A stretch of 64,000 bases of DNA from Stakelama saccharophila. Its GTDB lineage: Bacteria; Pseudomonadota; Alphaproteobacteria; Sphingomonadales; Sphingomonadaceae. A program made the position numbers and the translations under genes. Each line of letters starts with the position of its first letter. Position 1 is the first letter of the stretch. Under the pieces are notes generated by a model that saw only the letters and a program-made list of their open reading frames with translations, had not been told where the DNA came from and searched no databases. Positions 1 through 64,000 of this stretch are shown here, piece after piece. Location of the stretch: positions 2,089,001-2,153,000 of the forward strand of contig NZ_CP135076.1 of assembly GCF_032229225.1 (NCBI RefSeq). The letters are read 5' to 3'.

Positions 1-1
1 G

Positions 2-772
2 CGCGCGCGCATCCGCAGAATCGGTACGGACGACCTTCGGGCGAGCCTGCGCGACGGATGGGCGGATTTCAGGGACAAGCGCGGCGACATCATCCTGCTC
101 GGGCTGCTCTATCCGCTCGTCGGCTTCCTCGCGGTGCTCGCGAGTCTCGGCAGCTTCCACCTCGAACTGCTGTTTCCGGTCTTCGCCGGGCTGACCCTGC
201 TCGGCCCGCTGGTCGCCACCGGATTCTACGAGATCGCGCGGCGACGCGAAGCGGGCGATCCGGCCGGATGGAGCCACTTCTTCGATGTGACGAAAAGCCC
301 CTCCTTCCCCGCCATGATGGGCATCGGCGGCGGGCTGTTCCTGCTGTTCGGGCTGTGGTTGCTTGCGGCCGCGGGCATCTGGGTCGCCTTTCTGGGGCCG
401 GACGTGCCCGACACGCCGGGCGGGCTGATGGCCCAGGTGTTCGGCACCCCGGCGGGCTGGCAGATGATGGTCGTCGGCAATCTGGTCGGGCTGGGCTTCG
501 CGGTCGTGGTGCTGGCGGTCAGCACCGTGGCACTACCCATGCTGGTCGACCGCGAAGCGACGGCGGCGGAGGCGGTTTTGACCTCTGTCGCGGCGTTCCG
601 CGCGAATAGCGGCGTCATGCTGCGCTGGGGCCTGACAGTGGCGGTGGTGCTGATCCTGGGCGCGATTCCCGTCTTGATCGGGCTGGCCGTGGCGTTGCCC
701 GTGCTGGGCTATGCAACCTGGCACCTTTATACCCGCGTGGTGGAGCGCGACGGCGCGGCGCCGGTCGCCTGA
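2..772 (+). CDS. DUF2189 integral membrane protein (5' end cut by window)
   Basis: The reading frame is open from the first bases of the window, so the true start lies upstream. Visible residues begin with a charged stretch containing RRIGTDDLRASLRDGW, followed by hydrophobic segments near residues 29-45, 55-75, 100-125, 150-175 and 200-225. This is the layout of the DUF2189 (COG5473) family of inner-membrane proteins, whose function is unknown. An internal ATG at 134 would give a shorter 212-residue product, but it would remove the conserved RRIGxxDL entry segment and the first membrane helix, so I treat it as internal. The gene ends 16 bases before the convergent peptidase gene. Family assignment is fairly confident; role is not known. 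Confidence 0.8.
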   Translation, partial: RARIRRIGTDDLRASLRDGWADFRDKRGDIILLGLLYPLVGFLAVLASLGSFHLELLFPVFAGLTLLGPLVATGFYEIARRREAGDPAGWSHFFDVTKSPSFPAMMGIGGGLFLLFGLWLLAAAGIWVAFLGPDVPDTPGGLMAQVFGTPAGWQMMVVGNLVGLGFAVVVLAVSTVALPMLVDREATAAEAVLTSVAAFRANSGVMLRWGLTVAVVLILGAIPVLIGLAVALPVLGYATWHLYTRVVERDGAAPVA

Positions 773-788
773 CCGGCGCCGCCACCGC

Positions 789-3017
789 TCAATCCGCCTT
801 TTTCACCTCCCGATCGAAGAAGTCGAAGATGGTCGTCCAGACATGGGCGCTGCCCACGGCCGAATGGGTCTTGCCCGGATAGAACATCATTTCGAACGGC
901 ACGTTTTCGGCCTGCATCTTCGCCGCGAGCAGGGTCGAGTTCTCGAACACGACATTGTCGTCCGACATGCCGTGGATCAGCAACAGCGGATCCGCGATCT
1001 TGTCGGCGTCCTGCAAGGCGTCGGCCCTGGCATAAGCGCCCGGCACCTTGTTCGGATCGCCCATATAGCGTTCGGTATAATGGGTGTCGTAGAGTTCCCA
1101 CTTCGTCACCGGCGCGCCGGCGATACCCGCGGCATAGACGCCCGGATCGGCCTCCAGCATCTTCAGCGTCATATAGCCGCCATAGGACCAGCCATAGATG
1201 CCGATGCGCTTCGGATCGACATAGGGTTGCGCCTTCAGGAACTTCGCGCCGGCGAGCTGATCCTGCACCTCGACCGAGCCCATCGCATGATAGATCGCAT
1301 CCTCGAACGCCTTGCCGCGATTGGCCGAGCCGCGATTGTCCAGCTCGAAGAAGATATAGCCCCTGTCGACGATATACTGCTCCATCGGGCTGGCCCAGGC
1401 GCGGTTCACCTCCTGCGCGTGCGGGCCGCCATAATGCTGGAAGAATACCGGATATTGCTTCCCCTGCTCCAGCGGCGGGGTGATCATCTTCCAGTGCAGT
1501 TCCGTGCCGTCCTGCGTCGTGATGGTGCCGAATTTCGTTTCGCGGTGGCTCGGCAGATACGGATGGTAGGGATGATCGGGATCGTCGACATCGTTTTCGC
1601 TGATCCAGGCGATGCGCTGCCCGGATGCGTCGGCGAGATAGACCTGCTGCGGCTGGCGCGGATTGGACCGGCTGATGATCGCGCGGGTGGCTTCGTCGTC
1701 CATCTGCGCGGAGTTCCACCAGCCCGCCTGGGTCAGCCGGGTGGGATCGGACGGCGTCAGCGCCGAAAGATCGACGACGTAGAGATGCCGTTCCAGCACG
1801 CCGTCGCGATTGCCGACGAAGTACAGCTTGCCCGCCGCCTCGTCGACGCCGGCGATGCCGGATACTTCCCAGTCGCCGCTGGTCAGTTGCTGCCAGTCGC
1901 CGTTGCGGAAGCGGTAGAGATGGCCGTGGCCGTCGCGTTCCGACCACCAGATCAGGCTACCGTCGGACAAGACGTGATAGGCGTGGCTGAGATTGATCCA
2001 GCTATCCTCCTTCGCCTTTTCGCTGAACAGCACCTCCGACGCGCCGGAAATCGGATTGACCGCGAGCATATCGAGCTGCGTCTGGGCGCGGTTTTCGCGC
2101 TGCACCAGCAGGGTGTTGCCGTCCGGCGTCCAGTCCACGCGGGCCAGATAGATGTCGGGATCGTCGCCCAGATTCACCTTTACCCGGCCGGAGCCGTCGG
2201 GCTTCATCACATAGAGCGAAACCGCGACATTCGGCGTGCCGGCGGCGGGATAGCGTTGTTCGAACACCCTGGTGCCGCTGGCGCCGATCGCAGCGCGGGT
2301 GACGACGCCGACCGGCGCTTCGTCGAAACGCTCGACAGCGATGCGTTCATCGTCGGGCGACCACCAATAGCCGGTATGCCGGTCCATTTCCTCCTGCGCG
2401 ACGAATTCGGCCTCGCCCCAGTGGACCGTGCCTTCGCCCGTATCGGTGATGGCGCTGGCCGAACGCGCGCCGATCGGCTGCACGAACAGATCCTGGTCGC
2501 GCACGAAGCTGACATATTGCCCCTTCGGGCTGATCGCGGGGTTCAGTTCCCCGGCCTCGGTCGCGGTCAGCCGCTGCACGTCGCCGCCGATCGAGGCGAG
2601 ATAGAGATCGCCGTCCAGCGGAACGAGGATCGACCGGGCGTCGGGCGACCAGTCATAGGCGACGATGCCTTTGAGGCTGCCGATCCGCTCACGCTCGCGC
2701 TGCATCTTCGCCGCTTCGGACAGCTCGGCGCCGGTACCGATCTTCTTCGAATCGACCAGCATCCGCCATTCGCCGCTCGACGTGTCCATCGCCCAGAGGT
2801 CGTAGCGATCGCGATCCTCCGCCCGGTTGCGCAGCACCGTGACATATTTGCCGTCGGGCGACAGCTTCAGGCCCCTGGGTTCCGCGCCGGAAAGGTCGGG
2901 ACTGGCGAACAGGCGCTCGAGCGAAAGCTGCGGCGGGCTCTGGTCCGGCGCGGGGTCGGCGGCCATGGCCGTACTGCTCGTCAAACCCACCGCCATCGCC
3001 AGCAACCATTTGCGCAT
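789..3017 (-). CDS. Secreted S9 family peptidase (dipeptidyl peptidase IV type)
   Basis: A 742-residue protein with an N-terminal signal peptide (MRKWLLAMAVGLTSSTAMA), so it should act in the periplasm. The middle part is a DPP IV type beta-propeller and the C-terminal third is an alpha/beta-hydrolase prolyl-oligopeptidase domain. The catalytic triad is visible: Ser in GWSYGG near residue 611, Asp in GMSDDN near 687 and His in GKTHSA near 718. The family removes X-Pro or related dipeptides from peptide N-termini. I chose the ATG at 3017 because GGAG lies 7 bases upstream and the signal peptide begins there; the open frame extends 25 codons further upstream without a plausible start. It stands alone, divergent from mreB. 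Confidence 0.93.
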   Translation of the reverse strand: MRKWLLAMAVGLTSSTAMAADPAPDQSPPQLSLERLFASPDLSGAEPRGLKLSPDGKYVTVLRNRAEDRDRYDLWAMDTSSGEWRMLVDSKKIGTGAELSEAAKMQRERERIGSLKGIVAYDWSPDARSILVPLDGDLYLASIGGDVQRLTATEAGELNPAISPKGQYVSFVRDQDLFVQPIGARSASAITDTGEGTVHWGEAEFVAQEEMDRHTGYWWSPDDERIAVERFDEAPVGVVTRAAIGASGTRVFEQRYPAAGTPNVAVSLYVMKPDGSGRVKVNLGDDPDIYLARVDWTPDGNTLLVQRENRAQTQLDMLAVNPISGASEVLFSEKAKEDSWINLSHAYHVLSDGSLIWWSERDGHGHLYRFRNGDWQQLTSGDWEVSGIAGVDEAAGKLYFVGNRDGVLERHLYVVDLSALTPSDPTRLTQAGWWNSAQMDDEATRAIISRSNPRQPQQVYLADASGQRIAWISENDVDDPDHPYHPYLPSHRETKFGTITTQDGTELHWKMITPPLEQGKQYPVFFQHYGGPHAQEVNRAWASPMEQYIVDRGYIFFELDNRGSANRGKAFEDAIYHAMGSVEVQDQLAGAKFLKAQPYVDPKRIGIYGWSYGGYMTLKMLEADPGVYAAGIAGAPVTKWELYDTHYTERYMGDPNKVPGAYARADALQDADKIADPLLLIHGMSDDNVVFENSTLLAAKMQAENVPFEMMFYPGKTHSAVGSAHVWTTIFDFFDREVKKAD

Positions 3018-3271
3018 ACCATCACTCCGATTCCGAAATCGTGGCGCGGCGGACGCCGGCCTTGCACGCGTTATCGCGATAGGGCTAGGCAAGGTAAAGG
3101 GTTGCCGGGACGCGGCCGCCCGCGGAACCGATGCCGATCATCGTTCCCCAGTGCCATTTGGGCGCTTTTCCGCTTGACCCGTCGCGACTGCCATCCCAGC
3201 GGCGGGAGTTCATGTTTCACCCTCGCCCGCCGGCCGGATCGCCGCGCCGACTCCGCCGGGCTCCAGCGTAA

Positions 3272-4330
<1,059 letters not shown>

Positions 4331-4439
4331 TGTCGGGTTGCGATCGGTTGGAGGCCCGTTGATCGCCTGGCAGGAATCCACAGTTCGCGCGATTGCGCTT
4401 CCTAGGCATTTCCCGGTCGGGTTGGATCACCCTTCTTGT

Positions 4440-4512
4440 GCTCCTGCGAACGCAGGAGCGCAGAGCTTCGGGCACTGCGCTTGCGGCTCCGGGTTCCTGC
4501 TTCCGCAGGAAC
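4440..4512. repeat. Dispersed double-hairpin repeat, family A, copy 1
   Basis: Two perfect hairpins flank a conserved centre. Hairpin one is GCTCCTGCG-aa-CGCAGGAGC (4440-4459); hairpin two is GTTCCTGC-ttcc-GCAGGAAC (4493-4512). Between them, GAGCTTCGGGCactGCGCTTGCGGCTC is the reverse complement, with a few changes, of the core seen at 34411-34489 and 39545-39615. It sits between the convergent mreB and rplS genes. Confidence 0.8.
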
Positions 4513-4558
4513 ACGGGCTATACTTGTGCAAAGGCCCTGCAAAAGCGGGCGAAACAAG

Positions 4559-4590
4559 AAGGCCGCGGAAACCGGAGCTTCCGCGGCCTT
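4559..4590 (-). terminator. Intrinsic terminator of the trmD-rplS transcript
   Basis: A perfect 12-bp stem, AAGGCCGCGGAA and TTCCGCGGCCTT with an 8-base loop. On the minus strand it is followed by CTTGTTT. It lies 23 bases past the rplS stop codon. Confidence 0.85.
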
Positions 4591-4612
4591 GTTCATGCTC
4601 GGCAGCAAGCGC

Positions 4613-5014
4613 TTACTGCGCGTTTTCCGCCTGCTTGTCCTTGCTCGCCGGGCGCGGATCGCGGCGCTCGGCAATGCGGGCGGCCTTGCCGGTGCGGCCG
4701 CGCAGATAATAGAGTTTCGCGCGGCGCACGACGCCCTTGCGGACGACCGTGATCGAATCGATGTTCGGCGAATAAAGCGGGAAGACGCGCTCGACCCCCT
4801 CGCCGAAGGAGATCTTGCGGACGGTGAAGGACGATCCCATGCCGCGGTTCGACCGCGCGATGCACACGCCTTCGAAATTCTGGACGCGCGTGCGCTCGCC
4901 CTCGACCACCTTCACGCCGACGCGCACCGTGTCGCCGGCGCGGAATTCCGGAATCTTCTTCTGCTCGTTCAGCTTGGCGATCTGTTCCGCCTCGAGCGTC
5001 TGGATCAGGTTCAT
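4613..5014 (-). CDS. rplS: 50S ribosomal protein L19
   Basis: A 133-residue protein beginning [15 protein letters not shown] and carrying the L19 signature [19 protein letters not shown] near the C-terminus, followed by a short charged tail ([18 protein letters not shown]). L19 sits at the 30S-50S interface of the ribosome. The ATG at 5014 was chosen because the L19 family starts at this point; in-frame codons further upstream overlap trmD and do not resemble L19. The gap to the trmD stop codon is four bases, so the two are surely co-transcribed, and a strong terminator follows. Confidence 0.98.
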
Positions 5015-5018
5015 CTGC

Positions 5019-5747
5019 CTATTCCTTACTGTCCCGCCGCGCGCCAGAGGGCGACTGGACCGGATCGCCACCATAGCGCTCCCACAAGTCCGGCCGCCGT
5101 AACCGTGTGTCCGCCGCCGCCCTGGCATGACGCCAAGCGGCGATCCTCGCATGATCCCCCGATCGCAGCACTTCAGGGATCGTGCGCCCTTCCCATTCGA
5201 CAGGTCGGGTATATTGCGGATATTCGAGCAGCCCCGCCTCGAAGCTCTCGTCATCTCCGCTTGAAGCCGCGCCCATTACGCCGGGAAGGAGCCGAATGCA
5301 AGCGTCGAGTAGCACGAGTGCCGCGGTTTCACCACCCGACAGCACATAGTCGCCGATCGAGACGGGTTCGATGTCGCGCGCCTCGAAAATCCGTTCGTCG
5401 AACCCTTCGAACCGGCCGCACAGGATGGCGACGCCCGGCCCCGCCGCGAGGTCGCGCACACGCGTCTGGGTGAGCGGGCTGCCCCGCGGCGTCATGGCGA
5501 TCCGGGGCAGGCCCGCCGGCGCGCTGTCGACCGCCCGCGCGAGCACGTCGGCGCGCATCACCATGCCCGCACCGCCGCCCGCCGGCGTATCGTCCACGGT
5601 GCGGTGCCGGTCGGTGGCGAAGTCGCGGATCTGCACCGCATCGAGCGACCAGCGCCCCTGTTCCAGCGCGCGACCGGCGAGCGACAGCCCCAACGGCCCT
5701 GGAAACATTTCGGGATACAGCGTCAATATCGTCGCGGCGAAGGACAT
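5019..5747 (-). CDS. trmD: tRNA (guanine(37)-N1)-methyltransferase
   Basis: A 242-residue SPOUT methyltransferase that places the N1-methyl group on G37 of tRNAs to prevent frameshifting. Diagnostic motifs are present: [10 protein letters not shown] near residue 56, [11 protein letters not shown] near 110 and [11 protein letters not shown] near 130, the last two belonging to the trefoil-knot SAM site. Two ATGs are possible; the one at 5747 ([15 protein letters not shown]) has GGGAG 6 bases upstream and matches the family start, so I prefer it to the ATG at 5759. It is normally directly downstream of rimM, but here an opposite-strand oxidoreductase lies between, so trmD must rely on a promoter within or beyond that gene, or its own. 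Confidence 0.97.
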
Positions 5748-5776
5748 GCGCGCTCCCATGTGCGTTCATCCCGGCA

Positions 5777-6712
5777 ATGGCAAGGCCGCAGGACATGCCC
5801 GAAGCAGACGATTGCATCATCATCGGCGCCGGTCCGGCGGGGCTGACGGCCGCGATCTATCTGGCGCGCTATCACCTTTCGATCCGCCTGTTCGATTGCG
5901 GAACGAGCCGTGCGGCACTGATCCCCAGGACACGCAATCACGCCGGGTTTCCCGACGGCATCGCGGGGCGCGAGCTGTTGCGCCGGATGCGGGACCAGGC
6001 CGGGCATTTCGGGGCGGTCCGCGTCGCGGCGGAGGTTACGCAGATCGTTCCCGAAGACGACGGGAACTTCCTGGTGGCGGTCGGCGCCGAGGGCTATCAG
6101 GCGCGCAGCGTCCTCCTGGCAACCGGCGTCGTCAACCACCGGCCGGAAATGGACATGGCCGTCCATGACGAAGCGCTGGCGCGCGGGATGCTGCGCTATT
6201 GCCCGGTTTGCGACGGCTATGAGGTCACCGACCTGCGCGTGGCGGTGATCGGCACCGGCGAACACGGCATGCGTGAGGCGCTGTTCGTGCGCGGCTTCAC
6301 CCGCGACGTGACGCTGGTGGCGCCGGGCGCGGAGCATGACCTGGATGCGCCCTGCCGACAGGCGCTCGACGATGCCGGCATCGGGCGCGTCGACGGCCCG
6401 TGCGGCGGGTGGCGGATCGAAGGGGAGCGGCTGGGATTCGATACGGCGGACGGGCGCATGGCGTTCGACAGCGTCTATCCCGCGCTGGGTTCGACCATCC
6501 GATCGCAGCTTGCGGTCCATGCCGGGGCGAAGGCATCGGACGAAGGCTGTCTGGAGGTGGACGCGCACCAGCGGACGTCCATTCCCGGCCTCTATGCCGC
6601 GGGCGACGTGGTGCTGGGGCTGGACCAGATCAGCCACGCAATGGGCGAAGCGGGCGTGGCGTCGACGACGATTCGCAACGACCTCGACAAGCGGCAGCCG
6701 ATCCGGCGATAG
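5777..6712 (+). CDS. Thioredoxin-reductase-like FAD/NAD(P)-dependent oxidoreductase
   Basis: A 311-residue flavoprotein of thioredoxin-reductase size. The FAD Rossmann motif [16 protein letters not shown] starts near residue 16, a CPVC redox pair ([10 protein letters not shown]) is near 140, an NADP-type VIGTGEHG follows near 157, and the C-terminal FAD motif is [10 protein letters not shown] near 274. True TrxR has CATC in this position, so substrate may be thioredoxin, another disulfide, or a ferredoxin-type partner. The start could be the ATG at 5777 or 5795; AAGG lies 9 bases before the latter. It is inserted, in opposite orientation, between rimM and trmD, which are neighbours in most proteobacteria. 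Fold assignment is sure; substrate is not. Confidence 0.88.
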
Positions 6713-6959
6713 GCTCGCGCAAGCGTGAGCGCAACAGACGCGTGGACTGTGGACTACCGAACCTGCCGTTCAAGCGGACTGCTGCGCTGAGGCAGAACGC
6801 CAATCGAACACTCCCGCGCCGTCGTTTCAGACTCGATCCGGGGTCCACGACGCAACATCGACCGGAGCCCCTTCGCGCGCATGTCGACTCATGGTCGGAA
6901 CGGGAAATCCTCGTCCGCTCGCCGCTTCGCGGCGCCCCTCCACCGCCTTCGGCGGTCCC

Positions 6960-6983
6960 CCTCCCCAAGCGAGCTTGGGGAGG
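6960..6983. repeat. Palindrome CCTCCCCAAGC/GCTTGGGGAGG
   Basis: An 11-bp perfect inverted repeat with a 2-base loop, located 10 bases past the rimM stop codon in the gap between the convergent oxidoreductase and rimM. It has no clear T-run, so termination is possible but unproven. It belongs to the same G/C-rich palindrome class as 7535-7556 and 37097-37118. The rest of the 281-base gap (6713-6993) shows nothing recognisable. Confidence 0.75.
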
Positions 6984-6993
6984 AATTGGTTGG

Positions 6994-7515
6994 CTATGCC
7001 TCGGCGAAGGCGGCGGTAACCACCAGGCATTCTTCGCTCCATTCGGGGACCGCCTCGGGGCGCATGGGGACCATGAAGCGTTTGCCCGTGGGGCGCTCGA
7101 TCTCGACGACATCGCCGGCGCCGAAATCGTCGACCGCGACGACGCGGCCGATCGGCTCGCCCTCGTCCGAGATCGCGGGCAGGCCGATCAGGTCGACATG
7201 ATAATATTCGTCCGGCTCCAGCGGCGGCAAAGCGGAGCGCGGGACGGTGAGTTCGGTGCCGCGCAGCGCCTCGGCGGCGGTGCGGTCGGCGATCTCGGCA
7301 AAGCGGGCGATGGCGGCGTTGGTGCCGTCGCGCAGGGATCTCAGCGTCAGCGCGCCGCCGTTGAAATGGCGATGTGCGGCCAGATCCTCGGCGAAGACCT
7401 TGAGCCGCACCTCGCCCTTGACGCCGTGGGCGCCGATCACGACCGCGAGGGTGATCGGCCGGTTGGCCCGTGGCCCGGAGGAAGACGCCTGGGGAGGGAT
7501 GTCATCAGCCGGCAA
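6994..7515 (-). CDS. rimM: Ribosome maturation factor RimM
   Basis: A 173-residue protein with the RimM N-terminal beta-barrel (VVIGAHGVKGEVRLKVF near residues 26-42) and the PRC-barrel half containing LPPLEPDEYYHVDLIG and GRVVAVDDFGAGDVVEI. RimM binds S19 and helps assemble the 30S head. The frame has no ATG near the family start; I take the TTG at 7515, because GGGAGGG lies 8 bases before it. An out-of-frame ATG just upstream gives only a five-codon frame. It is co-oriented with rpsP 48 bases upstream, and a palindrome lies in that gap. Downstream the usual trmD neighbour is separated by an inverted oxidoreductase gene. Confidence 0.96.
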   Translation of the reverse strand: MPADDIPPQASSSGPRANRPITLAVVIGAHGVKGEVRLKVFAEDLAAHRHFNGGALTLRSLRDGTNAAIARFAEIADRTAAEALRGTELTVPRSALPPLEPDEYYHVDLIGLPAISDEGEPIGRVVAVDDFGAGDVVEIERPTGKRFMVPMRPEAVPEWSEECLVVTAAFAEA

Positions 7516-7534
7516 CGGTCATGCCCTCCCCTGC

Positions 7535-7556
7535 CCCCTCCCGCCAGCGGGAGGGG
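7535..7556. repeat. Palindrome CCCCTCCCGC/GCGGGAGGGG between rpsP and rimM
   Basis: A 10-bp perfect inverted repeat with a 2-base loop fills much of the 48-base space between rpsP and rimM, close to the rimM ribosome binding site. It could form a hairpin in the shared mRNA and influence rimM translation or stability. Same palindrome class as 6960-6983 and 37097-37118. Confidence 0.75.
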
Positions 7557-7563
7557 AACTGGA

Positions 7564-8049
7564 TCAACCCTCGGCCTTTTCCTCGCCGGCGTCAGCGGCG
7601 GGGGTTTCCTCGGCAGTCGCCTCGGCGACCTGCTCGGCCTCCTCGGTCGGCGTCTCGGTGGCCGCCTCGACGGCGGCCGCGGCGGTTGCCTCGGCCTCGG
7701 CGTCCTGCTGCGCCTTCAGCTTCTCGGCGCGTTCTTCCTCGCGCTCCTTCGCCTTTTCGCCCGGCTCGCCCTTTTTCGGGTTGCTGCGCGCGGCACGCTC
7801 ACGGATGCCGGCGGCATCGAGGAAGCGGGCGACGCGGTCGGTCGGCTGCGCGCCGTGTTCGAGCCAGTGCTTCGCACGGTCGCCGTCGAGCTTCACCCGC
7901 TCTTCGCTGTCCTTGGGGAGCAGCGGGTTATAGCTGCCGATCCGCTCGATGAAGCGGCCGTCGCGCGGGGAACGCGCATCGGCCACGACGATCCGGTAAT
8001 AGGGACGCTTCTTGGAGCCGCCCCGCGACAAACGCATGCTGAGTGCCAT
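7564..8049 (-). CDS. rpsP: 30S ribosomal protein S16 with long acidic/alanine tail
   Basis: The first 85 or so residues are a standard S16 ([20 protein letters not shown], then [15 protein letters not shown]). The protein is 161 residues, about twice the usual 80-90: from near residue 88 it continues as a low-complexity extension rich in Glu, Ala and Lys, first charged ([18 protein letters not shown]) and then Ala/Glu/Thr. Such tails on S16 are common in sphingomonads and are probably disordered on the ribosome surface. The start is the ATG giving [11 protein letters not shown]. The gene lies between ffh and rimM, as usual in alphaproteobacteria. Confidence 0.98.
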
Positions 8050-8078
8050 TTTCTACAATCTTCCTTCTTCAATCGTCA

Positions 8079-8131
8079 TTCCGGCACGGGCCGGAATTGC
8101 TTCAAAATCCCTGTCCGTCCCGGCAGGACGG
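8079..8131. repeat. Two hairpins between ffh and rpsP (TTCCGGC/GCCGGAA family)
   Basis: TTCCGGC-acgg-GCCGGAA (8079-8096) is preceded by cgtca, the flank seen with the same palindrome at 47461. A second hairpin, CCGTCC-cggca-GGACGG (8115-8131), abuts the ffh stop codon. Together they occupy most of the ffh-rpsP gap and could act as an mRNA processing or attenuation site. Confidence 0.7.
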
Positions 8132-8133
8132 GC

Positions 8134-9639
8134 CTATTTCTTGCGGTTCTTCACCATGTCCTCGAAACCGGGCGGAAGCTGCGGCGCACCGCCCTCTCCG
8201 CCCGGCAGGCCGGGCAGACCGCCGCCCATCCTGCCCATGGCGTCGCCCAGATCGGCACCGCCAAGCGCCTTGCCGATGCCGCCCATGCCGCCGCCGGGTC
8301 CGCCCTTTCCGAGCATGGCCATCATGCCCTTGATGCCGCCCATCTTCTTCATCTTCTTCATGGCGGTGGCCATTTCCTGATGCATCTTCATCAGGCGGTT
8401 GAGTTCCTGCACCGTTGTGCCGGAACCGTTGGCGACGCGCCGCTTGCGCTTTGCGTTCATCAGCGCCGGCTTGGCGCGCTCCTCCGGCGTCATGGAGGAA
8501 ATCATCGCGTCCATGCGCAAAAGCAGTTTTTCGTCCACCGCGCCCGAGGCCATCGCCGCCTGCGCCTTCTTCAGGCCGGGGATCATGCCGGCGAGCGCAC
8601 CGAGGCCGCCCATCTTGCGCATCTGCGCGAGCTGGGCACGCAGGTCGTTCATGTCGAACTTGCCCTTGGCCAGCCGCTCGGCCATCCGCTCGGCATCTTC
8701 CTGCTCGATCGAGGCGGCGGCCTTTTCGACAAGGCTGACGACATCGCCCATGCCGAGGATGCGGCCGGCGACGCGTTTCGGGTGAAAGGGCTCGATCGCG
8801 TCGAGCTTTTCGCCCATGCCGGCGAATTTGATCGGCTTGCCGGTGACTTCGCGCATCGACAGCGCCGCGCCGCCGCGCGCATCGCCGTCCATGCGGGTGA
8901 GGATGACGCCGGTGAGCGGCACCTGTTCGGAAAAGCGCTCCGCAACATTCACCGCGTCCTGCCCGGTCAGCGAATCGACGACGAGCAGGATCTCGGCCGG
9001 GTTGGCGACGTCGGCGACGGCCTTCATCTCGTCCATCAGCGCCTGATCGACGTGCAGGCGGCCGGCGGTGTCGAGCATCAGCACGTCATGGCCCTGCAGC
9101 TTCGCCGACTGCAGCGCGCGCTTCGCGATGTCGACGGGCTGCTGCCCCTCGACGATCGGCAGCGTCGCGACCTCGGTCTGGGTGCCGAGCGTGGCGAGCT
9201 GTTCCTGCGCGGCCGGGCGGTTGACGTCGAGCGACGCCATGAGAACCTTCTTGTTCTCCTTGCCGCGCAGCATCTTCGCCAGCTTGGCCGTGGTCGTCGT
9301 CTTGCCCGACCCCTGCAACCCGACGAGCATGACGACGGCGGGCGGCGTCTTGTTGAGGTCAAGCTCGGCCGTGTCCGGCCCCAGCATCTCGACCAGTTCG
9401 TCATGGACGATCTTGACGACCTGCTGGCCCGGCGTGACCGAGCGCAGCACGTCCTGGCCGATCGCCTTTTCGGTGGCGCGTTCGACGAAGGCGCGCGCGA
9501 CCGGCAGCGCCACGTCCGCTTCGAGCAGCGCCACGCGCACTTCGCGCATGGCGGTGCGGACATCGGCCTCGGTCAGCGCACCGCGCCCCCGAAGCCGATC
9601 GAAGACACCACCAAGCCTGTCGCTCAAACTGTCGAACAT
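8134..9639 (-). CDS. ffh: Signal recognition particle protein Ffh (SRP54)
   Basis: A 501-residue SRP GTPase that binds signal peptides of nascent inner-membrane proteins with 4.5S RNA. The N domain is followed by the P-loop GLQGSGKTTTTAKL near residue 107, DTAGRLHVD near 188 and TRMDGDARGGAALS near 246, then a Met-rich M domain with the RNA-binding segment NAKRKRRVANGSGT and a Gly/Met-rich tail. The ATG at 9639 (MFDSLSDRLGGVF) has GGAG 6 bases upstream and matches the family start; upstream in-frame residues do not resemble Ffh. Its receptor gene ftsY (13306) and RNA partner ffs (37136) lie in the same window. It is the first gene of the minus-strand translation cluster. Confidence 0.98.
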   Translation of the reverse strand: MFDSLSDRLGGVFDRLRGRGALTEADVRTAMREVRVALLEADVALPVARAFVERATEKAIGQDVLRSVTPGQQVVKIVHDELVEMLGPDTAELDLNKTPPAVVMLVGLQGSGKTTTTAKLAKMLRGKENKKVLMASLDVNRPAAQEQLATLGTQTEVATLPIVEGQQPVDIAKRALQSAKLQGHDVLMLDTAGRLHVDQALMDEMKAVADVANPAEILLVVDSLTGQDAVNVAERFSEQVPLTGVILTRMDGDARGGAALSMREVTGKPIKFAGMGEKLDAIEPFHPKRVAGRILGMGDVVSLVEKAAASIEQEDAERMAERLAKGKFDMNDLRAQLAQMRKMGGLGALAGMIPGLKKAQAAMASGAVDEKLLLRMDAMISSMTPEERAKPALMNAKRKRRVANGSGTTVQELNRLMKMHQEMATAMKKMKKMGGIKGMMAMLGKGGPGGGMGGIGKALGGADLGDAMGRMGGGLPGLPGGEGGAPQLPPGFEDMVKNRKK

Positions 9640-9856
9640 GCGCGCTCCAAAATCTGCACGATCCGCGTAACGCAAAACACGCCGGCGGACGAAACCTCGT
9701 CGGCCGGCGTCGCCCCGTGGAGCGGCATATCTGCGTTTCCGCGAATTTGCGGTCGGCAGGCCATAGCGCCGGTCGCGATAAAGCGCAAGGGCGCAGGCCC
9801 TTTAACGCTATCTACACCGTGGGCGGCAGATAACCGCATATATGAGGGAAGGAGAC

Positions 9857-11491
9857 ATGCTGCGCCCCGGCGCCTCGGCCGATGCCGGCACAGCGCCGGA
9901 CGGCGGCAACGACATCTGGACGGGCGCGGTCAGCATCGCCGCGATCCTGCTGTTCGTCGGCACGGGCAGCCAGGTCCTTTCCGCCGCGCTGGACCACATT
10001 GTCAACGACGCGCCGCCGGTCGATCGCGGCATCGTCATCGCGCTGTTGCTCAACGTGGCGCTGATCCTGATCGGCTGGCGCCGGCACCGCCGCCTGTCCG
10101 ACCAGATCCGGATGCGCACGGCGGCGGAGGAACGCGCCCGGCAATTGGCGGCGCGCGACCCGCTGACGGGCTTCTTAAACCGGCGCAGCCTGTCCGAGGA
10201 AGGCGCCGCCATGTTCGTCCAGGCCGAACGGCGCGGCAAGGCGACGGTCGCGCTGCTGCTGGACCTCGACCATTTCAAGACGATCAACGACATGCACGGC
10301 CATACGGTGGGGGACACGCTGTTGCGCACGGTGGCGGCCTGCATTCGCGAAATCGTCCCCAACAGCGCCCTGATCGCGCGGTTCGGCGGCGACGAGTTCG
10401 CCTGCGTCTTCCTGTTCGATCCGGCGCATCCGGAAACAGTCGACCGCGTGGCCAACCGCCTGGTCAGCCGCATGGCGCAACCGTTCGAGGCGGACGGCAT
10501 ATGCTGCCACATCTCCTGCTCGCTGGGGCTCGCCCGGTCCGATTTCCACCGCGGCACGATGGATGCGCTGCTGCGCTGTGCCGATATCGCGATGTATGCG
10601 GCCAAGAAGGCCGGGCGCAACCGCTTCGCCTGGTTCGATCACTCCATGGAGCACGAACTGCGCACGCGCAACGAACTGGAAAACGGGCTGCGGATCGCCA
10701 TCCCGAGGGACGAGGTGATCCCGTATTTCGAGCAGCAGATCGACCTGGCGACCGGCAGGCTGACGGGCCTGGAAGTGCTGGCGCGCTGGAGCCACCCCGA
10801 TCATGGCGCCGTGGCACCCGATACGTTCATCCCGATCGCCGAGGAAACCGGGATGATCGCGGAGCTTTCCCTCTCCGTCATGCGCCAGGCGCTCACCGCC
10901 GCGCGGCACTGGGATTCCTCGCTCACGATCGCGGTGAACATTTCGCCTTGGCAGCTCCGCGATGCGTGGCTGGCGCAAAAGATCATCAAGCTGCTGACCG
11001 AAACCGGCTTTCCGGCCAACCGGCTGGAGGTCGAGATCACCGAAAGCGCGCTGTTCGAGAATATGGCGCTGGCCCAGTCGATCGTGGGGAGCCTGAAGAA
11101 CCAGGGCGTGCGGCTGGCGCTCGACGATTTCGGCACGGGCTACAGTTCGCTCGCCCATCTTCGCGCCCTGCCCTTCGACCGCGTCAAGATCGACCGCAGC
11201 TTCGTCGCGTCGCTCAACGACAGCCCGGACAGCGCGGCGATCGTGACCGCCATCGTGGGACTGGGCAGCAGCCTGAACCTGCCGATCACCGCCGAGGGAA
11301 TCGAGGACGCGCGTACCCAGGAGCGGCTGCGCGCGATCGGATGCGCGGTCGGCCAGGGATGGCATTACGGCAGGCCGCTGCCGACGACGGGCGTGCGCCG
11401 CCTCCTCGCCGAAAAGCGCCTCGTTTCCCACGGCCGGCGGGAAGCGCAGGCCGATGGCGCCGCCCTCACCAACCCGCGCCGGGCCGGCTGA
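9857..11491 (+). CDS. Membrane-anchored GGDEF-EAL cyclic-di-GMP enzyme
   Basis: A 544-residue protein with two N-terminal membrane helices (about residues 20-40 and 60-75), a GGDEF domain with the intact RFGGDEFACVF active site near 176, and an EAL domain starting LEVLARW near 303 with DDFGTGYSSL near 422 and AEGIED near 476. EVL replaces the literal EAL, but the catalytic Glu is kept, and the other metal-binding motifs look normal, so both synthesis and hydrolysis of c-di-GMP are possible. No PAS, GAF or receiver domain is seen; sensing may be through the membrane part. I chose the ATG at 9857, just after AAGGAGAC; an ATG at 9842 adds five residues. Its last 26 bases overlap the convergent DUF924 gene. 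Confidence 0.93.
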   Translation: MLRPGASADAGTAPDGGNDIWTGAVSIAAILLFVGTGSQVLSAALDHIVNDAPPVDRGIVIALLLNVALILIGWRRHRRLSDQIRMRTAAEERARQLAARDPLTGFLNRRSLSEEGAAMFVQAERRGKATVALLLDLDHFKTINDMHGHTVGDTLLRTVAACIREIVPNSALIARFGGDEFACVFLFDPAHPETVDRVANRLVSRMAQPFEADGICCHISCSLGLARSDFHRGTMDALLRCADIAMYAAKKAGRNRFAWFDHSMEHELRTRNELENGLRIAIPRDEVIPYFEQQIDLATGRLTGLEVLARWSHPDHGAVAPDTFIPIAEETGMIAELSLSVMRQALTAARHWDSSLTIAVNISPWQLRDAWLAQKIIKLLTETGFPANRLEVEITESALFENMALAQSIVGSLKNQGVRLALDDFGTGYSSLAHLRALPFDRVKIDRSFVASLNDSPDSAAIVTAIVGLGSSLNLPITAEGIEDARTQERLRAIGCAVGQGWHYGRPLPTTGVRRLLAEKRLVSHGRREAQADGAALTNPRRAG

Positions 11492-12044
11492 GATAGTCCC
11501 GTTCCGCCGGGGTCGAGGGCCGGCCGAGCGCGGCGTTGCGGCTGGGAAAGCGACCGTAACGAGCGATGGCGTCGCGGTGCTCGCGCGCGGCCGCCACGGC
11601 TTCGGGCACCGAAAGCCGCTCGAACAAAGCGAGCCCGCGGTCCTGCAGCGCGAGATCTTCGGCATGCATCAGAGGCATGTAGAGGAATTGGCGCTCGTGA
11701 TCCGTCATCGCGCCGTCCCAGCCCCGCTTCAGCGCCGTCAGCGTCAGCTCGCGCGCCAGGGCGTCGCCGGCGAAGGCGGCGGCGGTTCCGCGGTGGATGT
11801 TGCGCGAGAACTGGTCGATCGCGATGACTGCCGCAAGCAGGGTGCGCGGTTCCTCGCGCCAGCCGGCCGCGCCGTTGGCGATCAGCGTGTCTCGCAGCGT
11901 GGCGAAACGTGCGGCGACGCGCGAATCGAGCGCCGCGTCCTTTGCGAACCATTGCTCGGGTGAAAGCTCGTCGAACCAGAAGTCCAGCACCGCGCGGGCT
12001 GCTGCGTGGACTTCGACCGTCGTCGCGCCTAGATCGCGTGCCAT
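11466..12044 (-). CDS. DUF924 family protein
   Basis: A 192-residue soluble protein with the DUF924 hallmarks: VLDFWFDELSPEQWFAKDAALD near residue 19, AVIAIDQFSRNIHRGTAAAF near 72, and HERQFLYMPLMHAED near 115. The family is all-helical, TPR-like in predicted structure, and of unknown function. The 3' end overlaps the convergent GGDEF-EAL gene by 26 bases. The start faces mtaB across 35 bases, so the two genes probably share a short divergent promoter region. Confidence 0.9.
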   Translation of the reverse strand: MARDLGATTVEVHAAARAVLDFWFDELSPEQWFAKDAALDSRVAARFATLRDTLIANGAAGWREEPRTLLAAVIAIDQFSRNIHRGTAAAFAGDALARELTLTALKRGWDGAMTDHERQFLYMPLMHAEDLALQDRGLALFERLSVPEAVAAAREHRDAIARYGRFPSRNAALGRPSTPAERDYLSRPGAGW

Positions 12045-12079
12045 GAGTGCATCTCCCCTGCCCTTGCAATTGCGCCACC

Positions 12080-13309
12080 ATGGCTGACGTCATCAGCCTG
12101 GGATGCCGGCTGAATATCGCGGAAAGCGAATCGATCCGCGCCATGCTCGGCGACCGCGACATGGTCGTGGTGAACAGTTGCGCCGTGACCAACGAGGCCG
12201 TGCGCCGGACCCGCCAGACGATCCGACGCGCCCGGCGCGAGCGGCCGGACAGCCAGATCGTCGTCACCGGCTGCGCCGCGCAGATCGAACCGGGCACCTT
12301 CGCCGGCATGGCCGAGGTGGACCGCGTCATCGGCAATTCCGACAAGCTGCGCCCCGAAGCATGGCGGGCGGCGGACGCGGTGACGGTGCGCGACATCATG
12401 GCGATCGAGCGCACCGCGCGGCATCTGGCGGCAAGCTTCGGCGGCCATGCGCGGGCCTTCGTCGAAATCCAGAATGGCTGTGATCATCGCTGTACCTTCT
12501 GCGCCATCCCCTATGGACGGGGGAACAGCCGATCGGTTCCCGCCGGTGCGGTGGTGGAGCGGATCGCGGGGCTGGTCGACGCCGGCCACCGCGAGATCGT
12601 GCTGACGGGCGTCGACCTGACGAGCTACGGCCCCGACCTGCCGGGCGCGCCGACACTGGGCGGGCTGGTGGAGCGTATCCTGGCCGAGGTTCCGAAGCTG
12701 GAGCGACTGCGCCTGTCATCGCTCGATTCGATCGAAATCGACGACCGGCTGTTCGCGCTGCTGACCCAGGAGCCGCGCGTGATGCCGCATGTCCATCTGT
12801 CGCTGCAGGCGGGCGACGACATGATCCTGAAGCGGATGAAGCGGCGCCACAGCCGCGCGCAAGCGGTCGCGATCGTCGATCGGCTGAAGCGCGCGCGCCC
12901 CGAGATCGCCATCGGCGCGGACCTGATCGCGGGCTTTCCCACCGAAAGCGAGGCCATGGCGGCGAACACGCTGGCGCTGATCCGCGATTGCGACATCGTG
13001 CAGGCGCACATCTTTCCCTTCTCGCCGCGCGCCGGTACGCTGGCGGCGCGGATGCCGCAGGTGCCCGGCGACGTGGTGAAAGCGCGAGCGGCGGCGTTGC
13101 GCGCCGAAGGAAAGAAGCGCCGCGACGCCTGGCTCGCCACCCAGCGGGGCGCGGCCGGAAAGCTGCTGGTGGAAAGACCGGGGGACCGGGGCCATGTCGA
13201 GAATTTCGCCGAAGTCCGGCTTACCGGACCGAAACAGGAAATCGGGAGTATCGTCGAGGTGATCATCACGGGTGCAAGCGACGGGCGGCTGATCGGACGG
13301 CCGGCATGA
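12080..13309 (+). CDS. mtaB: tRNA t6A37 methylthiotransferase MtaB
   Basis: A 409-residue radical SAM methylthiotransferase that converts t6A37 to ms2t6A37 in tRNAs. The N-terminal UPF0004 cluster cysteines are at about residues 9 (SLGCRLN), 34 (NSCAVTN) and 65 (TGCAAQ). The radical SAM cluster CDHRCTFC is at about 134-141, and a TRAM-like beta-barrel ends the protein. The SLGCRLNxxES start and lack of a RimO-type sequence favour MtaB over MiaB or RimO. I start at the ATG at 12080 (MADVISLGCRLN), since the 11 preceding in-frame residues have no family counterpart. The stop codon overlaps the ftsY start (ATGA), implying translational coupling. Confidence 0.94.
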   Translation: MADVISLGCRLNIAESESIRAMLGDRDMVVVNSCAVTNEAVRRTRQTIRRARRERPDSQIVVTGCAAQIEPGTFAGMAEVDRVIGNSDKLRPEAWRAADAVTVRDIMAIERTARHLAASFGGHARAFVEIQNGCDHRCTFCAIPYGRGNSRSVPAGAVVERIAGLVDAGHREIVLTGVDLTSYGPDLPGAPTLGGLVERILAEVPKLERLRLSSLDSIEIDDRLFALLTQEPRVMPHVHLSLQAGDDMILKRMKRRHSRAQAVAIVDRLKRARPEIAIGADLIAGFPTESEAMAANTLALIRDCDIVQAHIFPFSPRAGTLAARMPQVPGDVVKARAAALRAEGKKRRDAWLATQRGAAGKLLVERPGDRGHVENFAEVRLTGPKQEIGSIVEVIITGASDGRLIGRPA

Positions 13310-14238
13310 GCAACGGCGGCTGGCACGACCGCCTGCTGGGCGGATTCAAGCGCACGTCCGACCGGCTGATGGGCAATCTCGCCGGCCTATCGGCGGGGCG
13401 TCTCGATACCGAAACGCTCGACGAGATCGAAGAGGCGCTGATCGCGTCCGATCTCGGCCCGGAAACCGCCGCTCGGGTGCGCAAGCGGCTCGCCGAGGGT
13501 CAGTTCGAGCGCAACATGGAAGACCTCGGCATCCGCCTGGTCGTGGCCGAGGAGGTCGAAAAAAGCCTCGAACCCGTTGCCGAACCGCTGGAGGTCGACG
13601 CCTTTCCGCGGCCGCAGGTGATCCTCGTCGTCGGCGTCAACGGATCGGGCAAGACCACGACCATCGCCAAGATCGCGAACCTGTTCCTGGAACAGGATTA
13701 CAGTGTCCTGCTGGCCGCCGGCGACACGTTTCGCGCCGCCGCCATCGGCCAGTTGCGGACCTGGGCGGAGCGGATCGGGGTGCCGATCGTATCCGGGCCG
13801 GAAGGCGGCGACGCGGCCGGCATCGTCTATGACGCGGTGAAGAAGGCGACCGCCGAAGGCACCGACGTGCTGATCGTCGACACCGCCGGGCGGCTTCAAA
13901 ACAAGCGCGAGCTGATGGACGAATTGGCGAAGATCCGGCGCGTGCTGGGCCGCCTGAACCCGGAAGCGCCGCATGACGTGGTGCTCGTGCTCGACGCGAC
14001 GACGGGGCAGAACGCGCTCAACCAGATCGAGGTGTTCCGGGAAGTCGCCGGCGTCACCGGCCTCGTCATGACCAAGCTGGACGGCACCGCGCGCGGCGGC
14101 GTGCTGGTGAATGCGGCCGAGACATACGGCCTGCCGATCCATGCCATCGGCGTCGGCGAGACGATCGACGACCTGCGCCCGTTCGACGCGCACGAAGTGT
14201 CGCGGATCATCGCCGGCGTGGACAGCGCGATAAAATAA
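13306..14238 (+). CDS. ftsY: Signal recognition particle receptor FtsY
   Basis: A 310-residue SRP GTPase receptor that docks ribosome-Ffh complexes at the membrane. The N domain occupies about residues 8-95, the P-loop GVNGSGKTTTIAKIA starts near 110, DTAGRLQNKRELMDEL is near 193, and TKLDGTARGGVLV is near 257. There is almost no acidic A domain, only a short amphipathic N-terminus, as is common in alphaproteobacteria. The ATG overlaps the mtaB stop codon as ATGA. Upstream in-frame residues lie inside mtaB and are not part of the protein. Confidence 0.97.
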   Translation: MSNGGWHDRLLGGFKRTSDRLMGNLAGLSAGRLDTETLDEIEEALIASDLGPETAARVRKRLAEGQFERNMEDLGIRLVVAEEVEKSLEPVAEPLEVDAFPRPQVILVVGVNGSGKTTTIAKIANLFLEQDYSVLLAAGDTFRAAAIGQLRTWAERIGVPIVSGPEGGDAAGIVYDAVKKATAEGTDVLIVDTAGRLQNKRELMDELAKIRRVLGRLNPEAPHDVVLVLDATTGQNALNQIEVFREVAGVTGLVMTKLDGTARGGVLVNAAETYGLPIHAIGVGETIDDLRPFDAHEVSRIIAGVDSAIK

Positions 14239-14256
14239 CCCGCTGATGACAAGACT

Positions 14257-14335
14257 CGTTCGTGCTGAGCTTGTCGAGGCACCATTCCTGACGGGTCAAG
14301 GAAGAACAGCCCTTCGACAGGCTCAGGGCGAACGG
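14257..14335. repeat. Dispersed inverted repeat (GTTCGtgCTGAGCTTGTCGA type)
   Basis: The left arm (14257-14279, containing GCTGAGCTTGTCGA) and right arm (14310-14335, containing TCGACAGGCTCAG) are imperfect inverted copies separated by about 30 bases. This repeat type is widespread in sphingomonad genomes. It fills the gap between ftsY and the yciB/ispZ gene, and its right end runs into the ribosome binding site of that gene. Confidence 0.8.
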
Positions 14336-14340
14336 AGAAT

Positions 14341-14976
14341 GTGTTGACCAAATCTGCCTCCACTCCCGAAACCGCCAATTCCCCCGGCCTGCGCATGCTG
14401 ATCGATTTCGGTCCGCTGGCCGTGTTCTTTGCCGTCAACACGCTGATGAAAGGGCCGCAGATCGAGCGCGTTCTCGCGGCGACGGCGGCGTTCATGGTGG
14501 CGATCGTCGTCGCGATGGCGGCGTCCTGGGTGAAGGCGCGCCACATCTCGCCCATGTTGTGGATTTCGGGGGTGCTGGTGCTCGTCTTCGGGGGGCTGAC
14601 GCTGTATTTCCACGACGAAACCTTCATCAAGGTGAAGCCCACCATCGTCTATACGATGTTCGCCGCCGTGCTGACCTATGGCCTGATCACCGGAAAGCCG
14701 CTGCTGCAATCGCTGCTGGAAACCGCCTATCCGGGCCTGTCCGCCAAAGGGTGGCGCAAGCTGACGGTCAACTGGGCCATATTCTTCGCCTTCATGGCCG
14801 TGCTGAACGAACTCGTCTGGCGCAATACGAGCTGGGATTTCTGGGTCGGGTTCAAATTGTGGGGCGCGATGCCGCTCACCGTGCTTTTCGCCCTCGCCAA
14901 TATTCCGATGCTGTTGAAACACGGCCTCGACACCGGCTCGGCGCGCGACGAACCGCCGCTGCCGCCGGAAGGGTAA
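14341..14976 (+). CDS. yciB: Septation protein A / inner membrane protein YciB
   Basis: A 211-residue integral membrane protein of the YciB/IspZ (septation protein A) family. Family motifs are DFGPLAVFFAVN near residue 22, KPTIVYTMFAAVLTYG near 98, W-R-K-L-T-V-N-W-A near 141 and LNELVWRNTS near 159; about five to six helices are predicted by eye. It is linked to envelope integrity and division. No ATG is present at the right place: GTG (14341) or the next codon TTG (14344) must serve. GGAG lies only 3 bases from the GTG but 6 from the TTG, so the TTG is a real alternative. The binding site lies at the edge of the dispersed repeat just upstream. Confidence 0.93.
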   Translation: MLTKSASTPETANSPGLRMLIDFGPLAVFFAVNTLMKGPQIERVLAATAAFMVAIVVAMAASWVKARHISPMLWISGVLVLVFGGLTLYFHDETFIKVKPTIVYTMFAAVLTYGLITGKPLLQSLLETAYPGLSAKGWRKLTVNWAIFFAFMAVLNELVWRNTSWDFWVGFKLWGAMPLTVLFALANIPMLLKHGLDTGSARDEPPLPPEG

Positions 14977-15410
14977 GGAAAGGCTGCCGCCGCAGCGCAT
15001 TTGCGGCCCTGGATTCGATGCTTTCGCAAGAACATGGGCTCCACGCGCGCCGTTCGGGGGTATGTTTCGGCTGGCTCGCCCCTTTCGTCATGCTGAACTT
15101 GATTCAGCATCCAGAGCCACCATCGTTTCGGACTCCGGCTTCCGAATTTTGTCAGAATGACGATTTCAGGCAGACAGGATTGGCTCAAGCGTCGAATTCT
15201 AAACGCCGCTCGTCGCCCTGAACTTGTTTCAGGATCGCCGATCAACAGGCACTGGTGAAGCATGAAGAAGAGTGGATGCTGAAACAAGTTCAGCATGACG
15301 GTTAAAGCCGGTCGAATGTAACTCTAGATCCCCGCCTGCGCGGGGATGACGAAAGGAGAAGCGGCTTGGCGGATGGATGAGCACCATCGTGCGCGCCGCC
15401 GGGCGAAACG
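14977..15410. repeat. Gene-free stretch packed with dispersed palindromes
   Basis: No gene is supported here. The stretch holds four separate palindromes: TGCTGAA-cttga-TTCAGCA (15091-15109), CCTGAA-cttgt-TTCAGG (15217-15233), TGCTGAA-acaag-TTCAGCA (15277-15295), and ATCCCCGC-ctgc-GCGGGGAT (15328-15347). A fragment resembling family A (gcgcatttgcggccctgga and gctttcgcaagaac) is near 14995-15035. The region is a landing site of mixed short repeats between yciB and the convergent sodB. Confidence 0.8.
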
Positions 15411-15439
15411 AAAAAGGGGCGCCGGATCGACGCCCCTTT
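15411..15439 (-). terminator. Intrinsic terminator of sodB
   Basis: A perfect 9-bp stem AAAGGGGCG / CGCCCCTTT with a 9-base loop; on the minus strand the descending arm runs into two more T residues, giving a TTTTT run. It lies 21 bases after the sodB stop. Confidence 0.88.
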
Positions 15440-15460
15440 CCTTGCGAACAGCGCCGTGGC

Positions 15461-16066
15461 TCAGCCGAGCGCGGCTTCGTAATTCTTGTTGGCCTGATCC
15501 CAGTTCACGACGTCCCACCACGCCTTGAGATAGGCGCCGCGGTCGTTGCGATAGGTCAGGTAATATGCGTGCTCCCACACGTCGTTGCCGAGCACGGGCG
15601 TCCCCGAGACGTCGCACGCGTCCATCAGCGGATTGTCCTGGTTGGGCGTGCTGGCGATCGAGAGCTTGCCGCTCTTGTCGGTGAGAAGCCAGGCCCAGCC
15701 GGAGCCGAACTGGCCCGCGCCCTTGTTGTTGAACTCTTCCTTCAGCTTGTCGAGACCACCGAAATCGGCAACCGCGTCGGCAAGCCTGCCGGAGGGCTGG
15801 CTGCCGCCCGGCGTCATGATCTTCCAGAAGAAGTCGTGGTTCCAGAAGCCGCCGCCATTGTTGCGCGCCTTGGTCGAATATTTCGAGATCTGCGCCAGGA
15901 CGTCCTCGGCCGATTGCCCGTCGAAACCCTCGTCCTTCGCAGCCTCGTTGAACTTGGTCGTATAGGCGTTGTGGTGCTTGTCGTGGTGGAGCTTCATCGT
16001 CTCTTCATTGATGGTCGGCTCCAGCGCGTTGTAATCATATGGGAGGGCGGGAAGTTCGAAAGCCAT
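15461..16066 (-). CDS. sodB: Superoxide dismutase, Fe/Mn family
   Basis: A 201-residue Fe/Mn superoxide dismutase that dismutates superoxide in the cytoplasm. Metal-ligand contexts are visible: His in HHDKHHNAYT near residue 27, His in GGFWNHDFFW near 76, and the Asp and His of DVWEHAYYLTYRNDR near 163. The residue pattern (GAGQFGSGWAWL, and a Gly-Gly-Phe before NH) fits the iron-type SodB, but metal choice cannot be fixed by eye. The start has a very strong AGGAGG 5 bases upstream. A classic terminator follows, so it is likely monocistronic. Confidence 0.97.
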   Translation of the reverse strand: MAFELPALPYDYNALEPTINEETMKLHHDKHHNAYTTKFNEAAKDEGFDGQSAEDVLAQISKYSTKARNNGGGFWNHDFFWKIMTPGGSQPSGRLADAVADFGGLDKLKEEFNNKGAGQFGSGWAWLLTDKSGKLSIASTPNQDNPLMDACDVSGTPVLGNDVWEHAYYLTYRNDRGAYLKAWWDVVNWDQANKNYEAALG

Positions 16067-16178
16067 GAAATCCTCCTTTGGCGTAAGAGTGAGCGGAAAT
16101 ACGTCCAAGGAACGCCGCACATCGCTAATGGGTCCGCCGATATCGTTTCGCAATCGATTCAGTTCAAAACTCGGAAAT

Positions 16179-17213
16179 TCAGCCCGCCGCGGACAGAAGA
16201 TCGTGCTTGCGCAAAGCGTGGCGCAACTGGTCGTAGCTGAGCCCGAGCGCGTCGGCCGTCGCGCGCTGGTTGAACCGTTGTTCCGACAGCGCCTGATAGA
16301 GCAGCCGCCGCTCGAACCGGGCCACGCGCGTCTTGAAGTCGAGATCCGTTTCCGGCGCGGGTTCCTCGATCGGCTCCGCCGGTGCGTCCGGCAGGGCGGG
16401 CGCAGCCGCCGATGCCGCGGGGACGGTCGCCGAAGCCGGGCGATAGGGCGAGGCGAAGGGATCGATCTGGATGGCATCGACCGGCCCCGCGCGATCCCAG
16501 CGATATACGGCGCGTTCGACGACGTTGCGGACTTCGCGCACATTGCCCGGCCAGCTATGGGACTGGAGGGCGTCGATCGCGTTCGGGCCGAAGCCCGGCC
16601 ATTCCTCCAACCCGATTTCCGCCGCCATCCGCCGGCCGAAATGATCCGCCAGCACCATGATGTCCTCGGTCCGCGCGCGCAGCGGCGGCAGGGTCACCAC
16701 CTCGAAGGACAGCCGGTCGAGCAGATCGGCGCGAAACGTGCCGCGCTCCACCTGATCGGGCAGATGCACGTTCGTCGCGGCGACGATGCGCGTGTCCACG
16801 GTCAACGGCCGCGACGACCCGATCCGGGTCACCTCGCCATATTCGATCGCGCGCAGCAACCTGTCCTGCGCCGCCATGGACAGCGTGCCCAGTTCGTCGA
16901 GGAACAGGGTTCCGCCATCCGCCTCCTCGAACCGGCCGGCGCGCGCCTTGGTCGCGCCGGTGAAGGCGCCGGCTTCATGGCCGAACAGTTCCGCCTCGAT
17001 CAGCGTTTCCGGAAGCGCCGCGCAGTTCATGATGACGAGCGGCTGATCCCAGCGCGGACTGAGGCGGTGCAGGCGCTCGGCGACCAATTCCTTGCCGGTG
17101 CCGCGCTCGCCGATGACGAGCACCGGCCGGTCCAGCGCGGCGGCCCGGCTCGCACGCTCCAGCGCGTCGAGAAACGCGCTCGACTGGCCGATAACCTGGG
17201 TTACGCGATCCAT
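16179..17213 (-). CDS. pspF: PspF, sigma-54 activator of the phage-shock operon
   Basis: A 344-residue enhancer-binding protein without a receiver domain, as in PspF. The AAA+ domain begins at once: Walker A GERGTGKE at about residues 35-42, the sigma-54-contacting GAFTGA loop at 82-87, Walker B GGTLFLDELG near 98, and R-finger region FRADLLDRLSF near 155. A Pro/Ala/Glu-rich linker follows and a Fis-type helix-turn-helix (NQRATADALGLSYDQLRHAL) ends the protein. I start at the ATG at 17213 with AAGG upstream, since the nine extra residues possible upstream run into the shared control region. It diverges from the psp operon, which has a sigma-54 promoter. Confidence 0.95.
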   Translation of the reverse strand: MDRVTQVIGQSSAFLDALERASRAAALDRPVLVIGERGTGKELVAERLHRLSPRWDQPLVIMNCAALPETLIEAELFGHEAGAFTGATKARAGRFEEADGGTLFLDELGTLSMAAQDRLLRAIEYGEVTRIGSSRPLTVDTRIVAATNVHLPDQVERGTFRADLLDRLSFEVVTLPPLRARTEDIMVLADHFGRRMAAEIGLEEWPGFGPNAIDALQSHSWPGNVREVRNVVERAVYRWDRAGPVDAIQIDPFASPYRPASATVPAASAAAPALPDAPAEPIEEPAPETDLDFKTRVARFERRLLYQALSEQRFNQRATADALGLSYDQLRHALRKHDLLSAAG

Positions 17214-17222
17214 GTGCGACAC

Positions 17223-17248
17223 CTTGGCGTATTTTACCAAATCTTGGC
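17223..17248. promoter_or_regulatory. Candidate PspF upstream activator site
   Basis: CTTGGC occurs at 17223-17228 and again at 17243-17248, exactly 20 bases (about two helical turns) apart, and CCAA-atc-TTGG forms a palindrome at 17237-17247. The site is about 70-90 bases upstream of the sigma-54 promoter and immediately upstream of the pspF start, where an activator that also controls its own gene would bind. Confidence 0.45.
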
Positions 17249-17315
17249 AAGAACGAAATGCGCTCTATGGCCGCACCCCCTTTCAAGAGACTGATTCTGC
17301 TACACTTCCTGGAAT

Positions 17316-17331
17316 TGGCACGCGGGATGCA
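17316..17331 (+). promoter_or_regulatory. Sigma-54 promoter of the psp operon
   Basis: TGGCACGcgggATGCA matches the sigma-54 consensus TGGCACGnnnnTTGCW at every fixed position except one (A for the first T of the -12 element), with correct spacing of GG and GC. Expected transcription start is near 17343, 49 bases before the TonB-domain gene. The divergent pspF gene makes this assignment strong. Confidence 0.85.
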
Positions 17332-17391
17332 AAGCATGGGACACCACCCGCAAGTGGTGGACAGATACGCCAAGGTTCAGGGAGTTCAGCC

Positions 17392-17901
17392 ATGACTAGC
17401 AAGGTGCAGATCGTTCGGTGTCTTTCCAGTGCCGCGCTGGCGGCGGTTTTCGGATCGGCCCTGTTGATGGGCTCGGTTTCGCCGGCGATCGCCGCCGAGC
17501 GCGAGGTCGACGCCGCGACATGGGCCAGGATGGTGGATGCCAGGCTCGATCGTTCGATCCGTCTGGTTCGTGCGGTCCCCGACAGCATCCGCGCCGAAAA
17601 GGGCGCGGTCGTCGCGGCCCGGTTCGATGCCGAAGGCAATTTCGTCGACGCGTCGCTGGAACAGGGCACCGGCAACCGGCTGCTCGACCGCGAAGCCGTC
17701 CGCGCGGTAAAGGCGATCCGCTATCCGCGCCTGCCGCTGGAAAAGCGGGGCACGACCCGGGTGGTGGCGATGGAGGTGTTTTTCGCCGACCCGATAGACC
17801 ACCGTCTGGCCGGACGGGTCCGCACGGCTTCGCAGCGGATGCTCGCCAAGTATCATGGCGCGGAAAATCAGAATATCATGGTCGCCGCCACGCAGGAGTG
17901 A
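17392..17901 (+). CDS. Secreted TonB-C-terminal-like protein heading the psp operon
   Basis: A 169-residue protein with a signal peptide (AALAAVFGSALLMGSVSPAIA, cleavage near residue 34). The mature part resembles a TonB C-terminal domain (GAVVAARFDAEGNFVDASL, then LLDREAVRAVKAIRYPRLP and VVAMEVFF). It lacks the usual N-terminal membrane anchor and proline-rich spacer of TonB, so it is likely a free periplasmic domain. GGGAG lies 7 bases before the ATG. It is the first gene after the sigma-54 promoter and precedes pspA by 67 bases, with a strong hairpin between. This gene is not part of the classical pspABC set; its role in envelope stress is inference from position. Confidence 0.8.
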   Translation: MTSKVQIVRCLSSAALAAVFGSALLMGSVSPAIAAEREVDAATWARMVDARLDRSIRLVRAVPDSIRAEKGAVVAARFDAEGNFVDASLEQGTGNRLLDREAVRAVKAIRYPRLPLEKRGTTRVVAMEVFFADPIDHRLAGRVRTASQRMLAKYHGAENQNIMVAATQE

Positions 17902-17910
17902 CGGCAACCC

Positions 17911-17944
17911 GGCCGGGGCGCGAGCCCCAACCGCCCCGGCCTTT
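17911..17944 (+). terminator. Intercistronic hairpin between the TonB-like gene and pspA
   Basis: A perfect 9-bp GC stem, GGCCGGGGC (17911-17919) and GCCCCGGCC (17933-17941), followed by only TTT. With so short a T-run it is more likely a partial terminator or an mRNA stabiliser than a full stop. The pspA ribosome binding site (AAGGAG) lies just after it. Confidence 0.6.
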
Positions 17945-17968
17945 CGATTGCACGAAGGAGTGAACGCA

Positions 17969-18637
17969 ATGGGTATCTTTTCACGAACGCGCGACATCAT
18001 CGCGGCCAACGTCACCGACCTGCTCGACAAGGCGGAGGACCCGGCGAAGATGATCCGCATGATCATTCTCGAGATGGAGGAAACGCTGGTCGAGGTTCGC
18101 GCCTCCGCCGCGCGCACCATCGCCGATCAGAAGGAGATGCGCCGCCATATCGCCAAGCTGGAAAAGCTTCAGGAAAGCTGGACCGAAAAGGCCGAGCTGG
18201 CGCTGTCCAAGGGGCGCGAGGATCTGGCCAAGCAGGCGCTGGTCGAGCGGCAGAAGGCCGCCGACATGAGCGATCAGCTACGCGGCGAGATTTCGGTTCT
18301 CGACGACGCGCTGAGAAGCTCGGAAGAGGACATCGCCAAGCTGCAGAACAAGCTGCGCGAGGCGCGCACCCGCCAGAACTCGATCATGACGCGACTGGAA
18401 TCGGCCAACAACCGTACCCGCATGCGCGAAATGTATTCGGGCTCGAAGATGCAGGACGCCTTTTCCCGCTTCGACGTGATGGAGCGCCGGGTCGACATGG
18501 CCGAGGGCCGCGCCGAAGCCGCCGGCATCGGCGAAAGCCCCAAGAGCCTGGAAGAGGAAATCGCCGAGTTGAAGTCTTCGGACAAGGTCGAGGCCGACCT
18601 CGCCGAGCTGAAGGCGCGGATGAACAAGGAGGGCTGA
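17969..18637 (+). CDS. pspA: Phage shock protein A (PspA/IM30 family)
   Basis: A 222-residue, almost wholly coiled-coil protein of normal PspA length. It opens MGIFSRTRDIIAANVTDLLD, the amphipathic membrane-binding helix, and includes KMIRMIILEMEETLVEVR near residue 30 and FSRFDVMERRVDMAEGRAEA near 166. PspA belongs to the ESCRT-III-like family, which binds stressed inner membrane and, in enterobacteria, holds PspF inactive. It starts at the ATG 17969, with AAGGAG 8 bases upstream. It is followed by pspB after four bases, so the two are co-translated or nearly so. Confidence 0.97.
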   Translation: MGIFSRTRDIIAANVTDLLDKAEDPAKMIRMIILEMEETLVEVRASAARTIADQKEMRRHIAKLEKLQESWTEKAELALSKGREDLAKQALVERQKAADMSDQLRGEISVLDDALRSSEEDIAKLQNKLREARTRQNSIMTRLESANNRTRMREMYSGSKMQDAFSRFDVMERRVDMAEGRAEAAGIGESPKSLEEEIAELKSSDKVEADLAELKARMNKEG

Positions 18638-18641
18638 TCCG

Positions 18642-18914
18642 ATGGAAGACGTCTTCCTTCCCATCATCATCGTCGGGATGCTGTTCATCGGCCTTCCCTG
18701 GGTGGTCATGCACTATGTCACCAAATGGAAGCAGTCGGCGACGCTGACCGGCGAGGACGAAAAACTCCTCGACGAACTGCACTACACCGCCCGCAGGCTG
18801 GAAGACCGCCTGCAGACGATCGAGCGCATCATCGCCGCCGACAACCCCGATTTCCGTCCGCAGGTGCCCAGCACTCCGCCGATGTCCGAAATCGACTATT
18901 CCCGGAGGAACTGA
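18642..18914 (+). CDS. pspB: Phage shock protein B
   Basis: A 90-residue inner-membrane protein with one N-terminal helix (about residues 5-24, with a GLPWVVMHYVTKWK exit) and a charged coiled coil ending RRLEDRLQTIERIIAADNP. This matches the E. coli PspB layout, whose tail reads RMRERIQALESILDAEHP, so the C-terminal motif can be used to recognise relatives. PspB works with PspC to relay membrane stress to PspA. The C-terminus here is about 15 residues longer than in E. coli (PQVPSTPPMSEIDYSRRN). It lies 4 bases after pspA and 3 bases before pspC. Confidence 0.93.
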   Translation: MEDVFLPIIIVGMLFIGLPWVVMHYVTKWKQSATLTGEDEKLLDELHYTARRLEDRLQTIERIIAADNPDFRPQVPSTPPMSEIDYSRRN

Positions 18915-18917
18915 ACC

Positions 18918-19298
18918 ATGTCCGCAAGCCGCACCAAATTCTATCTCGACAAGCAGAACGGCAAATGGTCGGGCGTGTGCGCCGGCATCGCCGACTATAC
19001 CGGGCTCGACGTTCTGTGGATCCGCATCGCCGCGGTGATCCTGACGCTCGCCGGCGGCTTTCCCTGGACGCTGATCGCCTATTTCATGGCCGCCTGGATG
19101 GCGCCGACCAAGCCGGTCGACCTGTACGAATCGCCGGAGAGCCAGAAATTCTGGCAGGGCGTGCGCTCCAATCCGAAGCGCACCACCAGCGAGGTCCGCT
19201 CGACCTTCCGCGACATCGACCGCCGGCTCGCCGACATCGAGATGTATTATACGAGCCGCAACACCCGGCTCGCCAACGAGATCGACAGCCTGCGCTGA
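18918..19298 (+). CDS. pspC: Phage shock protein C (PspC domain)
   Basis: A 126-residue protein with an N-terminal PspC domain (FYLDKQNGKWSGVCAGIADYTGLDVLWIRIAA in pattern, residues 8-40) and a membrane helix around 34-60 with AGGFPWTLIAYFMAAW. The C-terminal half is cytoplasmic or periplasmic and ends in a coiled coil (DRRLADIEMYYTS, then LANEIDSLR). That ending resembles those of the downstream small proteins, so it may be an interaction surface. PspC is the membrane partner of PspB in stress sensing. It starts 3 bases after pspB. Confidence 0.92.
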   Translation: MSASRTKFYLDKQNGKWSGVCAGIADYTGLDVLWIRIAAVILTLAGGFPWTLIAYFMAAWMAPTKPVDLYESPESQKFWQGVRSNPKRTTSEVRSTFRDIDRRLADIEMYYTSRNTRLANEIDSLR

Positions 19299-19328
19299 GG
19301 CCCGGCCGCTATCCGAGGAGACAACGCC

Positions 19329-19640
19329 ATGTTCCCGCTAGCCGAATCCACGCCCCTGTTCGCCATCATCGCCATCGTCGCGGTCGGCGGCTGGGTGCTG
19401 ACCACCTGGATGCGCATCAAGAACGGATATCCGCTCGACGGCGCCTGGGGCCAGGCGATGTATCCGAAGAAGAATGAGGAGATGGTCGAGCGCGTCCGTC
19501 TTCTCAGCCAGGAGAATGCGCAGCTTCGCGCTGAGCTGGGATCGGTCAAGGACCGCCTGGCCACCGTCGAGCGCATCGTCACCGACCGCGGCACCCTGCT
19601 CGATCGCGAGATCGAGGAACTGCGCGGCAAGGCGAACTGA
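19329..19640 (+). CDS. PspB-like small membrane/coiled-coil protein 1
   Basis: A 103-residue protein not recognised as a named family. Residues about 9-28 form one membrane helix (LFAIIAIVAVGGWVLTTW), then a short Gly/Pro-containing linker (GYPLDGAWGQAMYPKK) and a coiled coil from about 50. Residues 76-99 contain RLATVERIVTDRG followed by LDREIEELR, an echo of the PspB tail. GAGGAGA lies before the ATG. It follows pspC by 30 bases on the same strand and should be part of the sigma-54 operon. Function is unknown; a role in membrane-stress sensing or scaffolding with PspA is inference from position and the shared motif. Confidence 0.82.
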   Translation: MFPLAESTPLFAIIAIVAVGGWVLTTWMRIKNGYPLDGAWGQAMYPKKNEEMVERVRLLSQENAQLRAELGSVKDRLATVERIVTDRGTLLDREIEELRGKAN

Positions 19641-19651
19641 GGGAGGATGGA

Positions 19652-19924
19652 ATGAACGGTTTCACGGTATTCATGCTCGCGCTGGTCGTCATCGGCCTTC
19701 CCGTGGGCGGCGGCCTGATCTTCGCGGCGTATGAGCGGATGCTGAAGCACCGCGAGAACATGGCCGGATCGCTGAACGCGCAGGCGGCCGAAAAGGCGGC
19801 GCAATATGCAGCGCAGACCGAACGGCTGGAACAGCGCGTCCGGGTTCTGGAGCGCATCGTGACCGAAAAGGGCATCGACGTCGCCGACGAGATCGAGCGG
19901 CTGCGCGATCGCCCGCTCAACTGA
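19652..19924 (+). CDS. PspB-like small membrane/coiled-coil protein 2
   Basis: A 90-residue protein: one N-terminal membrane helix (about residues 5-26, FMLALVVIGLPVGGGLIFAA), a basic exit (YERMLKHRE), and a Gln/Ala-rich coiled coil ending in RVRVLERIVTEKG and ADEIERLRDRPLN (about 62-90). Length and architecture are those of PspB, and the terminal motif repeats that of its upstream neighbour. GGGAGGA precedes the ATG, with 11 bases between this gene and the previous stop. Function is unknown; it appears to be a diverged PspB-type paralog in the same operon. Confidence 0.82.
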   Translation: MNGFTVFMLALVVIGLPVGGGLIFAAYERMLKHRENMAGSLNAQAAEKAAQYAAQTERLEQRVRVLERIVTEKGIDVADEIERLRDRPLN

Positions 19925-19965
19925 GAACAAGACAAGGCAACAACGAGAATAAAAGGGAGACCGAC

Positions 19966-20217
19966 ATGAACCCGTTTGAAATGGTCGTGGCGATCATCGT
20001 CATCGTGACGATCGGCCGCATCATTCAGACCCGGATGAAGGTGGACGGAGAGCGCGGCGCGCGGACCGAGGATACGGCCGAAGCGATGCGGATGCGCGAC
20101 GAGATCCGGTCGCTGAAGGAACGAATCGCCGTTCTGGAGCGGGTCATCACCGACAACCACAACAGCATCAATCTCGATCGCGAAATCGAGCGGCTGCGCG
20201 ACAGCGACCGCATCTGA
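19966..20217 (+). CDS. PspB-like small membrane/coiled-coil protein 3
   Basis: An 83-residue protein with a short N-terminal membrane helix (about residues 5-20, EMVVAIIVIVTIGRII) and a charged coiled coil. Residues 53-78 hold RIAVLERVITDNH and then LDREIERLRDSD, the clearest copy of the motif shared with its neighbours. GGGAG lies 7 bases before the ATG (AAGGGAGACCGAC). A 41-base gap separates it from the previous gene. No known function; grouped with the psp operon by strand, spacing and motif. Confidence 0.8.
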   Translation: MNPFEMVVAIIVIVTIGRIIQTRMKVDGERGARTEDTAEAMRMRDEIRSLKERIAVLERVITDNHNSINLDREIERLRDSDRI

Positions 20218-20234
20218 CACGAGGGAGAACCGCC

Positions 20235-20477
20235 ATGCAGAATGCCGATTTCTACATGACCATGGCGATTGCCGGCCTGGCCGGCCTGGCCATGATCACC
20301 GCCGGGGCGCTGATCGGATGGCGCGGGTGGCTGACGCTGAAGACGCAGGAACTGGCGAATGCCGGCCACGAGCAGAAACTGACGCCGCCGTCATCGGCCA
20401 GCGCCCGCATCGAGATCGCCGACCTGAAGGAACGCATCCGCAAGCTGGAAGCCATCGCCGCCGGCGTCGACCTATAG
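20235..20477 (+). CDS. PspB-like small membrane/coiled-coil protein 4 (diverged)
   Basis: An 80-residue protein with one N-terminal membrane helix (about residues 9-28, MTMAIAGLAGLAMITAGALIG) and a shorter C-terminal helix (ADLKERIRKLEAIAAGVDL). It keeps the first half of the terminal motif (ERIRKLEAI) but lacks the second EIExLR part, so it is the most diverged of the set. GAGGGAGA precedes the ATG by 6 bases. It is the last small gene before sufE, 59 bases downstream. Function unknown. Confidence 0.75.
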   Translation: MQNADFYMTMAIAGLAGLAMITAGALIGWRGWLTLKTQELANAGHEQKLTPPSSASARIEIADLKERIRKLEAIAAGVDL

Positions 20478-20536
20478 GGTCGGCGCCCGCGCCGCCGGCG
20501 GTTTCAATCGCGCGGCGCCTCGCTATATCCGCGGAT

Positions 20537-20941
20537 ATGCGAACGCTCGAAGACATCCGCGACGAATATGAATTTCTCGACGGCGACGACCGCTACCGCC
20601 TGCTGATCGACTTGGGCCGCGAGTTGGAGCCCATGCCCGACGCGCTCAAGACCGATGCGACGCTGGTGCGCGGCTGTTCCGCCGCCGTATGGGTCTATCC
20701 CACCGCGGCCGGCGACGGCACGCTGCATTTCCTCGCCGACAGCAACGCCGCGATCACCAAGGGCATCATCGCCCTCGTCCTGACGACGGTGCAGGATTGC
20801 CCGGCCGACGCCATCCGCGACACCGACATCGAAGGAAAGCTCGCTCCGTTCGACCTGCGCAATCAGCTCAGCTCCAACCGGACGCAGGGCATTCCCAACA
20901 TGATCGCGCTGATCCGGCAGACCGCCGAACGCTACGCTTAG
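20537..20941 (+). CDS. sufE: SufE cysteine desulfuration protein
   Basis: A 134-residue protein of usual SufE length. The sulfur-accepting Cys is in LVRGCSAAVWV, at about residue 47, and the C-terminal QLSSNRTQGIPNMI matches the family (RLSxxRxxGL/IxxM). SufE takes persulfide from SufS and passes it to the SufBCD scaffold during Fe-S assembly. The chosen ATG at 20537 gives MRTLEDIRDEYEFL, as in relatives. It is 59 bases beyond the psp cluster, with no terminator seen between, so read-through is possible but co-regulation is not shown. No other suf gene is present here; two cysteine desulfurases lie at 40.9-43.1 kb. Confidence 0.95.
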   Translation: MRTLEDIRDEYEFLDGDDRYRLLIDLGRELEPMPDALKTDATLVRGCSAAVWVYPTAAGDGTLHFLADSNAAITKGIIALVLTTVQDCPADAIRDTDIEGKLAPFDLRNQLSSNRTQGIPNMIALIRQTAERYA

Positions 20942-20982
20942 GAAGGGCGCGGAAGGCCTGGGACGAGCGGTGCGATAATCCG

Positions 20983-21047
20983 CCGCGCAGGCGGGAATCC
21001 AGGGCCTCAATCGCCGCGTAAGGTGCTCTGGACCACCGCCTGCGCGG
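20983..21047. repeat. Inverted repeat CCGCGCAGGCG / CGCCTGCGCGG
   Basis: Two perfect 11-base arms (20983-20993 and 21037-21047) flank about 43 bases containing aatccagggc and ctctggacc, the same flanks seen in other dispersed repeats in this window. It lies in the 280-base gap between sufE and the convergent J-domain gene; nothing else is recognisable there. Confidence 0.75.
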
Positions 21048-21221
21048 GGGTACGAAACCGGCGGAGATACAGGAAGGCGGAATGGAATGGGCGGGAGGGG
21101 CATACGCGACCTGATGCCGGCCTCTGCCGATTTCCGCGCAAGCCCGATTTCAAGGTCACGCGGTGCACCGAAAAGCGGCGGCGACCGGCCAGCCGACCGC
21201 TGGCCCTGGCCGCTTATCCCA

Positions 21222-21758
21222 TCAATCAGGCCGCCACTGCCGCCGGTCCTCCGCCGCCTTCAACACTTCGAAGGCAGCCTGAACGGCATGGAACCGCCGC
21301 GCCGCCTCCGGATCGTCCGGGCGCACGTCGGGGTGGTTTTCCTTGGCCAGCCGGCGCCAGGCCGCGCGGGCGTCGGCGAAATCGGCGTCGACCTCCAGCT
21401 CCAGCACCTCGAGCGCGCGCATTTCGTCGCGCGAGCGCGACCCGTCGCCCGGCCCTGCCCAGCCATGATGGCTCGATTCGCTGAAGCCGGCGGCTTCGCG
21501 CCGTTCCTTCGCCTCGCGCTGCTTCGCTTCCTCTTCGCTCAACCCTTCGAAGTAATTCCAGTTGCGGTTGTATTCGGCCGCATGCGTTTCGCAGAAATAC
21601 CAGCGTTCGTTGCTGTTGGGCGATTTGGGTGCAGGCCGGTCGCCCGGTTCGCTGCACCCTTCCCGGTCGCACAGACGCACGCGAACGGCCTCGCGCTCGC
21701 TGCCGTAACTGCGCCAGCGGGGAAATCCCCAGTCGATGGATCGCGAAGATCGAGGCAT
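21222..21758 (-). CDS. J-domain protein with N-terminal zinc-finger-like cysteines
   Basis: A 178-residue protein whose J domain is at the C-terminus (about residues 114-177): ALEVLELEVDADFADARAAW, then the HPD tripeptide at 142-144 and FHAVQAAFEVLK. The N-terminal half carries CDREGC (30 and 35) and CETH (56 and 59), a plausible zinc site, and a conserved YNRNWNYFEGLSEEE segment. J domains stimulate DnaK ATPase; lack of a DnaJ zinc finger and substrate domain suggests a specialised co-chaperone. The GC content and neighbours look ordinary. It is convergent with sufE and co-oriented with the TPR gene, 39 bases upstream. Confidence 0.87.
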   Translation of the reverse strand: MPRSSRSIDWGFPRWRSYGSEREAVRVRLCDREGCSEPGDRPAPKSPNSNERWYFCETHAAEYNRNWNYFEGLSEEEAKQREAKERREAAGFSESSHHGWAGPGDGSRSRDEMRALEVLELEVDADFADARAAWRRLAKENHPDVRPDDPEAARRFHAVQAAFEVLKAAEDRRQWRPD

Positions 21759-21797
21759 GGCTCACGACATAAGCGCTTGCCGCCGCCGCGCAAGCGA

Positions 21798-23747
21798 TCA
21801 GTCGATCCGATAGTGGATGCCCTTCATCATCCCGCCGCACCCCGCACCGCCATCGGGTCGGTAGGTCTTGGTATAATGAAGGCCGCGGAAGACATCTTCG
21901 CTCGCTTCGGTGAAGACGAAGGGCGGGTAAGAGGCGACCGCCCGCACCCGGTCGGTATGGCCGTCGGCGGTCACGTCATATTGCAACCGGACCCATCCCT
22001 CGAACCCCCAGCGCCGCGCTTCTCGCGGGAATGCGTTGCTGCCGACGCTACTATCCGACGTCGGAGGCGCGTCGAGCATCGCGCATTGATCGGCGGCCAG
22101 GCCCGTCTTTTCGAACGCCGCCCGGGCAGCGGCGGTATCACCGCGATCCGCCCGTATCGAGGCCGTACGGACCAGCGCCCCGATCCGCAGCGGGTCCTTG
22201 TCCGCGAGGCCGGAGCCGGACGCGGCATCGGAGAGATAGGCCAAAGCGGCCTCCTGATCCTTCCTGCCGGCTTCCTCTGCAGCGATCAGATCGAGCGCGG
22301 CGCGCGCCTGTCCGTCCGCGCTGTAGAACGGATCTTGCAACGCTTGCTCGAGCGCCTGGCGATAATCCTCGCCGCGTTGCCACAACTGGAGCGCGATCGC
22401 GAGCCGGGGAAGCGGCGGCGCATCATGGGCCTTCGCGGTTTCCAGCGCTTCTTCGGCGAGCGCGGCGCGTTCCCCATAGGGCGTCACGCGGTTCGTCATC
22501 ATGTCGAACAGGATCGGCAGCCGCGCCAGCGCATTCTGCGGGTCGGTCGCGGCGAGCCGCCGACGATCGGCCGCCAGGCGCCGCGCATCCGAGGGATCAT
22601 CGGCAGGTACGGTCGCCACCCCCTGATCGGCGATCCAATCGGTCAGTGCGCCGTCGAGGAAGTTCCACACGTCAGGCCGCTCGGCCACGGTGGCGCAGCG
22701 AAGTTCGACCCGCGCGCGTGCACGGAAGAATGCCGGCATTTCCGCGACCTGTTCCGCCGACCAAGACCATTGGCGCACGGCGCGGGCAAAGGGCAGACCG
22801 ACACCCTGCCTGTTGGCGTACACCGGACGGGCATAGGGCACCGAACCGTCCGCGCCCACGAAGAATTCGACCACCGCGACATCATCGGGCCGGAAGCCCT
22901 CCGGCCCGCCGCAATCAGGCGGCACGATCTGGCTTGCACTGTCCAGGCCCAACTCGTTCGACTGGACGGTATAAGCGAGATATTTGCGGGCAAGCTGGTC
23001 CTTCCCCTCCTTCAGCGCGGCGATGGCGAAGTCGGAGCGCGCGGCAACGTCGTCGATGTCGGTCCTGGGCGTCAGTCCGCCCAGTTCGGAGACCGCTTCT
23101 TTGGCATGATCGCCGGCGCGTTCGAACTGCCCGAGATTGAGGTACAGTTCGGAGATCGCCATTTCGACGGTCGCCCGCGCCTTTCCGTCGAACGCATCGT
23201 CCGCCTTGAGAAGTGCCTCCGCCTCCTTCGCCCGGGGCGCCATTTCGTTGGGCGCGATATAGGTGCCGGTGGCGATCATGCCGCGCAGGGCAGCCATCCG
23301 CTCCGCCGATGTCGACGAGAGATCCAGCGCCGCGCGATAGGCATCCAGCGCGCCGGCATAATCCAGCCGCCCTTCCTCGATGACGCCCATCATCACGAAG
23401 CCGCGCCGGCGATCCTCCGCAAGCGACGGGTCGTCGTCCGGAAGCGCATCGAGCGCGGCCCGAAGATCGGCGAGCGCTTCGTCCGAGCGATGCAGGGCGA
23501 CGAGCGAATCGCTCTTGCGCAAACGGACGACGGCAACGCTGCGCGGATTGTTTCCCACGCGCTGTTCGAGGCGTTCCCACGCGGCGAGGGCTTCGGCGTC
23601 CTTTCCGCTGTCGGTGAGCTTCGTCGCATGTTCGAACGCCTGCTGCACCGTCATGCCGGAACCCGTGTCCTGCACCGGCGCCGCATCGGCGCCCACTGTC
23701 ACGATGCCCGCCAACGCCATGCCGCAGGCAAGAACGCGTAATGCCAT
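21798..23747 (-). CDS. Secreted TPR protein with TonB-C-like segments
   Basis: A 649-residue protein with a signal peptide (MALRVLACGMALAGIVTVGADA), placing it in the periplasm. Residues about 35-290 are TPR-type helical repeats (QQAFEHATKLTDSGKDAEAL, YAGALDAYRAALDL). A TonB-C-like stretch (VAVVEFFVGADGSVPYARPV) follows, then further helical repeats, and a second such stretch near the C-terminus (VRLQYDVTADGHTDRVRAV). AAGGG lies 5 bases before the ATG at 23747; upstream in-frame sequence falls in the rnpB region. This domain mix is common among sphingomonad periplasmic proteins of unknown role. I cannot name a function. Confidence 0.8.
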   Translation of the reverse strand: MALRVLACGMALAGIVTVGADAAPVQDTGSGMTVQQAFEHATKLTDSGKDAEALAAWERLEQRVGNNPRSVAVVRLRKSDSLVALHRSDEALADLRAALDALPDDDPSLAEDRRRGFVMMGVIEEGRLDYAGALDAYRAALDLSSTSAERMAALRGMIATGTYIAPNEMAPRAKEAEALLKADDAFDGKARATVEMAISELYLNLGQFERAGDHAKEAVSELGGLTPRTDIDDVAARSDFAIAALKEGKDQLARKYLAYTVQSNELGLDSASQIVPPDCGGPEGFRPDDVAVVEFFVGADGSVPYARPVYANRQGVGLPFARAVRQWSWSAEQVAEMPAFFRARARVELRCATVAERPDVWNFLDGALTDWIADQGVATVPADDPSDARRLAADRRRLAATDPQNALARLPILFDMMTNRVTPYGERAALAEEALETAKAHDAPPLPRLAIALQLWQRGEDYRQALEQALQDPFYSADGQARAALDLIAAEEAGRKDQEAALAYLSDAASGSGLADKDPLRIGALVRTASIRADRGDTAAARAAFEKTGLAADQCAMLDAPPTSDSSVGSNAFPREARRWGFEGWVRLQYDVTADGHTDRVRAVASYPPFVFTEASEDVFRGLHYTKTYRPDGGAGCGGMMKGIHYRID

Positions 23748-23807
23748 GAGATCCCTTCCCCCCTTTGTACGGGGAGCTTGGCGGGTCCACCACGCGATGT
23801 AAAGCGC

Positions 23808-24181
23808 CAGAGGGCCTGTAAGCCGGGTTCTGTCCCCCGCCCCTGCGGGCGGATGGGCGACCATTCCTCTAGGACGATGCTTGCGCAACGCCTCCAGCAA
23901 CCAACCCGGGCGGCGGGCCGGAACAAAGCCCATATGCCGCCCCTATTCGGTCTTGCTCCCGGTGGGGTTTGCCGTGCCGCGACCGTTGCCGGCCACGCGG
24001 TGCGCTCTTACCGCACCCTTTCACCATGACGCTGCCGAAGCATTGGGCCGAAGCCGCACGCCGTCTGCTCTCTGTGGCACTTTCCCTGGGGTCGCCCCCG
24101 CCGGGCGTTACCCGGCACCGTCGCTTCCGTGGAGCCCGGACTTTCCTCGTGGGAGTTCCCACGCGGCCGCCCGGCCCTCTG
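23808..24181 (-). ncRNA. rnpB: RNase P RNA (type A)
   Basis: Read on the minus strand, the region has the universal RNase P RNA segments: GAGGAAAGTCCGGGCTCC near the 5' end and the 3' CAGAACCCGGCTTACAGGCC. The ends pair perfectly as helix P1 (CAGAGGGCC with GGCCCTCTG), which sets the limits at 24181 and 23808, about 374 nt. It is the catalytic RNA that trims tRNA 5' leaders. It lies between the TPR gene and the amidase gene, all on the minus strand. Confidence 0.96.
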
Positions 24182-24192
24182 ACACGTCCCCG

Positions 24193-24882
24193 TTACTCCG
24201 CCCCGCGCGGTTTGGGCAAGAGCAGCGACAGCAGAAGCATCCGGCATTCGCGGTCGATGACGCCGTCGACCCGTTCGGGTCGAAAGCGGCGCTGGAACGC
24301 GATGACCGCCGCCTCCGGCGCTGCGATGTCGTATCCGAAGCATTCCAGGGCGCGCAGAAAGCCGGCGTCGCTCCAGTGCGGATCGGCCAGGCCGAAAGCG
24401 GGCCGCGGCAGTGCCAGCCGGTGATGCGCCAGCCGCGACCAGGGAAAGCGTTCGCCGGGATCCTGCTTGCGCGCCGGTGCGACGTCGGAATGCCCGACGA
24501 TGTCGCCACGCCCGACACCGTGGCGACGCTTGATATCGGCGAGCAGCGGTATCAACGCCGCGATCTGGGCCTCGGGAAAATCGCGATATCCCCATTCATG
24601 GCCGGGATTGACGATCTCGATGCCGACCGACGCGCTGTTCACGTCGGCAATGCCGCGCCACCAGGATCGCCCGGCGTGCCATGCCCGCCGGCTTTCGTCG
24701 ACCAGCTTCAGGATGCTGCCGTCTTCGTCGACGACATAATGGGCGGAAACCTTCGCCGCCGGATCGCGCAGGCGAGCGATGGCCGAGCCGGCATCCTGCA
24801 TGCCGGTATAGTGCAGGACGACCATGGATACGGGCAGCGCCCGATCGTCGAAATTGGGCGACGGCGCATCGATCATGCGCAT
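24193..24882 (-). CDS. N-acetylmuramoyl-L-alanine amidase (amidase_2, AmpD/AmiD-like)
   Basis: A 229-residue type 2 amidase that cleaves the bond between N-acetylmuramic acid and L-Ala in peptidoglycan or its turnover products. The zinc site is visible: His in VVLHYTGM near residue 24, the SVGIEIVNPG segment near 92, and GHSDVAPARKQDPG near 137 with the second His and catalytic Lys. No signal peptide or lipobox is present, which favours a cytoplasmic AmpD-like recycling role over AmiD. I use the ATG at 24882; a TTG at 24900 would add six residues. A C-terminal stretch (VIAFQRRFRPERVDGVID) resembles a peptidoglycan-binding domain. Confidence 0.92.
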   Translation of the reverse strand: MRMIDAPSPNFDDRALPVSMVVLHYTGMQDAGSAIARLRDPAAKVSAHYVVDEDGSILKLVDESRRAWHAGRSWWRGIADVNSASVGIEIVNPGHEWGYRDFPEAQIAALIPLLADIKRRHGVGRGDIVGHSDVAPARKQDPGERFPWSRLAHHRLALPRPAFGLADPHWSDAGFLRALECFGYDIAAPEAAVIAFQRRFRPERVDGVIDRECRMLLLSLLLPKPRGAE

Positions 24883-24934
24883 GAAGGGCGGAACCGGCAA
24901 GCGACCATATCCCCCTGATGCCGCGCCCGCGCGA

Positions 24935-25801
24935 TCAAGGCAATCGGGTTAAGGCCACCTGCGAAGCGGCGGCGCCGGCCGCGTCCGGACGATACATTCC
25001 GCGGTGCCGCTCGCTCGGCACCAGGGCCTCGGTCTGGCCGATGACCGTCTCGCCCGCCCCCATGATCAGCAGGCCCTGCGGCCGCAGCACCGAGGCCAGG
25101 CTGTCCAGCGTGCTCCGGCGCAGCGCGCTCGGGAAATACATGAGAACATTGCGGCACAGGATGATGTCGAACCGCCCGGCAGGCGGAGGGTCCTCGACCA
25201 GGTTGTTGCGGCGGAACTGCACCAGGCGCTTCAGCTCCGGCCTCGCCGACCATTGTTCGCCGCCCTCAACGAACCACCGGATCATCTGTCGCACCGGCAG
25301 GCCGCGCTGGATTTCGAACTGGGAATAGCTCCCCGTGCGCGCGCGATCGATCGCAGCGGCGGAGATGTCCGTGGCAACGATTTCCGGCATCGGCCGGCCT
25401 TCCGGCCATTCGGCGAACAACATCGCCAGCGAATAGGGTTCCTGACCGGTGGAACAGCCGGCACACCAGATCCGCAGCCGGCGATCGCCCGCTTGCTGCT
25501 GCATCGCGGCCGCGGCGCCGACGATCTGTTGCAGCACCGTGCCATCCCGGAAAAAGGATGTTTCCTGATTCAAGATCGCCTCCACCACCTTATCGGCAAG
25601 ATTGCCCCGTTCGCCGGCAAGCAGGACCGACACCAATTCTTCCAGACTGGCCAGACCGTTGTCGCGCAGGATCGGCTTCAACGCCATCTCTACCCGCCAG
25701 CTCCGGCCGGATGCGAGCTGCTGGCCGGTCTTCCTTTCCAGCAAGGCGGAAATAACCGCCATTCCGCGGGTCGGCGCCCTGGGAACGGGTGTGCTCAGCA
25801 T
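24935..25801 (-). CDS. cheR: Chemotaxis protein methyltransferase CheR
   Basis: A 288-residue SAM-dependent methyltransferase that methylates glutamates of chemoreceptors. The N-terminal helical domain is followed by the Rossmann domain: NQETSFFRDG near residue 84, WCAGCSTGQEPYSLAM near 116 (the SAM loop), ATDISAAAIDRAR near 148, and FDIILCRNVLMYF near 217. The start at 25801 overlaps the end of cheB by seven bases, so translation is coupled. No TPR extension is present. In transcription order it is the last of the che genes; no chemoreceptor gene is seen in the window. Confidence 0.95.
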   Translation of the reverse strand: MLSTPVPRAPTRGMAVISALLERKTGQQLASGRSWRVEMALKPILRDNGLASLEELVSVLLAGERGNLADKVVEAILNQETSFFRDGTVLQQIVGAAAAMQQQAGDRRLRIWCAGCSTGQEPYSLAMLFAEWPEGRPMPEIVATDISAAAIDRARTGSYSQFEIQRGLPVRQMIRWFVEGGEQWSARPELKRLVQFRRNNLVEDPPPAGRFDIILCRNVLMYFPSALRRSTLDSLASVLRPQGLLIMGAGETVIGQTEALVPSERHRGMYRPDAAGAAASQVALTRLP

Positions 25802-26865
25802 GCGGGCCGACGTCGCCGGGCGATCATCGCACCGATCTCTTCGGGCCGCAGCACGACATGGGCGTGACCATCCGCGACGATAGAGCCCGGCATTCCCCAC
25901 ACCACCGAACTCGCCTGATCCTGGACCGCGACGATTCCGCCGGCACGATGGACCGCCTTCGCACCCAGGCAGCCGTCGCGTCCCATCCCGCTGAGGATGA
26001 CGGCCAGCGCGCGGGCGCCATATACGTCGGCGACCGAGCGCAACATCGGATCGACCGACGGCATGCAGCCGCTCGGCGCGGCCGTCTCGATCAGACGCAC
26101 CGCCGCGCCGTCGGAAAGGCGCACGCATCGTAGATGCGCGTTGCCCGGTGCAACCAGAATTCGCCCCGACTTGATCCGGCTCAGATCGTGCGCGACCTCG
26201 CAGGGCCGGTTGGCGAGCATCGCCAGTTGCGCGGCGAAATAGGGCATAAAGGACGCCGGCAGGTGCTGGGTTACGAGAATCGGCAGGTCGAGCCTGTCCG
26301 GAATGGCCCGCATCAGCTTCGTCAGCGCGTGGATCCCGCCGGTCGAGGCGCCGATCGCGACGATATCGAAGTCCAGAATCTCGTCCGGCCCGACCTTCGC
26401 GGGCAGCGGCGGGCACCCCTCGGGTTCGTCGAGCAACCGAAGCAGACGGGCACGAAGAACATCGTGAAAGCGGCCGGCCGGCGCGCCGATGCCGGGCTTT
26501 ACCAGCGTGTCGGCCGCGCCGAGCGCCAGCGCCTGCACCGCGGTCGCGCCGCCCTCGTCGCAATTGGAGGATACCACCAGGATGCGGGCGCCATCGCCGG
26601 CACGCAACAGGTCCGGCAACGCCGTAAGGCCATTGGTGACCGGCATTTCCAGATCGAGCAGGATGGCATCGACCCGCCGTTCGCGCAGGATGTCGAACGC
26701 GGCGTCGCAATCACCGACGGCGCCGGCGACCCCGAACCCCGGCATCGCCTCGACCATGCGGCTGAGGACCGCGCGCGCGACGGCGGAATCGTCGACGATC
26801 AATACGCTGCGCTGCGCAGGCGATGCGTCGATCGCCGCTACCGCGATGCCGGCGGGAACATTCAT
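25795..26865 (-). CDS. cheB: Chemotaxis response regulator/methylesterase CheB
   Basis: A 356-residue two-domain protein that removes methyl groups from receptors when phosphorylated by CheA. The receiver has VLIVDDSAVAR near residue 21 and phospho-acceptor Asp at 71 (LLDLEMP). The methylesterase triad is in place: Ser174 in IGASTGG, His201 in TQHLPASFM and Asp297 in SGMGRDG. The N-terminal ten residues before the receiver are slightly longer than usual. It overlaps cheR by seven bases and is 12 bases after cheY. Confidence 0.96.
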   Translation of the reverse strand: MNVPAGIAVAAIDASPAQRSVLIVDDSAVARAVLSRMVEAMPGFGVAGAVGDCDAAFDILRERRVDAILLDLEMPVTNGLTALPDLLRAGDGARILVVSSNCDEGGATAVQALALGAADTLVKPGIGAPAGRFHDVLRARLLRLLDEPEGCPPLPAKVGPDEILDFDIVAIGASTGGIHALTKLMRAIPDRLDLPILVTQHLPASFMPYFAAQLAMLANRPCEVAHDLSRIKSGRILVAPGNAHLRCVRLSDGAAVRLIETAAPSGCMPSVDPMLRSVADVYGARALAVILSGMGRDGCLGAKAVHRAGGIVAVQDQASSVVWGMPGSIVADGHAHVVLRPEEIGAMIARRRRPAC

Positions 26866-26877
26866 GGCGCCGGGCCG

Positions 26878-27243
26878 TCAGCCGAGGCCGACGATCTGAA
26901 GCTTGCTCTCCAGCGTTTCGCGATCGAACGGCTTCATGACATATTCGTCGGCGCCCGCTTCGATGGCGGCGCGGATATGGGCCATGCCGTTTTCCGTGGT
27001 GCAGAACACGACCTTGGGGCGCGCCGTCATTCCGCTGTCGCCGAGCGCGCGCAGGAAATCCATCCCGCTCATGATCGGCATGTTCCAGTCCAGAAGGACG
27101 ACATCGGGCGGCGTGGCCATGCAGGCGTCCAGCGCTTCGCGGCCGTCACCCGCCTCGCGGACTTCGAAATCGAGCGTTTCGAGGATGTGCCGGGCAACCT
27201 TGCGGATGACCTTCGAATCATCGACGACGAGACAAGATTTCAT
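26878..27243 (-). CDS. cheY: Chemotaxis response regulator CheY
   Basis: A 121-residue single receiver domain. The acidic pair is at Asp8-Asp9 (VVDDSKVIRKVAR), the phosphorylation site at Asp52 (LLDWNMP), the switch Thr in VFCTTENGM near residue 83, and Lys104 in VMKPF. The FxCTTEN variant is typical of alphaproteobacterial CheY proteins. It should carry the CheA signal to the flagellar motor or another output; no motor genes are in view. It lies between cheB and cheW with a 79-base gap to the latter, the longest in the cluster, so a secondary promoter is possible there. Confidence 0.95.
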   Translation of the reverse strand: MKSCLVVDDSKVIRKVARHILETLDFEVREAGDGREALDACMATPPDVVLLDWNMPIMSGMDFLRALGDSGMTARPKVVFCTTENGMAHIRAAIEAGADEYVMKPFDRETLESKLQIVGLG

Positions 27244-27322
27244 AGTGAATCACATCCTGTTGACTTGATACCGGCTGATAGTGCCACACGGGTCGTAAGC
27301 ACGGTGTTAATCGCAGACCGTG

Positions 27323-27748
27323 TCACGCGGCGATTTTCGGGCCGGGAACGAGCGCCGCGATGTCGATGATCAGCACCGCTTCACGGTCGCGTTCGATCAT
27401 CCCCCTGGCGACCGCTCCCCAATCGCCGTCGAGCGCCACGCCGTTGGGCAAAGGCTGCTCCTCGAACGCCACCACGTCGTCGAGCGCTTCCACCAGCACC
27501 GCATAATGATGCCCGTCGACCCGGGTGACGACCGCGCGGCCATCCGGCGCATCGCCGGGTGCGCCGAGCGCGCGGCGGCTGTCGATCACGGTGACGACCC
27601 TGCTGCGCAGCGCCGCGAGGCCGCGAATATGGTCCGCCGCGAGCGGAATGGGCGTCACCGCGTCGATATCGACGACCGATTCGACCTGGTCGGAGGGAAT
27701 GGCGACGGTGCGCCCGGCGACAGTGGCGAGGAGAAACAGCGACGACAT
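27323..27748 (-). CDS. cheW: Chemotaxis coupling protein CheW
   Basis: A 141-residue CheW-domain protein linking receptors to CheA. The fold is visible in the pattern FLLATVAGRTVAIPSDQVESV, then PLAADHIRGLAALRSRVVTVID near residue 34 (the conserved GLAxLRGxxxPVID-type segment) and a C-terminal LIIDIAALV. It is at the short end of the family range. The ATG shares its A with the cheA stop codon (TGATG), so it is translationally coupled to cheA. Confidence 0.93.
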   Translation of the reverse strand: MSSLFLLATVAGRTVAIPSDQVESVVDIDAVTPIPLAADHIRGLAALRSRVVTVIDSRRALGAPGDAPDGRAVVTRVDGHHYAVLVEALDDVVAFEEQPLPNGVALDGDWGAVARGMIERDREAVLIIDIAALVPGPKIAA

Positions 27749-30072
27749 CAGACGGCCCCCTCGATACGTGCAGCGACGGCAGAGAGCAGCGCCTTTCGGT
27801 CGTAGCGGAATATATGATCTCCGCTCCGTCCGCCGGACGTGCGGTGGGAGGAAAGGCGCAGGACCGCCGCGCCCAGCGACGCATAGCGCTCGTCGTCCTC
27901 GTCATCGCCGGTCAGGATCACCGCCGCACGCGCTCCTTCCGGCAGGCGACGGACGACGCGGTAGCCCGCCTGTTCGAGCAACGGACGGACGAAGCCGTGC
28001 ATCCAGCCGTCATCCCTGCCGGCAAGCAGACAGATCGGATCGCCGTCAGCGCGGTGGACGGCTTCCTCGTCGCCCGCCAGGATCCAGTTGGCGTCCACGA
28101 TCTCGACCTGCCGCCCGTCGTGCAGCACGGCGCCGGCCACGGGGCCGTCCTCGTCCGCCGGCACGATGTCGCCGTCGATCGCGACGATGTCGAGCGCCTC
28201 CGATACCGCATAGGCGACCTCGTCCGCGCCGTCCCGGAGCCGAAGAACCGCTATCCGGTCCCTGCCCGCCGGATCGCCGATCGCGCGGACCGGCACGATC
28301 CGGCCATCGATCGCGATACGCAGCCGGCCCGCCGAATAGCGGACGGCGTCGCCCGCGACGTGCTCGATACGGTCGACTACGGCCAGCGGAATGGCGCGGG
28401 TGCTGCCGTCGAGGTCGACGAACAGCAGTGCCGGCATCCCCGGCGCCTGCTCTTCCTTGTCGGCGTCCTCTTCGAGCGCCTCGGCGGCGAGGCCGAAGCG
28501 CATGCCGCTGGTGGCGGCGATCCCGGCGCAATCGAGCACCAGCATGGGCATGCCGTTGTCGGGCAATGTCTGTCCGCCATAGACGCCGGTCGCCATCACG
28601 TCCGGAGCCGCGGGCTTGATCACCAGTTCCTCGTTGTCGAGCACGCCGTCGACCCCGATGGCGAAGCTGCCCGTGCCGATGCTGACGATCAGGAGCATTG
28701 CGTCGGCACGATCGGCCCGGTCCGGCAGCCGCATCAGTTCGGCGAGATCGACCAGCGGCAGCTTGCGGTCGCGCACCATCACCACGGCGCCGCTACCCAG
28801 CCTGTCGATGCGGATATTGTCCGCCTGCGCGCTCACGATTTCCTCTATCGCCTGACGCGGCACGGCGAAACGCTGATCGCCGAGCCGCACGACCACGGCG
28901 GAGATGATCGAAAGCGTCAGCGGCACATGGATCGCGATGCGCAGCCCCTTGCCCGGCGCATTGTCGAGATCGATCCGTCCGCCGATATGGTTGATCGCCG
29001 CACGCACGACGTCCATGCCGACGCCGCGGCCGGAGATGTCGGACACCTCCTCTTTCGTCGTGAGGCCGGGTTCGAAAATGAGCGCCAGCTTGGCCCGGTC
29101 GGGAAGCGCGCGCATCTCCTGTTCATCGCGCGCGCCGGCGGATGCGAGCTTGGCGATCACCTTCGCCGTGTCGATGCCGCGCCCGTCGTCGACGATCTCG
29201 ATCACGATCTGATTGCCGGACTGGCGCGCCGCGACCGTCAGCCGGCCGTTTTCGCGCTTGCCCGCGGCACGCCGTTCCTCCGGCGTTTCCAGTCCGTGGT
29301 CGATGGCGTTGCGGATCATGTGGACGAGCGGGTCGCGCATCGCCTCGATCATTTCGCGGTCGAGTTCGACATCGGCGCCCTCGATATTGAGCACCACCGA
29401 TTTGCCGAGGGTCGCCGCCGTATCGCGCACGACGCGCGGAATGACGGAGAACAACGTGTCGAGCTTTTGCATGCGCGTCCGCGTCACCGCCTCGCGCATA
29501 TCGGCAACGCTCGCCGACATCCGTTCCAGCGCCGCCTCTACGGTCGGATCGACATCATCGGCGCGCAGGCGACGGGCAAGTTCGTTGCGGGCAAGCACCA
29601 TGTCGGACATGCCGCTCATCATCCGGTCGAGCAGATCGACGTTGAGCCGCACGCTGCGCGATGCGGCCCGCGGCGTCGGGGTCGCGGCGGCGGCGCTCGA
29701 TTCCGCACCCTTTTCGAGTGCTGCGATCAGCATGTCCTCGCCCGAATCGTCCAGCGCATTGCCGGCGTCGATCGCCTCGACGATGTCGCCGATCCGGTCA
29801 ACGACGGCGAGCACCGCATTCACCAGCGGCGGGTCGGGAATGCGTTCGCCTTCGCGAACCTGGGCCAGCACGTCCTCGGCCGCGTGGCTGAGCCGCTGCA
29901 GGCGGGGAAGATCGAGAAAGCCGCAGCTTCCCTTGACGGTGTGGACGAAGCGAAAGATCGCGTCGAGCCGCGCACAATCCTGCGGCGCGGCTTCCCACGC
30001 GATGATTTCGCCCGACAGCGTTTCGAGCGTTTCACGCGTTTCGGCGATGAATTCTTGCAGTAGGTCGTCCAT
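27748..30072 (-). CDS. cheA: Chemotaxis histidine kinase CheA with extended C-terminus
   Basis: A 774-residue kinase. The HPt domain carries His44 in FVHTVKGSCGFL. The P2 CheY-binding domain appears absent; dimerisation starts near residue 145 (DLLDRMMSGMSDMVLARNEL). The ATPase domain has HMIRNAIDHGLETPEE near 233, VDDGRGID near 272 and GRGVGMDVV near 330. A CheW-like domain follows (ISAVVVRLGDQRFAVP). Unusually, a second CheW-like region (ALLFVDLDGSTRAIPLAVVD, from near 550) and a receiver-like end (PICLLAGRDDGWMHGFVRPL) are appended; the latter lacks an obvious phospho-acceptor Asp. It lies 54 bases after chpT and overlaps cheW by one base. Confidence 0.94.
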   Translation of the reverse strand: MDDLLQEFIAETRETLETLSGEIIAWEAAPQDCARLDAIFRFVHTVKGSCGFLDLPRLQRLSHAAEDVLAQVREGERIPDPPLVNAVLAVVDRIGDIVEAIDAGNALDDSGEDMLIAALEKGAESSAAAATPTPRAASRSVRLNVDLLDRMMSGMSDMVLARNELARRLRADDVDPTVEAALERMSASVADMREAVTRTRMQKLDTLFSVIPRVVRDTAATLGKSVVLNIEGADVELDREMIEAMRDPLVHMIRNAIDHGLETPEERRAAGKRENGRLTVAARQSGNQIVIEIVDDGRGIDTAKVIAKLASAGARDEQEMRALPDRAKLALIFEPGLTTKEEVSDISGRGVGMDVVRAAINHIGGRIDLDNAPGKGLRIAIHVPLTLSIISAVVVRLGDQRFAVPRQAIEEIVSAQADNIRIDRLGSGAVVMVRDRKLPLVDLAELMRLPDRADRADAMLLIVSIGTGSFAIGVDGVLDNEELVIKPAAPDVMATGVYGGQTLPDNGMPMLVLDCAGIAATSGMRFGLAAEALEEDADKEEQAPGMPALLFVDLDGSTRAIPLAVVDRIEHVAGDAVRYSAGRLRIAIDGRIVPVRAIGDPAGRDRIAVLRLRDGADEVAYAVSEALDIVAIDGDIVPADEDGPVAGAVLHDGRQVEIVDANWILAGDEEAVHRADGDPICLLAGRDDGWMHGFVRPLLEQAGYRVVRRLPEGARAAVILTGDDEDDERYASLGAAVLRLSSHRTSGGRSGDHIFRYDRKALLSAVAARIEGAV

Positions 30073-30126
30073 GGTTCCCCGCGCCTTGGCCGGGAGACCT
30101 TTGCCGAGGGAGGGTTAAGGCCCGGT

Positions 30127-30795
30127 TTACTCCGTGCGAAAGGAGGCGCCGAAGACGAGAATGTCGTCTTCGGGCGGCGAAATCTGCAGGCGGCCGCCGA
30201 CGTCCGCCACCAGATCCCGCACCAGGTGCGCCGCCGCCGCCCGCGGCGTAGGCGCGGTGTCGTTCGCGCCACCCGACAGGGCGCCGCGAAGCTCGGTATC
30301 GAGCACGATCTTCGGGCCTTCGGCGCGCACACCGATTTCGAGGGCGCCGTCCTGCGCCTCTGCACCGATATCGAGCCGTCCGCCGCGCACCAGCGCATCG
30401 CCCCCGATCAGGGCGAGGTTGAGCAGGATCTTGATCGCGTGTTTGGGCAACACGCTTTCACCCACCATCCAGCCGATCTTCACGCGCTGATTGTCGCCGA
30501 ACAACCCTTCGATGGCGGTCTGCGCCTCCCGCGTGTCCACCGTTTCCCCGAAGCCGCCGGCGGCGCCGAATGCCAGGCGGAAGAATTTCAGCTTGTTCGC
30601 CGACGCCCTCGCACTGTCGGCGAGCAGTTCCAGGCAGCGCGCGCGCATTTCCGGGTCGTGTTCGTCGGCCAGAAGCTCGAGACCGTTGTTGAGCGCCCCG
30701 ACGGGGCTGAGCAGATCATGACAGAGACGAGAGCACAGCAGGCTTGCGAATTCAGTCGAGGAAATATTCAATCGCCAGGCTCCCAGGCTCGTCAT
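30127..30795 (-). CDS. chpT: Histidine phosphotransferase ChpT
   Basis: A 222-residue member of the ChpT (DUF2328) family, which passes phosphate from CckA to the cell-cycle regulator CtrA and to CpdR. The phospho-His is in SRLCHDLLSPVGALNNGLEL, at about residue 26, in a helical hairpin; the remainder is a degenerate histidine-kinase ATPase fold (LLNLALIGGDALVRGG). The ATG at 30795 has a weak GGGA; a TTG at 30771 (LNISSTEFASLL) has GGGAG 8 bases upstream and matches the usual family start, so the true protein may be eight residues shorter. It overlaps the JAMM gene by 20-44 bases and precedes cheA by 54 bases. Confidence 0.92.
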   Translation of the reverse strand: MTSLGAWRLNISSTEFASLLCSRLCHDLLSPVGALNNGLELLADEHDPEMRARCLELLADSARASANKLKFFRLAFGAAGGFGETVDTREAQTAIEGLFGDNQRVKIGWMVGESVLPKHAIKILLNLALIGGDALVRGGRLDIGAEAQDGALEIGVRAEGPKIVLDTELRGALSGGANDTAPTPRAAAAHLVRDLVADVGGRLQISPPEDDILVFGASFRTE

Positions 30796-31252
30796 CGTCC
30801 CACGCGACCGCGCTCACCGATCGCACGACTCGCTTACCAGTCATGATATCGAAAGCAACCGGATCGAACCGGCCGTGAACGGCGCCTTGCGACACGGCGC
30901 GCCAGAGTCGGGCCGTATCCCCGCCGAGGATCAGCCACAGGCGCCCGTCCGCCGCCGCAGCCGCCGCATCGCGCGGCGACGGCGCGGGACGGCCGCCGGG
31001 ATGGGAATGATAACAGCCCAGAATGTCGAAGCCGCCCGGCGCGCGCGAAAGGCGGTGGACGCGCAGCAACGCGCCGGCGTCGATCTCGAAGCTGTCGGCC
31101 GGGCGCGAAGCGACGTTCGCGGTGGCCATCGCATGCCGGACGACGTCGTTCGTGCCGCGCAGAATGCCGCAGATCTCCTCGGCGGGACGCGCACGGGCCG
31201 CGAGCAGCAAATTTCGCAGGGTCGCACTTGTAATCAGGGGCGCCATTCCCAT
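30752..31252 (-). CDS. JAMM/Mov34-type metalloprotease
   Basis: A 166-residue stand-alone JAB/MPN domain. The complete zinc-protease motif is visible: Glu in PAEEICGIL near residue 26 and HSHP at 82-85 followed by S92 and D95 (HSH-x7-S-x2-D). Bacterial members act as isopeptidases or remove C-terminal residues from ubiquitin-like sulfur carriers, releasing thiocarboxylates. No sulfur-carrier or E1-like gene is adjacent. The start may be the ATG at 31252 or 31246. Its 3' end overlaps chpT, so it is co-transcribed with the chemotaxis/ChpT genes. It diverges from rluD by 12 bases. Confidence 0.88.
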   Translation of the reverse strand: MGMAPLITSATLRNLLLAARARPAEEICGILRGTNDVVRHAMATANVASRPADSFEIDAGALLRVHRLSRAPGGFDILGCYHSHPGGRPAPSPRDAAAAAADGRLWLILGGDTARLWRAVSQGAVHGRFDPVAFDIMTGKRVVRSVSAVAWDDDEPGSLAIEYFLD

Positions 31253-31264
31253 CTTCGCTAGCGC

Positions 31265-32215
31265 ATGGGCCGGGGGGTTTCCACAATCGAAGCGCAGATC
31301 GCGGAGCAGGCGCACGGCTGGCGGCTCGACCGCGCCCTGGCAGAGGCGATCCCCACCCTGTCCCGCGAGCGGCTGAAGACGCTGATCGCCAGCGGCATGG
31401 TGTTCGATCCGAAGGGCGTGCCGCAGCGCAACCCTTCGTCCAAGGCTTCCGCCGGCGCCATTTACAGCGTCACCCTGCCCGAACCGGAGCCGGCGCATAA
31501 TACGCCGCAGGCGATCGCCCTGAACGTCGTCTATGAGGACGAGCACCTGATCGTGATCGACAAGCCGGCGGGCATGGTCGTCCACCCCGCCGCGGGCAAT
31601 GCCGACGGAACGCTGGTGAATGCCTTGCTGCACCAGTGCGCGGGACAGCTTTCCGGCATCGGCGGCGTCGCACGGCCGGGAATCGTGCACCGTATCGACA
31701 AGGATACGTCGGGCCTGATCGTCGCTGCGAAGCACGACCGCGCGCATGAAGGGCTGGCCCGGCAGTTCAAGGCGCATTCCATCGATCGCCGCTATCTCGC
31801 CATCGTCGGCGGCCGGCTGGCGACAGGCGAAGGAACGATCGAGGCGCCGCTCGGACGATCACCCGCCAACCGCAAGAAGATGGCGATCGTGCCGGGCGGC
31901 AAGAATGCACGGACGCATTATCGCCTGGTCGAACCATTGCGGGAGGCGGCGCTGGTCGAATGCCGGCTTGAAACCGGCCGAACGCACCAGGTTCGGGTCC
32001 ATATGGCGTCGATCGGTCATCCCCTGCTGGGCGATCCCGTATATGGACGGAGCAGACCGGCGCACCGGGCGTTGTTGGCAACGCTGGGTTTCCGGCGCCA
32101 GGCCTTGCACGCGGCGCATCTTGGGTTCATTCATCCCGTCGATAGCAACGCTTTGGCGTTCGATAGTGAAATGCCTGCGGACATGCAGGAACTGTTCAAC
32201 CAACTTCACGTATAG
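31265..32215 (+). CDS. rluD: RluD-type 23S rRNA pseudouridine synthase
   Basis: A 316-residue pseudouridine synthase with an N-terminal S4 RNA-binding domain (about residues 15-75, RLDRALAEAIPTLSRERLKTLI). The catalytic HRIDKDTSGLIVAAK has its Asp near 145. Further family motifs are VIDKPAGMVVHPAAGN near 96, LETGRTHQVRVHMA near 236 and GDPVYG near 257. RluD modifies U1911, 1915 and 1917 in helix 69 of 23S rRNA; RluC/RluA paralogs are hard to separate by eye. It runs toward rpoH, 53 bases downstream. Confidence 0.92.
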   Translation: MGRGVSTIEAQIAEQAHGWRLDRALAEAIPTLSRERLKTLIASGMVFDPKGVPQRNPSSKASAGAIYSVTLPEPEPAHNTPQAIALNVVYEDEHLIVIDKPAGMVVHPAAGNADGTLVNALLHQCAGQLSGIGGVARPGIVHRIDKDTSGLIVAAKHDRAHEGLARQFKAHSIDRRYLAIVGGRLATGEGTIEAPLGRSPANRKKMAIVPGGKNARTHYRLVEPLREAALVECRLETGRTHQVRVHMASIGHPLLGDPVYGRSRPAHRALLATLGFRRQALHAAHLGFIHPVDSNALAFDSEMPADMQELFNQLHV

Positions 32216-32268
32216 TCAATGCGGCTTTCCGATGACGGGCATCGGGGCGGCGAAAGGGAGAAACGGCA

Positions 32269-33174
32269 ATGGCCAGCGGCAGCAACGTCCCCGCGACGAT
32301 TCCCGCGCTCGGCGGAGAGGCGAGCCTCAACCGCTATCTGTCCGAGATCAAGAAATTCCCGATCCTGACGCCAGAGCAGGAATATATGCTCGCCAAGCGC
32401 TTTCAGCAGCATGGCGATACCGAGGCGGCCGCCCAGCTCGTCACCTCGCACCTGCGACTGGTGGCCAAGATCGCGATGGGATATCGCGGATACGGCCTGC
32501 CGGTGTCCGAGTTGATTTCCGAAGGCAATATCGGCCTGATGCAGGGCGTGAAGAAGTTCGAGCCGGACCGCGGTTTCCGCCTCGCCACCTATGCCATGTG
32601 GTGGATCCGCGCCTCGATCCAGGAGTTCATCCTGCGTTCCTGGAGCCTGGTGAAGATGGGCACGACCGCCGCGCAGAAGAAATTGTTCTTCAACCTGCGG
32701 CGGATGAAGGCGAAGCTGGACGCGTTCGAGGACGGCGACCTGAAGCCCGAGGACGTGCAGAAGATCGCCAGCGATCTGGGCGTCACCACCGACGAAGTCA
32801 CCAGCATGAATCGCCGCATGGCGATGGGCGGCGACACCTCGCTCAACGTACCGATGCGCGAAGAGGGCGAAAGCCAGTGGCAGGACTGGCTGACCGACGA
32901 GGAACCGTTGCAGGACGAACGGGTCGCCGATGCGCAAGAGGCCGATGTCCGCCACGACATGCTGGTCGAGGCGATGGAGGATCTGAACGATCGCGAACGC
33001 CATATCCTGACCGAAAGGCGGCTGACCGACAATCCGCAGACGCTGGAGGAACTGAGCCAGGTTTACGGCGTAAGCCGGGAACGGGTGCGCCAGATCGAGG
33101 TGCGCGCGTTCGAGAAGCTGCAAAAGGCGATGATGCGCCTTGCCGGCGAGAAGCGGTTGCTCAGCGCCGCCTGA
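32269..33174 (+). CDS. rpoH: Heat-shock sigma factor RpoH
   Basis: A 301-residue group 3 sigma factor. Region 2 includes LVTSHLRLVAKIAMGYRGYG and ATYAMWWIRASIQEFILRSW (about residues 57-125), then the RpoH-box sequence QKKLFFNLRRMK near 138, which binds core and chaperones. Region 4.2 ends with LEELSQVYGVSRERVRQIEVRAFEKLQ. It directs transcription of heat-shock genes. GGGAG lies 9 bases before the ATG. Sphingomonads can have more than one RpoH, so its exact share of the heat response is not known. No heat-regulated RNA element was recognised upstream. Confidence 0.97.
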   Translation: MASGSNVPATIPALGGEASLNRYLSEIKKFPILTPEQEYMLAKRFQQHGDTEAAAQLVTSHLRLVAKIAMGYRGYGLPVSELISEGNIGLMQGVKKFEPDRGFRLATYAMWWIRASIQEFILRSWSLVKMGTTAAQKKLFFNLRRMKAKLDAFEDGDLKPEDVQKIASDLGVTTDEVTSMNRRMAMGGDTSLNVPMREEGESQWQDWLTDEEPLQDERVADAQEADVRHDMLVEAMEDLNDRERHILTERRLTDNPQTLEELSQVYGVSRERVRQIEVRAFEKLQKAMMRLAGEKRLLSAA

Positions 33175-33181
33175 TCCGCTT

Positions 33182-33922
33182 ATGCCGCCCTTGATGGGCA
33201 ATCGCGCAAAGCGTCGATCGAAAGCGCGCCGCCGGCACGGGCCGGTTCGGCGCGCTCTGTTTTTTCTCGCCAAGCTGGTGCTGGCCTTCGTCCTGGTGTC
33301 GGTCGTCTGGGTCGGCGTCTATCGCTTCGTACCGCCGCCGATTACCGCAACGATGGTCGGCGACATGATCTCGGGCCGCGGCGTCACGAAGGACTGGACG
33401 GCGCTGTCGCATATCGATCCCGATATGCCGCGCGCGGCGATGGCCGGCGAGGATACGCGCTTCTGCCAGCATGACGGCTTCGACTATGAAGCGATCCGCA
33501 AGGCGTTCGAGCGCAACGAGAAAGCCGGCCGCGTCGTTCGCGGCGGCTCGACCATCAGCCAGCAGACGGCGAAGAACGCCTTTCTGTGGCAAGGCGGCGG
33601 CTATTTCCGAAAAGGCCTGGAGGCCTGGTTCACCTTTCTGATCGAAACGCTGTGGACCAAGCAGCGGATCATGACGGTTTATCTGAACGTCGCCGAAACC
33701 GGGATCGGCACCTATGGCGTCGAAGCCGGGGCGCAGCGATATTTCGGCCACGGCGCGGGCACGCTCAGCAGGCGTGAAGCCGCGCAGATCGCGGCGGTCC
33801 TGCCGCTGCCAAAGCGGCGGGCGGGAACGGCGCCGACCGGTTTCACCCGGCGTTACGGCAACACGATCCAGCGCCGCATGGGCGTCATCCGCCGCGGCGG
33901 ACTGGATAGCTGCCTGCGCTGA
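33182..33922 (+). CDS. mtgA: Monofunctional peptidoglycan glycosyltransferase
   Basis: A 246-residue GT51 enzyme that polymerises lipid II. A basic N-terminus (RAKRRSKARRRHG) precedes one membrane helix (about residues 25-48). Catalytic motifs follow: MAGEDTRFCQHDGFD near 95 with the acid/base Glu, RGGSTISQQTAKNAFLW near 121, and ETLWTKQRIMTVYLNVAETG near 161. No transpeptidase domain is present, so it is MtgA rather than a class A PBP. The ATG at 33182 lies 7 bases after the rpoH stop; a second ATG at 33194 is possible. Confidence 0.95.
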   Translation: MPPLMGNRAKRRSKARRRHGPVRRALFFLAKLVLAFVLVSVVWVGVYRFVPPPITATMVGDMISGRGVTKDWTALSHIDPDMPRAAMAGEDTRFCQHDGFDYEAIRKAFERNEKAGRVVRGGSTISQQTAKNAFLWQGGGYFRKGLEAWFTFLIETLWTKQRIMTVYLNVAETGIGTYGVEAGAQRYFGHGAGTLSRREAAQIAAVLPLPKRRAGTAPTGFTRRYGNTIQRRMGVIRRGGLDSCLR

Positions 33923-33964
33923 GCGCGATCGCCGGCGCAGGCAGCCGTCGCAATCACGCCGCCA

Positions 33965-34273
33965 TCAATTCTCGTCGACGGCATCGCCGGCCTGCTGCGC
34001 CGTATCGCCTACCGTGTCGCCGGCCTGTTGCGCGGTATCGCCCACCTTGTCGGCGGCATCGCTGACGCTTTGTGCCGCGCCGTCGATCGCCTGCGTCTGG
34101 ACATCGTCGTTCCGGCTCTGGTTGAGCAGGAAATAAGCGCCGACGATCACCAGGATCAGCACCGCAATGCCGATCAGCAGCCCGCCGCCGCCACTACGAC
34201 GCTCGACGACGGTGGTGTGCGGCCCCTCGCCCGTCGTCGTGGTTTCGGTTTCGGTTACGCGTTCGTCACTCAT
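33965..34273 (-). CDS. Small single-pass membrane protein with 11-residue repeats
   Basis: A 102-residue protein not assigned to a named family. The N-terminus is Thr-rich and charged (TETETTTTGEGPHTTVVERR), a membrane helix follows a GGGG stretch at about residues 31-50, and the C-terminus has two close copies of an 11-residue unit (DKVGDTAQQAG, DTVGDTAQQAG) of amphipathic, Ala/Gln/Asp character. The GGAGGG upstream of the ATG at 34273 supports this start; an in-frame ATG six codons upstream has no such signal. Likely an envelope protein; function unknown. Confidence 0.72.
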   Translation of the reverse strand: MSDERVTETETTTTGEGPHTTVVERRSGGGGLLIGIAVLILVIVGAYFLLNQSRNDDVQTQAIDGAAQSVSDAADKVGDTAQQAGDTVGDTAQQAGDAVDEN

Positions 34274-34410
34274 GGCCATCCCTCCGTTCAAAGTGCGCGG
34301 TCAACGGCGGGGGCGCGAATATTGTTCCCGGAGCGGAATGGTCACGCGACGCTGCGGCGATGCGTGCAGAGGCGATCGGTCCTGCTGCGCCGTCGCCCCG
34401 GAAGGAGCGC

Positions 34411-34489
34411 ATTCCCGCAAGGGCGGGAACCAGGGCCGCAAGCGCCGCGCCCGAAGCCCTGGTTCCTGCTTTCGCAAGAGCACAGCGAG
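34411..34489. repeat. Dispersed double-hairpin repeat, family A, copy 2
   Basis: Contains TTCCCGC-aagg-GCGGGAA (34412-34429) and an 11-base inverted pair GGAACCAGGGC / GCCCTGGTTCC (34426-34436 and 34456-34466) around a core cgcaagcgccgcgcccgaa. The core matches copies at 4440-4512 (reverse) and 39545-39615. It lies in the 281-base gap between the small membrane protein gene and ybaB; nothing else is recognised in that gap. Confidence 0.78.
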
Positions 34490-34554
34490 GCGACCCGGCC
34501 CGACGCGCTCCGGCCATTCCGGACACTTGCCGCGCCTGCAGAGCGGCAGAGACT

Positions 34555-34884
34555 TTAGAAGGGGAGCTTGAAACCAGGGGGAAGCTGCATGCCGCTGGTC
34601 ATCTTGGACATCTCCTCCTGCGAAGCGGCATCGGCCTTGGCGCGGGCGTCGTTGAAGGCGGCGATGACCAGATCCTCCAGCATGCCTTTTTCCGACGGCT
34701 GCAGCAGCGATTCGTCGATGTCCAGGCCGATGACGCGGCCCTTGGCGGACGCGCGGACCTTGACCATGCCGCCGCCGGCCGCGCCCTCCACCTCGATATC
34801 GTCGAGCTTCGACTGCGCTTCCTCAAGCTGGTTCTGGACGTTTTGCGCCATTGCCATGATGTCTTCGAGATTCTGCATCGTCAT
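34555..34884 (-). CDS. ybaB: YbaB/EbfC nucleoid-associated protein
   Basis: A 109-residue protein of the YbaB/EbfC family, which forms dimers that bind DNA and coat the nucleoid. Typical features are the N-terminal coiled helix (MAQNVQNQLEEAQSKL), the ASAKGRVIGLDIDESLL strand-turn near residue 46, the EDLVIAAFNDARAKAD helix near 70 and the Met/Gly/Pro-rich tail MTSGMQLPPGFKLPF. The start codon overlaps the dnaX stop as ATGA, the usual dnaX-ybaB arrangement. No recR follows within the window. Confidence 0.96.
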   Translation of the reverse strand: MTMQNLEDIMAMAQNVQNQLEEAQSKLDDIEVEGAAGGGMVKVRASAKGRVIGLDIDESLLQPSEKGMLEDLVIAAFNDARAKADAASQEEMSKMTSGMQLPPGFKLPF

Positions 34885-36584
34885 GCACTCCGTTTGGTCT
34901 TGTCCCAGTCGATCCGGGCGTCCGGAAAGGCCTCCAGCGCAGCGGCGACGACCGGATCGGCGCGTACCTGCGCCCGGAAATCCTCCTCGTCCTGCTGCTC
35001 GCGCTCGCGCAGCGTCGCCCCGCCCGGCGCATTGGCGGTCGCGATCTTCCAGCTCGTGCCCGTAATCTGGCGCAATTCGTTCGCGAGATCACGGGCGAAA
35101 TCGGCTGGAAGGGGCCGAGCCGCGCTGATTTCGAGTTCGGGCGGGGCGAACCGGATGGGCCGCAGGTGATTGCGCACCTGGGCCTGCATCTCGTGCCGGC
35201 CATGTTCCCCCAGCAGCGCCCATAATGCGTCCGGATCGGACGGCAGCGCCACCGGTTCGAGGCCGAGCGCGGGAGCCGGGGAAGCCGCCATATCGCCGCG
35301 CGGTGCGGCCGAGGCGGCGGACGCCCCCGCCGGCGCCCCCGCCGGGGCGACAGCCGGTGCGGCCGGAGCCGCCGTCTGCCCGCTCCCATCGGCCAGCTTG
35401 CGGGCGAGTTCGCCCGGATCCGGCAGCGTCGCGGCGTGCACGATGCGCAAGAGCGCCATCTCGCACGCCTCGATCGGCAGCGCGGCGCTCGACACCTCTT
35501 CATGCCCCTTCAACAGCAATTGCCAGAGCCGGTGCAGCATCGGATAGGAAAGCCGCGTGCCCCAATGGGCCAGCGCCTCGCGCTCCTCACCCGACAGCGC
35601 CGGATCGGGGCGGCTGCCCACCTTCGCCAGCGTCGCGCCATGCACGGTTTCGAGCAGGGTCTTCAGCACCGCCTGCGGATCGACGCCATATTCATATTGC
35701 CGGCGCAGCGCGTCCAGCACCGCCGGGGCATCGCCGGCGAGCAGCAGGCCGAACAGGTCGCGGATGGCCCCGCGATCGGACAGGCCGAGCATCTGCCGCA
35801 CCGCATCGGCACGCACGCCGCCGCCTTCCATCCCGGCATGGGCGATCGCCTGATCGAGGATCGACAGCCCATCGCGCGCCGACCCTTCGGCCGCGCGCGC
35901 CACCAGCGCCAGCGCCTCCGGCTCCGCCTCCACGCCTTCGGATTGCGCGACATGGGCGAAATGTTCGGTCAGACGATCGGCCGGAATGCGCCGCAGGTCG
36001 AAACGCTGACAGCGCGACAGCACCGTCACCGGCACCTTGTTCACCTCCGTCGTGGCGAACAGGAACTTCACATGCGCCGGCGGCTCCTCCAGCGTCTTCA
36101 AGAGGCCGTTGAACGCCTGTTTCGACAGCATGTGGACTTCGTCGATGATGTAGATCTTGTAGCGCGCCGATACGGCGGCATAGCGCGACCCTTCGATGAT
36201 CTCGCGCACATCGTCGATGCCGGTATGGCTGGCCGCGTCCATTTCGATCACGTCGATATGCCGGCCTTCGGAAATGGCGCGGCAAGGCTCGCAGACGCCG
36301 CACGGATCGATGGTCGGCCCGCCCTCGCCATCCGGCCCGACGCAATTGAGCGCCTTGGCGATCAGGCGCGCGGTCGACGTCTTGCCGACGCCGCGCACGC
36401 CGGTGAGAAGGAAGGCATGCGCCAGCCGATCGCGGCGGATCGCGTTGGCGAGCGTCGTCACCATCGCGTCCTGGCCGATCAGTTGCGAGAAGGTCTTCGG
36501 GCGATATTTGCGGGCGAGCACCTGATAGGCATCGGCCTTTTGCGGCTGCTGCGGCTCGCCGAGATCGAGGGCGGAATCGGTCAT
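34881..36584 (-). CDS. dnaX: DNA polymerase III subunit gamma/tau
   Basis: A 567-residue clamp-loader ATPase. The Walker A GVRGVGKTSTARLIAK starts near residue 62, the zinc-binding cysteines follow in NCVGPDGEGG through CGVCEPC (about 80-100), Walker B is YIIDEVHML near 146, and the SRCQRFDLRRI sensor is near 190. Domain III is followed by a Pro/Ala-rich linker (near 410-440) and a C-terminal tau part. The ATG at 36584 gives MTDSALDLGEPQQPQ before the conserved YQVLARKYRPKTF. I did not find a recognisable frameshift signal for gamma. The SRP RNA gene lies upstream and ybaB overlaps downstream. Confidence 0.97.
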   Translation of the reverse strand: MTDSALDLGEPQQPQKADAYQVLARKYRPKTFSQLIGQDAMVTTLANAIRRDRLAHAFLLTGVRGVGKTSTARLIAKALNCVGPDGEGGPTIDPCGVCEPCRAISEGRHIDVIEMDAASHTGIDDVREIIEGSRYAAVSARYKIYIIDEVHMLSKQAFNGLLKTLEEPPAHVKFLFATTEVNKVPVTVLSRCQRFDLRRIPADRLTEHFAHVAQSEGVEAEPEALALVARAAEGSARDGLSILDQAIAHAGMEGGGVRADAVRQMLGLSDRGAIRDLFGLLLAGDAPAVLDALRRQYEYGVDPQAVLKTLLETVHGATLAKVGSRPDPALSGEEREALAHWGTRLSYPMLHRLWQLLLKGHEEVSSAALPIEACEMALLRIVHAATLPDPGELARKLADGSGQTAAPAAPAVAPAGAPAGASAASAAPRGDMAASPAPALGLEPVALPSDPDALWALLGEHGRHEMQAQVRNHLRPIRFAPPELEISAARPLPADFARDLANELRQITGTSWKIATANAPGGATLREREQQDEEDFRAQVRADPVVAAALEAFPDARIDWDKTKRSA

Positions 36585-37135
36585 CACGGCCAATCTAGGC
36601 GCTCGGCCCCGCGAAGTCGAAGGGTATCGCCGCAGCCCGCACCAAACCGCCAAAGGTCGCACAGAGTCGCACCTCAACGCGGGCGCGTGCAGGTGCGCGG
36701 GTGCGCGGGTGCGCGCGCGGGAGAGTATAACCGATATCAAAGAGCAGTGCCGGTGGTGGCACAGACCGGTGGGTGTAGGAAAATGGTTTCTGCGGCCGGG
36801 CGGGTTCCGGAAGGCAGGCGGTCGGTCGGCGCCGGTCCTGCCGGACGGCGAGCGGGCGCAGCGGTGCCGCTCTTGCACAGGTGGGGCTGGTCTGTGGTGC
36901 TTCGGGCGGTGTGGGTGCGGCGAGAGACATGGGTTCCTGCCTTCGCAGGAACGACGGGTTGGGGTGCTGCCATCCACCTGCCCTCCTTTCGAGGGAGGGG
37001 ATCAAGGGATGGGTTCAGCGAAGGCGAGGCTCGATGCCTCGGCTTTGCTTTGCTTTGGCTGGCGTTGAAGCTCGCTGCGCTCGCACCCGCCCCCGACCCC
37101 TCCCTTGAAAGGGAGGGGAGAAGGCGGCGGGGGGT
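36585..37135. other. 551-base gene-free stretch upstream of dnaX
   Basis: No convincing gene. It contains an 8-base tandem TGCGCGGG repeated at 36694, 36702 and, degenerating into an alternating CG run, 36710-36720. A palindrome GTTCCTGC-cttc-GCAGGAAC is at 36934-36953, identical in its arms to the one at 4493-4512, and an imperfect ccctcctttcgagggaggg is near 36980. The dnaX and ffs promoters must be within or beside it, but I cannot place them with confidence. Confidence 0.7.
37097..37118. repeat. Palindrome CCCCTCCCTT / AAGGGAGGGG
   Basis: A 10-base perfect inverted repeat with a 2-base loop, 18 bases beyond the 3' end of ffs on its strand. It could serve as the ffs terminator, though no T-run follows. 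It belongs to the class seen at 6960-6983 and 7535-7556. Confidence 0.72.
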
Positions 37136-37224
37136 GGGAGCCGGAACGACCCGCAGCGAAATCGTTACGGCTGCTTCCTTCCGGACCTGACCGGGTTGGC
37201 GACGACTGCGTCCGCCCGACTCCC
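37136..37224 (-). ncRNA. ffs: SRP RNA (4.5S type)
   Basis: On the minus strand the diagnostic SRP domain IV reads GGTCAGGTCCGGAAGGAAGC then AGCC. The ends GGGAGTCGG and CCGGCTCCC pair over nine bases with one G-T pair, fixing the limits to about 37224 and 37136 (89 nt). The RNA binds the M domain of Ffh, whose gene is at 8134-9639. The position upstream of dnaX is seen in many bacteria, supporting the call. Confidence 0.94.
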
Positions 37225-37289
37225 GCGCGGCCATATGGTCGATCCGCTCCCCCGGCGCAAGGCCCGGATCGCGGGCGTCCCGGCTGCGC

Positions 37290-37889
37290 TCAGCGCCTCA
37301 GCGGCAGGATCACCTCGGTACGGCGCAGGCGCGCGGGCTTCATCGGCGGGTCGTAATAGGCATGTTCCGCCGTCCCCATCGGATCGTGGCCGTGCATGGC
37401 GAGCCAGTCGCGCAGTTCGCGTTCCTTGTCGCGCAGAACGGCGTCGGTGGCCTTTCCCTTGAACCGGATGACGCCGACCCGCCGCGCAGGGACGACCGCA
37501 ATTTCCACCTCCGGCGTCGGATCGGGCAGGGTTTCGCGGCGAAAGCGCGCGGGCATGACGAAGCGGGTGCGCCAGCGCCGGCTGTCGATCGCATTGTCCG
37601 ACAGCACCGGCACCGTCATCGGGATCTTCCGCCCGTCGCGGTCCTTCGCGAAGATATAGTCGGCCAGCCGGCGAAAGCCCGTCCGCAGCGACGGTTCGCG
37701 CGCGCCGGTCTCCGTGGTTTCGACGACCAGCAATTCGGGATAGTCGCGGACTTCGGCCGCGCCGTCCTTTTCGCGCACGCGGTAGTCCGGCCGCTCGACT
37801 GCGCATCCCCTGAGCTTGAAATAGCCGGCAAGGCCCGCCGCGGCGGTGAGCCCCGCGCCGAGCAACGTCCATCGGGTCTGCTTGCGCAT
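37290..37889 (-). CDS. SOUL-family heme-binding protein
   Basis: A 199-residue protein with an N-terminal membrane anchor or signal (about residues 6-24, LLGAGLTAAAGLAGYFKL) and a SOUL domain: VREKDGAAEVRDYPELLVVET near 38, then GFRRLADYIFAKDRDGRKIPMTVPV near 71 and the C-terminal AEHAYYDPP. SOUL proteins bind heme or similar tetrapyrroles; bacterial roles are poorly known. The ATG at 37889 matches the family start. It is 91 bases downstream of the HerA-like gene stop region on the opposite end of that gap and has no clear operon partner. Confidence 0.88.
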   Translation of the reverse strand: MRKQTRWTLLGAGLTAAAGLAGYFKLRGCAVERPDYRVREKDGAAEVRDYPELLVVETTETGAREPSLRTGFRRLADYIFAKDRDGRKIPMTVPVLSDNAIDSRRWRTRFVMPARFRRETLPDPTPEVEIAVVPARRVGVIRFKGKATDAVLRDKERELRDWLAMHGHDPMGTAEHAYYDPPMKPARLRRTEVILPLRR

Positions 37890-37980
37890 CCTCTCTGCCC
37901 TTTCCTTTGCCAATGCGCGACCAACGTCACGACCCGGCGGGAGTTCAACCATTTCGCACCGGCGCAGGCGGGCTGGCGCG

Positions 37981-39435
37981 TCAGACCTCGGCCGGCCGGG
38001 TGGTCCAGCCGAGATGCGGCAGGCTGATCGAGCGCTTGCCGGCGAGATCGACCCGGCTGACGAACAGGTCGCGGCTCTCGATATAGCCGAGCAGGCGGCG
38101 GACGCGACCGAGCGAGCTGGTGCCGTAGGTTTCAGCGATCTCGGCGTCGCTGGGACACGGCGCGCCCTCTCGCGCGGCGCGGGCGACGAGGAGGAACGCG
38201 CCGAGCATGTCGTCGGGCAGGCTTTCGGCCAGATCGAGCGCAGGCGCCCAATCCTCGCCCGGCGCATCGAAGATGCCGGCGCGGGCGCAGGCGAGCCGGC
38301 GGGTGAAGCCGGCGAGGTCGAGCGGCGGCGGGCTGAGCCCCTCCATCCGGCAACGGACCTGGAAATCCTGGAACAGCACGGCGGGCGCGCGATAGGCGGA
38401 ATCGGCATCGGCGACGATCGCGCGCAGCACCGACGCGGTGATCGCCGCCACCTCTTCCGGTTCCTTGTCGGGCAGCGACGGCTGCGCCGCCGGGCGCGAG
38501 GCGGCGAGCCTTTCCATGAGCGCTTCGGAAGCCGGCTGTTTCGGCGGCGCCGGCGGCGGTGGCGGTGGCGGTGGTGCCTCTTCGGCGAAAGAGAAGAGCA
38601 GTTCCTTCATGTCCTCGGGCGGCGCGTCGGGCAGCGGCGTGAGCTTGGGACTGCCGCCGCGCGCGGAGGTTTCCACCGCGCCGATGGTGACCGAGACGGC
38701 CCGGCGCGACACCGCCGGGCCGAGCGCGAGGAAGGTGCCGCGCTGCAAATCGCGGATCTGCTCGGCCTGGCGCCGCTCCATGCCGAGCAGATCGGCGGCG
38801 CGGGCCATGTCGATGTCGAGGAAGGTGCGCCCCATCAGGAAGTTCGACGCCTCGGCCGCGACATTCTTGGCGAGCTTGGCGAGGCGCTGGGTGGCGATGA
38901 TGCCGGCGAGGCCGCGCTTGCGCCCACGGCACATCAGGTTGGTCATGGCGCCCAGCGAGGCGCGGCGCACCTCTTCCGACACCTCGCCGCCGCCGGTGGG
39001 CGCGAAAAGCTGCGCCTCGTCCACGACGACGAGCACCGGATACCAATGCTCGCGCGGCGCTTCGAACATGCCGGAAAGGAAGGCGGCGGCGCAGCGCATC
39101 TGTCCTTCCGCCTCCAGCCCCTCCAGGTTGAGGATGACGGAGGCTCGGTGTTCGCGGATGCGCTCGGCCAGGGCCGCGACCTCGCGCTCGCTATGGTCCA
39201 GCCCGTCGATGACGACATGGCCATAGGGTTCGGCAAGCGTGACGAAATCGCCCTCGGGGTCGATGACGACCTGCTGCACCTGGCCGGCGCTCTTTTCGAG
39301 CAGGCGGCGCAACAGGTGCGACTTGCCGGAGCCGGAATTGCCCTGCACCAGCAGCCGCGTCGCCAGCAGTTCCTCGAGGTCGATCGGCACCGACTGGCCC
39401 GTCCGGTCGGTGCCCATGTCCACAAGAATCGTCAT
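37981..39435 (-). CDS. HerA-like DUF87 ATP-binding protein
   Basis: A 484-residue P-loop ATPase of the HerA/VirB4-related DUF87 group. Walker A is GNSGSGKSHLLRRLLE near residue 32, a conserved VVIDPEGDFVTLA follows near 56, Walker B is VLVVVDEAQLF near 133, and ATQRLAKLAKNVAAEASNFLMG is near 179. A run of seven prolines near 283 separates this from a C-terminal part with a winged-helix-like segment (CPSDAEIAETYGTSSLGRVRRLLGYIE). HerA relatives pump or remodel DNA, usually with NurA nuclease; no nurA is adjacent. The ATG at 39435 gives MTILVDMGTDRTGQ. Role here is unknown. Confidence 0.85.
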   Translation of the reverse strand: MTILVDMGTDRTGQSVPIDLEELLATRLLVQGNSGSGKSHLLRRLLEKSAGQVQQVVIDPEGDFVTLAEPYGHVVIDGLDHSEREVAALAERIREHRASVILNLEGLEAEGQMRCAAAFLSGMFEAPREHWYPVLVVVDEAQLFAPTGGGEVSEEVRRASLGAMTNLMCRGRKRGLAGIIATQRLAKLAKNVAAEASNFLMGRTFLDIDMARAADLLGMERRQAEQIRDLQRGTFLALGPAVSRRAVSVTIGAVETSARGGSPKLTPLPDAPPEDMKELLFSFAEEAPPPPPPPPAPPKQPASEALMERLAASRPAAQPSLPDKEPEEVAAITASVLRAIVADADSAYRAPAVLFQDFQVRCRMEGLSPPPLDLAGFTRRLACARAGIFDAPGEDWAPALDLAESLPDDMLGAFLLVARAAREGAPCPSDAEIAETYGTSSLGRVRRLLGYIESRDLFVSRVDLAGKRSISLPHLGWTTRPAEV

Positions 39436-39544
39436 CGGGTCGCTTTTGGCCGATGGGGTGTGGGAGGGGCAAGGGTGCACATGCGCGCGATTGTCGTGGC
39501 GGCGCGGATGACGCTGTGTCGCCCCTGTGTCGAGCAGAGCCCGC

Positions 39545-39615
39545 GTTCCTGCGGATGCGGGAACCCAGAGCTGCAAGCGCTGTGCCCGAAGCTCTGGGCT
39601 GCTGCCTGCGCAGGA
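39545..39615. repeat. Dispersed double-hairpin repeat, family A, copy 3
   Basis: GTTCCTGC-ggat-GCGGGAAC (39545-39564, one mismatch) is followed by CCCAGAGC (39564-39571) and its inverse GCTCTGGG (39591-39598) around the core tgcaagcgctgtgcccgaa, then cctgcgcagg. The layout equals that of the copies at 4440 and 34411. It lies between the HerA-like gene and the beta-lactamase gene. Confidence 0.78.
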
Positions 39616-39677
39616 GCACGAGGATGGCGGCAGGCACGTCGACTCCGCCTTCCCTGCGGAGACGCGATGAAGGCCGT

Positions 39678-40550
39678 TCAGCGCTGGGCGAAGAGGCGGC
39701 CGACGAGCGAGCCGACGCGCTGGTGGGCCTTGTTCGCGGCCTCCGCGTCCAGCCCCGGCGCGTCGAGATAGCAGGCGATCAGGATCGGCTTGCGGCCCGG
39801 CGGATAGGCGATCGCCACATCGTTGAAATTGTGCGCCCCCGTGCCCGTCTTGTCGCCCACGCGCCAATCGTCGGGAAGGCGGGCGCGCAGGCGCTGGTCG
39901 CCGGTCCTGCTCGCGACCATCCAGCCGATCAGCTTTTCACGCGATTGCGGCGTCAGGACATTGCCGACCAGCAGGTCCTGCATCAGCGTGACCATGGCGC
40001 CGGGCGTCGTGGTGTCGCGCGGGTCGTCGGGCTTCACATCGTTGAGGTCGGGCTCCGGCCGGTCGAGGCGGGTGATCTGATCGCCCTGTTCGCGGATGAA
40101 GCGGGTCAGGCCGCCCGGTCCGCCGACCTGCGGCAACAGGAGGTTGGCGGCGCTGTTGTCGCTCAGTTCGACAGCGGCCTGGGCGAGCTGTTCGACTGTC
40201 ATGCCGCCCTGGGCGAGATTGGCCTTCACCACGGGCGCATAGTCCAGAAGATCGGCCTGGCCGAACTTCACCTGGCGATCCAGCGGCAGGTCGCCGCGCT
40301 GCGCCTTCACCAGCACCGCGGCGGCGAGCAGGATCTTGAAGGTGGAGCACAGCGCGAAGCGTTCCTGCGCATTCCACAGCAGGCGGTGGCCGTTGCCGGT
40401 GTCGATCGCGGCGATGCCGAGCCGGCCGCCCGAGCTGCGCTCCAGCACGTCGAAGATCGACTTGCGGGCCTGGCCGAATAGGGGCGTGGCGGCGGTGAAG
40501 CCGAGCGCGCCGGCGCCGGCGATCCAGTGTCTGCGGTTGATCATGGTCAT
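39678..40550 (-). CDS. bla: Class A beta-lactamase, Tat-exported
   Basis: A 290-residue serine beta-lactamase. By chance its own numbering fits the Ambler scheme closely: Ser69-Thr-Phe-Lys72, Ser130-Asp-Asn132, Glu166-x-x-x-Asn170 (EPDLN) and Lys234-Thr-Gly236, so all catalytic elements are intact. The N-terminus NRRHWIAGAGALGFTAATPLFGQA is a twin-arginine signal. A Cys precedes the catalytic Ser, but no Cys follows KTG, so the carbapenemase-type disulfide seems absent. The ATG at 40550 overlaps the ferredoxin stop codon as ATGA, so it is translated as the last gene of an iron-sulfur operon. No regulator of the AmpR type is adjacent. Substrate range cannot be read from sequence. Confidence 0.95.
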   Translation of the reverse strand: MTMINRRHWIAGAGALGFTAATPLFGQARKSIFDVLERSSGGRLGIAAIDTGNGHRLLWNAQERFALCSTFKILLAAAVLVKAQRGDLPLDRQVKFGQADLLDYAPVVKANLAQGGMTVEQLAQAAVELSDNSAANLLLPQVGGPGGLTRFIREQGDQITRLDRPEPDLNDVKPDDPRDTTTPGAMVTLMQDLLVGNVLTPQSREKLIGWMVASRTGDQRLRARLPDDWRVGDKTGTGAHNFNDVAIAYPPGRKPILIACYLDAPGLDAEAANKAHQRVGSLVGRLFAQR

Positions 40551-40882
40551 CGTCCCTGCATGTCGTGGGCCTCGGCCGGGATGCGCACGGTGAGGCCGTC
40601 GAGATGGTCGGTGAGTTCGATCTGACAGGCAAGCCGGCTGGTGCGCGCGGCCCCGGCGGCGAGATCGAGCATATCCTCTTCCTCTTCGCTGGCGGGCGGC
40701 AGCTTTCCGAAATCCTCGGCCGCGACGATCACATGGCAGGTGGAGCAGGCCATCTGCCCCTCGCACGTGCCCTCCAGCGGCTGCCCCTCGCCCTGTGCCA
40801 CGCGGAGCAGCGTGTCGCCGGGCGCGGCCGTCGTCTCGCGCACCTGCTCGCCGTCGCGTTCGATGAAGCGCACGCGGATCAT
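40547..40882 (-). CDS. 2Fe-2S ferredoxin (adrenodoxin type)
   Basis: A 111-residue ferredoxin with cluster cysteines at 40, 46, 49 and 86 (C-x5-C-x2-C-x36-C, in GTCEGQMACSTCH and RLACQIE). This spacing is that of vertebrate-type/adrenodoxin-like ferredoxins such as Isc Fdx or FdxB. It is likely an electron donor for iron-sulfur assembly or for an oxygenase; the upstream desulfurases favour the first. The start overlaps the desulfurase stop and its stop overlaps the bla start, both as ATGA. Confidence 0.93.
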   Translation of the reverse strand: MIRVRFIERDGEQVRETTAAPGDTLLRVAQGEGQPLEGTCEGQMACSTCHVIVAAEDFGKLPPASEEEEDMLDLAAGAARTSRLACQIELTDHLDGLTVRIPAEAHDMQGR

Positions 40883-41973
40883 GCGTTCTGCACCTGCATT
40901 GCGGCGGCCCGTTCGATCCGGTCGAGTGCGTTCACCAAGTCTTCCCTTTCCGTATAGCGGCCGAAGCCGAGGCGGATGCTCGACCGCGCCTCGGCGTCGG
41001 TCAAGCCGATCGCGCGCAGCACATGGCTCGACCGTCCCGATCCGCTGGCGCAGGCCGATCCGGCCGAAAAGGCGATGTCGCGCAGTTCGCTCATCAGCCG
41101 GTTCACGTCGAGCCCCTCGCGGCGGATATTGAGGTTGCCGCAGTAGCGCCGATCGACTGAACCGTTGATGACCCAGGCCGGATCGAGCCGCGCCGTGGCG
41201 GCCTCGAACAGACGGGCGACATGGGCGGCATCGGCATCGCGGCGCTCCGCCGCCAGTACCGCGGCAGCGCCGAAGCCGGCACAGAGCGCGGGCGACAGCG
41301 TGCCGGAGCGGCCGCCCGCCTCCTGTCCGCCGCCGTGGAGCAGCGGCGCGAGCGTGACGCCGTCCCGGATCCACAGCGCGCCGATGCCTTTCGGCCCGTG
41401 GATCTTGTGCGCCGACAGCGCGATCAGGTCGCAGCCTTGCGGAATATCGACGCGGCCATAGCCCTGCACCGCATCGCACAGCATCCGTGCGCCGGCCGCG
41501 TGCGCCAGTTCGGCGAGATCGGCGACGGGCTGAATCGTGCCGATCTCGTTGTTGACCAGCATCGCCTCGACCAGTGCGGTGCCGGGGACGATCGCATCGC
41601 GCGCGGCGTCCATATCGACCAGACCGTCGCGGTCGACGGGCAGAATGACGATCTCGCGGCCCTGAGCGCGCAACGCCCCAACCGTGTCGAGCACCGCGGC
41701 ATGTTCGCTGGCGATGGTGACGATACGCCCCTGCCCCGCCCCCTTCAGCGCCCAGTTGAGCGCCTCGGTCGCGCCGCTGGTGAAGGCGAGCGTGCCGCCG
41801 GTCGGAAGCAGCGCCGCGACCTGATCGCGCGCGACCTCGATCGCCGCGCGCGCGCTGCGGCCGGCGGCGTGGGCCGAATGCGGATTGGCGTGCTGGCGCT
41901 CCAGCCAGGGCAGCATCGCGGCGAGCGCTCGCGGTGCCAGCGGCGTCGTCGCCTGATAGTCGCAATAGATCAT
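40879..41973 (-). CDS. Cysteine desulfurase, IscS/NifS class (second copy)
   Basis: A 364-residue PLP enzyme that removes sulfur from cysteine. The PLP lysine is Lys190 in LSAHKIHGPKGIG, the stacking His is in ASEHAAVL near residue 91, and the catalytic Cys308 lies in SAGSACASGSGRSSHVL, with the flexible loop typical of IscS/NifS group I. It is very close in plan to the gene immediately upstream but not identical, so the pair is an old duplication or two specialised enzymes. Overlaps at both ends are ATGA. Confidence 0.93.
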   Translation of the reverse strand: MIYCDYQATTPLAPRALAAMLPWLERQHANPHSAHAAGRSARAAIEVARDQVAALLPTGGTLAFTSGATEALNWALKGAGQGRIVTIASEHAAVLDTVGALRAQGREIVILPVDRDGLVDMDAARDAIVPGTALVEAMLVNNEIGTIQPVADLAELAHAAGARMLCDAVQGYGRVDIPQGCDLIALSAHKIHGPKGIGALWIRDGVTLAPLLHGGGQEAGGRSGTLSPALCAGFGAAAVLAAERRDADAAHVARLFEAATARLDPAWVINGSVDRRYCGNLNIRREGLDVNRLMSELRDIAFSAGSACASGSGRSSHVLRAIGLTDAEARSSIRLGFGRYTEREDLVNALDRIERAAAMQVQNA

Positions 41974-43061
41974 GCCGCCCGGCTCCGCGCGTCCTGTGCG
42001 ATCCCGGTCCACGCTTCGGCGAAACGGGCGATGTCGCCGGGCGTGGTGGTCCAGCCGACGCTCACCCGGATCGCGCTGTCGGCCAGATCGGCCGGCGCGC
42101 GGATCGCATCGAGCACATGGCTGGTCTTGAGCGAGCCCGAGGAACAGGCGCTGCCGGCGGAGACCGCGATGCCGGCGAGGTCGAACCGGATGAGCTGCGC
42201 CGCGGCCTTCATGCCGGGCATGGCGATGGAAAGAATAGCCGCCGGCCGGCCGGGATCGGCGAGCACCGTGCCGCCCTGGTCGGCGACCTTCATCCTGAGG
42301 TCGAGCAGCGCCGGCTGCAGCTCGGCGAGCCATGCCGCCGTGCCGTCGTCCAGGCGATCCGCCGCCTCCAGCGCCGCGGCCATGGCGAGCGCGCCGGGCA
42401 GGTTCTCGGTGCCGCCGCGATAGCCGAATTCCTGCCCGCCCGTGGCCCGCAGCATGGCGAAGTCGCGCACCAGCAGCGCGCCGATGCCGGGCGGGCCGCC
42501 GAATTTATGCGCGGAAACAGCCATGAGATCCGCATCGGGCAGCGGCACCTTTCCGGCAGACTGGGCGCAATCGGCGAAGAGCAGACCGCCGGCGTCGCGG
42601 ACGATCGCCGCGATGCCCGCCAGATCCTGCGCGGTGCCGAGTTCGGAATTGACCGCCTGGACCGCCACCAGCGGCCGTTCGCCGCGCCCGACGACGGCGG
42701 CGAGAACATCCATGTCGAGGGCGCCGTTCGGCCTTACCGGCAGGCGGGTGGCGTCGCCCGCCGCGCGCAGGACCGAATCGTGTTCGATGGCGCTCACGGC
42801 GCGGCCGGTGCAATCGGCGTGTGCAAGCGCGATGGCGATGGACTCGGTCGCGCCGCTGGTGAAGATCAGTTCGCCGTCCCAATCAAGGACGGACCGGATC
42901 CGTGCCCGCGCATCCTCCAGCGCGGCGCGCGCGGCGCGGCCGGCGGCGTGCGGCGAGGACGGATTGGCCCAGTCCCGCAGCCCTTCGGCCACCGCCGCCT
43001 GCGCTTCGGGCCGGACGGGCGTGGTGGCGGCATGGTCGAGATGGGTGCGCTCAGCCACCAT
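41970..43061 (-). CDS. Cysteine desulfurase-like PLP aminotransferase class V (first copy)
   Basis: A 363-residue PLP enzyme of the NifS family. Lys186 in VSAHKFGGPPGIG carries PLP, His94 in AIEHDSVL is present, and Cys306 sits in SAGSACSSGSLKTSHVL, so it should be active. It differs from the downstream copy in length of the mid-region and in several loop residues. Together with that copy and the ferredoxin it forms a compact sulfur-transfer operon; no iscU, iscA or hscBA gene is in view. It diverges from the alpha/beta hydrolase gene at 43157 across 95 bases, which must hold both promoters. Confidence 0.92.
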   Translation of the reverse strand: MVAERTHLDHAATTPVRPEAQAAVAEGLRDWANPSSPHAAGRAARAALEDARARIRSVLDWDGELIFTSGATESIAIALAHADCTGRAVSAIEHDSVLRAAGDATRLPVRPNGALDMDVLAAVVGRGERPLVAVQAVNSELGTAQDLAGIAAIVRDAGGLLFADCAQSAGKVPLPDADLMAVSAHKFGGPPGIGALLVRDFAMLRATGGQEFGYRGGTENLPGALAMAAALEAADRLDDGTAAWLAELQPALLDLRMKVADQGGTVLADPGRPAAILSIAMPGMKAAAQLIRFDLAGIAVSAGSACSSGSLKTSHVLDAIRAPADLADSAIRVSVGWTTTPGDIARFAEAWTGIAQDARSRAA

Positions 43062-43156
43062 GGGTTCCGATGATTGCGCGGATCGTCACCGGGCCTATAT
43101 AGCGCCTGTGTTTTCGCGTACCACCGCGCCTATCCTATCCTTGCCAGCAGGTACTG

Positions 43157-43813
43157 ATGCCCGAAGTCATTTTTCCCGGTCCCGAAGGTCGCCTCGAAGG
43201 CCGGTTCTCCCCCGCTCCCAAGCCGCGCGCGCCGGTCGCGCTGATCCTGCATCCGCACCCGGCGTCGGGCGGCACGATGAACAATCACATCTCGCTGGCG
43301 CTCTATAAGACGTTCCAGCAGCGCGGGTTTGCGACGCTCCGCTTCAATTTCCGCGGCGTCGGGCGCAGCCAGGGAACGTTCGACAACGGCATCGGCGAAC
43401 TGTCCGACGCGGCGAGCGCGCTCGACTGGGTGCAGAGCTTCCACCCGGAAGCATCGACGACCTGGGTGGCGGCACCCAGCTTCGGTGCGTGGATCGGCAT
43501 GCAGCTATTGATGCGGCGGCCCGAGATCCGCGGCTTCATTTCGGTCGCGCCGCCGGCGAACCTGTACGATTTCAGCTTCCTCGCGCCCTGCCCGTCGTCG
43601 GGCATCATCATCAACGGCGAGGCGGACGAAGTGGTGACGCCCTCGGGCGTGCAGCGGCTGGTCGACAAGCTGAGGACGCAGAAGCACATCACCATCCATC
43701 ACGAGACGATCCCCGGCGCCAACCACTTCTTCCAAAACGAGATGGATCAGCTCATGAGGGTCGTGAACGACTATCTCGACATGCGGCTGGACCCGAATTC
43801 GCCGATCAAGTGA
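43157..43813 (+). CDS. Alpha/beta hydrolase of the dienelactone-hydrolase-like group
   Basis: A 218-residue alpha/beta-fold protein. The oxyanion/entry motif LILHPHPASGGTMNN is near residue 29 and FNFRGVGRSQGTFDNG near 63. The nucleophile elbow reads AAPSFGAWIG (near 105) instead of the GxSxG of most hydrolases. Asp in INGEADEVV near 152 and His in PGANHFF near 186 complete a possible triad. This family (COG2945) is common in alphaproteobacteria and of unknown substrate. It diverges from the cysteine desulfurase operon. Confidence 0.9.
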   Translation: MPEVIFPGPEGRLEGRFSPAPKPRAPVALILHPHPASGGTMNNHISLALYKTFQQRGFATLRFNFRGVGRSQGTFDNGIGELSDAASALDWVQSFHPEASTTWVAAPSFGAWIGMQLLMRRPEIRGFISVAPPANLYDFSFLAPCPSSGIIINGEADEVVTPSGVQRLVDKLRTQKHITIHHETIPGANHFFQNEMDQLMRVVNDYLDMRLDPNSPIK

Positions 43814-43929
43814 CGGCCGCTCCGGTCGTCCCGACCGGCCCCGTTACCGTGCCGCCGACTTCGCCATTCCGGCGAACGTCGAAGATCCATTCCCGGCGCC
43901 GCCGGAATTGTTTGCGGAGCGGGAATGGA

Positions 43930-43948
43930 TGCTGAATCAAGTTCAGCA
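43930..43948. repeat. Palindrome TGCTGAAtcaagTTCAGCA
   Basis: A 7-base perfect inverted repeat around a 5-base loop, with ggA before and TGACGAA after, as in copies at 15277-15295 and 45018-45036. It lies in the gap between the hydrolase gene and the convergent lipoprotein gene. Confidence 0.82.
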
Positions 43949-43981
43949 TGACGAAGGGGGGAAGCGGTTCGGGTTGCCGCT

Positions 43982-44581
43982 TTATTCCTTCTTCAGGTCG
44001 GCGTCGGACAAGTGCCAGCGGCGCTGTTCCGCCGTGGAGCCGGGAACGTCGTTGACGCGGCGCAGCGTATAGCTGCCGCTGAAATGCTGGTTCGTGCCGT
44101 CCTTCAGTTCGGCATCGACCGTCACCGGGATCTCGATATAGATCGACCCTGCCGCACCCTCCGCGCGGCCGGGGGTGCCGACGGTCACGTCGCTGCGCGC
44201 CGTGCTCGCGAAACCGTCGCGGAACTGCACGAAGCTCTGGCCGCTCGCTTCGCCGTCATTGCCCCACAGTTCGTAGGCGGTACGGAAATCGCCCCGGTCG
44301 ATGGCGTCGTAATAGTGTCGGACGACGGCGACCGCCGCTTCCGCCGTTCCGGGATCGGCGTCCGCATCCGTCGCGGGATCGGCGGTATCCACGGGCGTGG
44401 GCGTCGCTTCCGCGTTCGCCGATATCGCGGCGCCATCGCCGGTGGCGGCGGGCGCGGCACCACCGCCTGCATCCACGGTCGCGGGCGTGTTGCCGCCACC
44501 CGCGGCCGGGGAGCCGCCACAGGCGGCGAGCGTGAGGGCGATCGCGCTCACGGAAGCGGAAAGGGACAGAATGCGCATCAT
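43982..44581 (-). CDS. Putative lipoprotein with low-complexity linker
   Basis: A 199-residue protein with a lipoprotein signal: hydrophobic SASVSAIALTLAACGG, lipid-attached Cys at about residue 21. A Gly/Ala/Thr/Asp-rich linker of about 60 residues follows, then a folded part from about 80 (VAVVRHYYDAIDRGDFRTAYELWG) that resembles NTF2-like domains, ending in DADLKKE. It is probably anchored in the outer membrane facing the periplasm. Function unknown; no operon partner is apparent. Confidence 0.82.
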   Translation of the reverse strand: MMRILSLSASVSAIALTLAACGGSPAAGGGNTPATVDAGGGAAPAATGDGAAISANAEATPTPVDTADPATDADADPGTAEAAVAVVRHYYDAIDRGDFRTAYELWGNDGEASGQSFVQFRDGFASTARSDVTVGTPGRAEGAAGSIYIEIPVTVDAELKDGTNQHFSGSYTLRRVNDVPGSTAEQRRWHLSDADLKKE

Positions 44582-44710
44582 TACGTTCTCGTCATCATTG
44601 CCTGGACGGCCCCAACGGGCGAGCCCGGCGCGAGGTTCATCCCTGCCCGATTTTCGGTCGCATTTTCCCGAGCCACCCGGCGCGGACCGGGCGCCCGTCC
44701 GATGTCGGCG

Positions 44711-44881
44711 TCAAAGCGTCCAGATCAGCACATTGGCGAACACGACACCGGCGCAGACGAGCATGAGCACGCCCTTGCTTCGATCGGGTCCGCCGCGCCT
44801 GAGCAGCGTCACGCCGCCGAGGACGAGCGCGAAGACGGCGATCATCGCGATGGCGGGGGCGGCGCGGGCTATTCCGGTCAT
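44711..44881 (-). CDS. Small two-helix membrane protein
   Basis: A 56-residue protein with two hydrophobic stretches (APAIAMIAVFALVLGGVTLL and VLMLVCAGVVFANVLIW) joined by a basic, Gly-containing loop (RRGGPDRSKG). The ATG at 44881 is preferred because the open frame upstream runs into a dispersed repeat; the ribosome binding site is weak. Similar short proteins occur in many sphingomonads. Function unknown. Confidence 0.55.
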   Translation of the reverse strand: MTGIARAAPAIAMIAVFALVLGGVTLLRRGGPDRSKGVLMLVCAGVVFANVLIWTL

Positions 44882-45017
44882 GGTCTCGGGCACGGCGACG
44901 CTATAATACGCCACCGGCGGGAGGGAAACCGGCGTCCAAACACCCATTCTCGCCCCGGCGAAGGCGGGGGTCCACCGAGCCGCTTAGCCTAAGCGTTTGA
45001 TATTACGGCCAAGTGGA

Positions 45018-45036
45018 TGCTGAAACAAGTTCAGCA
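45018..45036. repeat. Palindrome TGCTGAAacaagTTCAGCA
   Basis: Identical in all 19 bases to the copy at 15277-15295, with the same AGTGGA and TGACG flanks. It lies downstream of the dehydratase gene, whose stop codon is 65 bases away; cgccccggcgaaggcggggg nearby (around 44950) is another repeat type. Confidence 0.82.
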
Positions 45037-45100
45037 TGACGAAAAAGGCCTCTGTTTCGCGCTCTTCGCAGAAGATTCGCCCGCGCGGGAATATGGATCG

Positions 45101-46066
45101 TCACTCGGTCGCCAGCGCGCGGGCATAGGCGTCGATATCGACATTGCCGCCCGACAGCACGACCACCAGCCCCGGTTCGGGCGCCACCCGGCCGGAAAGC
45201 AGTGCGGCGAGCGCGACCGCTCCGCCCGGCTCCACGACCAGGCGCAGCCTGCCCGCGGCCCAGCGCTGCGCCGCGCGGATTTCCGATTCGGTGACGGCAA
45301 CGCCCCTGGCATCGTGCTTGGCGAGCACGTTGAAGGTGCGCTCGCTGACCTGCTTCGTCTGGAGCGCGTCGCAGGCGGTGGGCGGCGGATCGTCGCCTAC
45401 GGGTTCGATCCAGCCCGCCTCCAGGCTGCGGCGCATGTCGTCCCATCCGGCGGGTTCGACGACGGTGACGCGGGCTTCGGGAACCGCGAGCGCGATCCCG
45501 GCGCTCAGCCCTCCGCCGCCGCACGGCACGACGAAATGCGCAGGGTCGGGCAGGTCGCGCTCGACCATCTGGCTCATCACCTCCAGCCCGACCGTCCCCT
45601 GCCCTTCGATCACCCAGGGATCGTCGAAGCTGGGCACCAGCGCGGCGCCGCGCGCATGGGCGAGATGCGCCGCGATCTTTTCCCGGCTTTCGGTCGCCCG
45701 GTCATAGCTGACGACCTCCGCGCCCAGCGCCATGGTGGCGTCGCGCTTCGCCTTCGGCGCGTCGGACGGCATGACGATGACTGCGGGCATGCCCAGCCGC
45801 TTCGCCGCCCAGGCCACCCCTTGCGCATGGTTGCCGGAGGAAAAGGCGACGACGCCGCGAGTCCGCTCTTTCGGGTCGATCGCGGTGAGTCGGTGCCAGG
45901 CGCCGCGCAGCTTGAACGCACCGATCGGCTGCAGGCACTCCGCCTTGAACGCGACGGCCACCCCGTCCATGTCATGGGTGTAGAGCGGCGAACGGGGCAG
46001 GATTTCCGCCAATTTTCCGGCGGCATCGCGTATTCCGGCCCGGGTCGGCTGTCGTACGATGGTCAC
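45101..46066 (-). CDS. PLP-dependent threonine/serine dehydratase
   Basis: A 321-residue fold-type II PLP enzyme. The PLP lysine is Lys52 in LQPIGAFKLRGA, FSSGNHAQGVAWAAKRLG follows near 75, and the phosphate-binding loop is CGGGGLSAG near 182. It lacks the C-terminal ACT-like regulatory domain of biosynthetic IlvA, so it is closer to catabolic threonine ammonia-lyase or serine racemase. The AF at the SFKxRGA site and the ending VVLSGGNVDID fit the family. It diverges from the decarboxylase gene. Substrate (L-Thr, L-Ser or D-Ser) is not decidable here. Confidence 0.9.
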   Translation of the reverse strand: MTIVRQPTRAGIRDAAGKLAEILPRSPLYTHDMDGVAVAFKAECLQPIGAFKLRGAWHRLTAIDPKERTRGVVAFSSGNHAQGVAWAAKRLGMPAVIVMPSDAPKAKRDATMALGAEVVSYDRATESREKIAAHLAHARGAALVPSFDDPWVIEGQGTVGLEVMSQMVERDLPDPAHFVVPCGGGGLSAGIALAVPEARVTVVEPAGWDDMRRSLEAGWIEPVGDDPPPTACDALQTKQVSERTFNVLAKHDARGVAVTESEIRAAQRWAAGRLRLVVEPGGAVALAALLSGRVAPEPGLVVVLSGGNVDIDAYARALATE

Positions 46067-46213
46067 ATGTCCTCCCTGCGCTGGAACGCGGTGATACCGA
46101 AACGCTTTACATGACGATAGGTCGTCCCTATGTGGCGCTTCCGCTGCCCCAAGGGACTTCCAAACCGCAAGGCAGCAATTCGTGTCGAACTACCGCCGTG
46201 GAGGTCCCTTGAA

Positions 46214-47437
46214 TTGGCCGAGCATCATAGCGCGCTGGGGCTAGCAACCGCCCCCTTCCATGTCACCCGTGGCTTGGACATCGCAAAGAGCGCACCGGTT
46301 CAGCCGGTCACGCTTATCCGTCCGCACGCCGCACAGCGGGCGGCCCGATATTTCGTCCGGAATTTTCCCGGCCGGTCGATGTATGCGGTGAAGGCGAATC
46401 CGTCGCCCGAACTGATCCAGACCCTGTGGGACGCCGGCATCACCCATTACGACGTCGCCTCGATCGGCGAGGTGCGCATGGTCGCGCGCGCGCTGCCCGA
46501 CGCGACGCTGTGCTTCATGCATCCGGTCAAGGCCGAAGAGGCGATCGCCGAGGCGTATCACACGCACGGCGTGCGCACCTTTTCGCTCGACACGATGGAG
46601 GAGCTGGACAAGATCCTGCGCGCGACGGACCATGCCGAGGACCTGACGCTGTGCGTGCGCCTGCGCGTATCGTCGGACCTGTCGCGCCTCAGCCTCGCGT
46701 CCAAGTTCGGCGCGCATCCGCATGAAAGCAAACAGCTTCTGTTCGCGGCGCGCCAGGCGGCCGACGCGCTCGGCATCTGCTTTCACGTCGGCAGCCAGGC
46801 CATGAGCCCGGATGCGTATTCCAACGCCATGGAGCTGGTGCGCCAGGCGATCGTGGAGGCATCCGTCACGGTCGACGTGGTCGATGTCGGCGGCGGCTTT
46901 CCCTCCAGCTATCCGGGCATGGAGCCGCCCGAGCTGGAGCGGTATTTCGACGCCATCTATCGCGGGTTCGAAAGCCTGCCGATTTCCTATTCGGCCGAAT
47001 TGTGGGCAGAGCCCGGCCGCGCGCTGTGCGCCGAATACAGCTCGCTGATCGTGCGCGTGGAAAAACGCCGCGGCGACGAGCTCTATATCAACGACGGCGC
47101 ATATGGCGCATTGTTCGACGCAGCGCATATCGGCTGGCGCTTTCCCGTCCGCCTGCTGCGCGAGACGCGGTCGGAGGTGCGGGACATGGAATTCAGCTTC
47201 TATGGTCCGACCTGCGACGATCTCGACCATATGACCGGCCCGTTCGAACTGCCCGGCGACGTGCGGGCCGGCGATTATATCGAGATCGGCATGCTCGGCG
47301 CATATGGCGCGGCGATGCGCACCGCCTTCAACGGCTTCGGGTCGGATGAGACGGTGATCGTCGACGACGAGCCGATGGCGAGCCTGTATCTCGTCGGCGA
47401 GGATCGGCGCATTCCATCGAACGTCGTAACGCTGTAA
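46214..47437 (+). CDS. Type III PLP decarboxylase, ornithine/lysine-like
   Basis: A 407-residue alanine-racemase-fold decarboxylase. PLP Lys is near residue 60 in MYAVKANPSPEL, HVGSQ is near 193, VDVGGGFPSSYPGM near 222, and the substrate-side Cys is in GPTCDDLDHM near 334. These features fit ornithine (or lysine/ornithine) decarboxylase, which makes putrescine. I chose a TTG at 46214 because GGAGG lies 9 bases upstream; an in-frame ATG at 46130 would add 28 residues that look non-coding. The neighbouring deoxyhypusine-synthase-like gene, 122 bases downstream, suggests the putrescine is turned into homospermidine. Confidence 0.9.
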   Translation: MAEHHSALGLATAPFHVTRGLDIAKSAPVQPVTLIRPHAAQRAARYFVRNFPGRSMYAVKANPSPELIQTLWDAGITHYDVASIGEVRMVARALPDATLCFMHPVKAEEAIAEAYHTHGVRTFSLDTMEELDKILRATDHAEDLTLCVRLRVSSDLSRLSLASKFGAHPHESKQLLFAARQAADALGICFHVGSQAMSPDAYSNAMELVRQAIVEASVTVDVVDVGGGFPSSYPGMEPPELERYFDAIYRGFESLPISYSAELWAEPGRALCAEYSSLIVRVEKRRGDELYINDGAYGALFDAAHIGWRFPVRLLRETRSEVRDMEFSFYGPTCDDLDHMTGPFELPGDVRAGDYIEIGMLGAYGAAMRTAFNGFGSDETVIVDDEPMASLYLVGEDRRIPSNVVTL

Positions 47438-47460
47438 CAAAGCGTTCTACTCTCTCGTCA

Positions 47461-47533
47461 TTCCGGCGAACGCCGGAATCCAGAGCCGTACGCGCCGCGT
47501 TTGCGGCCCTGGACCCCGGATCAAGTCCGGGGT
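47461..47533. repeat. Composite dispersed repeat TTCCGGCG/CGCCGGAA plus ACCCCGGA/TCCGGGGT
   Basis: TTCCGGCG-aa-CGCCGGAA (47461-47478) is linked by atccagagcc...tttgcggccctgg to ACCCCGGA-tcaag-TCCGGGGT (47513-47533), followed by gacga. The composite occupies the gap between the decarboxylase and the deoxyhypusine-synthase-like genes. The second hairpin recurs in diverged form at 50754-50774. Confidence 0.83.
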
Positions 47534-47559
47534 GACGATCCTTTGTCAGGAAGGACATT

Positions 47560-48612
47560 ATGACCGACACGCAGATCAACGACACGCGCAAGAAGGAACT
47601 CCTTTCTCGCCAGGTCGAACATATCGACATCAAGAGCTTCGACGCGCGCCCGATTATCGATTCGATGGGCAAGATGAGCTTCACCAGCCGCGACCTTTCG
47701 CGCGCGACCGGCATCTACAACCAGATGCTGAAGGACAAGGACTGCACCATCTTTCTGGTGGTGGCGGGATCGACCTCGGCCGCCGGCTGTATGGACCTCT
47801 ATGCCGAGCTGGTGCGCAACAACATGGTCGACTGCGTCGTCGCCACCGGCGCCACCATCGTCGACATGGACTTCTTTGAAGGGCTTGGCCACAAACACTA
47901 TCAAGCGCTTGAAATTCCCGACGATAACACGCTGCGCTCGCTCTATATCGATCGCATCTACGACACCTATATCGACGAGGAACAGCTCCAGGACTGCGAC
48001 CACACGATCGGCGCCATCGCCGACGGGCTGGAGCCGCGCGGCTATTCCAGCCGCGAGTTCATTCGCGCGATGGGCAAGTATCTGGTCGAGCATGGCAAGA
48101 AGGAGAACAGCCTCGTCAAGCTCGCATACGAGCATGACGTGCCGATCTTCTGCCCGGCATTCGTCGACTCGTCCGCCGGTTTCGGGCTGGTGAAGCATCA
48201 GGTCGAGCGGATGAAGGCGGGCAAGCCGTATCTGTCGATCGACGCGGTCGCGGATTTCCGCGAACTGACCGACGTCAAGATCAAGGCGGGCGCGTCGGGC
48301 CTCCTCATGATCGGCGGCGGCGTGCCCAAGAACTTCATCCAGGACACCGTCGTCTGCGCGGAAATCCTGGGCCATGACGATGTCGAAATGCACAAATACG
48401 CCGTGCAGATCACCGTCGCCGACACTCGCGACGGGGCGTGCTCCTCCTCGACGCTGCAGGAGGCGGCGAGCTGGGGCAAGGTGCAGACGACCGAGGAACA
48501 GATGGTCTTTGCCGAGGCCGGCTCGGTCATGCCGCTGCTCGCCTCCGACGCCTATCACCGCGGCTATTGGAAGGACCGCGAGAAGCGGCGCTGGGCGAAG
48601 CTGTTCGCGTAA
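47560..48612 (+). CDS. Deoxyhypusine-synthase-like enzyme (probable homospermidine synthase)
   Basis: A 350-residue NAD-dependent enzyme of the deoxyhypusine synthase family. The N-terminal Rossmann part has FLVVAGSTSAAGCMDLYAEL near residue 66 and VVATGATIVDMDFFE near 96; the active-site Lys is Lys307 in EAASWGKVQ, matching the SWGK lysine of eukaryotic deoxyhypusine synthase. Bacteria lack eIF5A, so the butylamine acceptor is expected to be putrescine, giving sym-homospermidine, the characteristic polyamine of many sphingomonads. The adjacent ornithine-type decarboxylase supports this. Both genes are co-oriented with a dispersed repeat between them. Family sure; substrate is inference. Confidence 0.9.
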   Translation: MTDTQINDTRKKELLSRQVEHIDIKSFDARPIIDSMGKMSFTSRDLSRATGIYNQMLKDKDCTIFLVVAGSTSAAGCMDLYAELVRNNMVDCVVATGATIVDMDFFEGLGHKHYQALEIPDDNTLRSLYIDRIYDTYIDEEQLQDCDHTIGAIADGLEPRGYSSREFIRAMGKYLVEHGKKENSLVKLAYEHDVPIFCPAFVDSSAGFGLVKHQVERMKAGKPYLSIDAVADFRELTDVKIKAGASGLLMIGGGVPKNFIQDTVVCAEILGHDDVEMHKYAVQITVADTRDGACSSSTLQEAASWGKVQTTEEQMVFAEAGSVMPLLASDAYHRGYWKDREKRRWAKLFA

Positions 48613-48717
48613 GCGGCCGCGCGCCACCGTTGCTGCCGAAAAGGCGTTGGCATTGCAGCGTGACGGCGCCTAGAGCGGCGGCGATGCCCTATCTTCCGCC
48701 ACCATCGCAGGCGCCTT

Positions 48718-49581
48718 GTGGCTGACGCACCGCTTTCATCCGAAATCTACCCCATCTGGCCCGGAAAGCAGCCGGGTGGTCCGCCCCTGCCCGACGGGCA
48801 GCGCAAGGGCACGGCGCGGCCGACGCTTGCCGTCTATCGGCCGCAACGGCCCGACGGGCGCGCGGCGCTCGTGCTGCCGGGCGGCGGCTATGCCTTCGTG
48901 TCGCTGACCGGCGAGGGCGCCAATATCGGCCGCGCGCTGGGCGCGTTCGGCATTACGAGTTTCGTCCTGGACTATCGCCTGCCGGTCGACGGCTGGGGAG
49001 ATCGCGCCGACGTGCCGCTGCAGGATGCGCAGCGGGCGATGCGGCTCATCCGCTTCAATGCCGGGCGCTTCGGCATCGACCCGGCGAAGCTGGGCGTGAT
49101 CGGGTTCAGCGCCGGCGGGCACCTGGCGGCGAGCATCGTGACGGCTTATGACGACGCGGTCTATGCGCCGGTGGGGGCCGCCGACAAGTTGTCGGCGCGG
49201 CCGGCGTTCGGGGGCCTGTTCTATCCGGTGACGACCTTTCGCATCGTCCCGCCGCGCAGCCAGTCGCGCAGGAACCTGCTGGGGCCGAACTTCACCGCAG
49301 CGCAGATCGACCGCTACAGCGCGATCGACCGCGTGACGCTGCGCACGCCGCCCCTGTTCCTTGTCCATGCGATGGACGATCCGATCATCCCCTATTGGAT
49401 GAGCACGCGGATGCTGGCGGCGGCGCGGGCGAAGGCGGTGCCGAGCGAGCTGCACCTGCTGGAGAGGGGCGGGCACGGTTTCGGCGCGGGGCTGTCGGCG
49501 GACAATCCGGGCTCGCTTTGGCCCCGGCTATTTGCATTATGGACCGCGCGCCACCTGAAATCGAAGGAGACACAGCCATGA
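48718..49581 (+). CDS. Alpha/beta hydrolase, esterase-like (cytoplasmic paralog)
   Basis: A 287-residue BD-FAE/acetylxylan-esterase-like hydrolase. The oxyanion loop LPGGGYAFVSLTGEG is near residue 53, the nucleophile elbow GFSAGGHLAAS near 128 and the His in ERGGHGFG near 248; Asp is in HAMDDPII near 217. No signal peptide is seen. The start is a GTG at 48718 with a weak AGG. The product is similar in order to the next gene (shared VPLQDAQRAMRLIR), so the two are tandem paralogs. Its stop overlaps the next start as ATGA. Substrate unknown. Confidence 0.87.
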   Translation: MADAPLSSEIYPIWPGKQPGGPPLPDGQRKGTARPTLAVYRPQRPDGRAALVLPGGGYAFVSLTGEGANIGRALGAFGITSFVLDYRLPVDGWGDRADVPLQDAQRAMRLIRFNAGRFGIDPAKLGVIGFSAGGHLAASIVTAYDDAVYAPVGAADKLSARPAFGGLFYPVTTFRIVPPRSQSRRNLLGPNFTAAQIDRYSAIDRVTLRTPPLFLVHAMDDPIIPYWMSTRMLAAARAKAVPSELHLLERGGHGFGAGLSADNPGSLWPRLFALWTARHLKSKETQP

Positions 49582-50573
49582 CCATCGACCGCCGCACGCT
49601 GATCGGGGGCGCGCTCGCTTTGTCCTTCGCAGGCACGGCGCGGGCGCAGGAATGGGGCGAGCCGACCCCCGCCGCCGGCGCCGCCGACCGCCCGGAATGG
49701 CCGCCGCGCGAGCATTTCGCGCTCTGGCCCGGCACCGCGCCGGGGACGCCTGCCACGCTGCCCGAGCCGCACAACACGATGAACGGGCCGGCGGGCGACC
49801 GACAGCTCTGGCTGTACGGCATCCCGGAAGCGTTCGTGTCGGTCTATCGCCCCGCACAGCCCAACGGCCGCGGCCTCCTGTCCATTCCCGGCGGCGGCTA
49901 TGGTTTCGTGTCGGTACAGAATGAAGGCATCGACGTGGCGCAGGAATATGCGCGGCGCGGCTATACCGTATTCGTGCTGACCTATCGCCTGCCCGGCGAA
50001 GGCTGGGCACAGCGCTGGGACGTGCCGCTGCAGGACGCGCAGCGGGCCATGCGCCTCATCCGCGCGCGCGCCGATACGTGGAATATCGACCCCGACACGC
50101 TGGGCATCGTCGGCTTCTCCGCCGGCGGGCACCTCGCCGCGTCGCTCGCCACCAGCTACGACGCATCGGTCTATGACCGTGTCGACGGCGACGACGCGCG
50201 ATCGGCCAAACCGGCCTTTGCCGGACTGATCTATCCGGTCATCAACCTGTCGATCGACAAGAGCAATTCCTCGCAGAACCTGCTCGGCCCGCAACCGCCG
50301 GCCGACGCGGTCGCACGCTACGATACCGCCAACCGGGTGACGGCCGAGACGCCGCCGGTGTTCCTGGTGCAGGCGATGGACGACGGGCTGGTCAACCCGG
50401 ACAATACGCTGGCCATGGTCGAGGCCGCGCGGGCGGCGAAGGTCCCGGTCGAGGCGCATCTGTTCGAGGAGGGCGGGCACGGCTTCGGCATCAGGCACCT
50501 GCCCGAGGGCGCGCCGGCGACGCTGTGGCCGGAGCTGTTCGCCCTGTGGATAGCGCGGCATGTGACGGGTTGA
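49578..50573 (+). CDS. Alpha/beta hydrolase, esterase-like, Tat-exported paralog
   Basis: A 331-residue secreted esterase-like protein. The signal begins DRRTLIGGALALSFAG with the twin-arginine motif and ends at ARAQ near residue 24. Catalytic residues are Ser in GFSAGGHLAAS near 185, Asp in QAMDDGLV near 273 and His in EGGHGFGI near 304. It follows the cytoplasmic paralog with a 4-base overlap, so the pair arose by duplication followed by gain or loss of the export signal. The family includes acetylxylan and other carbohydrate esterases; substrate not known. Confidence 0.88.
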   Translation: MTIDRRTLIGGALALSFAGTARAQEWGEPTPAAGAADRPEWPPREHFALWPGTAPGTPATLPEPHNTMNGPAGDRQLWLYGIPEAFVSVYRPAQPNGRGLLSIPGGGYGFVSVQNEGIDVAQEYARRGYTVFVLTYRLPGEGWAQRWDVPLQDAQRAMRLIRARADTWNIDPDTLGIVGFSAGGHLAASLATSYDASVYDRVDGDDARSAKPAFAGLIYPVINLSIDKSNSSQNLLGPQPPADAVARYDTANRVTAETPPVFLVQAMDDGLVNPDNTLAMVEAARAAKVPVEAHLFEEGGHGFGIRHLPEGAPATLWPELFALWIARHVTG

Positions 50574-50689
50574 GGGGGAGTCTCTGCATATCTGGCTTCG
50601 GACGCTCGCGCTCGCGACCCAATCCTTGATCCCCTCCCTATGAGGATGCCTCTGCGAAAGGTGGGCGTACCCTTTTCCATTTTTCGTCA

Positions 50690-50774
50690 TGCCGGACTTG
50701 TTCCGGCATCACGGTGCAGCAAACCAGCACCGTACGGGTTCGTGGCTCCGTGGACCCCAGAACAAGTCCGGGGT
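50690..50774. repeat. Composite dispersed repeat TGCCGGActtgtTCCGGCA plus diverged ACCCC/GGGGT
   Basis: TGCCGGA-cttgt-TCCGGCA (50690-50708) is linked through gctccgtgg to ACCCCagaacaagTCCGGGGT (50754-50774), followed by gacgg. Same composite plan as 47461-47533. It separates the esterase gene from the convergent exopolysaccharide operon. Confidence 0.8.
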
Positions 50775-50826
50775 GACGGGGGAGGTTTCGCAGAAGTCTA
50801 CTAGGAGGGAGGGAGGGGAGACCGCT

Positions 50827-52713
50827 TCATCCGAACAGGCGCCTGGTGGCGCGTTCGAGCATCATCAACTGCCACAGGGTGCGGCCGTGGTCGGCGCGGC
50901 CGGTACGGTGGTCGTTGGCGAGACGGGTCAGCGCCTTGCGGTCGAACCAGGCGCTGAGCATCGGCGAGCGGGCGAGGTTCGCGGCATCGTCGGCAAGCGC
51001 CTTGCGGAACCAGGCGGCGACCGGCGTCACGAAGCCCATTTTGGGGCGGTGCAGGATGTCGCGGGGCAGCCACGGCTCCATCGCCTTTTTCATCAGCCAC
51101 TTGCCCTCGCCGCGCTTCAGGCGGAGCGACACGGGCAGGCTGGCGGCGAATTCGACGAGGCGGTGGTCGAGCAGCGGTTCGCGCGCCTCCAGCCCGACGG
51201 CCATGCTCGTGCGGTCGATCTTGGTCAGGATGTCGCCGGGCAGCCAGTGCTGGAAATCGGCATATTGCGCCCGATCGAGCGGCTCGCGCGCGGGCGCGTC
51301 GCGCATCGCGTCGAGGTAGCGCGTCTCCGCACGGTGCCCCGCGAGCCGCTTCACCATGCTGTCGCTGTAGAGGCGGTCGCGCACCGCCGGCCGGGTGACG
51401 CCGACCGCCTCCGCATAGGCGGCATCGCCCTCGCCCGCCAGCGCGAGGAGCGTCGTCTTCGCGCGCAGCGGCCGCGGCGCCCAATCGGCCTTGGGATAGA
51501 TGCTCCCGAGCGTTCCCAGCACGTTCCGGCGAAGCCCGGCGGGAAGCAGGTGGCGGACCCGTTCCTCGGCATCCTGGAACTTGTAGCGGCGATAGCCCGC
51601 CATGGCCTCGTCCGCGCCGTCGCCCGACAGCGCGACGGTGACGTTTTCGCGGGCGAGCGCGCAGACCTGATAGGTGGCGAGCGCGGAGGCGTCGGCGAAG
51701 GGTTCGTCGAACGCCGCCACCAGCCGGTCGATCAGCGGAAAGTCGCCCGCGGCGACGGTGCGGGTGCGGTGGTCGGTGGCGAAGCGTTCGGCGACCTGCG
51801 CGGCATAAGCGGTTTCGTCATGGTCCGCCTCGTCGAAGCCGATGGTGCAGGTGGCGACCGGGTGACGGCTGGTCTCGGCCATCAGCGCCACCACCGCCGA
51901 ACTGTCGACACCGCCGGACAGGAATGCCCCCACCGGCACGTCTGCGACCATGCGCGAACGGACCGCCGCGCGCAGGCGCTCGGCCATCTCCGCCTCCAGG
52001 TCGCGCGGCGATCCCTTTGCTCGCCTGGAAAAGTCGATCCGCCACCAGCAGGTCGGGCGCGGCACCGGCCGGCCGCGCTCCAGCAGCAGGAAATGGCCCG
52101 CCGGCAGCTTCTCCACCCCGGCGACGAGGCAGGTGTCGTCGGGCACATAGCCCAGCCCCATGAAATCCTCGATCGCGCCGAGATCGGGGTCGCGGCGCAC
52201 GAGCGGATGGGCGAGCAGGCCCTTCAATTCGCTGGCAAAGGCGACCGCGCCGTCCGACAGGCGGACATAATGGAGCGGCTTCACCCCCATCCGATCGCGC
52301 GCGAGAAACAGGCTGCGGCGGTCGGCATCGTACAGGGCCAGCGCGAACATGCCGTTCAGGCGCGACAGCATGTCCGGCCCCCAGGCGCGCCAGGCGTGGA
52401 GCAGCACCTCGGTATCGCTGTCGGTGCGGAACTGCGCGCCCGCCGCCTCCAATTCGGTACGGATGTCGCGGAAATTGTAGATCTCGCCGTTGAAGCTGAC
52501 GACGCATTGCCCGTCGCCGCTCGCCATCGGCTGGGCGCCGCCATCCAGATCGATGATCGACAGCCGGCGGTGGCCCAGGCCGATGCCGGGCGCGGTCCAT
52601 ATGCCGGAGCCGTCCGGGCCGCGATGGGCAAGAACATCCGTCATCGCGACAATGCGCTGTGGGTCGATCGGCTTGGGCGTTTCGGGATAGAACAGCCCGG
52701 CAATGCCGCACAT
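50827..52713 (-). CDS. XrtA-system amidotransferase (asparagine synthase type)
   Basis: A 628-residue protein with an N-terminal class II glutamine amidotransferase domain (nucleophile Cys2 in MCGIAGLF, NGEIYNFRD near 75) and an asparagine-synthase ATP domain with SGGVDSSAV near 266. This is the plan of AsnB, but the exosortase, FemAB and glycosyltransferase genes directly upstream identify it as the amidotransferase linked to XrtA/PEP-CTERM loci. It may amidate a uronic acid sugar of the exopolysaccharide; this is inference. The ATG abuts the exosortase stop codon. It is the last gene of the operon. Confidence 0.92.
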   Translation of the reverse strand: MCGIAGLFYPETPKPIDPQRIVAMTDVLAHRGPDGSGIWTAPGIGLGHRRLSIIDLDGGAQPMASGDGQCVVSFNGEIYNFRDIRTELEAAGAQFRTDSDTEVLLHAWRAWGPDMLSRLNGMFALALYDADRRSLFLARDRMGVKPLHYVRLSDGAVAFASELKGLLAHPLVRRDPDLGAIEDFMGLGYVPDDTCLVAGVEKLPAGHFLLLERGRPVPRPTCWWRIDFSRRAKGSPRDLEAEMAERLRAAVRSRMVADVPVGAFLSGGVDSSAVVALMAETSRHPVATCTIGFDEADHDETAYAAQVAERFATDHRTRTVAAGDFPLIDRLVAAFDEPFADASALATYQVCALARENVTVALSGDGADEAMAGYRRYKFQDAEERVRHLLPAGLRRNVLGTLGSIYPKADWAPRPLRAKTTLLALAGEGDAAYAEAVGVTRPAVRDRLYSDSMVKRLAGHRAETRYLDAMRDAPAREPLDRAQYADFQHWLPGDILTKIDRTSMAVGLEAREPLLDHRLVEFAASLPVSLRLKRGEGKWLMKKAMEPWLPRDILHRPKMGFVTPVAAWFRKALADDAANLARSPMLSAWFDRKALTRLANDHRTGRADHGRTLWQLMMLERATRRLFG

Positions 52714-54252
52714 TCAGCGCCCCCCCGCCGCGCGATCGGCCAGCGCGGCGATCGGCGGCGCCTTCGCCAGGAAGCGCCGTATCGCGGCGCGCGGGGCGAC
52801 GCCTTCGCGCTTTTGCGCCGAGACCAGCACCGCCACCGCGCGCTGGCGGCCGCCCAGCAATTTCGCCTTCAGGGTTTCAAGCTTCACGTCGCTCTCGCTT
52901 GCCGTCACGATGTCGCCGATGCGATACCAGAGGACCACCTCGCGCTCCACCGGCCCCGGTGCGCGAATGCGCAGGGCCTTGCCGCCATGCAGGGCGGGCT
53001 CGTCGGCGACGCGGACCCATTTGTCGTTCTCCCGGACGGGGCCGAGGCCGAAGCCGACCAGTTCCCTGCCCTCTTCCTGATGGCCGAACACGGCGATGGC
53101 GAGATCGACGGTGGCCCCCGACCCGTCGGCATAGCGCGCCATGACGAAGCGGTCGGCGCCGGGATAGTTGGGCACCCATTTCGGCCCGTCGTCCGCCGCC
53201 ACCCGGTGCCAGCCGGGCATGTCGGGCAAGGCGACGCGCGTCGGCAGCGCATCGGCACGATCGGCAATCGCGCCGGCCCACATAGCGAACAGGAGGATGA
53301 TGCCGAGCGTCAGCCCCGCGCCGGTCGTCACGGCGACGCGCCCGCGCCGGACCTGCGGCAGTCGGTCGGGATCGAACCAGGGCGCATCGGGATCGCGGTC
53401 GAACCAGCGCCAGCCGAGCGCCAGCACCGCCGCCATGACGAGGGCGAAGAAGATCCAGCCGTAAACGATGTGGTCGAACCCGGTCGCCGCCTCCACCGAG
53501 GTCCACCATGCCGCATAGATGGTGCCGAAGGCGCGCAGGCCGTTGGCGATGACCGGCACGACGAGCGCCGCGGCCATGAACACCGCGCGCCGCCGCCACG
53601 AGACGAAGCAGACATTGGCGACCAGCGTGCCGAAGGCGATCATCGCGATCAGGAACTTCGCGCCTGAGCAGGCTTCGGCCACTTCGAAATAGCCGTTCGG
53701 AATGGTGATCAGGACGCCGTCGACGCTTGCCGGCACATGGAAGGCGTGCAGCAGGTGCATGACCATCGTCACGGTGACGGATTGGAGCGGCGCCTCGAAC
53801 GCCTCGCCAAAGGGAATGAGGAACAGCATGTAGCCGAGCGGGAACAGCAATCCGCGCGCGACCTGCGGACCGAGCAGCGTGACGACCGATCCCTGCAGCA
53901 TCACGACGAGGCCGAGATGCCGGAACAGGGCGACGCCCGCCGCCTGCCCCGCCAGCCAGCAAAAGCCGCCGCCCGCCACGATCGCCAGGGCCGGCCACCA
54001 GGCGACGGGCGCCAGCCGCGACACCTCGCCGCGCCGCTGCCAGACCAGCCAGGCGACGACCGGTGCGATGAACAGGCAGTGGCCGAAGGTCGTGCTGTTC
54101 CAATAGATATGCGCAAGATCGCCGACGTCGCGGCGGAACAGCAGCAGGACCAGCGCCCAGACGCCGGCGAGCGCCGCCAGATGCCGGCGCCATGCGGCCT
54201 GGCCGTCGTCGCGCGCGCCGAGGAAGATGCTTGATGGCCAGGCGATGCTCAT
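52714..54252 (-). CDS. xrtA: Exosortase A fused to an EpsI domain
   Basis: A 512-residue inner-membrane protease/transpeptidase with about eight helices over residues 25-310. The exosortase triad is visible: Cys195 in VAEACSGAKFL, Arg240 in ANGLRAFG and His261 in TGFDHIVYGW. From about residue 330 a soluble EpsI-type domain follows (LPDMPGWHRV, then WYRIGDIVTASESDVK). The ATG at 54252 overlaps the glycosyltransferase stop as ATGA. Exosortase A cleaves proteins with a C-terminal PEP-CTERM signal and links them to the envelope. No PEP-CTERM target is encoded in this window. Confidence 0.94.
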   Translation of the reverse strand: MSIAWPSSIFLGARDDGQAAWRRHLAALAGVWALVLLLFRRDVGDLAHIYWNSTTFGHCLFIAPVVAWLVWQRRGEVSRLAPVAWWPALAIVAGGGFCWLAGQAAGVALFRHLGLVVMLQGSVVTLLGPQVARGLLFPLGYMLFLIPFGEAFEAPLQSVTVTMVMHLLHAFHVPASVDGVLITIPNGYFEVAEACSGAKFLIAMIAFGTLVANVCFVSWRRRAVFMAAALVVPVIANGLRAFGTIYAAWWTSVEAATGFDHIVYGWIFFALVMAAVLALGWRWFDRDPDAPWFDPDRLPQVRRGRVAVTTGAGLTLGIILLFAMWAGAIADRADALPTRVALPDMPGWHRVAADDGPKWVPNYPGADRFVMARYADGSGATVDLAIAVFGHQEEGRELVGFGLGPVRENDKWVRVADEPALHGGKALRIRAPGPVEREVVLWYRIGDIVTASESDVKLETLKAKLLGGRQRAVAVLVSAQKREGVAPRAAIRRFLAKAPPIAALADRAAGGR

Positions 54253-55445
54253 GCCGCGGATGCTTCCGGCCGCCAGCTCATCAGCGCATCGAGCGGGGCC
54301 ATGCACGCATCCCAGCCATAGCGCCCGCGGACCCGGTTGCGCGCGGCGGTGCCGAGGCGGTCGGCAGCATCGCGATCCGCGAGCAGCGTGTCGATTTCAC
54401 CGACCATGGCGGCGGCCGTTCCGGCGACGCGGATCGTGCCGGCATGGTCGATCCCCTCGGCCGCCGGTTCGGACGCGACGACGGGCCGGGCCATGGCCAT
54501 CGCCTCCAGCACCTTGTTCTGGATACCGCGCGCCAGCCGAAGCGGTGCGACCGAAACCGCCGCGGCGGCGAGCCAGCCGCGCACGTCGGCGACCTCGCCG
54601 GTGACGATCACGTCCGCACGCTCGCCAAGGCTGCGGACCGCCTCCGTCGGTTTGCGGCCAACGATGGCGAAGCGGGCGGCGGGATGGCGCTCGCGCAATC
54701 GGGGCAGCACTTCGTCCGCGAACCATGCCACCGCCTCGACATTGGGGCGATAGTCCATCTGACCGGTGAAAACGAGGAGCGGCCCCGCTTCGCCGACCGC
54801 CGGAAACCCGGCGGCGGGATCGTAGAAGCGCGTATCGATGCCGTTTTCCAGCACGGCGACGCGGCCGTCGGGCGAACGCGCGCGGAACAGCTCCGCCTCG
54901 GCGGCGCTGACGAACAGGCTGGCATCGGCGCGGGCGGCAACCGACCGCTCGAACGCGCCCAGCATCCGTGCCTCGCGCGCGTGCATCCAGGCGACGGGTC
55001 CGCGCGCCGCGTCGGCATAAGCGGCGAATTTCGCCGAATCGAGGTCGACGAAATCCATGATGGCGCGGACGGGGCCGGTCGGCAGATACTGCGCCATCTG
55101 CCCGGAAAAGGCGTAGGCGGCGTCGATCGGATGATCGGCCACGATGCGGCCGACGGCCCGCTTGAGCGCGGGATGATGAAAGGCGGAAAGCGAGACCGGT
55201 CGATTGCCGACCAGCGCTTCCGCTGCCGCGCGCAGGTTGGACTTGGTGCGCCGGACAACCGTGACGCTCTCGACATAGCCGCGCAGCGCCCCGGCATAAT
55301 GCTCGTCGCGGGCATCCTCGGCAAAGGCGGCGACGTGGACCCGCGCCCGCCGGCCGAGATGGCGGACGATGTGGAACCCCCGCATCTTGTCGCCGCGATC
55401 CGGCGGATAGGGAATGCGGTGGGCGAGAAACAGGATGTCGCCCAT
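54249..55445 (-). CDS. XrtA-associated glycosyltransferase
   Basis: A 398-residue GT4-like glycosyltransferase starting MGDILFLAHRIPYPPDRGDKMRGFHI in pattern, the hallmark of the PEP-CTERM/XrtA-linked glycosyltransferase group. The C-terminal donor-binding half has GQMDYRPNVEAVAWF near 241 and PLRLARGIQNKVLEAMAMARPVVAS near 303, the E-x7-E-type segment. It probably adds a sugar to the lipid-linked repeat unit. The start shares its A with the FemAB stop (TGATG) and the stop overlaps the xrtA start. Confidence 0.92.
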   Translation of the reverse strand: MGDILFLAHRIPYPPDRGDKMRGFHIVRHLGRRARVHVAAFAEDARDEHYAGALRGYVESVTVVRRTKSNLRAAAEALVGNRPVSLSAFHHPALKRAVGRIVADHPIDAAYAFSGQMAQYLPTGPVRAIMDFVDLDSAKFAAYADAARGPVAWMHAREARMLGAFERSVAARADASLFVSAAEAELFRARSPDGRVAVLENGIDTRFYDPAAGFPAVGEAGPLLVFTGQMDYRPNVEAVAWFADEVLPRLRERHPAARFAIVGRKPTEAVRSLGERADVIVTGEVADVRGWLAAAAVSVAPLRLARGIQNKVLEAMAMARPVVASEPAAEGIDHAGTIRVAGTAAAMVGEIDTLLADRDAADRLGTAARNRVRGRYGWDACMAPLDALMSWRPEASAA

Positions 55446-56503
55446 CAGCCGAGTCCACGTGCGATGAACGGCCCCACCCGGTTGGCGACGAACAGCGGCA
55501 GTTTTTGCCACAGGGCGACCTGCACGCGGTATTTCGGATCGTCGGGATTGATGCTGCGCGGCTCGGCGCCGTCGGTACTGCGCTTGTAATAGGTGAGCGG
55601 TGCGGGTTCGAACCCCCAGTTCTTCTTGAAGGCGGCGGCGCCGGTGCCGGCCTTGGACCGGCCGAAGTCGAAGCGGGTGCAGCCGCGCGCGCGGGCATGG
55701 CCCATCAGCGCGAAATACATGCGGTCGTTGGCGCGCAGCCCCCGCGCCGCGGCCGTGCCGCCGCCCCAGAAGGGATAGACCGTGCCGCGCCAGTACAGGC
55801 TGAACACCGCCGCCACCGGCGCGCCGTCCTTCCACACGACGAGGATGTCGGCATCGTCGCCGAACGCTTCCAGCACCGACACGAACAGGTGCCGGGGAAA
55901 GACCGGAGTGCCGAGGTTGCGCACCGATTCAGCATAGACCGCATAATGCGCGCGCAGATGCGCCGCGTCGCGGCCGGTGGTGACGGTCAGGTCGCTGCCC
56001 AGCGCCTTGCGGATTTCGGCGCGCTGCTTGCGCGGCACCGCCTTCAGCTCGGCCGCCTCGTCCGGCTGGAGATCGCGGGCGAACCCGACATAGGTTTCGG
56101 TGTCGGCCTGCCAGCCCGCCCCCGGATGCGGGCCGCCGCGCAGTTCCACGGTCGCGCATCCGGTTTCGCGGGCGAGCGCGACGGCGGCTTCGGCCAGCGG
56201 GGCGACCGCGCCCGCATCGCTCGCCAGCACGCCGCCGCCGACCGCGAACCCGCTCGACACCAGCGCATTGCCGAAGATCGGCGAGCGGATCTCGGTCAGC
56301 GACAACAATCCGGCGAGGCCGTCCGGCCGCTCGGCCAGCAGGCAATGGGAGCGCTGGCCGCAGCCATAAGCGACCGCCCTGCCCCAGCGCGACAGGTGGA
56401 AGGGAGAGGTCTGCGAATGCGCGTCGAGATAGGTGGCGATGCGCGCCGCGTCGCTGGTCTCGGCGGCGCGCACGCGCACGAGCGAGGGCACGGCCATGTT
56501 CAT
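55445..56503 (-). CDS. XrtA-associated FemAB-like GNAT-fold protein
   Basis: A 352-residue FemAB/GNAT-superfamily protein. The first half includes SPFHLSRWGRAVAYGCG near 33 and FGNALVSSGFAVGGG near 77; the second GNAT fold has RKQRAEIRKAL near 158 and FALMGHARARGCTRFDFGRSKAGTGAAAFKKNWGF in pattern near 264-298. Such proteins are linked to XrtA loci and are thought to add an amino acid or acyl group to the polymer or its carrier. It overlaps the deacetylase by 4 bases (ATGA). Confidence 0.9.
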   Translation of the reverse strand: MNMAVPSLVRVRAAETSDAARIATYLDAHSQTSPFHLSRWGRAVAYGCGQRSHCLLAERPDGLAGLLSLTEIRSPIFGNALVSSGFAVGGGVLASDAGAVAPLAEAAVALARETGCATVELRGGPHPGAGWQADTETYVGFARDLQPDEAAELKAVPRKQRAEIRKALGSDLTVTTGRDAAHLRAHYAVYAESVRNLGTPVFPRHLFVSVLEAFGDDADILVVWKDGAPVAAVFSLYWRGTVYPFWGGGTAAARGLRANDRMYFALMGHARARGCTRFDFGRSKAGTGAAAFKKNWGFEPAPLTYYKRSTDGAEPRSINPDDPKYRVQVALWQKLPLFVANRVGPFIARGLG

Positions 56504-57339
56504 CGCGGTGCCTCCGCGTCGGCGAGGACGCGGTCCATGCGGCCCCAGGCATGATCGGCCATCAACCGGCGCAGCTTGCCCGACATCGCCGACAGCCGGC
56601 TATACTGGCGCAGGCGCGATCGCAGCGGCGCCCCGGCGACGCGGGGCTGGCCGGGATCGACCTCCCACGGGTGAAAGAAGAAGATCGCGGGCTGCCTTTC
56701 GCGGCTGTTGACGGCAGCGACGGCGCGGCGGGTGATGCCGCCCGGCAGCACGCGGAAGAAGCCGCCGCCCGTCGGCATCGACCGCCCGCCCAGCCGCGCC
56801 GTGGTGATCGGCACTTCCACGAGGCCGGAATCGGCGACCGGGCGATAGGCGAAGCGCGGCGCTTCCGGCCAGCCGTAATGATCGTGCACCACGGGCGCGA
56901 CGCTGGAGGAATAGGCATAGCCCTCCTCCGCCAGGATCGTGTGCGCCCAGGGCGTGCGCCGGTCGATCGAGAAGCTGGGCGCGCGATAGGCGGTGACCGC
57001 CACGCCGCCGGCATCTTCCAGCACACCGCGCGCGCGCGCCAGATCGGCGCGAAACGCCTCCGCCCGCATGGTGAAGACGCGCTGATGATCCCAGCCGTGG
57101 CTGGCCAGTTCATGGCCGCGGTCGACGATCCGGCGGATGAGCGGGCCGTGCCGCGCCGCCACCCAGCCGAGCGTGAAGAAGGTCGCCTGAACGCCCGCTT
57201 CCTCGAACAGGTCGAGCACGGCGTCGGTGTTGCGCTCAACACGGGATTCGAGGCCGCCCCAGTCGGCCTTCGCGATCACCCGCTCGAACGCACCGACCTG
57301 GAACCAGTCCTCGACGTCGACGGACATCGCATTGAGCAT
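56500..57339 (-). CDS. XrtA-associated polysaccharide deacetylase
   Basis: A 279-residue NodB-type deacetylase. Metal and catalytic motifs are SVDVEDWFQV near residue 6 and HELASHGWDHQRVF near 76, with YRAPSFSID near 117 and the C-terminal FFFHPWEVDPGQPR near 225. It lacks a signal peptide, as do relatives in this locus type, so it may act on the lipid-linked precursor in the cytoplasm. AAGGA lies 6 bases before the ATG at 57339. Eleven bases separate it from the ATPase gene. Confidence 0.92.
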   Translation of the reverse strand: MLNAMSVDVEDWFQVGAFERVIAKADWGGLESRVERNTDAVLDLFEEAGVQATFFTLGWVAARHGPLIRRIVDRGHELASHGWDHQRVFTMRAEAFRADLARARGVLEDAGGVAVTAYRAPSFSIDRRTPWAHTILAEEGYAYSSSVAPVVHDHYGWPEAPRFAYRPVADSGLVEVPITTARLGGRSMPTGGGFFRVLPGGITRRAVAAVNSRERQPAIFFFHPWEVDPGQPRVAGAPLRSRLRQYSRLSAMSGKLRRLMADHAWGRMDRVLADAEAPR

Positions 57340-57350
57340 GTCCGTTCCTT

Positions 57351-58424
57351 TCAGGCCGCGGCCACGTCTCGTACGGAGGCGATGTCGGGCCGGCTGCGAT
57401 CGCCCTCGACCCAGTCGACCAGCAGGGTGAGGACGCGGCGCAGCGCCTTGTCCTGTTCCTCCAGTCGCGATTCCAGCGATGCGATGCGCGCTTCCTGCGC
57501 ATCCATGCGTTCCGCCAACGCGCCGTCCGCGGGTTGCGGCGCGATCGTTGCGTCTTCGCCCCGGCGGACGGGGCGATAGCTGGCGGCGTGATCGGCGGAG
57601 GCGGCAGGTTTGGATTCGGCCGCCATGTCTTCCAGCACCACCGCGACGTCTTCGCCGGTGAAGGTCTCGATCTGCTCGATCGCGCCGAACAGGAGCAGGC
57701 GGCTGGCGATCTGGTTCAGGCGGCGCGGCAGGCCGCCGGAGCCGTGATAGAGCGCCTCAAGCGCGTCGTCGGTGAAATCGGGCCGGCCCTGCCAGCCGAC
57801 GACCGACAGGCGGTGGGCGATATAGGCCTCCACCTCATGCGGTTCCATCGGATCGAGATGGTGGGTCGCGATCACGCGCTGGCGGAGCTGTTCCAGCCGG
57901 TCGGTGCCGTGCAGCAGCTCGCGGAATTCGGGCTGGCCGAGCAGGAAGATCTGGAGCAGCGAATGGCCGCCGGCCTGGAAGTTGGACAGCATCCGCAATT
58001 CCTCGACCGAGGATGGCGGCAGCGACTGCGCCTCGTCGATGATCAGGAGCGTGCGCCGGCCGGTGCGCGCGACGGCGTGCAGGCCGCGCTCGATCGCGCC
58101 CAGCAGTTGCGCCTTGTTCAACCCCTGCGCTTCCGCGCCCAGCCCCTGCGCGACGATGCGCAGCAGGTCGTCGGCCTCGATCTGGGTGGTGACGATACGG
58201 ATCACGTTCAACCGTTCGGGGTCGATCGTGCTCATCACATGGCCGACCAGCGTCGTCTTGCCGGCACCGGGCTCGCCGGTGATGACGATGAACCCCTCGC
58301 CCTGGCTGAGGCCGTAGCCCAGATAGGCCATCGCCTTCTTGTGCGTCGCCGTGTCGAACCAGAATTTCGGGTCCGGCGTAAGCTGGAACGGGCGGCCGGT
58401 CAGGCCGTAATGCTCGTCATACAT
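57351..58424 (-). CDS. XrtA-associated ExeA-like ATPase
   Basis: A 357-residue AAA+ ATPase beginning MYDEHYGLTGRPFQLTPDP, the start typical of ExeA/GspA-like and XrtA-linked ATPases. Walker A is TGEPGAGKTTLV near residue 49 and Walker B LLIIDEAQSLPP near 127; GSGGLPRRLNQIASRLLL is the sensor 2 region near 230. A C-terminal coiled coil (AERMDAQEARIASLESRLEEQ) follows a linker and could mediate assembly. It probably energises or organises export. GGAG lies 8 bases before the ATG. Confidence 0.93.
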   Translation of the reverse strand: MYDEHYGLTGRPFQLTPDPKFWFDTATHKKAMAYLGYGLSQGEGFIVITGEPGAGKTTLVGHVMSTIDPERLNVIRIVTTQIEADDLLRIVAQGLGAEAQGLNKAQLLGAIERGLHAVARTGRRTLLIIDEAQSLPPSSVEELRMLSNFQAGGHSLLQIFLLGQPEFRELLHGTDRLEQLRQRVIATHHLDPMEPHEVEAYIAHRLSVVGWQGRPDFTDDALEALYHGSGGLPRRLNQIASRLLLFGAIEQIETFTGEDVAVVLEDMAAESKPAASADHAASYRPVRRGEDATIAPQPADGALAERMDAQEARIASLESRLEEQDKALRRVLTLLVDWVEGDRSRPDIASVRDVAAA

Positions 58425-58453
58425 CGTCTGCTCTCCGCAAACCTGGGCCCGGC

Positions 58454-60058
58454 CTAGAAAACATAGCCGAGCGCCACCTCGGCCTGGGCCGAGACATCGT
58501 CATTGTCGGGACCTTCGGAATCGAAGGCATAGATACCGGCCGATGCGATAGCGTTAAGACGGCCGAAATTTCGGTAATAGGACGCCGTGCCGCCCAGCCC
58601 GGTGACATCGGGCGCGGCGACGACGCCGCTGCGGAAATGGTTGGCGTACACATTGGCGCTGAAGCTCGACTGCGCGGTCAGCGAGCGGGCATAGAAGGCC
58701 TGGGCGTAATAGCCCTCGTCCTCCAGCCCGTCGATCAGAAAGCCCTGATCGGCGGCGTCCGGGGCGTAGAAGCGGCGGTTGGCATAGCCCAGGCCGACGC
58801 CGAAGCGATTGCCCGCCCGGTTGAAGGCGGCCACGGCATCGACGCCGCGCGCCCGGTAGTTGGCGGTCACGATCGACTGGAAGATGCCGTTCAGGCATCC
58901 GCCGGCGGCGTTGCCGACGGTGCCGAAGACGCAGCCATTGTAATTGTCGCCGAACGTGTCAGGCGCGGTGTTGAAGCGCGTCGGCAGGTCGGCAAGCGCG
59001 CCGTTCAACTGTCGGCCGAAGCTCTGCACCTGATCGTACACGCCGACCTGAAGCCCGGAACCGGGGCCGATCTGATGGCTGAGCGAACCGGTATAGGTCC
59101 AGCTATCGTACCGCCGGCCCACGCGCGCCTCCAGCGTGGTGCGCCGGCTGGGACGCCACAGGACGCCGGCGTCCCAGAATAGCGGATTGTCGGTTTCATA
59201 GGCGATGCGGCGCGGCGAATCGGGATCGGTGACGAAGCGGCCATGGCCGTCGAGCACCGGATCGCCGTCGCCGTCCAGCAGCGGATCGCGCTGGCTGATG
59301 CGGATATCCTCCCACCCCGCGCCGGCGACCAGGGCGAGCACCCGGCTGACCGGCAGCACGATGTCGCCGCGCACGAACGCGCCGGTATATCGCTGGTCGA
59401 GCTGGCCGGCATCCTCGCGCTCTGCCGCGGCGCTCAGCGTCATGCCGATCGGCGCGATACGGCCGGCGGGCACGCCGATGCTGGCCATGGCGAGCTGGCC
59501 GACGGAATCGTCGTAATAATCGCGCCGCTGCTGCCCGTCGGGAAGATCGAAGGCGCTCGGCGCCTCCACCTTGGTATAGCCGAGCCGGTAGAGGGCGGAC
59601 AGGCTCGCCGGCCCGACCTGAGTCTGCACGTTCGGCCCGACATAGCCGGAAAAGACCTGGGCGACATTGTCGACATTGCCGGCGAGGTTGCCGGGTGCGG
59701 GGCCGCGAATGTCGGAACGCGCGCGCGTGGCGATGGCGCCGCCTTCCAGCGTCACGCCGCGCGCGACGTCCACCGCCGCGCGGGCCAGGCCGCTATGCAC
59801 GTCGCTGTCGCCGATATCGTCGTCCCAGGCGATGCGGTGTTCGTATTGATAGCTGAGCTGCACCTCGACCCGGCGGGTGTGGATCGACGCGTCCACGCCG
59901 GCGCCCAGCGTGGTGTAGGTCAGCACGTCGCCCGATTGCAGGTCGGCGGTCAGCACCTGGCCGATTTCCACATGCGGGGTGATCTGCCTTTCCTGCGCAT
60001 GCGCGGGAAAAGCAGCGGGCAGCGTCAGCAGGAATATCAGGCAGGCAAGGCCCTTCAT
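58454..60058 (-). CDS. XrtA-associated outer-membrane beta-barrel protein
   Basis: A 534-residue protein with a signal peptide (MKGLACLIFLLTLPAAFPAHAQ) and many alternating beta strands with aromatic residues, ending in a C-terminal FS-type strand (EVALGYVF), the signature of an outer-membrane barrel. Its place between the autokinase and ATPase fits the XrtA-linked barrel family, a probable exopolysaccharide porin. The ATG at 60058 overlaps the kinase stop as ATGA; upstream in-frame residues lie inside the kinase gene and are excluded. Confidence 0.9.
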   Translation of the reverse strand: MKGLACLIFLLTLPAAFPAHAQERQITPHVEIGQVLTADLQSGDVLTYTTLGAGVDASIHTRRVEVQLSYQYEHRIAWDDDIGDSDVHSGLARAAVDVARGVTLEGGAIATRARSDIRGPAPGNLAGNVDNVAQVFSGYVGPNVQTQVGPASLSALYRLGYTKVEAPSAFDLPDGQQRRDYYDDSVGQLAMASIGVPAGRIAPIGMTLSAAAEREDAGQLDQRYTGAFVRGDIVLPVSRVLALVAGAGWEDIRISQRDPLLDGDGDPVLDGHGRFVTDPDSPRRIAYETDNPLFWDAGVLWRPSRRTTLEARVGRRYDSWTYTGSLSHQIGPGSGLQVGVYDQVQSFGRQLNGALADLPTRFNTAPDTFGDNYNGCVFGTVGNAAGGCLNGIFQSIVTANYRARGVDAVAAFNRAGNRFGVGLGYANRRFYAPDAADQGFLIDGLEDEGYYAQAFYARSLTAQSSFSANVYANHFRSGVVAAPDVTGLGGTASYYRNFGRLNAIASAGIYAFDSEGPDNDDVSAQAEVALGYVF

Positions 60059-60987
60059 TCCGGTGATTCCCCGCCATAATAGCTGCCGAAACGAGGGCCG
60101 CCGGAATTGAAGGTGGCGCGGTTGAGCAGGAGCTGGATATGTTCGCATCCGTCCAGCATCTGCACCGACTGGCGCAGATCGGATTCGCTGGTGGCGTCGG
60201 CGCGGACGACCAGCAGCGTCTGTCCGACATGCAGCGCCAGCGTGGAAGCGGGCGAGGCGGCGAGCACCGGCGGGGAATCGAAGATCACGATCCGGCGGCG
60301 ATCGGCGGCGGCCATCGCATCGAGCAGCGTGGCCGCCTTGTCGCTCGCGAGCAATTCGGTGTCGCTGTTGGACCGCGCCCCCGCCGGCAGCACCGAAAGG
60401 TGCGGCAGATCGGTGTCGATGATGCAGTCGTCGAGCGAATGGGTGGGGTCCGCCAGCACGTCGAGCAGGCCCGGCCCTTCGGGAAGGCCCAGCGTGTCGA
60501 GCAGCGCGGGCTTGGCGAAGTCGGCGTCGACCAGCAGGATGTCGATGTCCTGCTCCGCCGCCATGGAGAGCGCGAGGTTGACGGCGCAGAAGGTCTTGCC
60601 CTCGTCCGGATTGGCCGAGGTGACGAGAACCTTGCGCGCCTTGCCCGCGTCCCCACCGGCGACCGCGCGCGCCGTGAGGAGGAGCTGGCGCTTCACCAGG
60701 CGGAATTCCTCCGCCAGGACGCCGATCGGCGCGCCCGGAATCAACATGCCCCGCGCCGCCAGCAGATCGTGATCGATGGCGGCGCGCCGGTGCGTGCCGG
60801 GCACCAGCGCCGTCCCGAAATCGACGGCAGCGTCGCCACGGCGAAGGATCGGCGCGTCGTCGACCGGCGCCGCCGCACCGCCCGCGACATCGTCCGCCGG
60901 GACGACCGGAGGCAGGCCGTAGTCGAAGGCCGCCGCACCGCGTTCGATCAGCGAGCCGCGATATTCGCGTGGCGTGGCGTCGTTCAT
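60055..60987 (-). CDS. XrtA-associated tyrosine autokinase
   Basis: A 310-residue BY-kinase type ATPase. The first 95 residues are a variable linker; the Walker A region reads ANPDEGKTFCAVNLA near 124, where Asp replaces the second Gly of the usual PGEGKS, Walker A' is ILLVDADFAKP near 148 and Walker B IVIFDSPPVL near 227. A short C-terminal tail has SYYGGES with two tyrosines, fewer than in Wzc-type kinases. The protein should pair with the chain-length determinant upstream, 13 bases away, to control polymer length by tyrosine phosphorylation. The start at 60987 has GGGAA upstream. Confidence 0.92.
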   Translation of the reverse strand: MNDATPREYRGSLIERGAAAFDYGLPPVVPADDVAGGAAAPVDDAPILRRGDAAVDFGTALVPGTHRRAAIDHDLLAARGMLIPGAPIGVLAEEFRLVKRQLLLTARAVAGGDAGKARKVLVTSANPDEGKTFCAVNLALSMAAEQDIDILLVDADFAKPALLDTLGLPEGPGLLDVLADPTHSLDDCIIDTDLPHLSVLPAGARSNSDTELLASDKAATLLDAMAAADRRRIVIFDSPPVLAASPASTLALHVGQTLLVVRADATSESDLRQSVQMLDGCEHIQLLLNRATFNSGGPRFGSYYGGESPE

Positions 60988-61000
60988 TGCCGCTTCCCCT

Positions 61001-62527
61001 TCACGCGACCAGGCCGCGCTGGACGAATTCCACGCCCAGCAGCAGCACATAGGCCGCACCCAGGCCGGCCGCGCCGCCCAGGAACCATTTCATCCGCCGC
61101 CGCAGCAATTGCGCCCGCGCCTCCGTCACCACCTCGCCGATCGAACCGATCACGGGCAGGCCGCTCGCGCGCTCCAGCTTGTTCGTGGTGGCGAAGCTCG
61201 TCCTGATCTGCGCCAGGCCGAAGGCGGTGCCGACACCGCCGGCAAGGCCCAGCACCAACACCGCCGTCAGCAGCAGCGGACGGTTGGGCGATGCGGGCGC
61301 GGTCGGGCTGGTCGGCGGGTCGATCACGGAGAACTTCACCGCGTCGGTCTGGTTCTGCACCTGGCTTTGCAGCTTCACCTGCTCGCGGTCGGCGAGAAGC
61401 TGGTCATACTGGTTCTTCAGCACCACATAATCGCGCTCGATCTGCGCCTGGGTTGCGGCGGCGGCCGGATCGGCATCGAGCTTCGCCTGCAATTGCTGCA
61501 GATTGGTTTCCAGCCGGGCCTTGCGCTGTTGGAGCTGGGCCACCTGCGACGCCTGCTGCGCCTGCATCGACTGGAGCTGGACGTAGAGCGGATTGGCCGC
61601 GCCGCCGCCGGTATAGACCGGCGCGTCCTTCGCCGCCGCCTTCGCCGCGGCGAGCTGGCGCTTGAGCGCGATGACATCGGGATGGTCGTCGGTCCAGCCC
61701 CGCGCCCGCGCATCGGCCAACTGCCCCTCGATCGTCGCGACGCGCGCCTGGGCCGGCCCCGCCGCGGCGCCCGAGGCGGCGGTGCGGCTGCCGGTGGCCG
61801 CCATCTGCGACTGGGTCGCGTGCAGGCTGCTCCGCGCGGCGGCGAGATCGGATTCGACATCGGCCAGTTCGGATTGCGACGCGTCGATACGGTCGCTCAG
61901 CGAGCCGGTGCCCGGCAGGCCGGAGAGGTAGCGATTGCGGAATTCGGTGCGCTTGGCATCGGCTTCCTGCAACTGCTTTTCGCGCTGGGCGAGCTGCTGA
62001 TTGAGGAAATCGAGCGACTGGCTCGTCTCCGCACGGTCGTCGGCGAGATTTTCCTCGACGAAGATGTCGATCATCTTCTGGACGATCTGCTTCGACAATG
62101 TGGCGCTCCGCGCATCGGAACCGCCGGCGACCGTCGCCGAGATGCGGAACAGATTGTCCTGCTGGGCCGTGACCTCGATCATGTCCTGCAGCGCCGCCAC
62201 GCGCGCCGCCACGTCGGCGTCGCTCGACACCGTACGGGCCAGGTCGGTGCCGCGCACGACCTTTTCCAGGTTGACGGCGGAGGTCAGCGTTTGGCGCACC
62301 CGATCAATGTCCTTCGCCTGCTCGATCCGGGCGGCGCCGGCCGCGGCGTTCGGCAGGATGGTGCGAAGCTGTACGAAGACGCGCGCGCTCGATTGATAGG
62401 CGTTGGGGATCTGCGACACCACGAGCCAGCCCGCCAGGCAGATCGCCCAGGCGACCGCGAGCGCGATCCAGCGGCGGGTCCAGATGGCGTGCAGCGCCGC
62501 CTTCAGCTCTTCGTACATCCCGCCCAT
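61001..62527 (-). CDS. XrtA-system polysaccharide chain-length determinant
   Basis: A 508-residue Wzz/GumC-like protein. Membrane helices lie near residues 20-40 and 425-450, and a third hydrophobic segment is near 480-500. Between them is a long periplasmic coiled coil with EKQLQEADAKRTEFRNRYLSG near 185 and QQRKARLETNLQQLQAKLD near 330, the family hallmark. The start is the ATG at 62527 (MGGMYEELKAALHAIW), two bases after the export lipoprotein stop. It works with the autokinase gene downstream. The lack of a fused kinase domain is normal for this locus type. Confidence 0.94.
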   Translation of the reverse strand: MGGMYEELKAALHAIWTRRWIALAVAWAICLAGWLVVSQIPNAYQSSARVFVQLRTILPNAAAGAARIEQAKDIDRVRQTLTSAVNLEKVVRGTDLARTVSSDADVAARVAALQDMIEVTAQQDNLFRISATVAGGSDARSATLSKQIVQKMIDIFVEENLADDRAETSQSLDFLNQQLAQREKQLQEADAKRTEFRNRYLSGLPGTGSLSDRIDASQSELADVESDLAAARSSLHATQSQMAATGSRTAASGAAAGPAQARVATIEGQLADARARGWTDDHPDVIALKRQLAAAKAAAKDAPVYTGGGAANPLYVQLQSMQAQQASQVAQLQQRKARLETNLQQLQAKLDADPAAAATQAQIERDYVVLKNQYDQLLADREQVKLQSQVQNQTDAVKFSVIDPPTSPTAPASPNRPLLLTAVLVLGLAGGVGTAFGLAQIRTSFATTNKLERASGLPVIGSIGEVVTEARAQLLRRRMKWFLGGAAGLGAAYVLLLGVEFVQRGLVA

Positions 62528-62529
62528 GA

Positions 62530-63171
62530 TCAGAACATGCTTTCCGGGATGATGATGACGTCACCCGGCCGCAGCTCGACATTGGCCGAGGTGTCGCCGT
62601 CCTTCAGCAGGCTATCGATATGCAGGCCGTATTCGCGCTGCTTGCCGGTTTCGCGGTCGTAGCGCACGAGCCGTGCCTTGTTGCCCGCGGCGAAATCGTT
62701 GAGCCCGCCCACCGCGATCATCGCGTCGAGCAGCGTCATGTTGGCGCGATAGGGAATCGCCGCCGGTTTCTCGGTGGCGCCGACGACGCGGATCTGTTGC
62801 GAAAAGGTGCCGGAAAAGTCTTCCACGATGACCGAGACGATCGGGTCCTGGATATACTGGCTGAGCGCGATCTTCATGTCGTCGGCCAGCATTTCCGGCG
62901 TCTTGCCGACAGCGGGCATATCGCTGACCAGCGGCGTCGTGATGCGGCCGTCGGGGCGGACCTGGACGGTCGCCGACAATTCGGGATTGCGCCAGACGAA
63001 GACGTTCAGCTTGTCGAGCGGGCCGATGACATATTCCTCGCCCGGTCCCTGATTCTCGGCGACGAAGCCGGCGGGGGGAAGCTGCGGCCGATCGGCGGCG
63101 GCGCATCCGGCAAGCAGGGCGCCGATCAGCGCCAACCCTGCGGAATTCCTGCCCAGACGAACGTTGCGCAT
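62530..63171 (-). CDS. XrtA-system polysaccharide export lipoprotein (Wza-like)
   Basis: A 213-residue outer-membrane polysaccharide export protein. The signal ends in LIGALLAGCAA with lipid-anchored Cys at about residue 23. The Poly_export motif YVIGPLDKLNVFVWRNPELS near 47 and VRPDGRITTPLV near 71 are followed by one SLBB-like domain (RVVGATEKPAAIPYRANMTLLDAM). It is short compared with E. coli Wza. I start at the ATG at 63171, since GGGAG lies 10 bases upstream; an in-frame TTG three codons earlier has too little spacing. It is the first complete gene of the operon here. Confidence 0.94.
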   Translation of the reverse strand: MRNVRLGRNSAGLALIGALLAGCAAADRPQLPPAGFVAENQGPGEEYVIGPLDKLNVFVWRNPELSATVQVRPDGRITTPLVSDMPAVGKTPEMLADDMKIALSQYIQDPIVSVIVEDFSGTFSQQIRVVGATEKPAAIPYRANMTLLDAMIAVGGLNDFAAGNKARLVRYDRETGKQREYGLHIDSLLKDGDTSANVELRPGDVIIIPESMF

Positions 63172-63263
63172 CGCGGCCAATCTCCCTCATCGTCCAGCCA
63201 TGCCCCGAACGGCACCGTCGCCGGCGGGCAGGCTGATTCAGGCTTGGCTATGCAGGGCGCAGG

Positions 63264-63278
63264 TTAAATTTGCGTTAG
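63264..63278 (-). promoter_or_regulatory. Weak CtrA-type box candidate
   Basis: On the minus strand CTAA, seven bases and TTAACC match the CtrA consensus TTAA-N7-TTAAC at all but the first base. It lies about 95 bases upstream of the export lipoprotein start and overlaps the stop codon of the decarboxylase gene. One such match is expected by chance now and then, so this is a lead only. Confidence 0.25.
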
Positions 63279-64000
63279 GTCTGAGCGGGAAGCGCCAGTA
63301 TCTCGGGCGGCTGCGGGTGGCCGAGAAACGCGGCGGGACTGGCGCTGAGGCCGTAGGCGCCGGCGCAGAAGATCGCGATGACGTCACCCACCTCGGCGCG
63401 CGGCAGGGCGACCCGGTCCGCCAGCCGGTCGAGCGGCGTGCAGAGGCAGCCGACGATGCTGACCGTTTCGTCCGGGGCGGCATTCATCCGCGCGGCGAGC
63501 GCGACCGGGTAGTTGCGGCGCACCACCGTGCCGAAATTGCCGCTGGCCGCGAGCTGGTGGTGCAAGCCGCCGTCAGTGACGAGAAACGTCTCCTCGCGGC
63601 TTCGTTTCCGGTCGACCACGCGCGTCAGGTACACGCCTGCCTGCCCCGCGATCCAGCGACCGAGTTCCAGCGCGAATTCCGTATCTTGCAGGATACTCCT
63701 CACATTACCTATCGCCTGTGCGAGGGCCGCGCCGATGCCGTGCGTGTCGACGGGGGTATCGCCGGGGAAATAGGGGATGCCGAACCCGCCGCCGAGATTG
63801 ACGAGCGGGGGAACCGCGCCCGATCGTTCCGTCAGATCGGCGGCGAGCGCGAGGGTGGCGGCCTGGCTTTCGACGATGGCGTCGGTATCCAGCGACTGCG
63901 ACCCCGCGAAGATATGGAAGCCGCGCCAATCCGCCCCGGCGTCGCGGACCCGGCGGACGAGCGCCGGCACGCGGTCCGCATCCACGCCGAAGGGCGAGGC
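63275..64000 (-). CDS. Exosortase-A-associated PLP decarboxylase (5' end beyond window)
   Basis: The last 241 residues of a type III PLP decarboxylase; the N-terminal part with the PLP lysine lies beyond the window edge. Seen here are HIFAGSQSLD (the His and Ser/Gln of the HVGSQ-like site), VNLGGGFGIPYFPGDTPVD near the phosphate loop, LELGRWIAGQAGVYLTRVVD and the substrate-side VGCLCTPLDRL. The arrangement VNLGGGFGIPY and its position in the XrtA locus fit the exosortase-A-associated pyridoxal-dependent decarboxylase. Substrate is not known. It ends 104 bases before the lipoprotein start, so it is transcribed first. Confidence 0.9.
   Translation of the reverse strand, partial: ASPFGVDADRVPALVRRVRDAGADWRGFHIFAGSQSLDTDAIVESQAATLALAADLTERSGAVPPLVNLGGGFGIPYFPGDTPVDTHGIGAALAQAIGNVRSILQDTEFALELGRWIAGQAGVYLTRVVDRKRSREETFLVTDGGLHHQLAASGNFGTVVRRNYPVALAARMNAAPDETVSIVGCLCTPLDRLADRVALPRAEVGDVIAIFCAGAYGLSASPAAFLGHPQPPEILALPAQT

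Follow-up and report, generated by a model that had tools for sequence, protein, structure and literature searches.

A class A beta-lactamase gene at the end of a cysteine desulfurase-ferredoxin operon in Stakelama saccharophila and other sphingomonads

Why does a gene for a beta-lactamase stand at the end of an operon for sulfur and iron-sulfur metabolism, and how did it come to be there? The question is raised by the 64 kb stretch of Stakelama saccharophila DNA that was analysed (the window), in which two cysteine desulfurase genes, a ferredoxin gene and a beta-lactamase gene (bla) were predicted to follow one another in series with ATGA overlaps. The minus-strand coordinates bear out this order, and the overlap is present at all three junctions, nifS1/nifS2, nifS2/fdx and fdx/bla.

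41970-43061, minus strand: nifS1, NifS/IscS-like cysteine desulfurase of 363 aa (Aminotran_5, 131 bits; FeS_nifS model below its cut-off)
40879-41973, minus strand: nifS2, NifS/IscS-like cysteine desulfurase of 364 aa (Aminotran_5, 197 bits)
40547-40882, minus strand: fdx, [2Fe-2S] ferredoxin of the ISC/adrenodoxin type, 111 aa (Fer2, 37 bits; cut-off 21)
39678-40550, minus strand: bla, class A serine beta-lactamase with a twin-arginine leader (NF033103, 297 bits)

The operon and the enzyme that it carries

The ferredoxin has the cysteine pattern C-x5-C-x2-C...C and scored 70 bits with the model of ISC ferredoxins (fdx_isc), under the cut-off of 132. Read from the ATG that lies on the fdx stop, the bla product has 290 aa, and a second ATG at 40544 would give 288 aa. 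The genome is complete in a single contig of 3.19 Mb, and the locus is present in it once. Because the SUF gene sufB lies about 1.18 Mb from it, nifS1-nifS2-fdx-bla is a separate desulfurase-ferredoxin operon.

Judged by its family, residues and predicted fold, Bla is an ordinary class A serine beta-lactamase. It scored 297.2 bits with NF033103, the model of class A beta-lactamases, over the curated cut-off of 200, and 158 bits with Pfam Beta-lactamase2. It fell into no named beta-lactamase family, the best being SGM (276.9 bits; cut-off 500), and the nearest named relative found was that of Stakelama marina, to which it is 73% identical. In an alignment of 20 Bla proteins (18 encoded next to fdx and two unlinked), Ser67, Lys70, Asp129, Asn130, Glu164, Asn168, Asp177 and Lys232-Thr233-Gly234 were invariant; these correspond to standard positions 70, 73, 131, 132, 166, 170, 179 and 234-236. 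Ser128 and Arg162, standard positions 130 and 164, were kept in at least 90% of the 20 rows, and in the 18-row alignment Ser67, Lys70, Ser128, Asp129, Asn130, Glu164 and Lys232-Thr-Gly were all invariant. The AlphaFold2 model (pLDDT 90.4) matched solved class A enzymes with TMt 0.95 and an rmsd of 0.9 Å at up to 53% identity. In the leader, a hydrophobic stretch comes after the twin arginine (RRHWIAGAGALGF), and the pair Arg4-Arg5 was invariant in all 20 rows. Both the intact catalytic residues and the Tat signal of the original prediction were thereby borne out.

Linkage, entry site and age of the gene

The gene order beyond fdx was compared in 201 genomes of the genus, 149 of the family and 73 of the order, the last from seven other families. 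In the genus sample, 196 of 201 genomes contained nifS2. The Bla protein had a match at E 0.001 in 200 of the 201, many of these matches being weak and probably not class A. Among 30 genus loci fetched around bla matches (window included), nifS2, fdx and bla were adjacent on one strand in 26, and every bla of at least 50% identity was linked. Five matches outside the fetched set (G029, G032, G107, G115 and G169; 51-54% identity over shorter spans) have coordinates that place them apart from nifS2. A linked bla is thus found in at least 26 of the 201 genomes, a lower bound since the place of nifS2 is not listed for some of the weaker bla matches. By the coordinates of the bla and nifS2 searches, eight of the 149 family genomes were linked; two belong to the genus and the other six to four further genus codes, and for these six the link was confirmed on fetched loci. 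Nine of 80 named loci on GTDB contigs, all from sphingomonads, also carried the link (three Stakelama, Sphingomonas parva, Hephaestia caeni, Sphingobium chungbukense and three others). In most relatives bla is absent beside fdx. None of the 73 genomes of the seven other families had the link; six contained a class A match at E 1e-45, none of them near a nifS2 match. The comparison of the fdx 3' flank, a check proposed at the outset, was decisive; the same junction recurs in the genus, family and GTDB loci.

This recurrence bears directly on the suggestion that bla stands behind fdx in this strain only, through recent horizontal insertion or misassembly. No bla was seen at the site in most genus genomes and the contents of the fdx-ffs gap (ffs encodes the small SRP RNA) vary between genomes, as such a reading would have it. 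The junction nevertheless occurs in other genera and in independent assemblies as well as in the genus, the genome is complete in one contig, and bla diverges in step with nifS2 (see below). We consider a recent arrival or an assembly artefact extremely improbable, and misassembly of the overlap in particular is contradicted by an arrangement shared by five genus codes and by Sphingobium as well. In a plasmid search (at least 5000 records), the records listed were all below 60% identity, and none pointed to a mobile copy belonging to the linked lineage. The best plasmid rows for bla, among the matches listed, were Azospirillum megaplasmids.

The genes downstream of bla provide a frame in which its point of entry can be placed.

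37981-39435, minus strand: HerA-like ATPase (DUF87; Pfam match), the next gene after bla in the window and in some relatives
37290-37979, minus strand: SOUL haem-binding family protein (PF04832, 132 bits)
37130-37227, minus strand: ffs, small SRP RNA (RF00169, 60.6 bits)
34881-36977 (longest-ORF bounds), minus strand: dnaX, DNA polymerase III gamma/tau (tblastn match 36584-34890)
34558-34878, minus strand: ybaB/ebfC (tblastn match)

Relatives that lack bla at this site have the order fdx-ffs-dnaX-ybaB. We compared 38 loci without and 31 loci with a linked bla. Of the loci without bla, 34 of 38 had ffs at 33-907 nt past fdx, and 33 of 38 had dnaX no more than 4.5 kb away. Of those with bla, ffs was found in 29 of 31, here at a median of 1000 nt past fdx, a distance close to the length of bla, and 20 of 31 had dnaX no more than 4.5 kb away. 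From these positions it follows that bla entered between fdx and ffs. Differing genes occupy this gap in differing genomes, and in the window the old frame is kept with two further genes after bla, the order being fdx, bla, HerA-like ATPase, SOUL protein, ffs, dnaX, ybaB. Remnants of bla at empty sites were sought by tblastn with 38 linked proteins against 2.5 kb past fdx in the 38 loci without bla; the strong matches all came from one over-long translation (L030) that runs into the SRP RNA gene, and the others were at chance level. The proposal that bla joined the operon by recombination therefore stands as to the joining, since relatives without it have fdx before ffs-dnaX and bla is an addition, but no sign of recent recombination was seen in an arrangement so widely shared.

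Trees and distances speak to the number of entries. A tree built from 59 Bla proteins set 29 linked rows, together with a single unlinked one (L128), on one side of a branch with support 94/86, and the linked label needed two changes against 20 in shuffles. A quick tree of 135 rows, 38 of them linked, needed four changes for the label and set the Sphingomonas parva protein apart from the other linked rows. Distances between Bla proteins correlated with those between NifS2 proteins (r 0.83 over 38 loci, reached by none of 999 permutations), the value for NifS2 and Fdx being 0.77. The tree and this correlation favour a single entry of bla, which would afterwards have been inherited with the operon. 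On a nifS2 plus fdx tree of 75 loci, the linked state was patchy (11 changes against 25 in shuffles), possibly through repeated loss or through exchange between sphingomonads via the conserved flanks. The eight closest bla pairs had dN/dS of 0.07-0.17, and the eight closest nifS2 pairs 0.08-0.16; by this measure the closest bla pairs are under purifying selection. When all 491 bla pairs of dS below 1.2 are taken, the median dN/dS is 0.47, a value that saturation may inflate. Taken as a whole, the comparisons suggest that in these sphingomonads of soil and water bla has been at the operon tail for a very long time and is not a recent arrival.

An old, conserved place in a housekeeping operon and purifying selection in close pairs would also suit a cell-wall enzyme, that is, a peptidase or carboxypeptidase of the beta-lactamase fold tied to Fe-S metabolism, and a housekeeping role in the wall had been suggested at the outset. 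Against it, the equivalents of Glu166, Asn170, Arg164 and Asp179, in the standard numbering, are kept beside the Ser70, Ser130 and Lys234 motifs, so that the residues of a hydrolytic class A enzyme are in place. Moreover, a linked relative belongs to the SGM family of beta-lactamases, and the absence of bla from the site in most relatives means that it is not essential. The suggestion of a wall role is thus unsupported, and we judge it very unlikely.

Expression of the linked gene

A possible bla start lies on the fdx stop in 16 of the 26 linked genus genomes. In seven others the start is 1-5 nt past the stop and in one 11 nt past it, so that 24 of 26 overlap fdx or begin within 11 nt; the remaining two begin 256 and 587 nt away. 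The close junction is more than a chance event. The C-terminal codons of fdx (-MQGR) were considered as a Shine-Dalgarno site tailored for bla, a candidate that was rejected when nearly the same codons were found in 38 fdx tails without bla. The mean duplex energy of the tail was -4.4 kcal/mol in these 38, and 38 tails that precede bla averaged -5.4 kcal/mol (p 0.059). As the Shine-Dalgarno-like tail is no stronger where bla is present, selection for coupling is not supported.

A LysR gene lay within 2.5 kb of none of 38 linked bla genes (some of these loci having a flank of only 1.5 kb) against 24 of 97 unlinked ones; it was divergent from bla in all 24, one sample of which was checked in Pfam. 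With no regulator of its own nearby, bla probably shares the transcript of nifS1-nifS2-fdx and depends for its translation on ribosomes that finish fdx. A scan of the region for consensus sigma-70 promoters found none, that of the operon included, and bla may have an internal promoter. A terminator scan of the same region returned one terminator-like site, no more than chance. One element upstream deserves mention.

43095-43102, no strand: CTATATAG palindrome, possible -10 element, in the divergent gap between nifS1 and a hydrolase gene

This palindrome has its only copy in the window here and did not occur in 100 shuffles. Across the intergenic sequences of 69 loci, most relatives retain it whether or not they have bla there, and the gap upstream of nifS1 as a whole is alike in the two groups. 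It therefore appears that bla joined an existing control.

Whether that control is itself the reason for the linkage is a separate matter. Retention of bla in the operon might let its level follow Fe-S or sulfur status, or the redox stress caused by beta-lactams, in which case bla would be a true member of an Fe-S operon whose level is set by Fe-S/redox status and not by AmpR sensing of wall fragments. The linked genes do lack the LysR regulator that many unlinked relatives have, and PMC5744064 describes a precedent, IscR at czoR-czoA of Comamonas testosteroni, which lends plausibility and no direct support here. Yet the likeness of the upstream gap with and without bla leaves no bla-specific control visible, and the linked state is often lost. 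We regard Fe-S-dependent control as the reason for linkage as unlikely, if less so than the two alternatives above.

The reading that we prefer, with a probability of roughly 0.8, is that bla encodes a class A beta-lactamase that is intrinsic and resident, and that is produced along with the rest of the nifS-fdx operon via readthrough and translational coupling. A class A gene would have been inserted long ago, within the family, between fdx and ffs, with its start codon at or on the fdx stop, and would since have been passed on together with the operon, being lost or moved on many occasions. Its co-transcription with nifS1-nifS2-fdx is probable, as is its translation by ribosomes finishing fdx; basal expression at a level set by the operon, with translation coupled to that of fdx, is the simplest reading of the gene order. 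The protein is expected to fold in the cytoplasm, to be exported by Tat and to hydrolyse beta-lactams in the periplasm by way of a Ser70 acyl-enzyme and a Glu166-activated water.

Meaning and comparison with known systems

The enzyme family is known; what is modestly surprising is the conserved sulfur/Fe-S operon context. We found no description of an fdx-linked bla in the open-access library that was searched, a weak negative given that subscription papers fall mostly outside that scope. The locus gives the intrinsic class A beta-lactamases of sphingomonads, among them the SGM relatives, a chromosomal home and an evolutionary history, and it suggests expression of these genes without AmpR-type induction. 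Resistome surveys should treat such genes as resident and not as acquired. The locus also gives a simple way to ask whether Fe-S status alters beta-lactam susceptibility; if the level of bla were indeed set by it, iron limitation or oxidative stress alone would change intrinsic beta-lactam tolerance.

Chromosomal class A enzymes such as L2 and PEN have a divergent LysR (AmpR-type) regulator. They belong to the same class as the window Bla, which scored 257 bits with the NCBIfam L2 model and 246 bits with that of PEN-Bcc, both below cut-off, but differ from the linked genes in this regulator, which adjoined none of the 38. The SGM family (NF000512) is likewise class A, and by its score the window Bla is a relative and not an SGM. 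The linked Bla of Sphingobium chungbukense, in contrast, scored 505.8 bits with the SGM model, over the cut-off; its gene occupies the same nifS-nifS-fdx site and falls in the same linked part of the bla tree. SGM-1 of Sphingobium, mentioned in PMC8300632, belongs to this family, and blaSGM is named in a table of PMC11939749. A parallel in control is CzoA of Comamonas testosteroni, also a class A enzyme tied to Fe-S regulation: IscR binds the czoR-czoA region and deletion of iscR lowers the expression of CzoA (PMC5744064). There, however, the regulator binds a separate, divergent czoR-czoA pair, whereas the bla of the window has no LysR neighbour and lies inside the desulfurase-ferredoxin operon itself.

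Cargo between fdx and ffs

The gap between the ferredoxin gene fdx and ffs, the small SRP RNA gene, is a cargo site (window 37130-40547; relatives' loci L145-L204), and its contents differ among sphingomonads; they include a beta-lactamase, a HerA-like ATPase and a SOUL protein. Its other occupants in various sphingomonads are small arginine-rich, secreted-looking proteins and a small membrane protein. The window carries a further RNA gene:

23803-24182, minus strand, RNase P RNA gene, class A

Linked and unlinked bla genes and a split bla match

The position of one bla gene differed between the two trees:

L048 (Sphingomonas parva), 5373-7016, bla at the fdx site

This gene fell outside the other linked genes, those directly after nifS2-fdx, in the quick tree (135 bla rows, 38 linked) but inside them in the careful tree (59 proteins). 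At the same locus, nifS2 was matched only partially and the ffs match lay on the opposite strand. The bla of genome G330 (locus L128) is unlinked and nested within the linked genes in the careful tree; it probably left the operon for another place. In genome G169, one bla match is in two separate pieces (contig C2, 780834-781546), perhaps a decaying copy.

An element upstream of nifS1

One short element was located upstream of the operon:

43095-43102, CTATATAG, in the gap that separates nifS1 from a divergently oriented alpha/beta hydrolase gene

It occurs as a single copy across the 64 kb window, and most relatives also have it in this gap, with a GCAAT block alongside. The hydrolase promoter may have this element as its -10.
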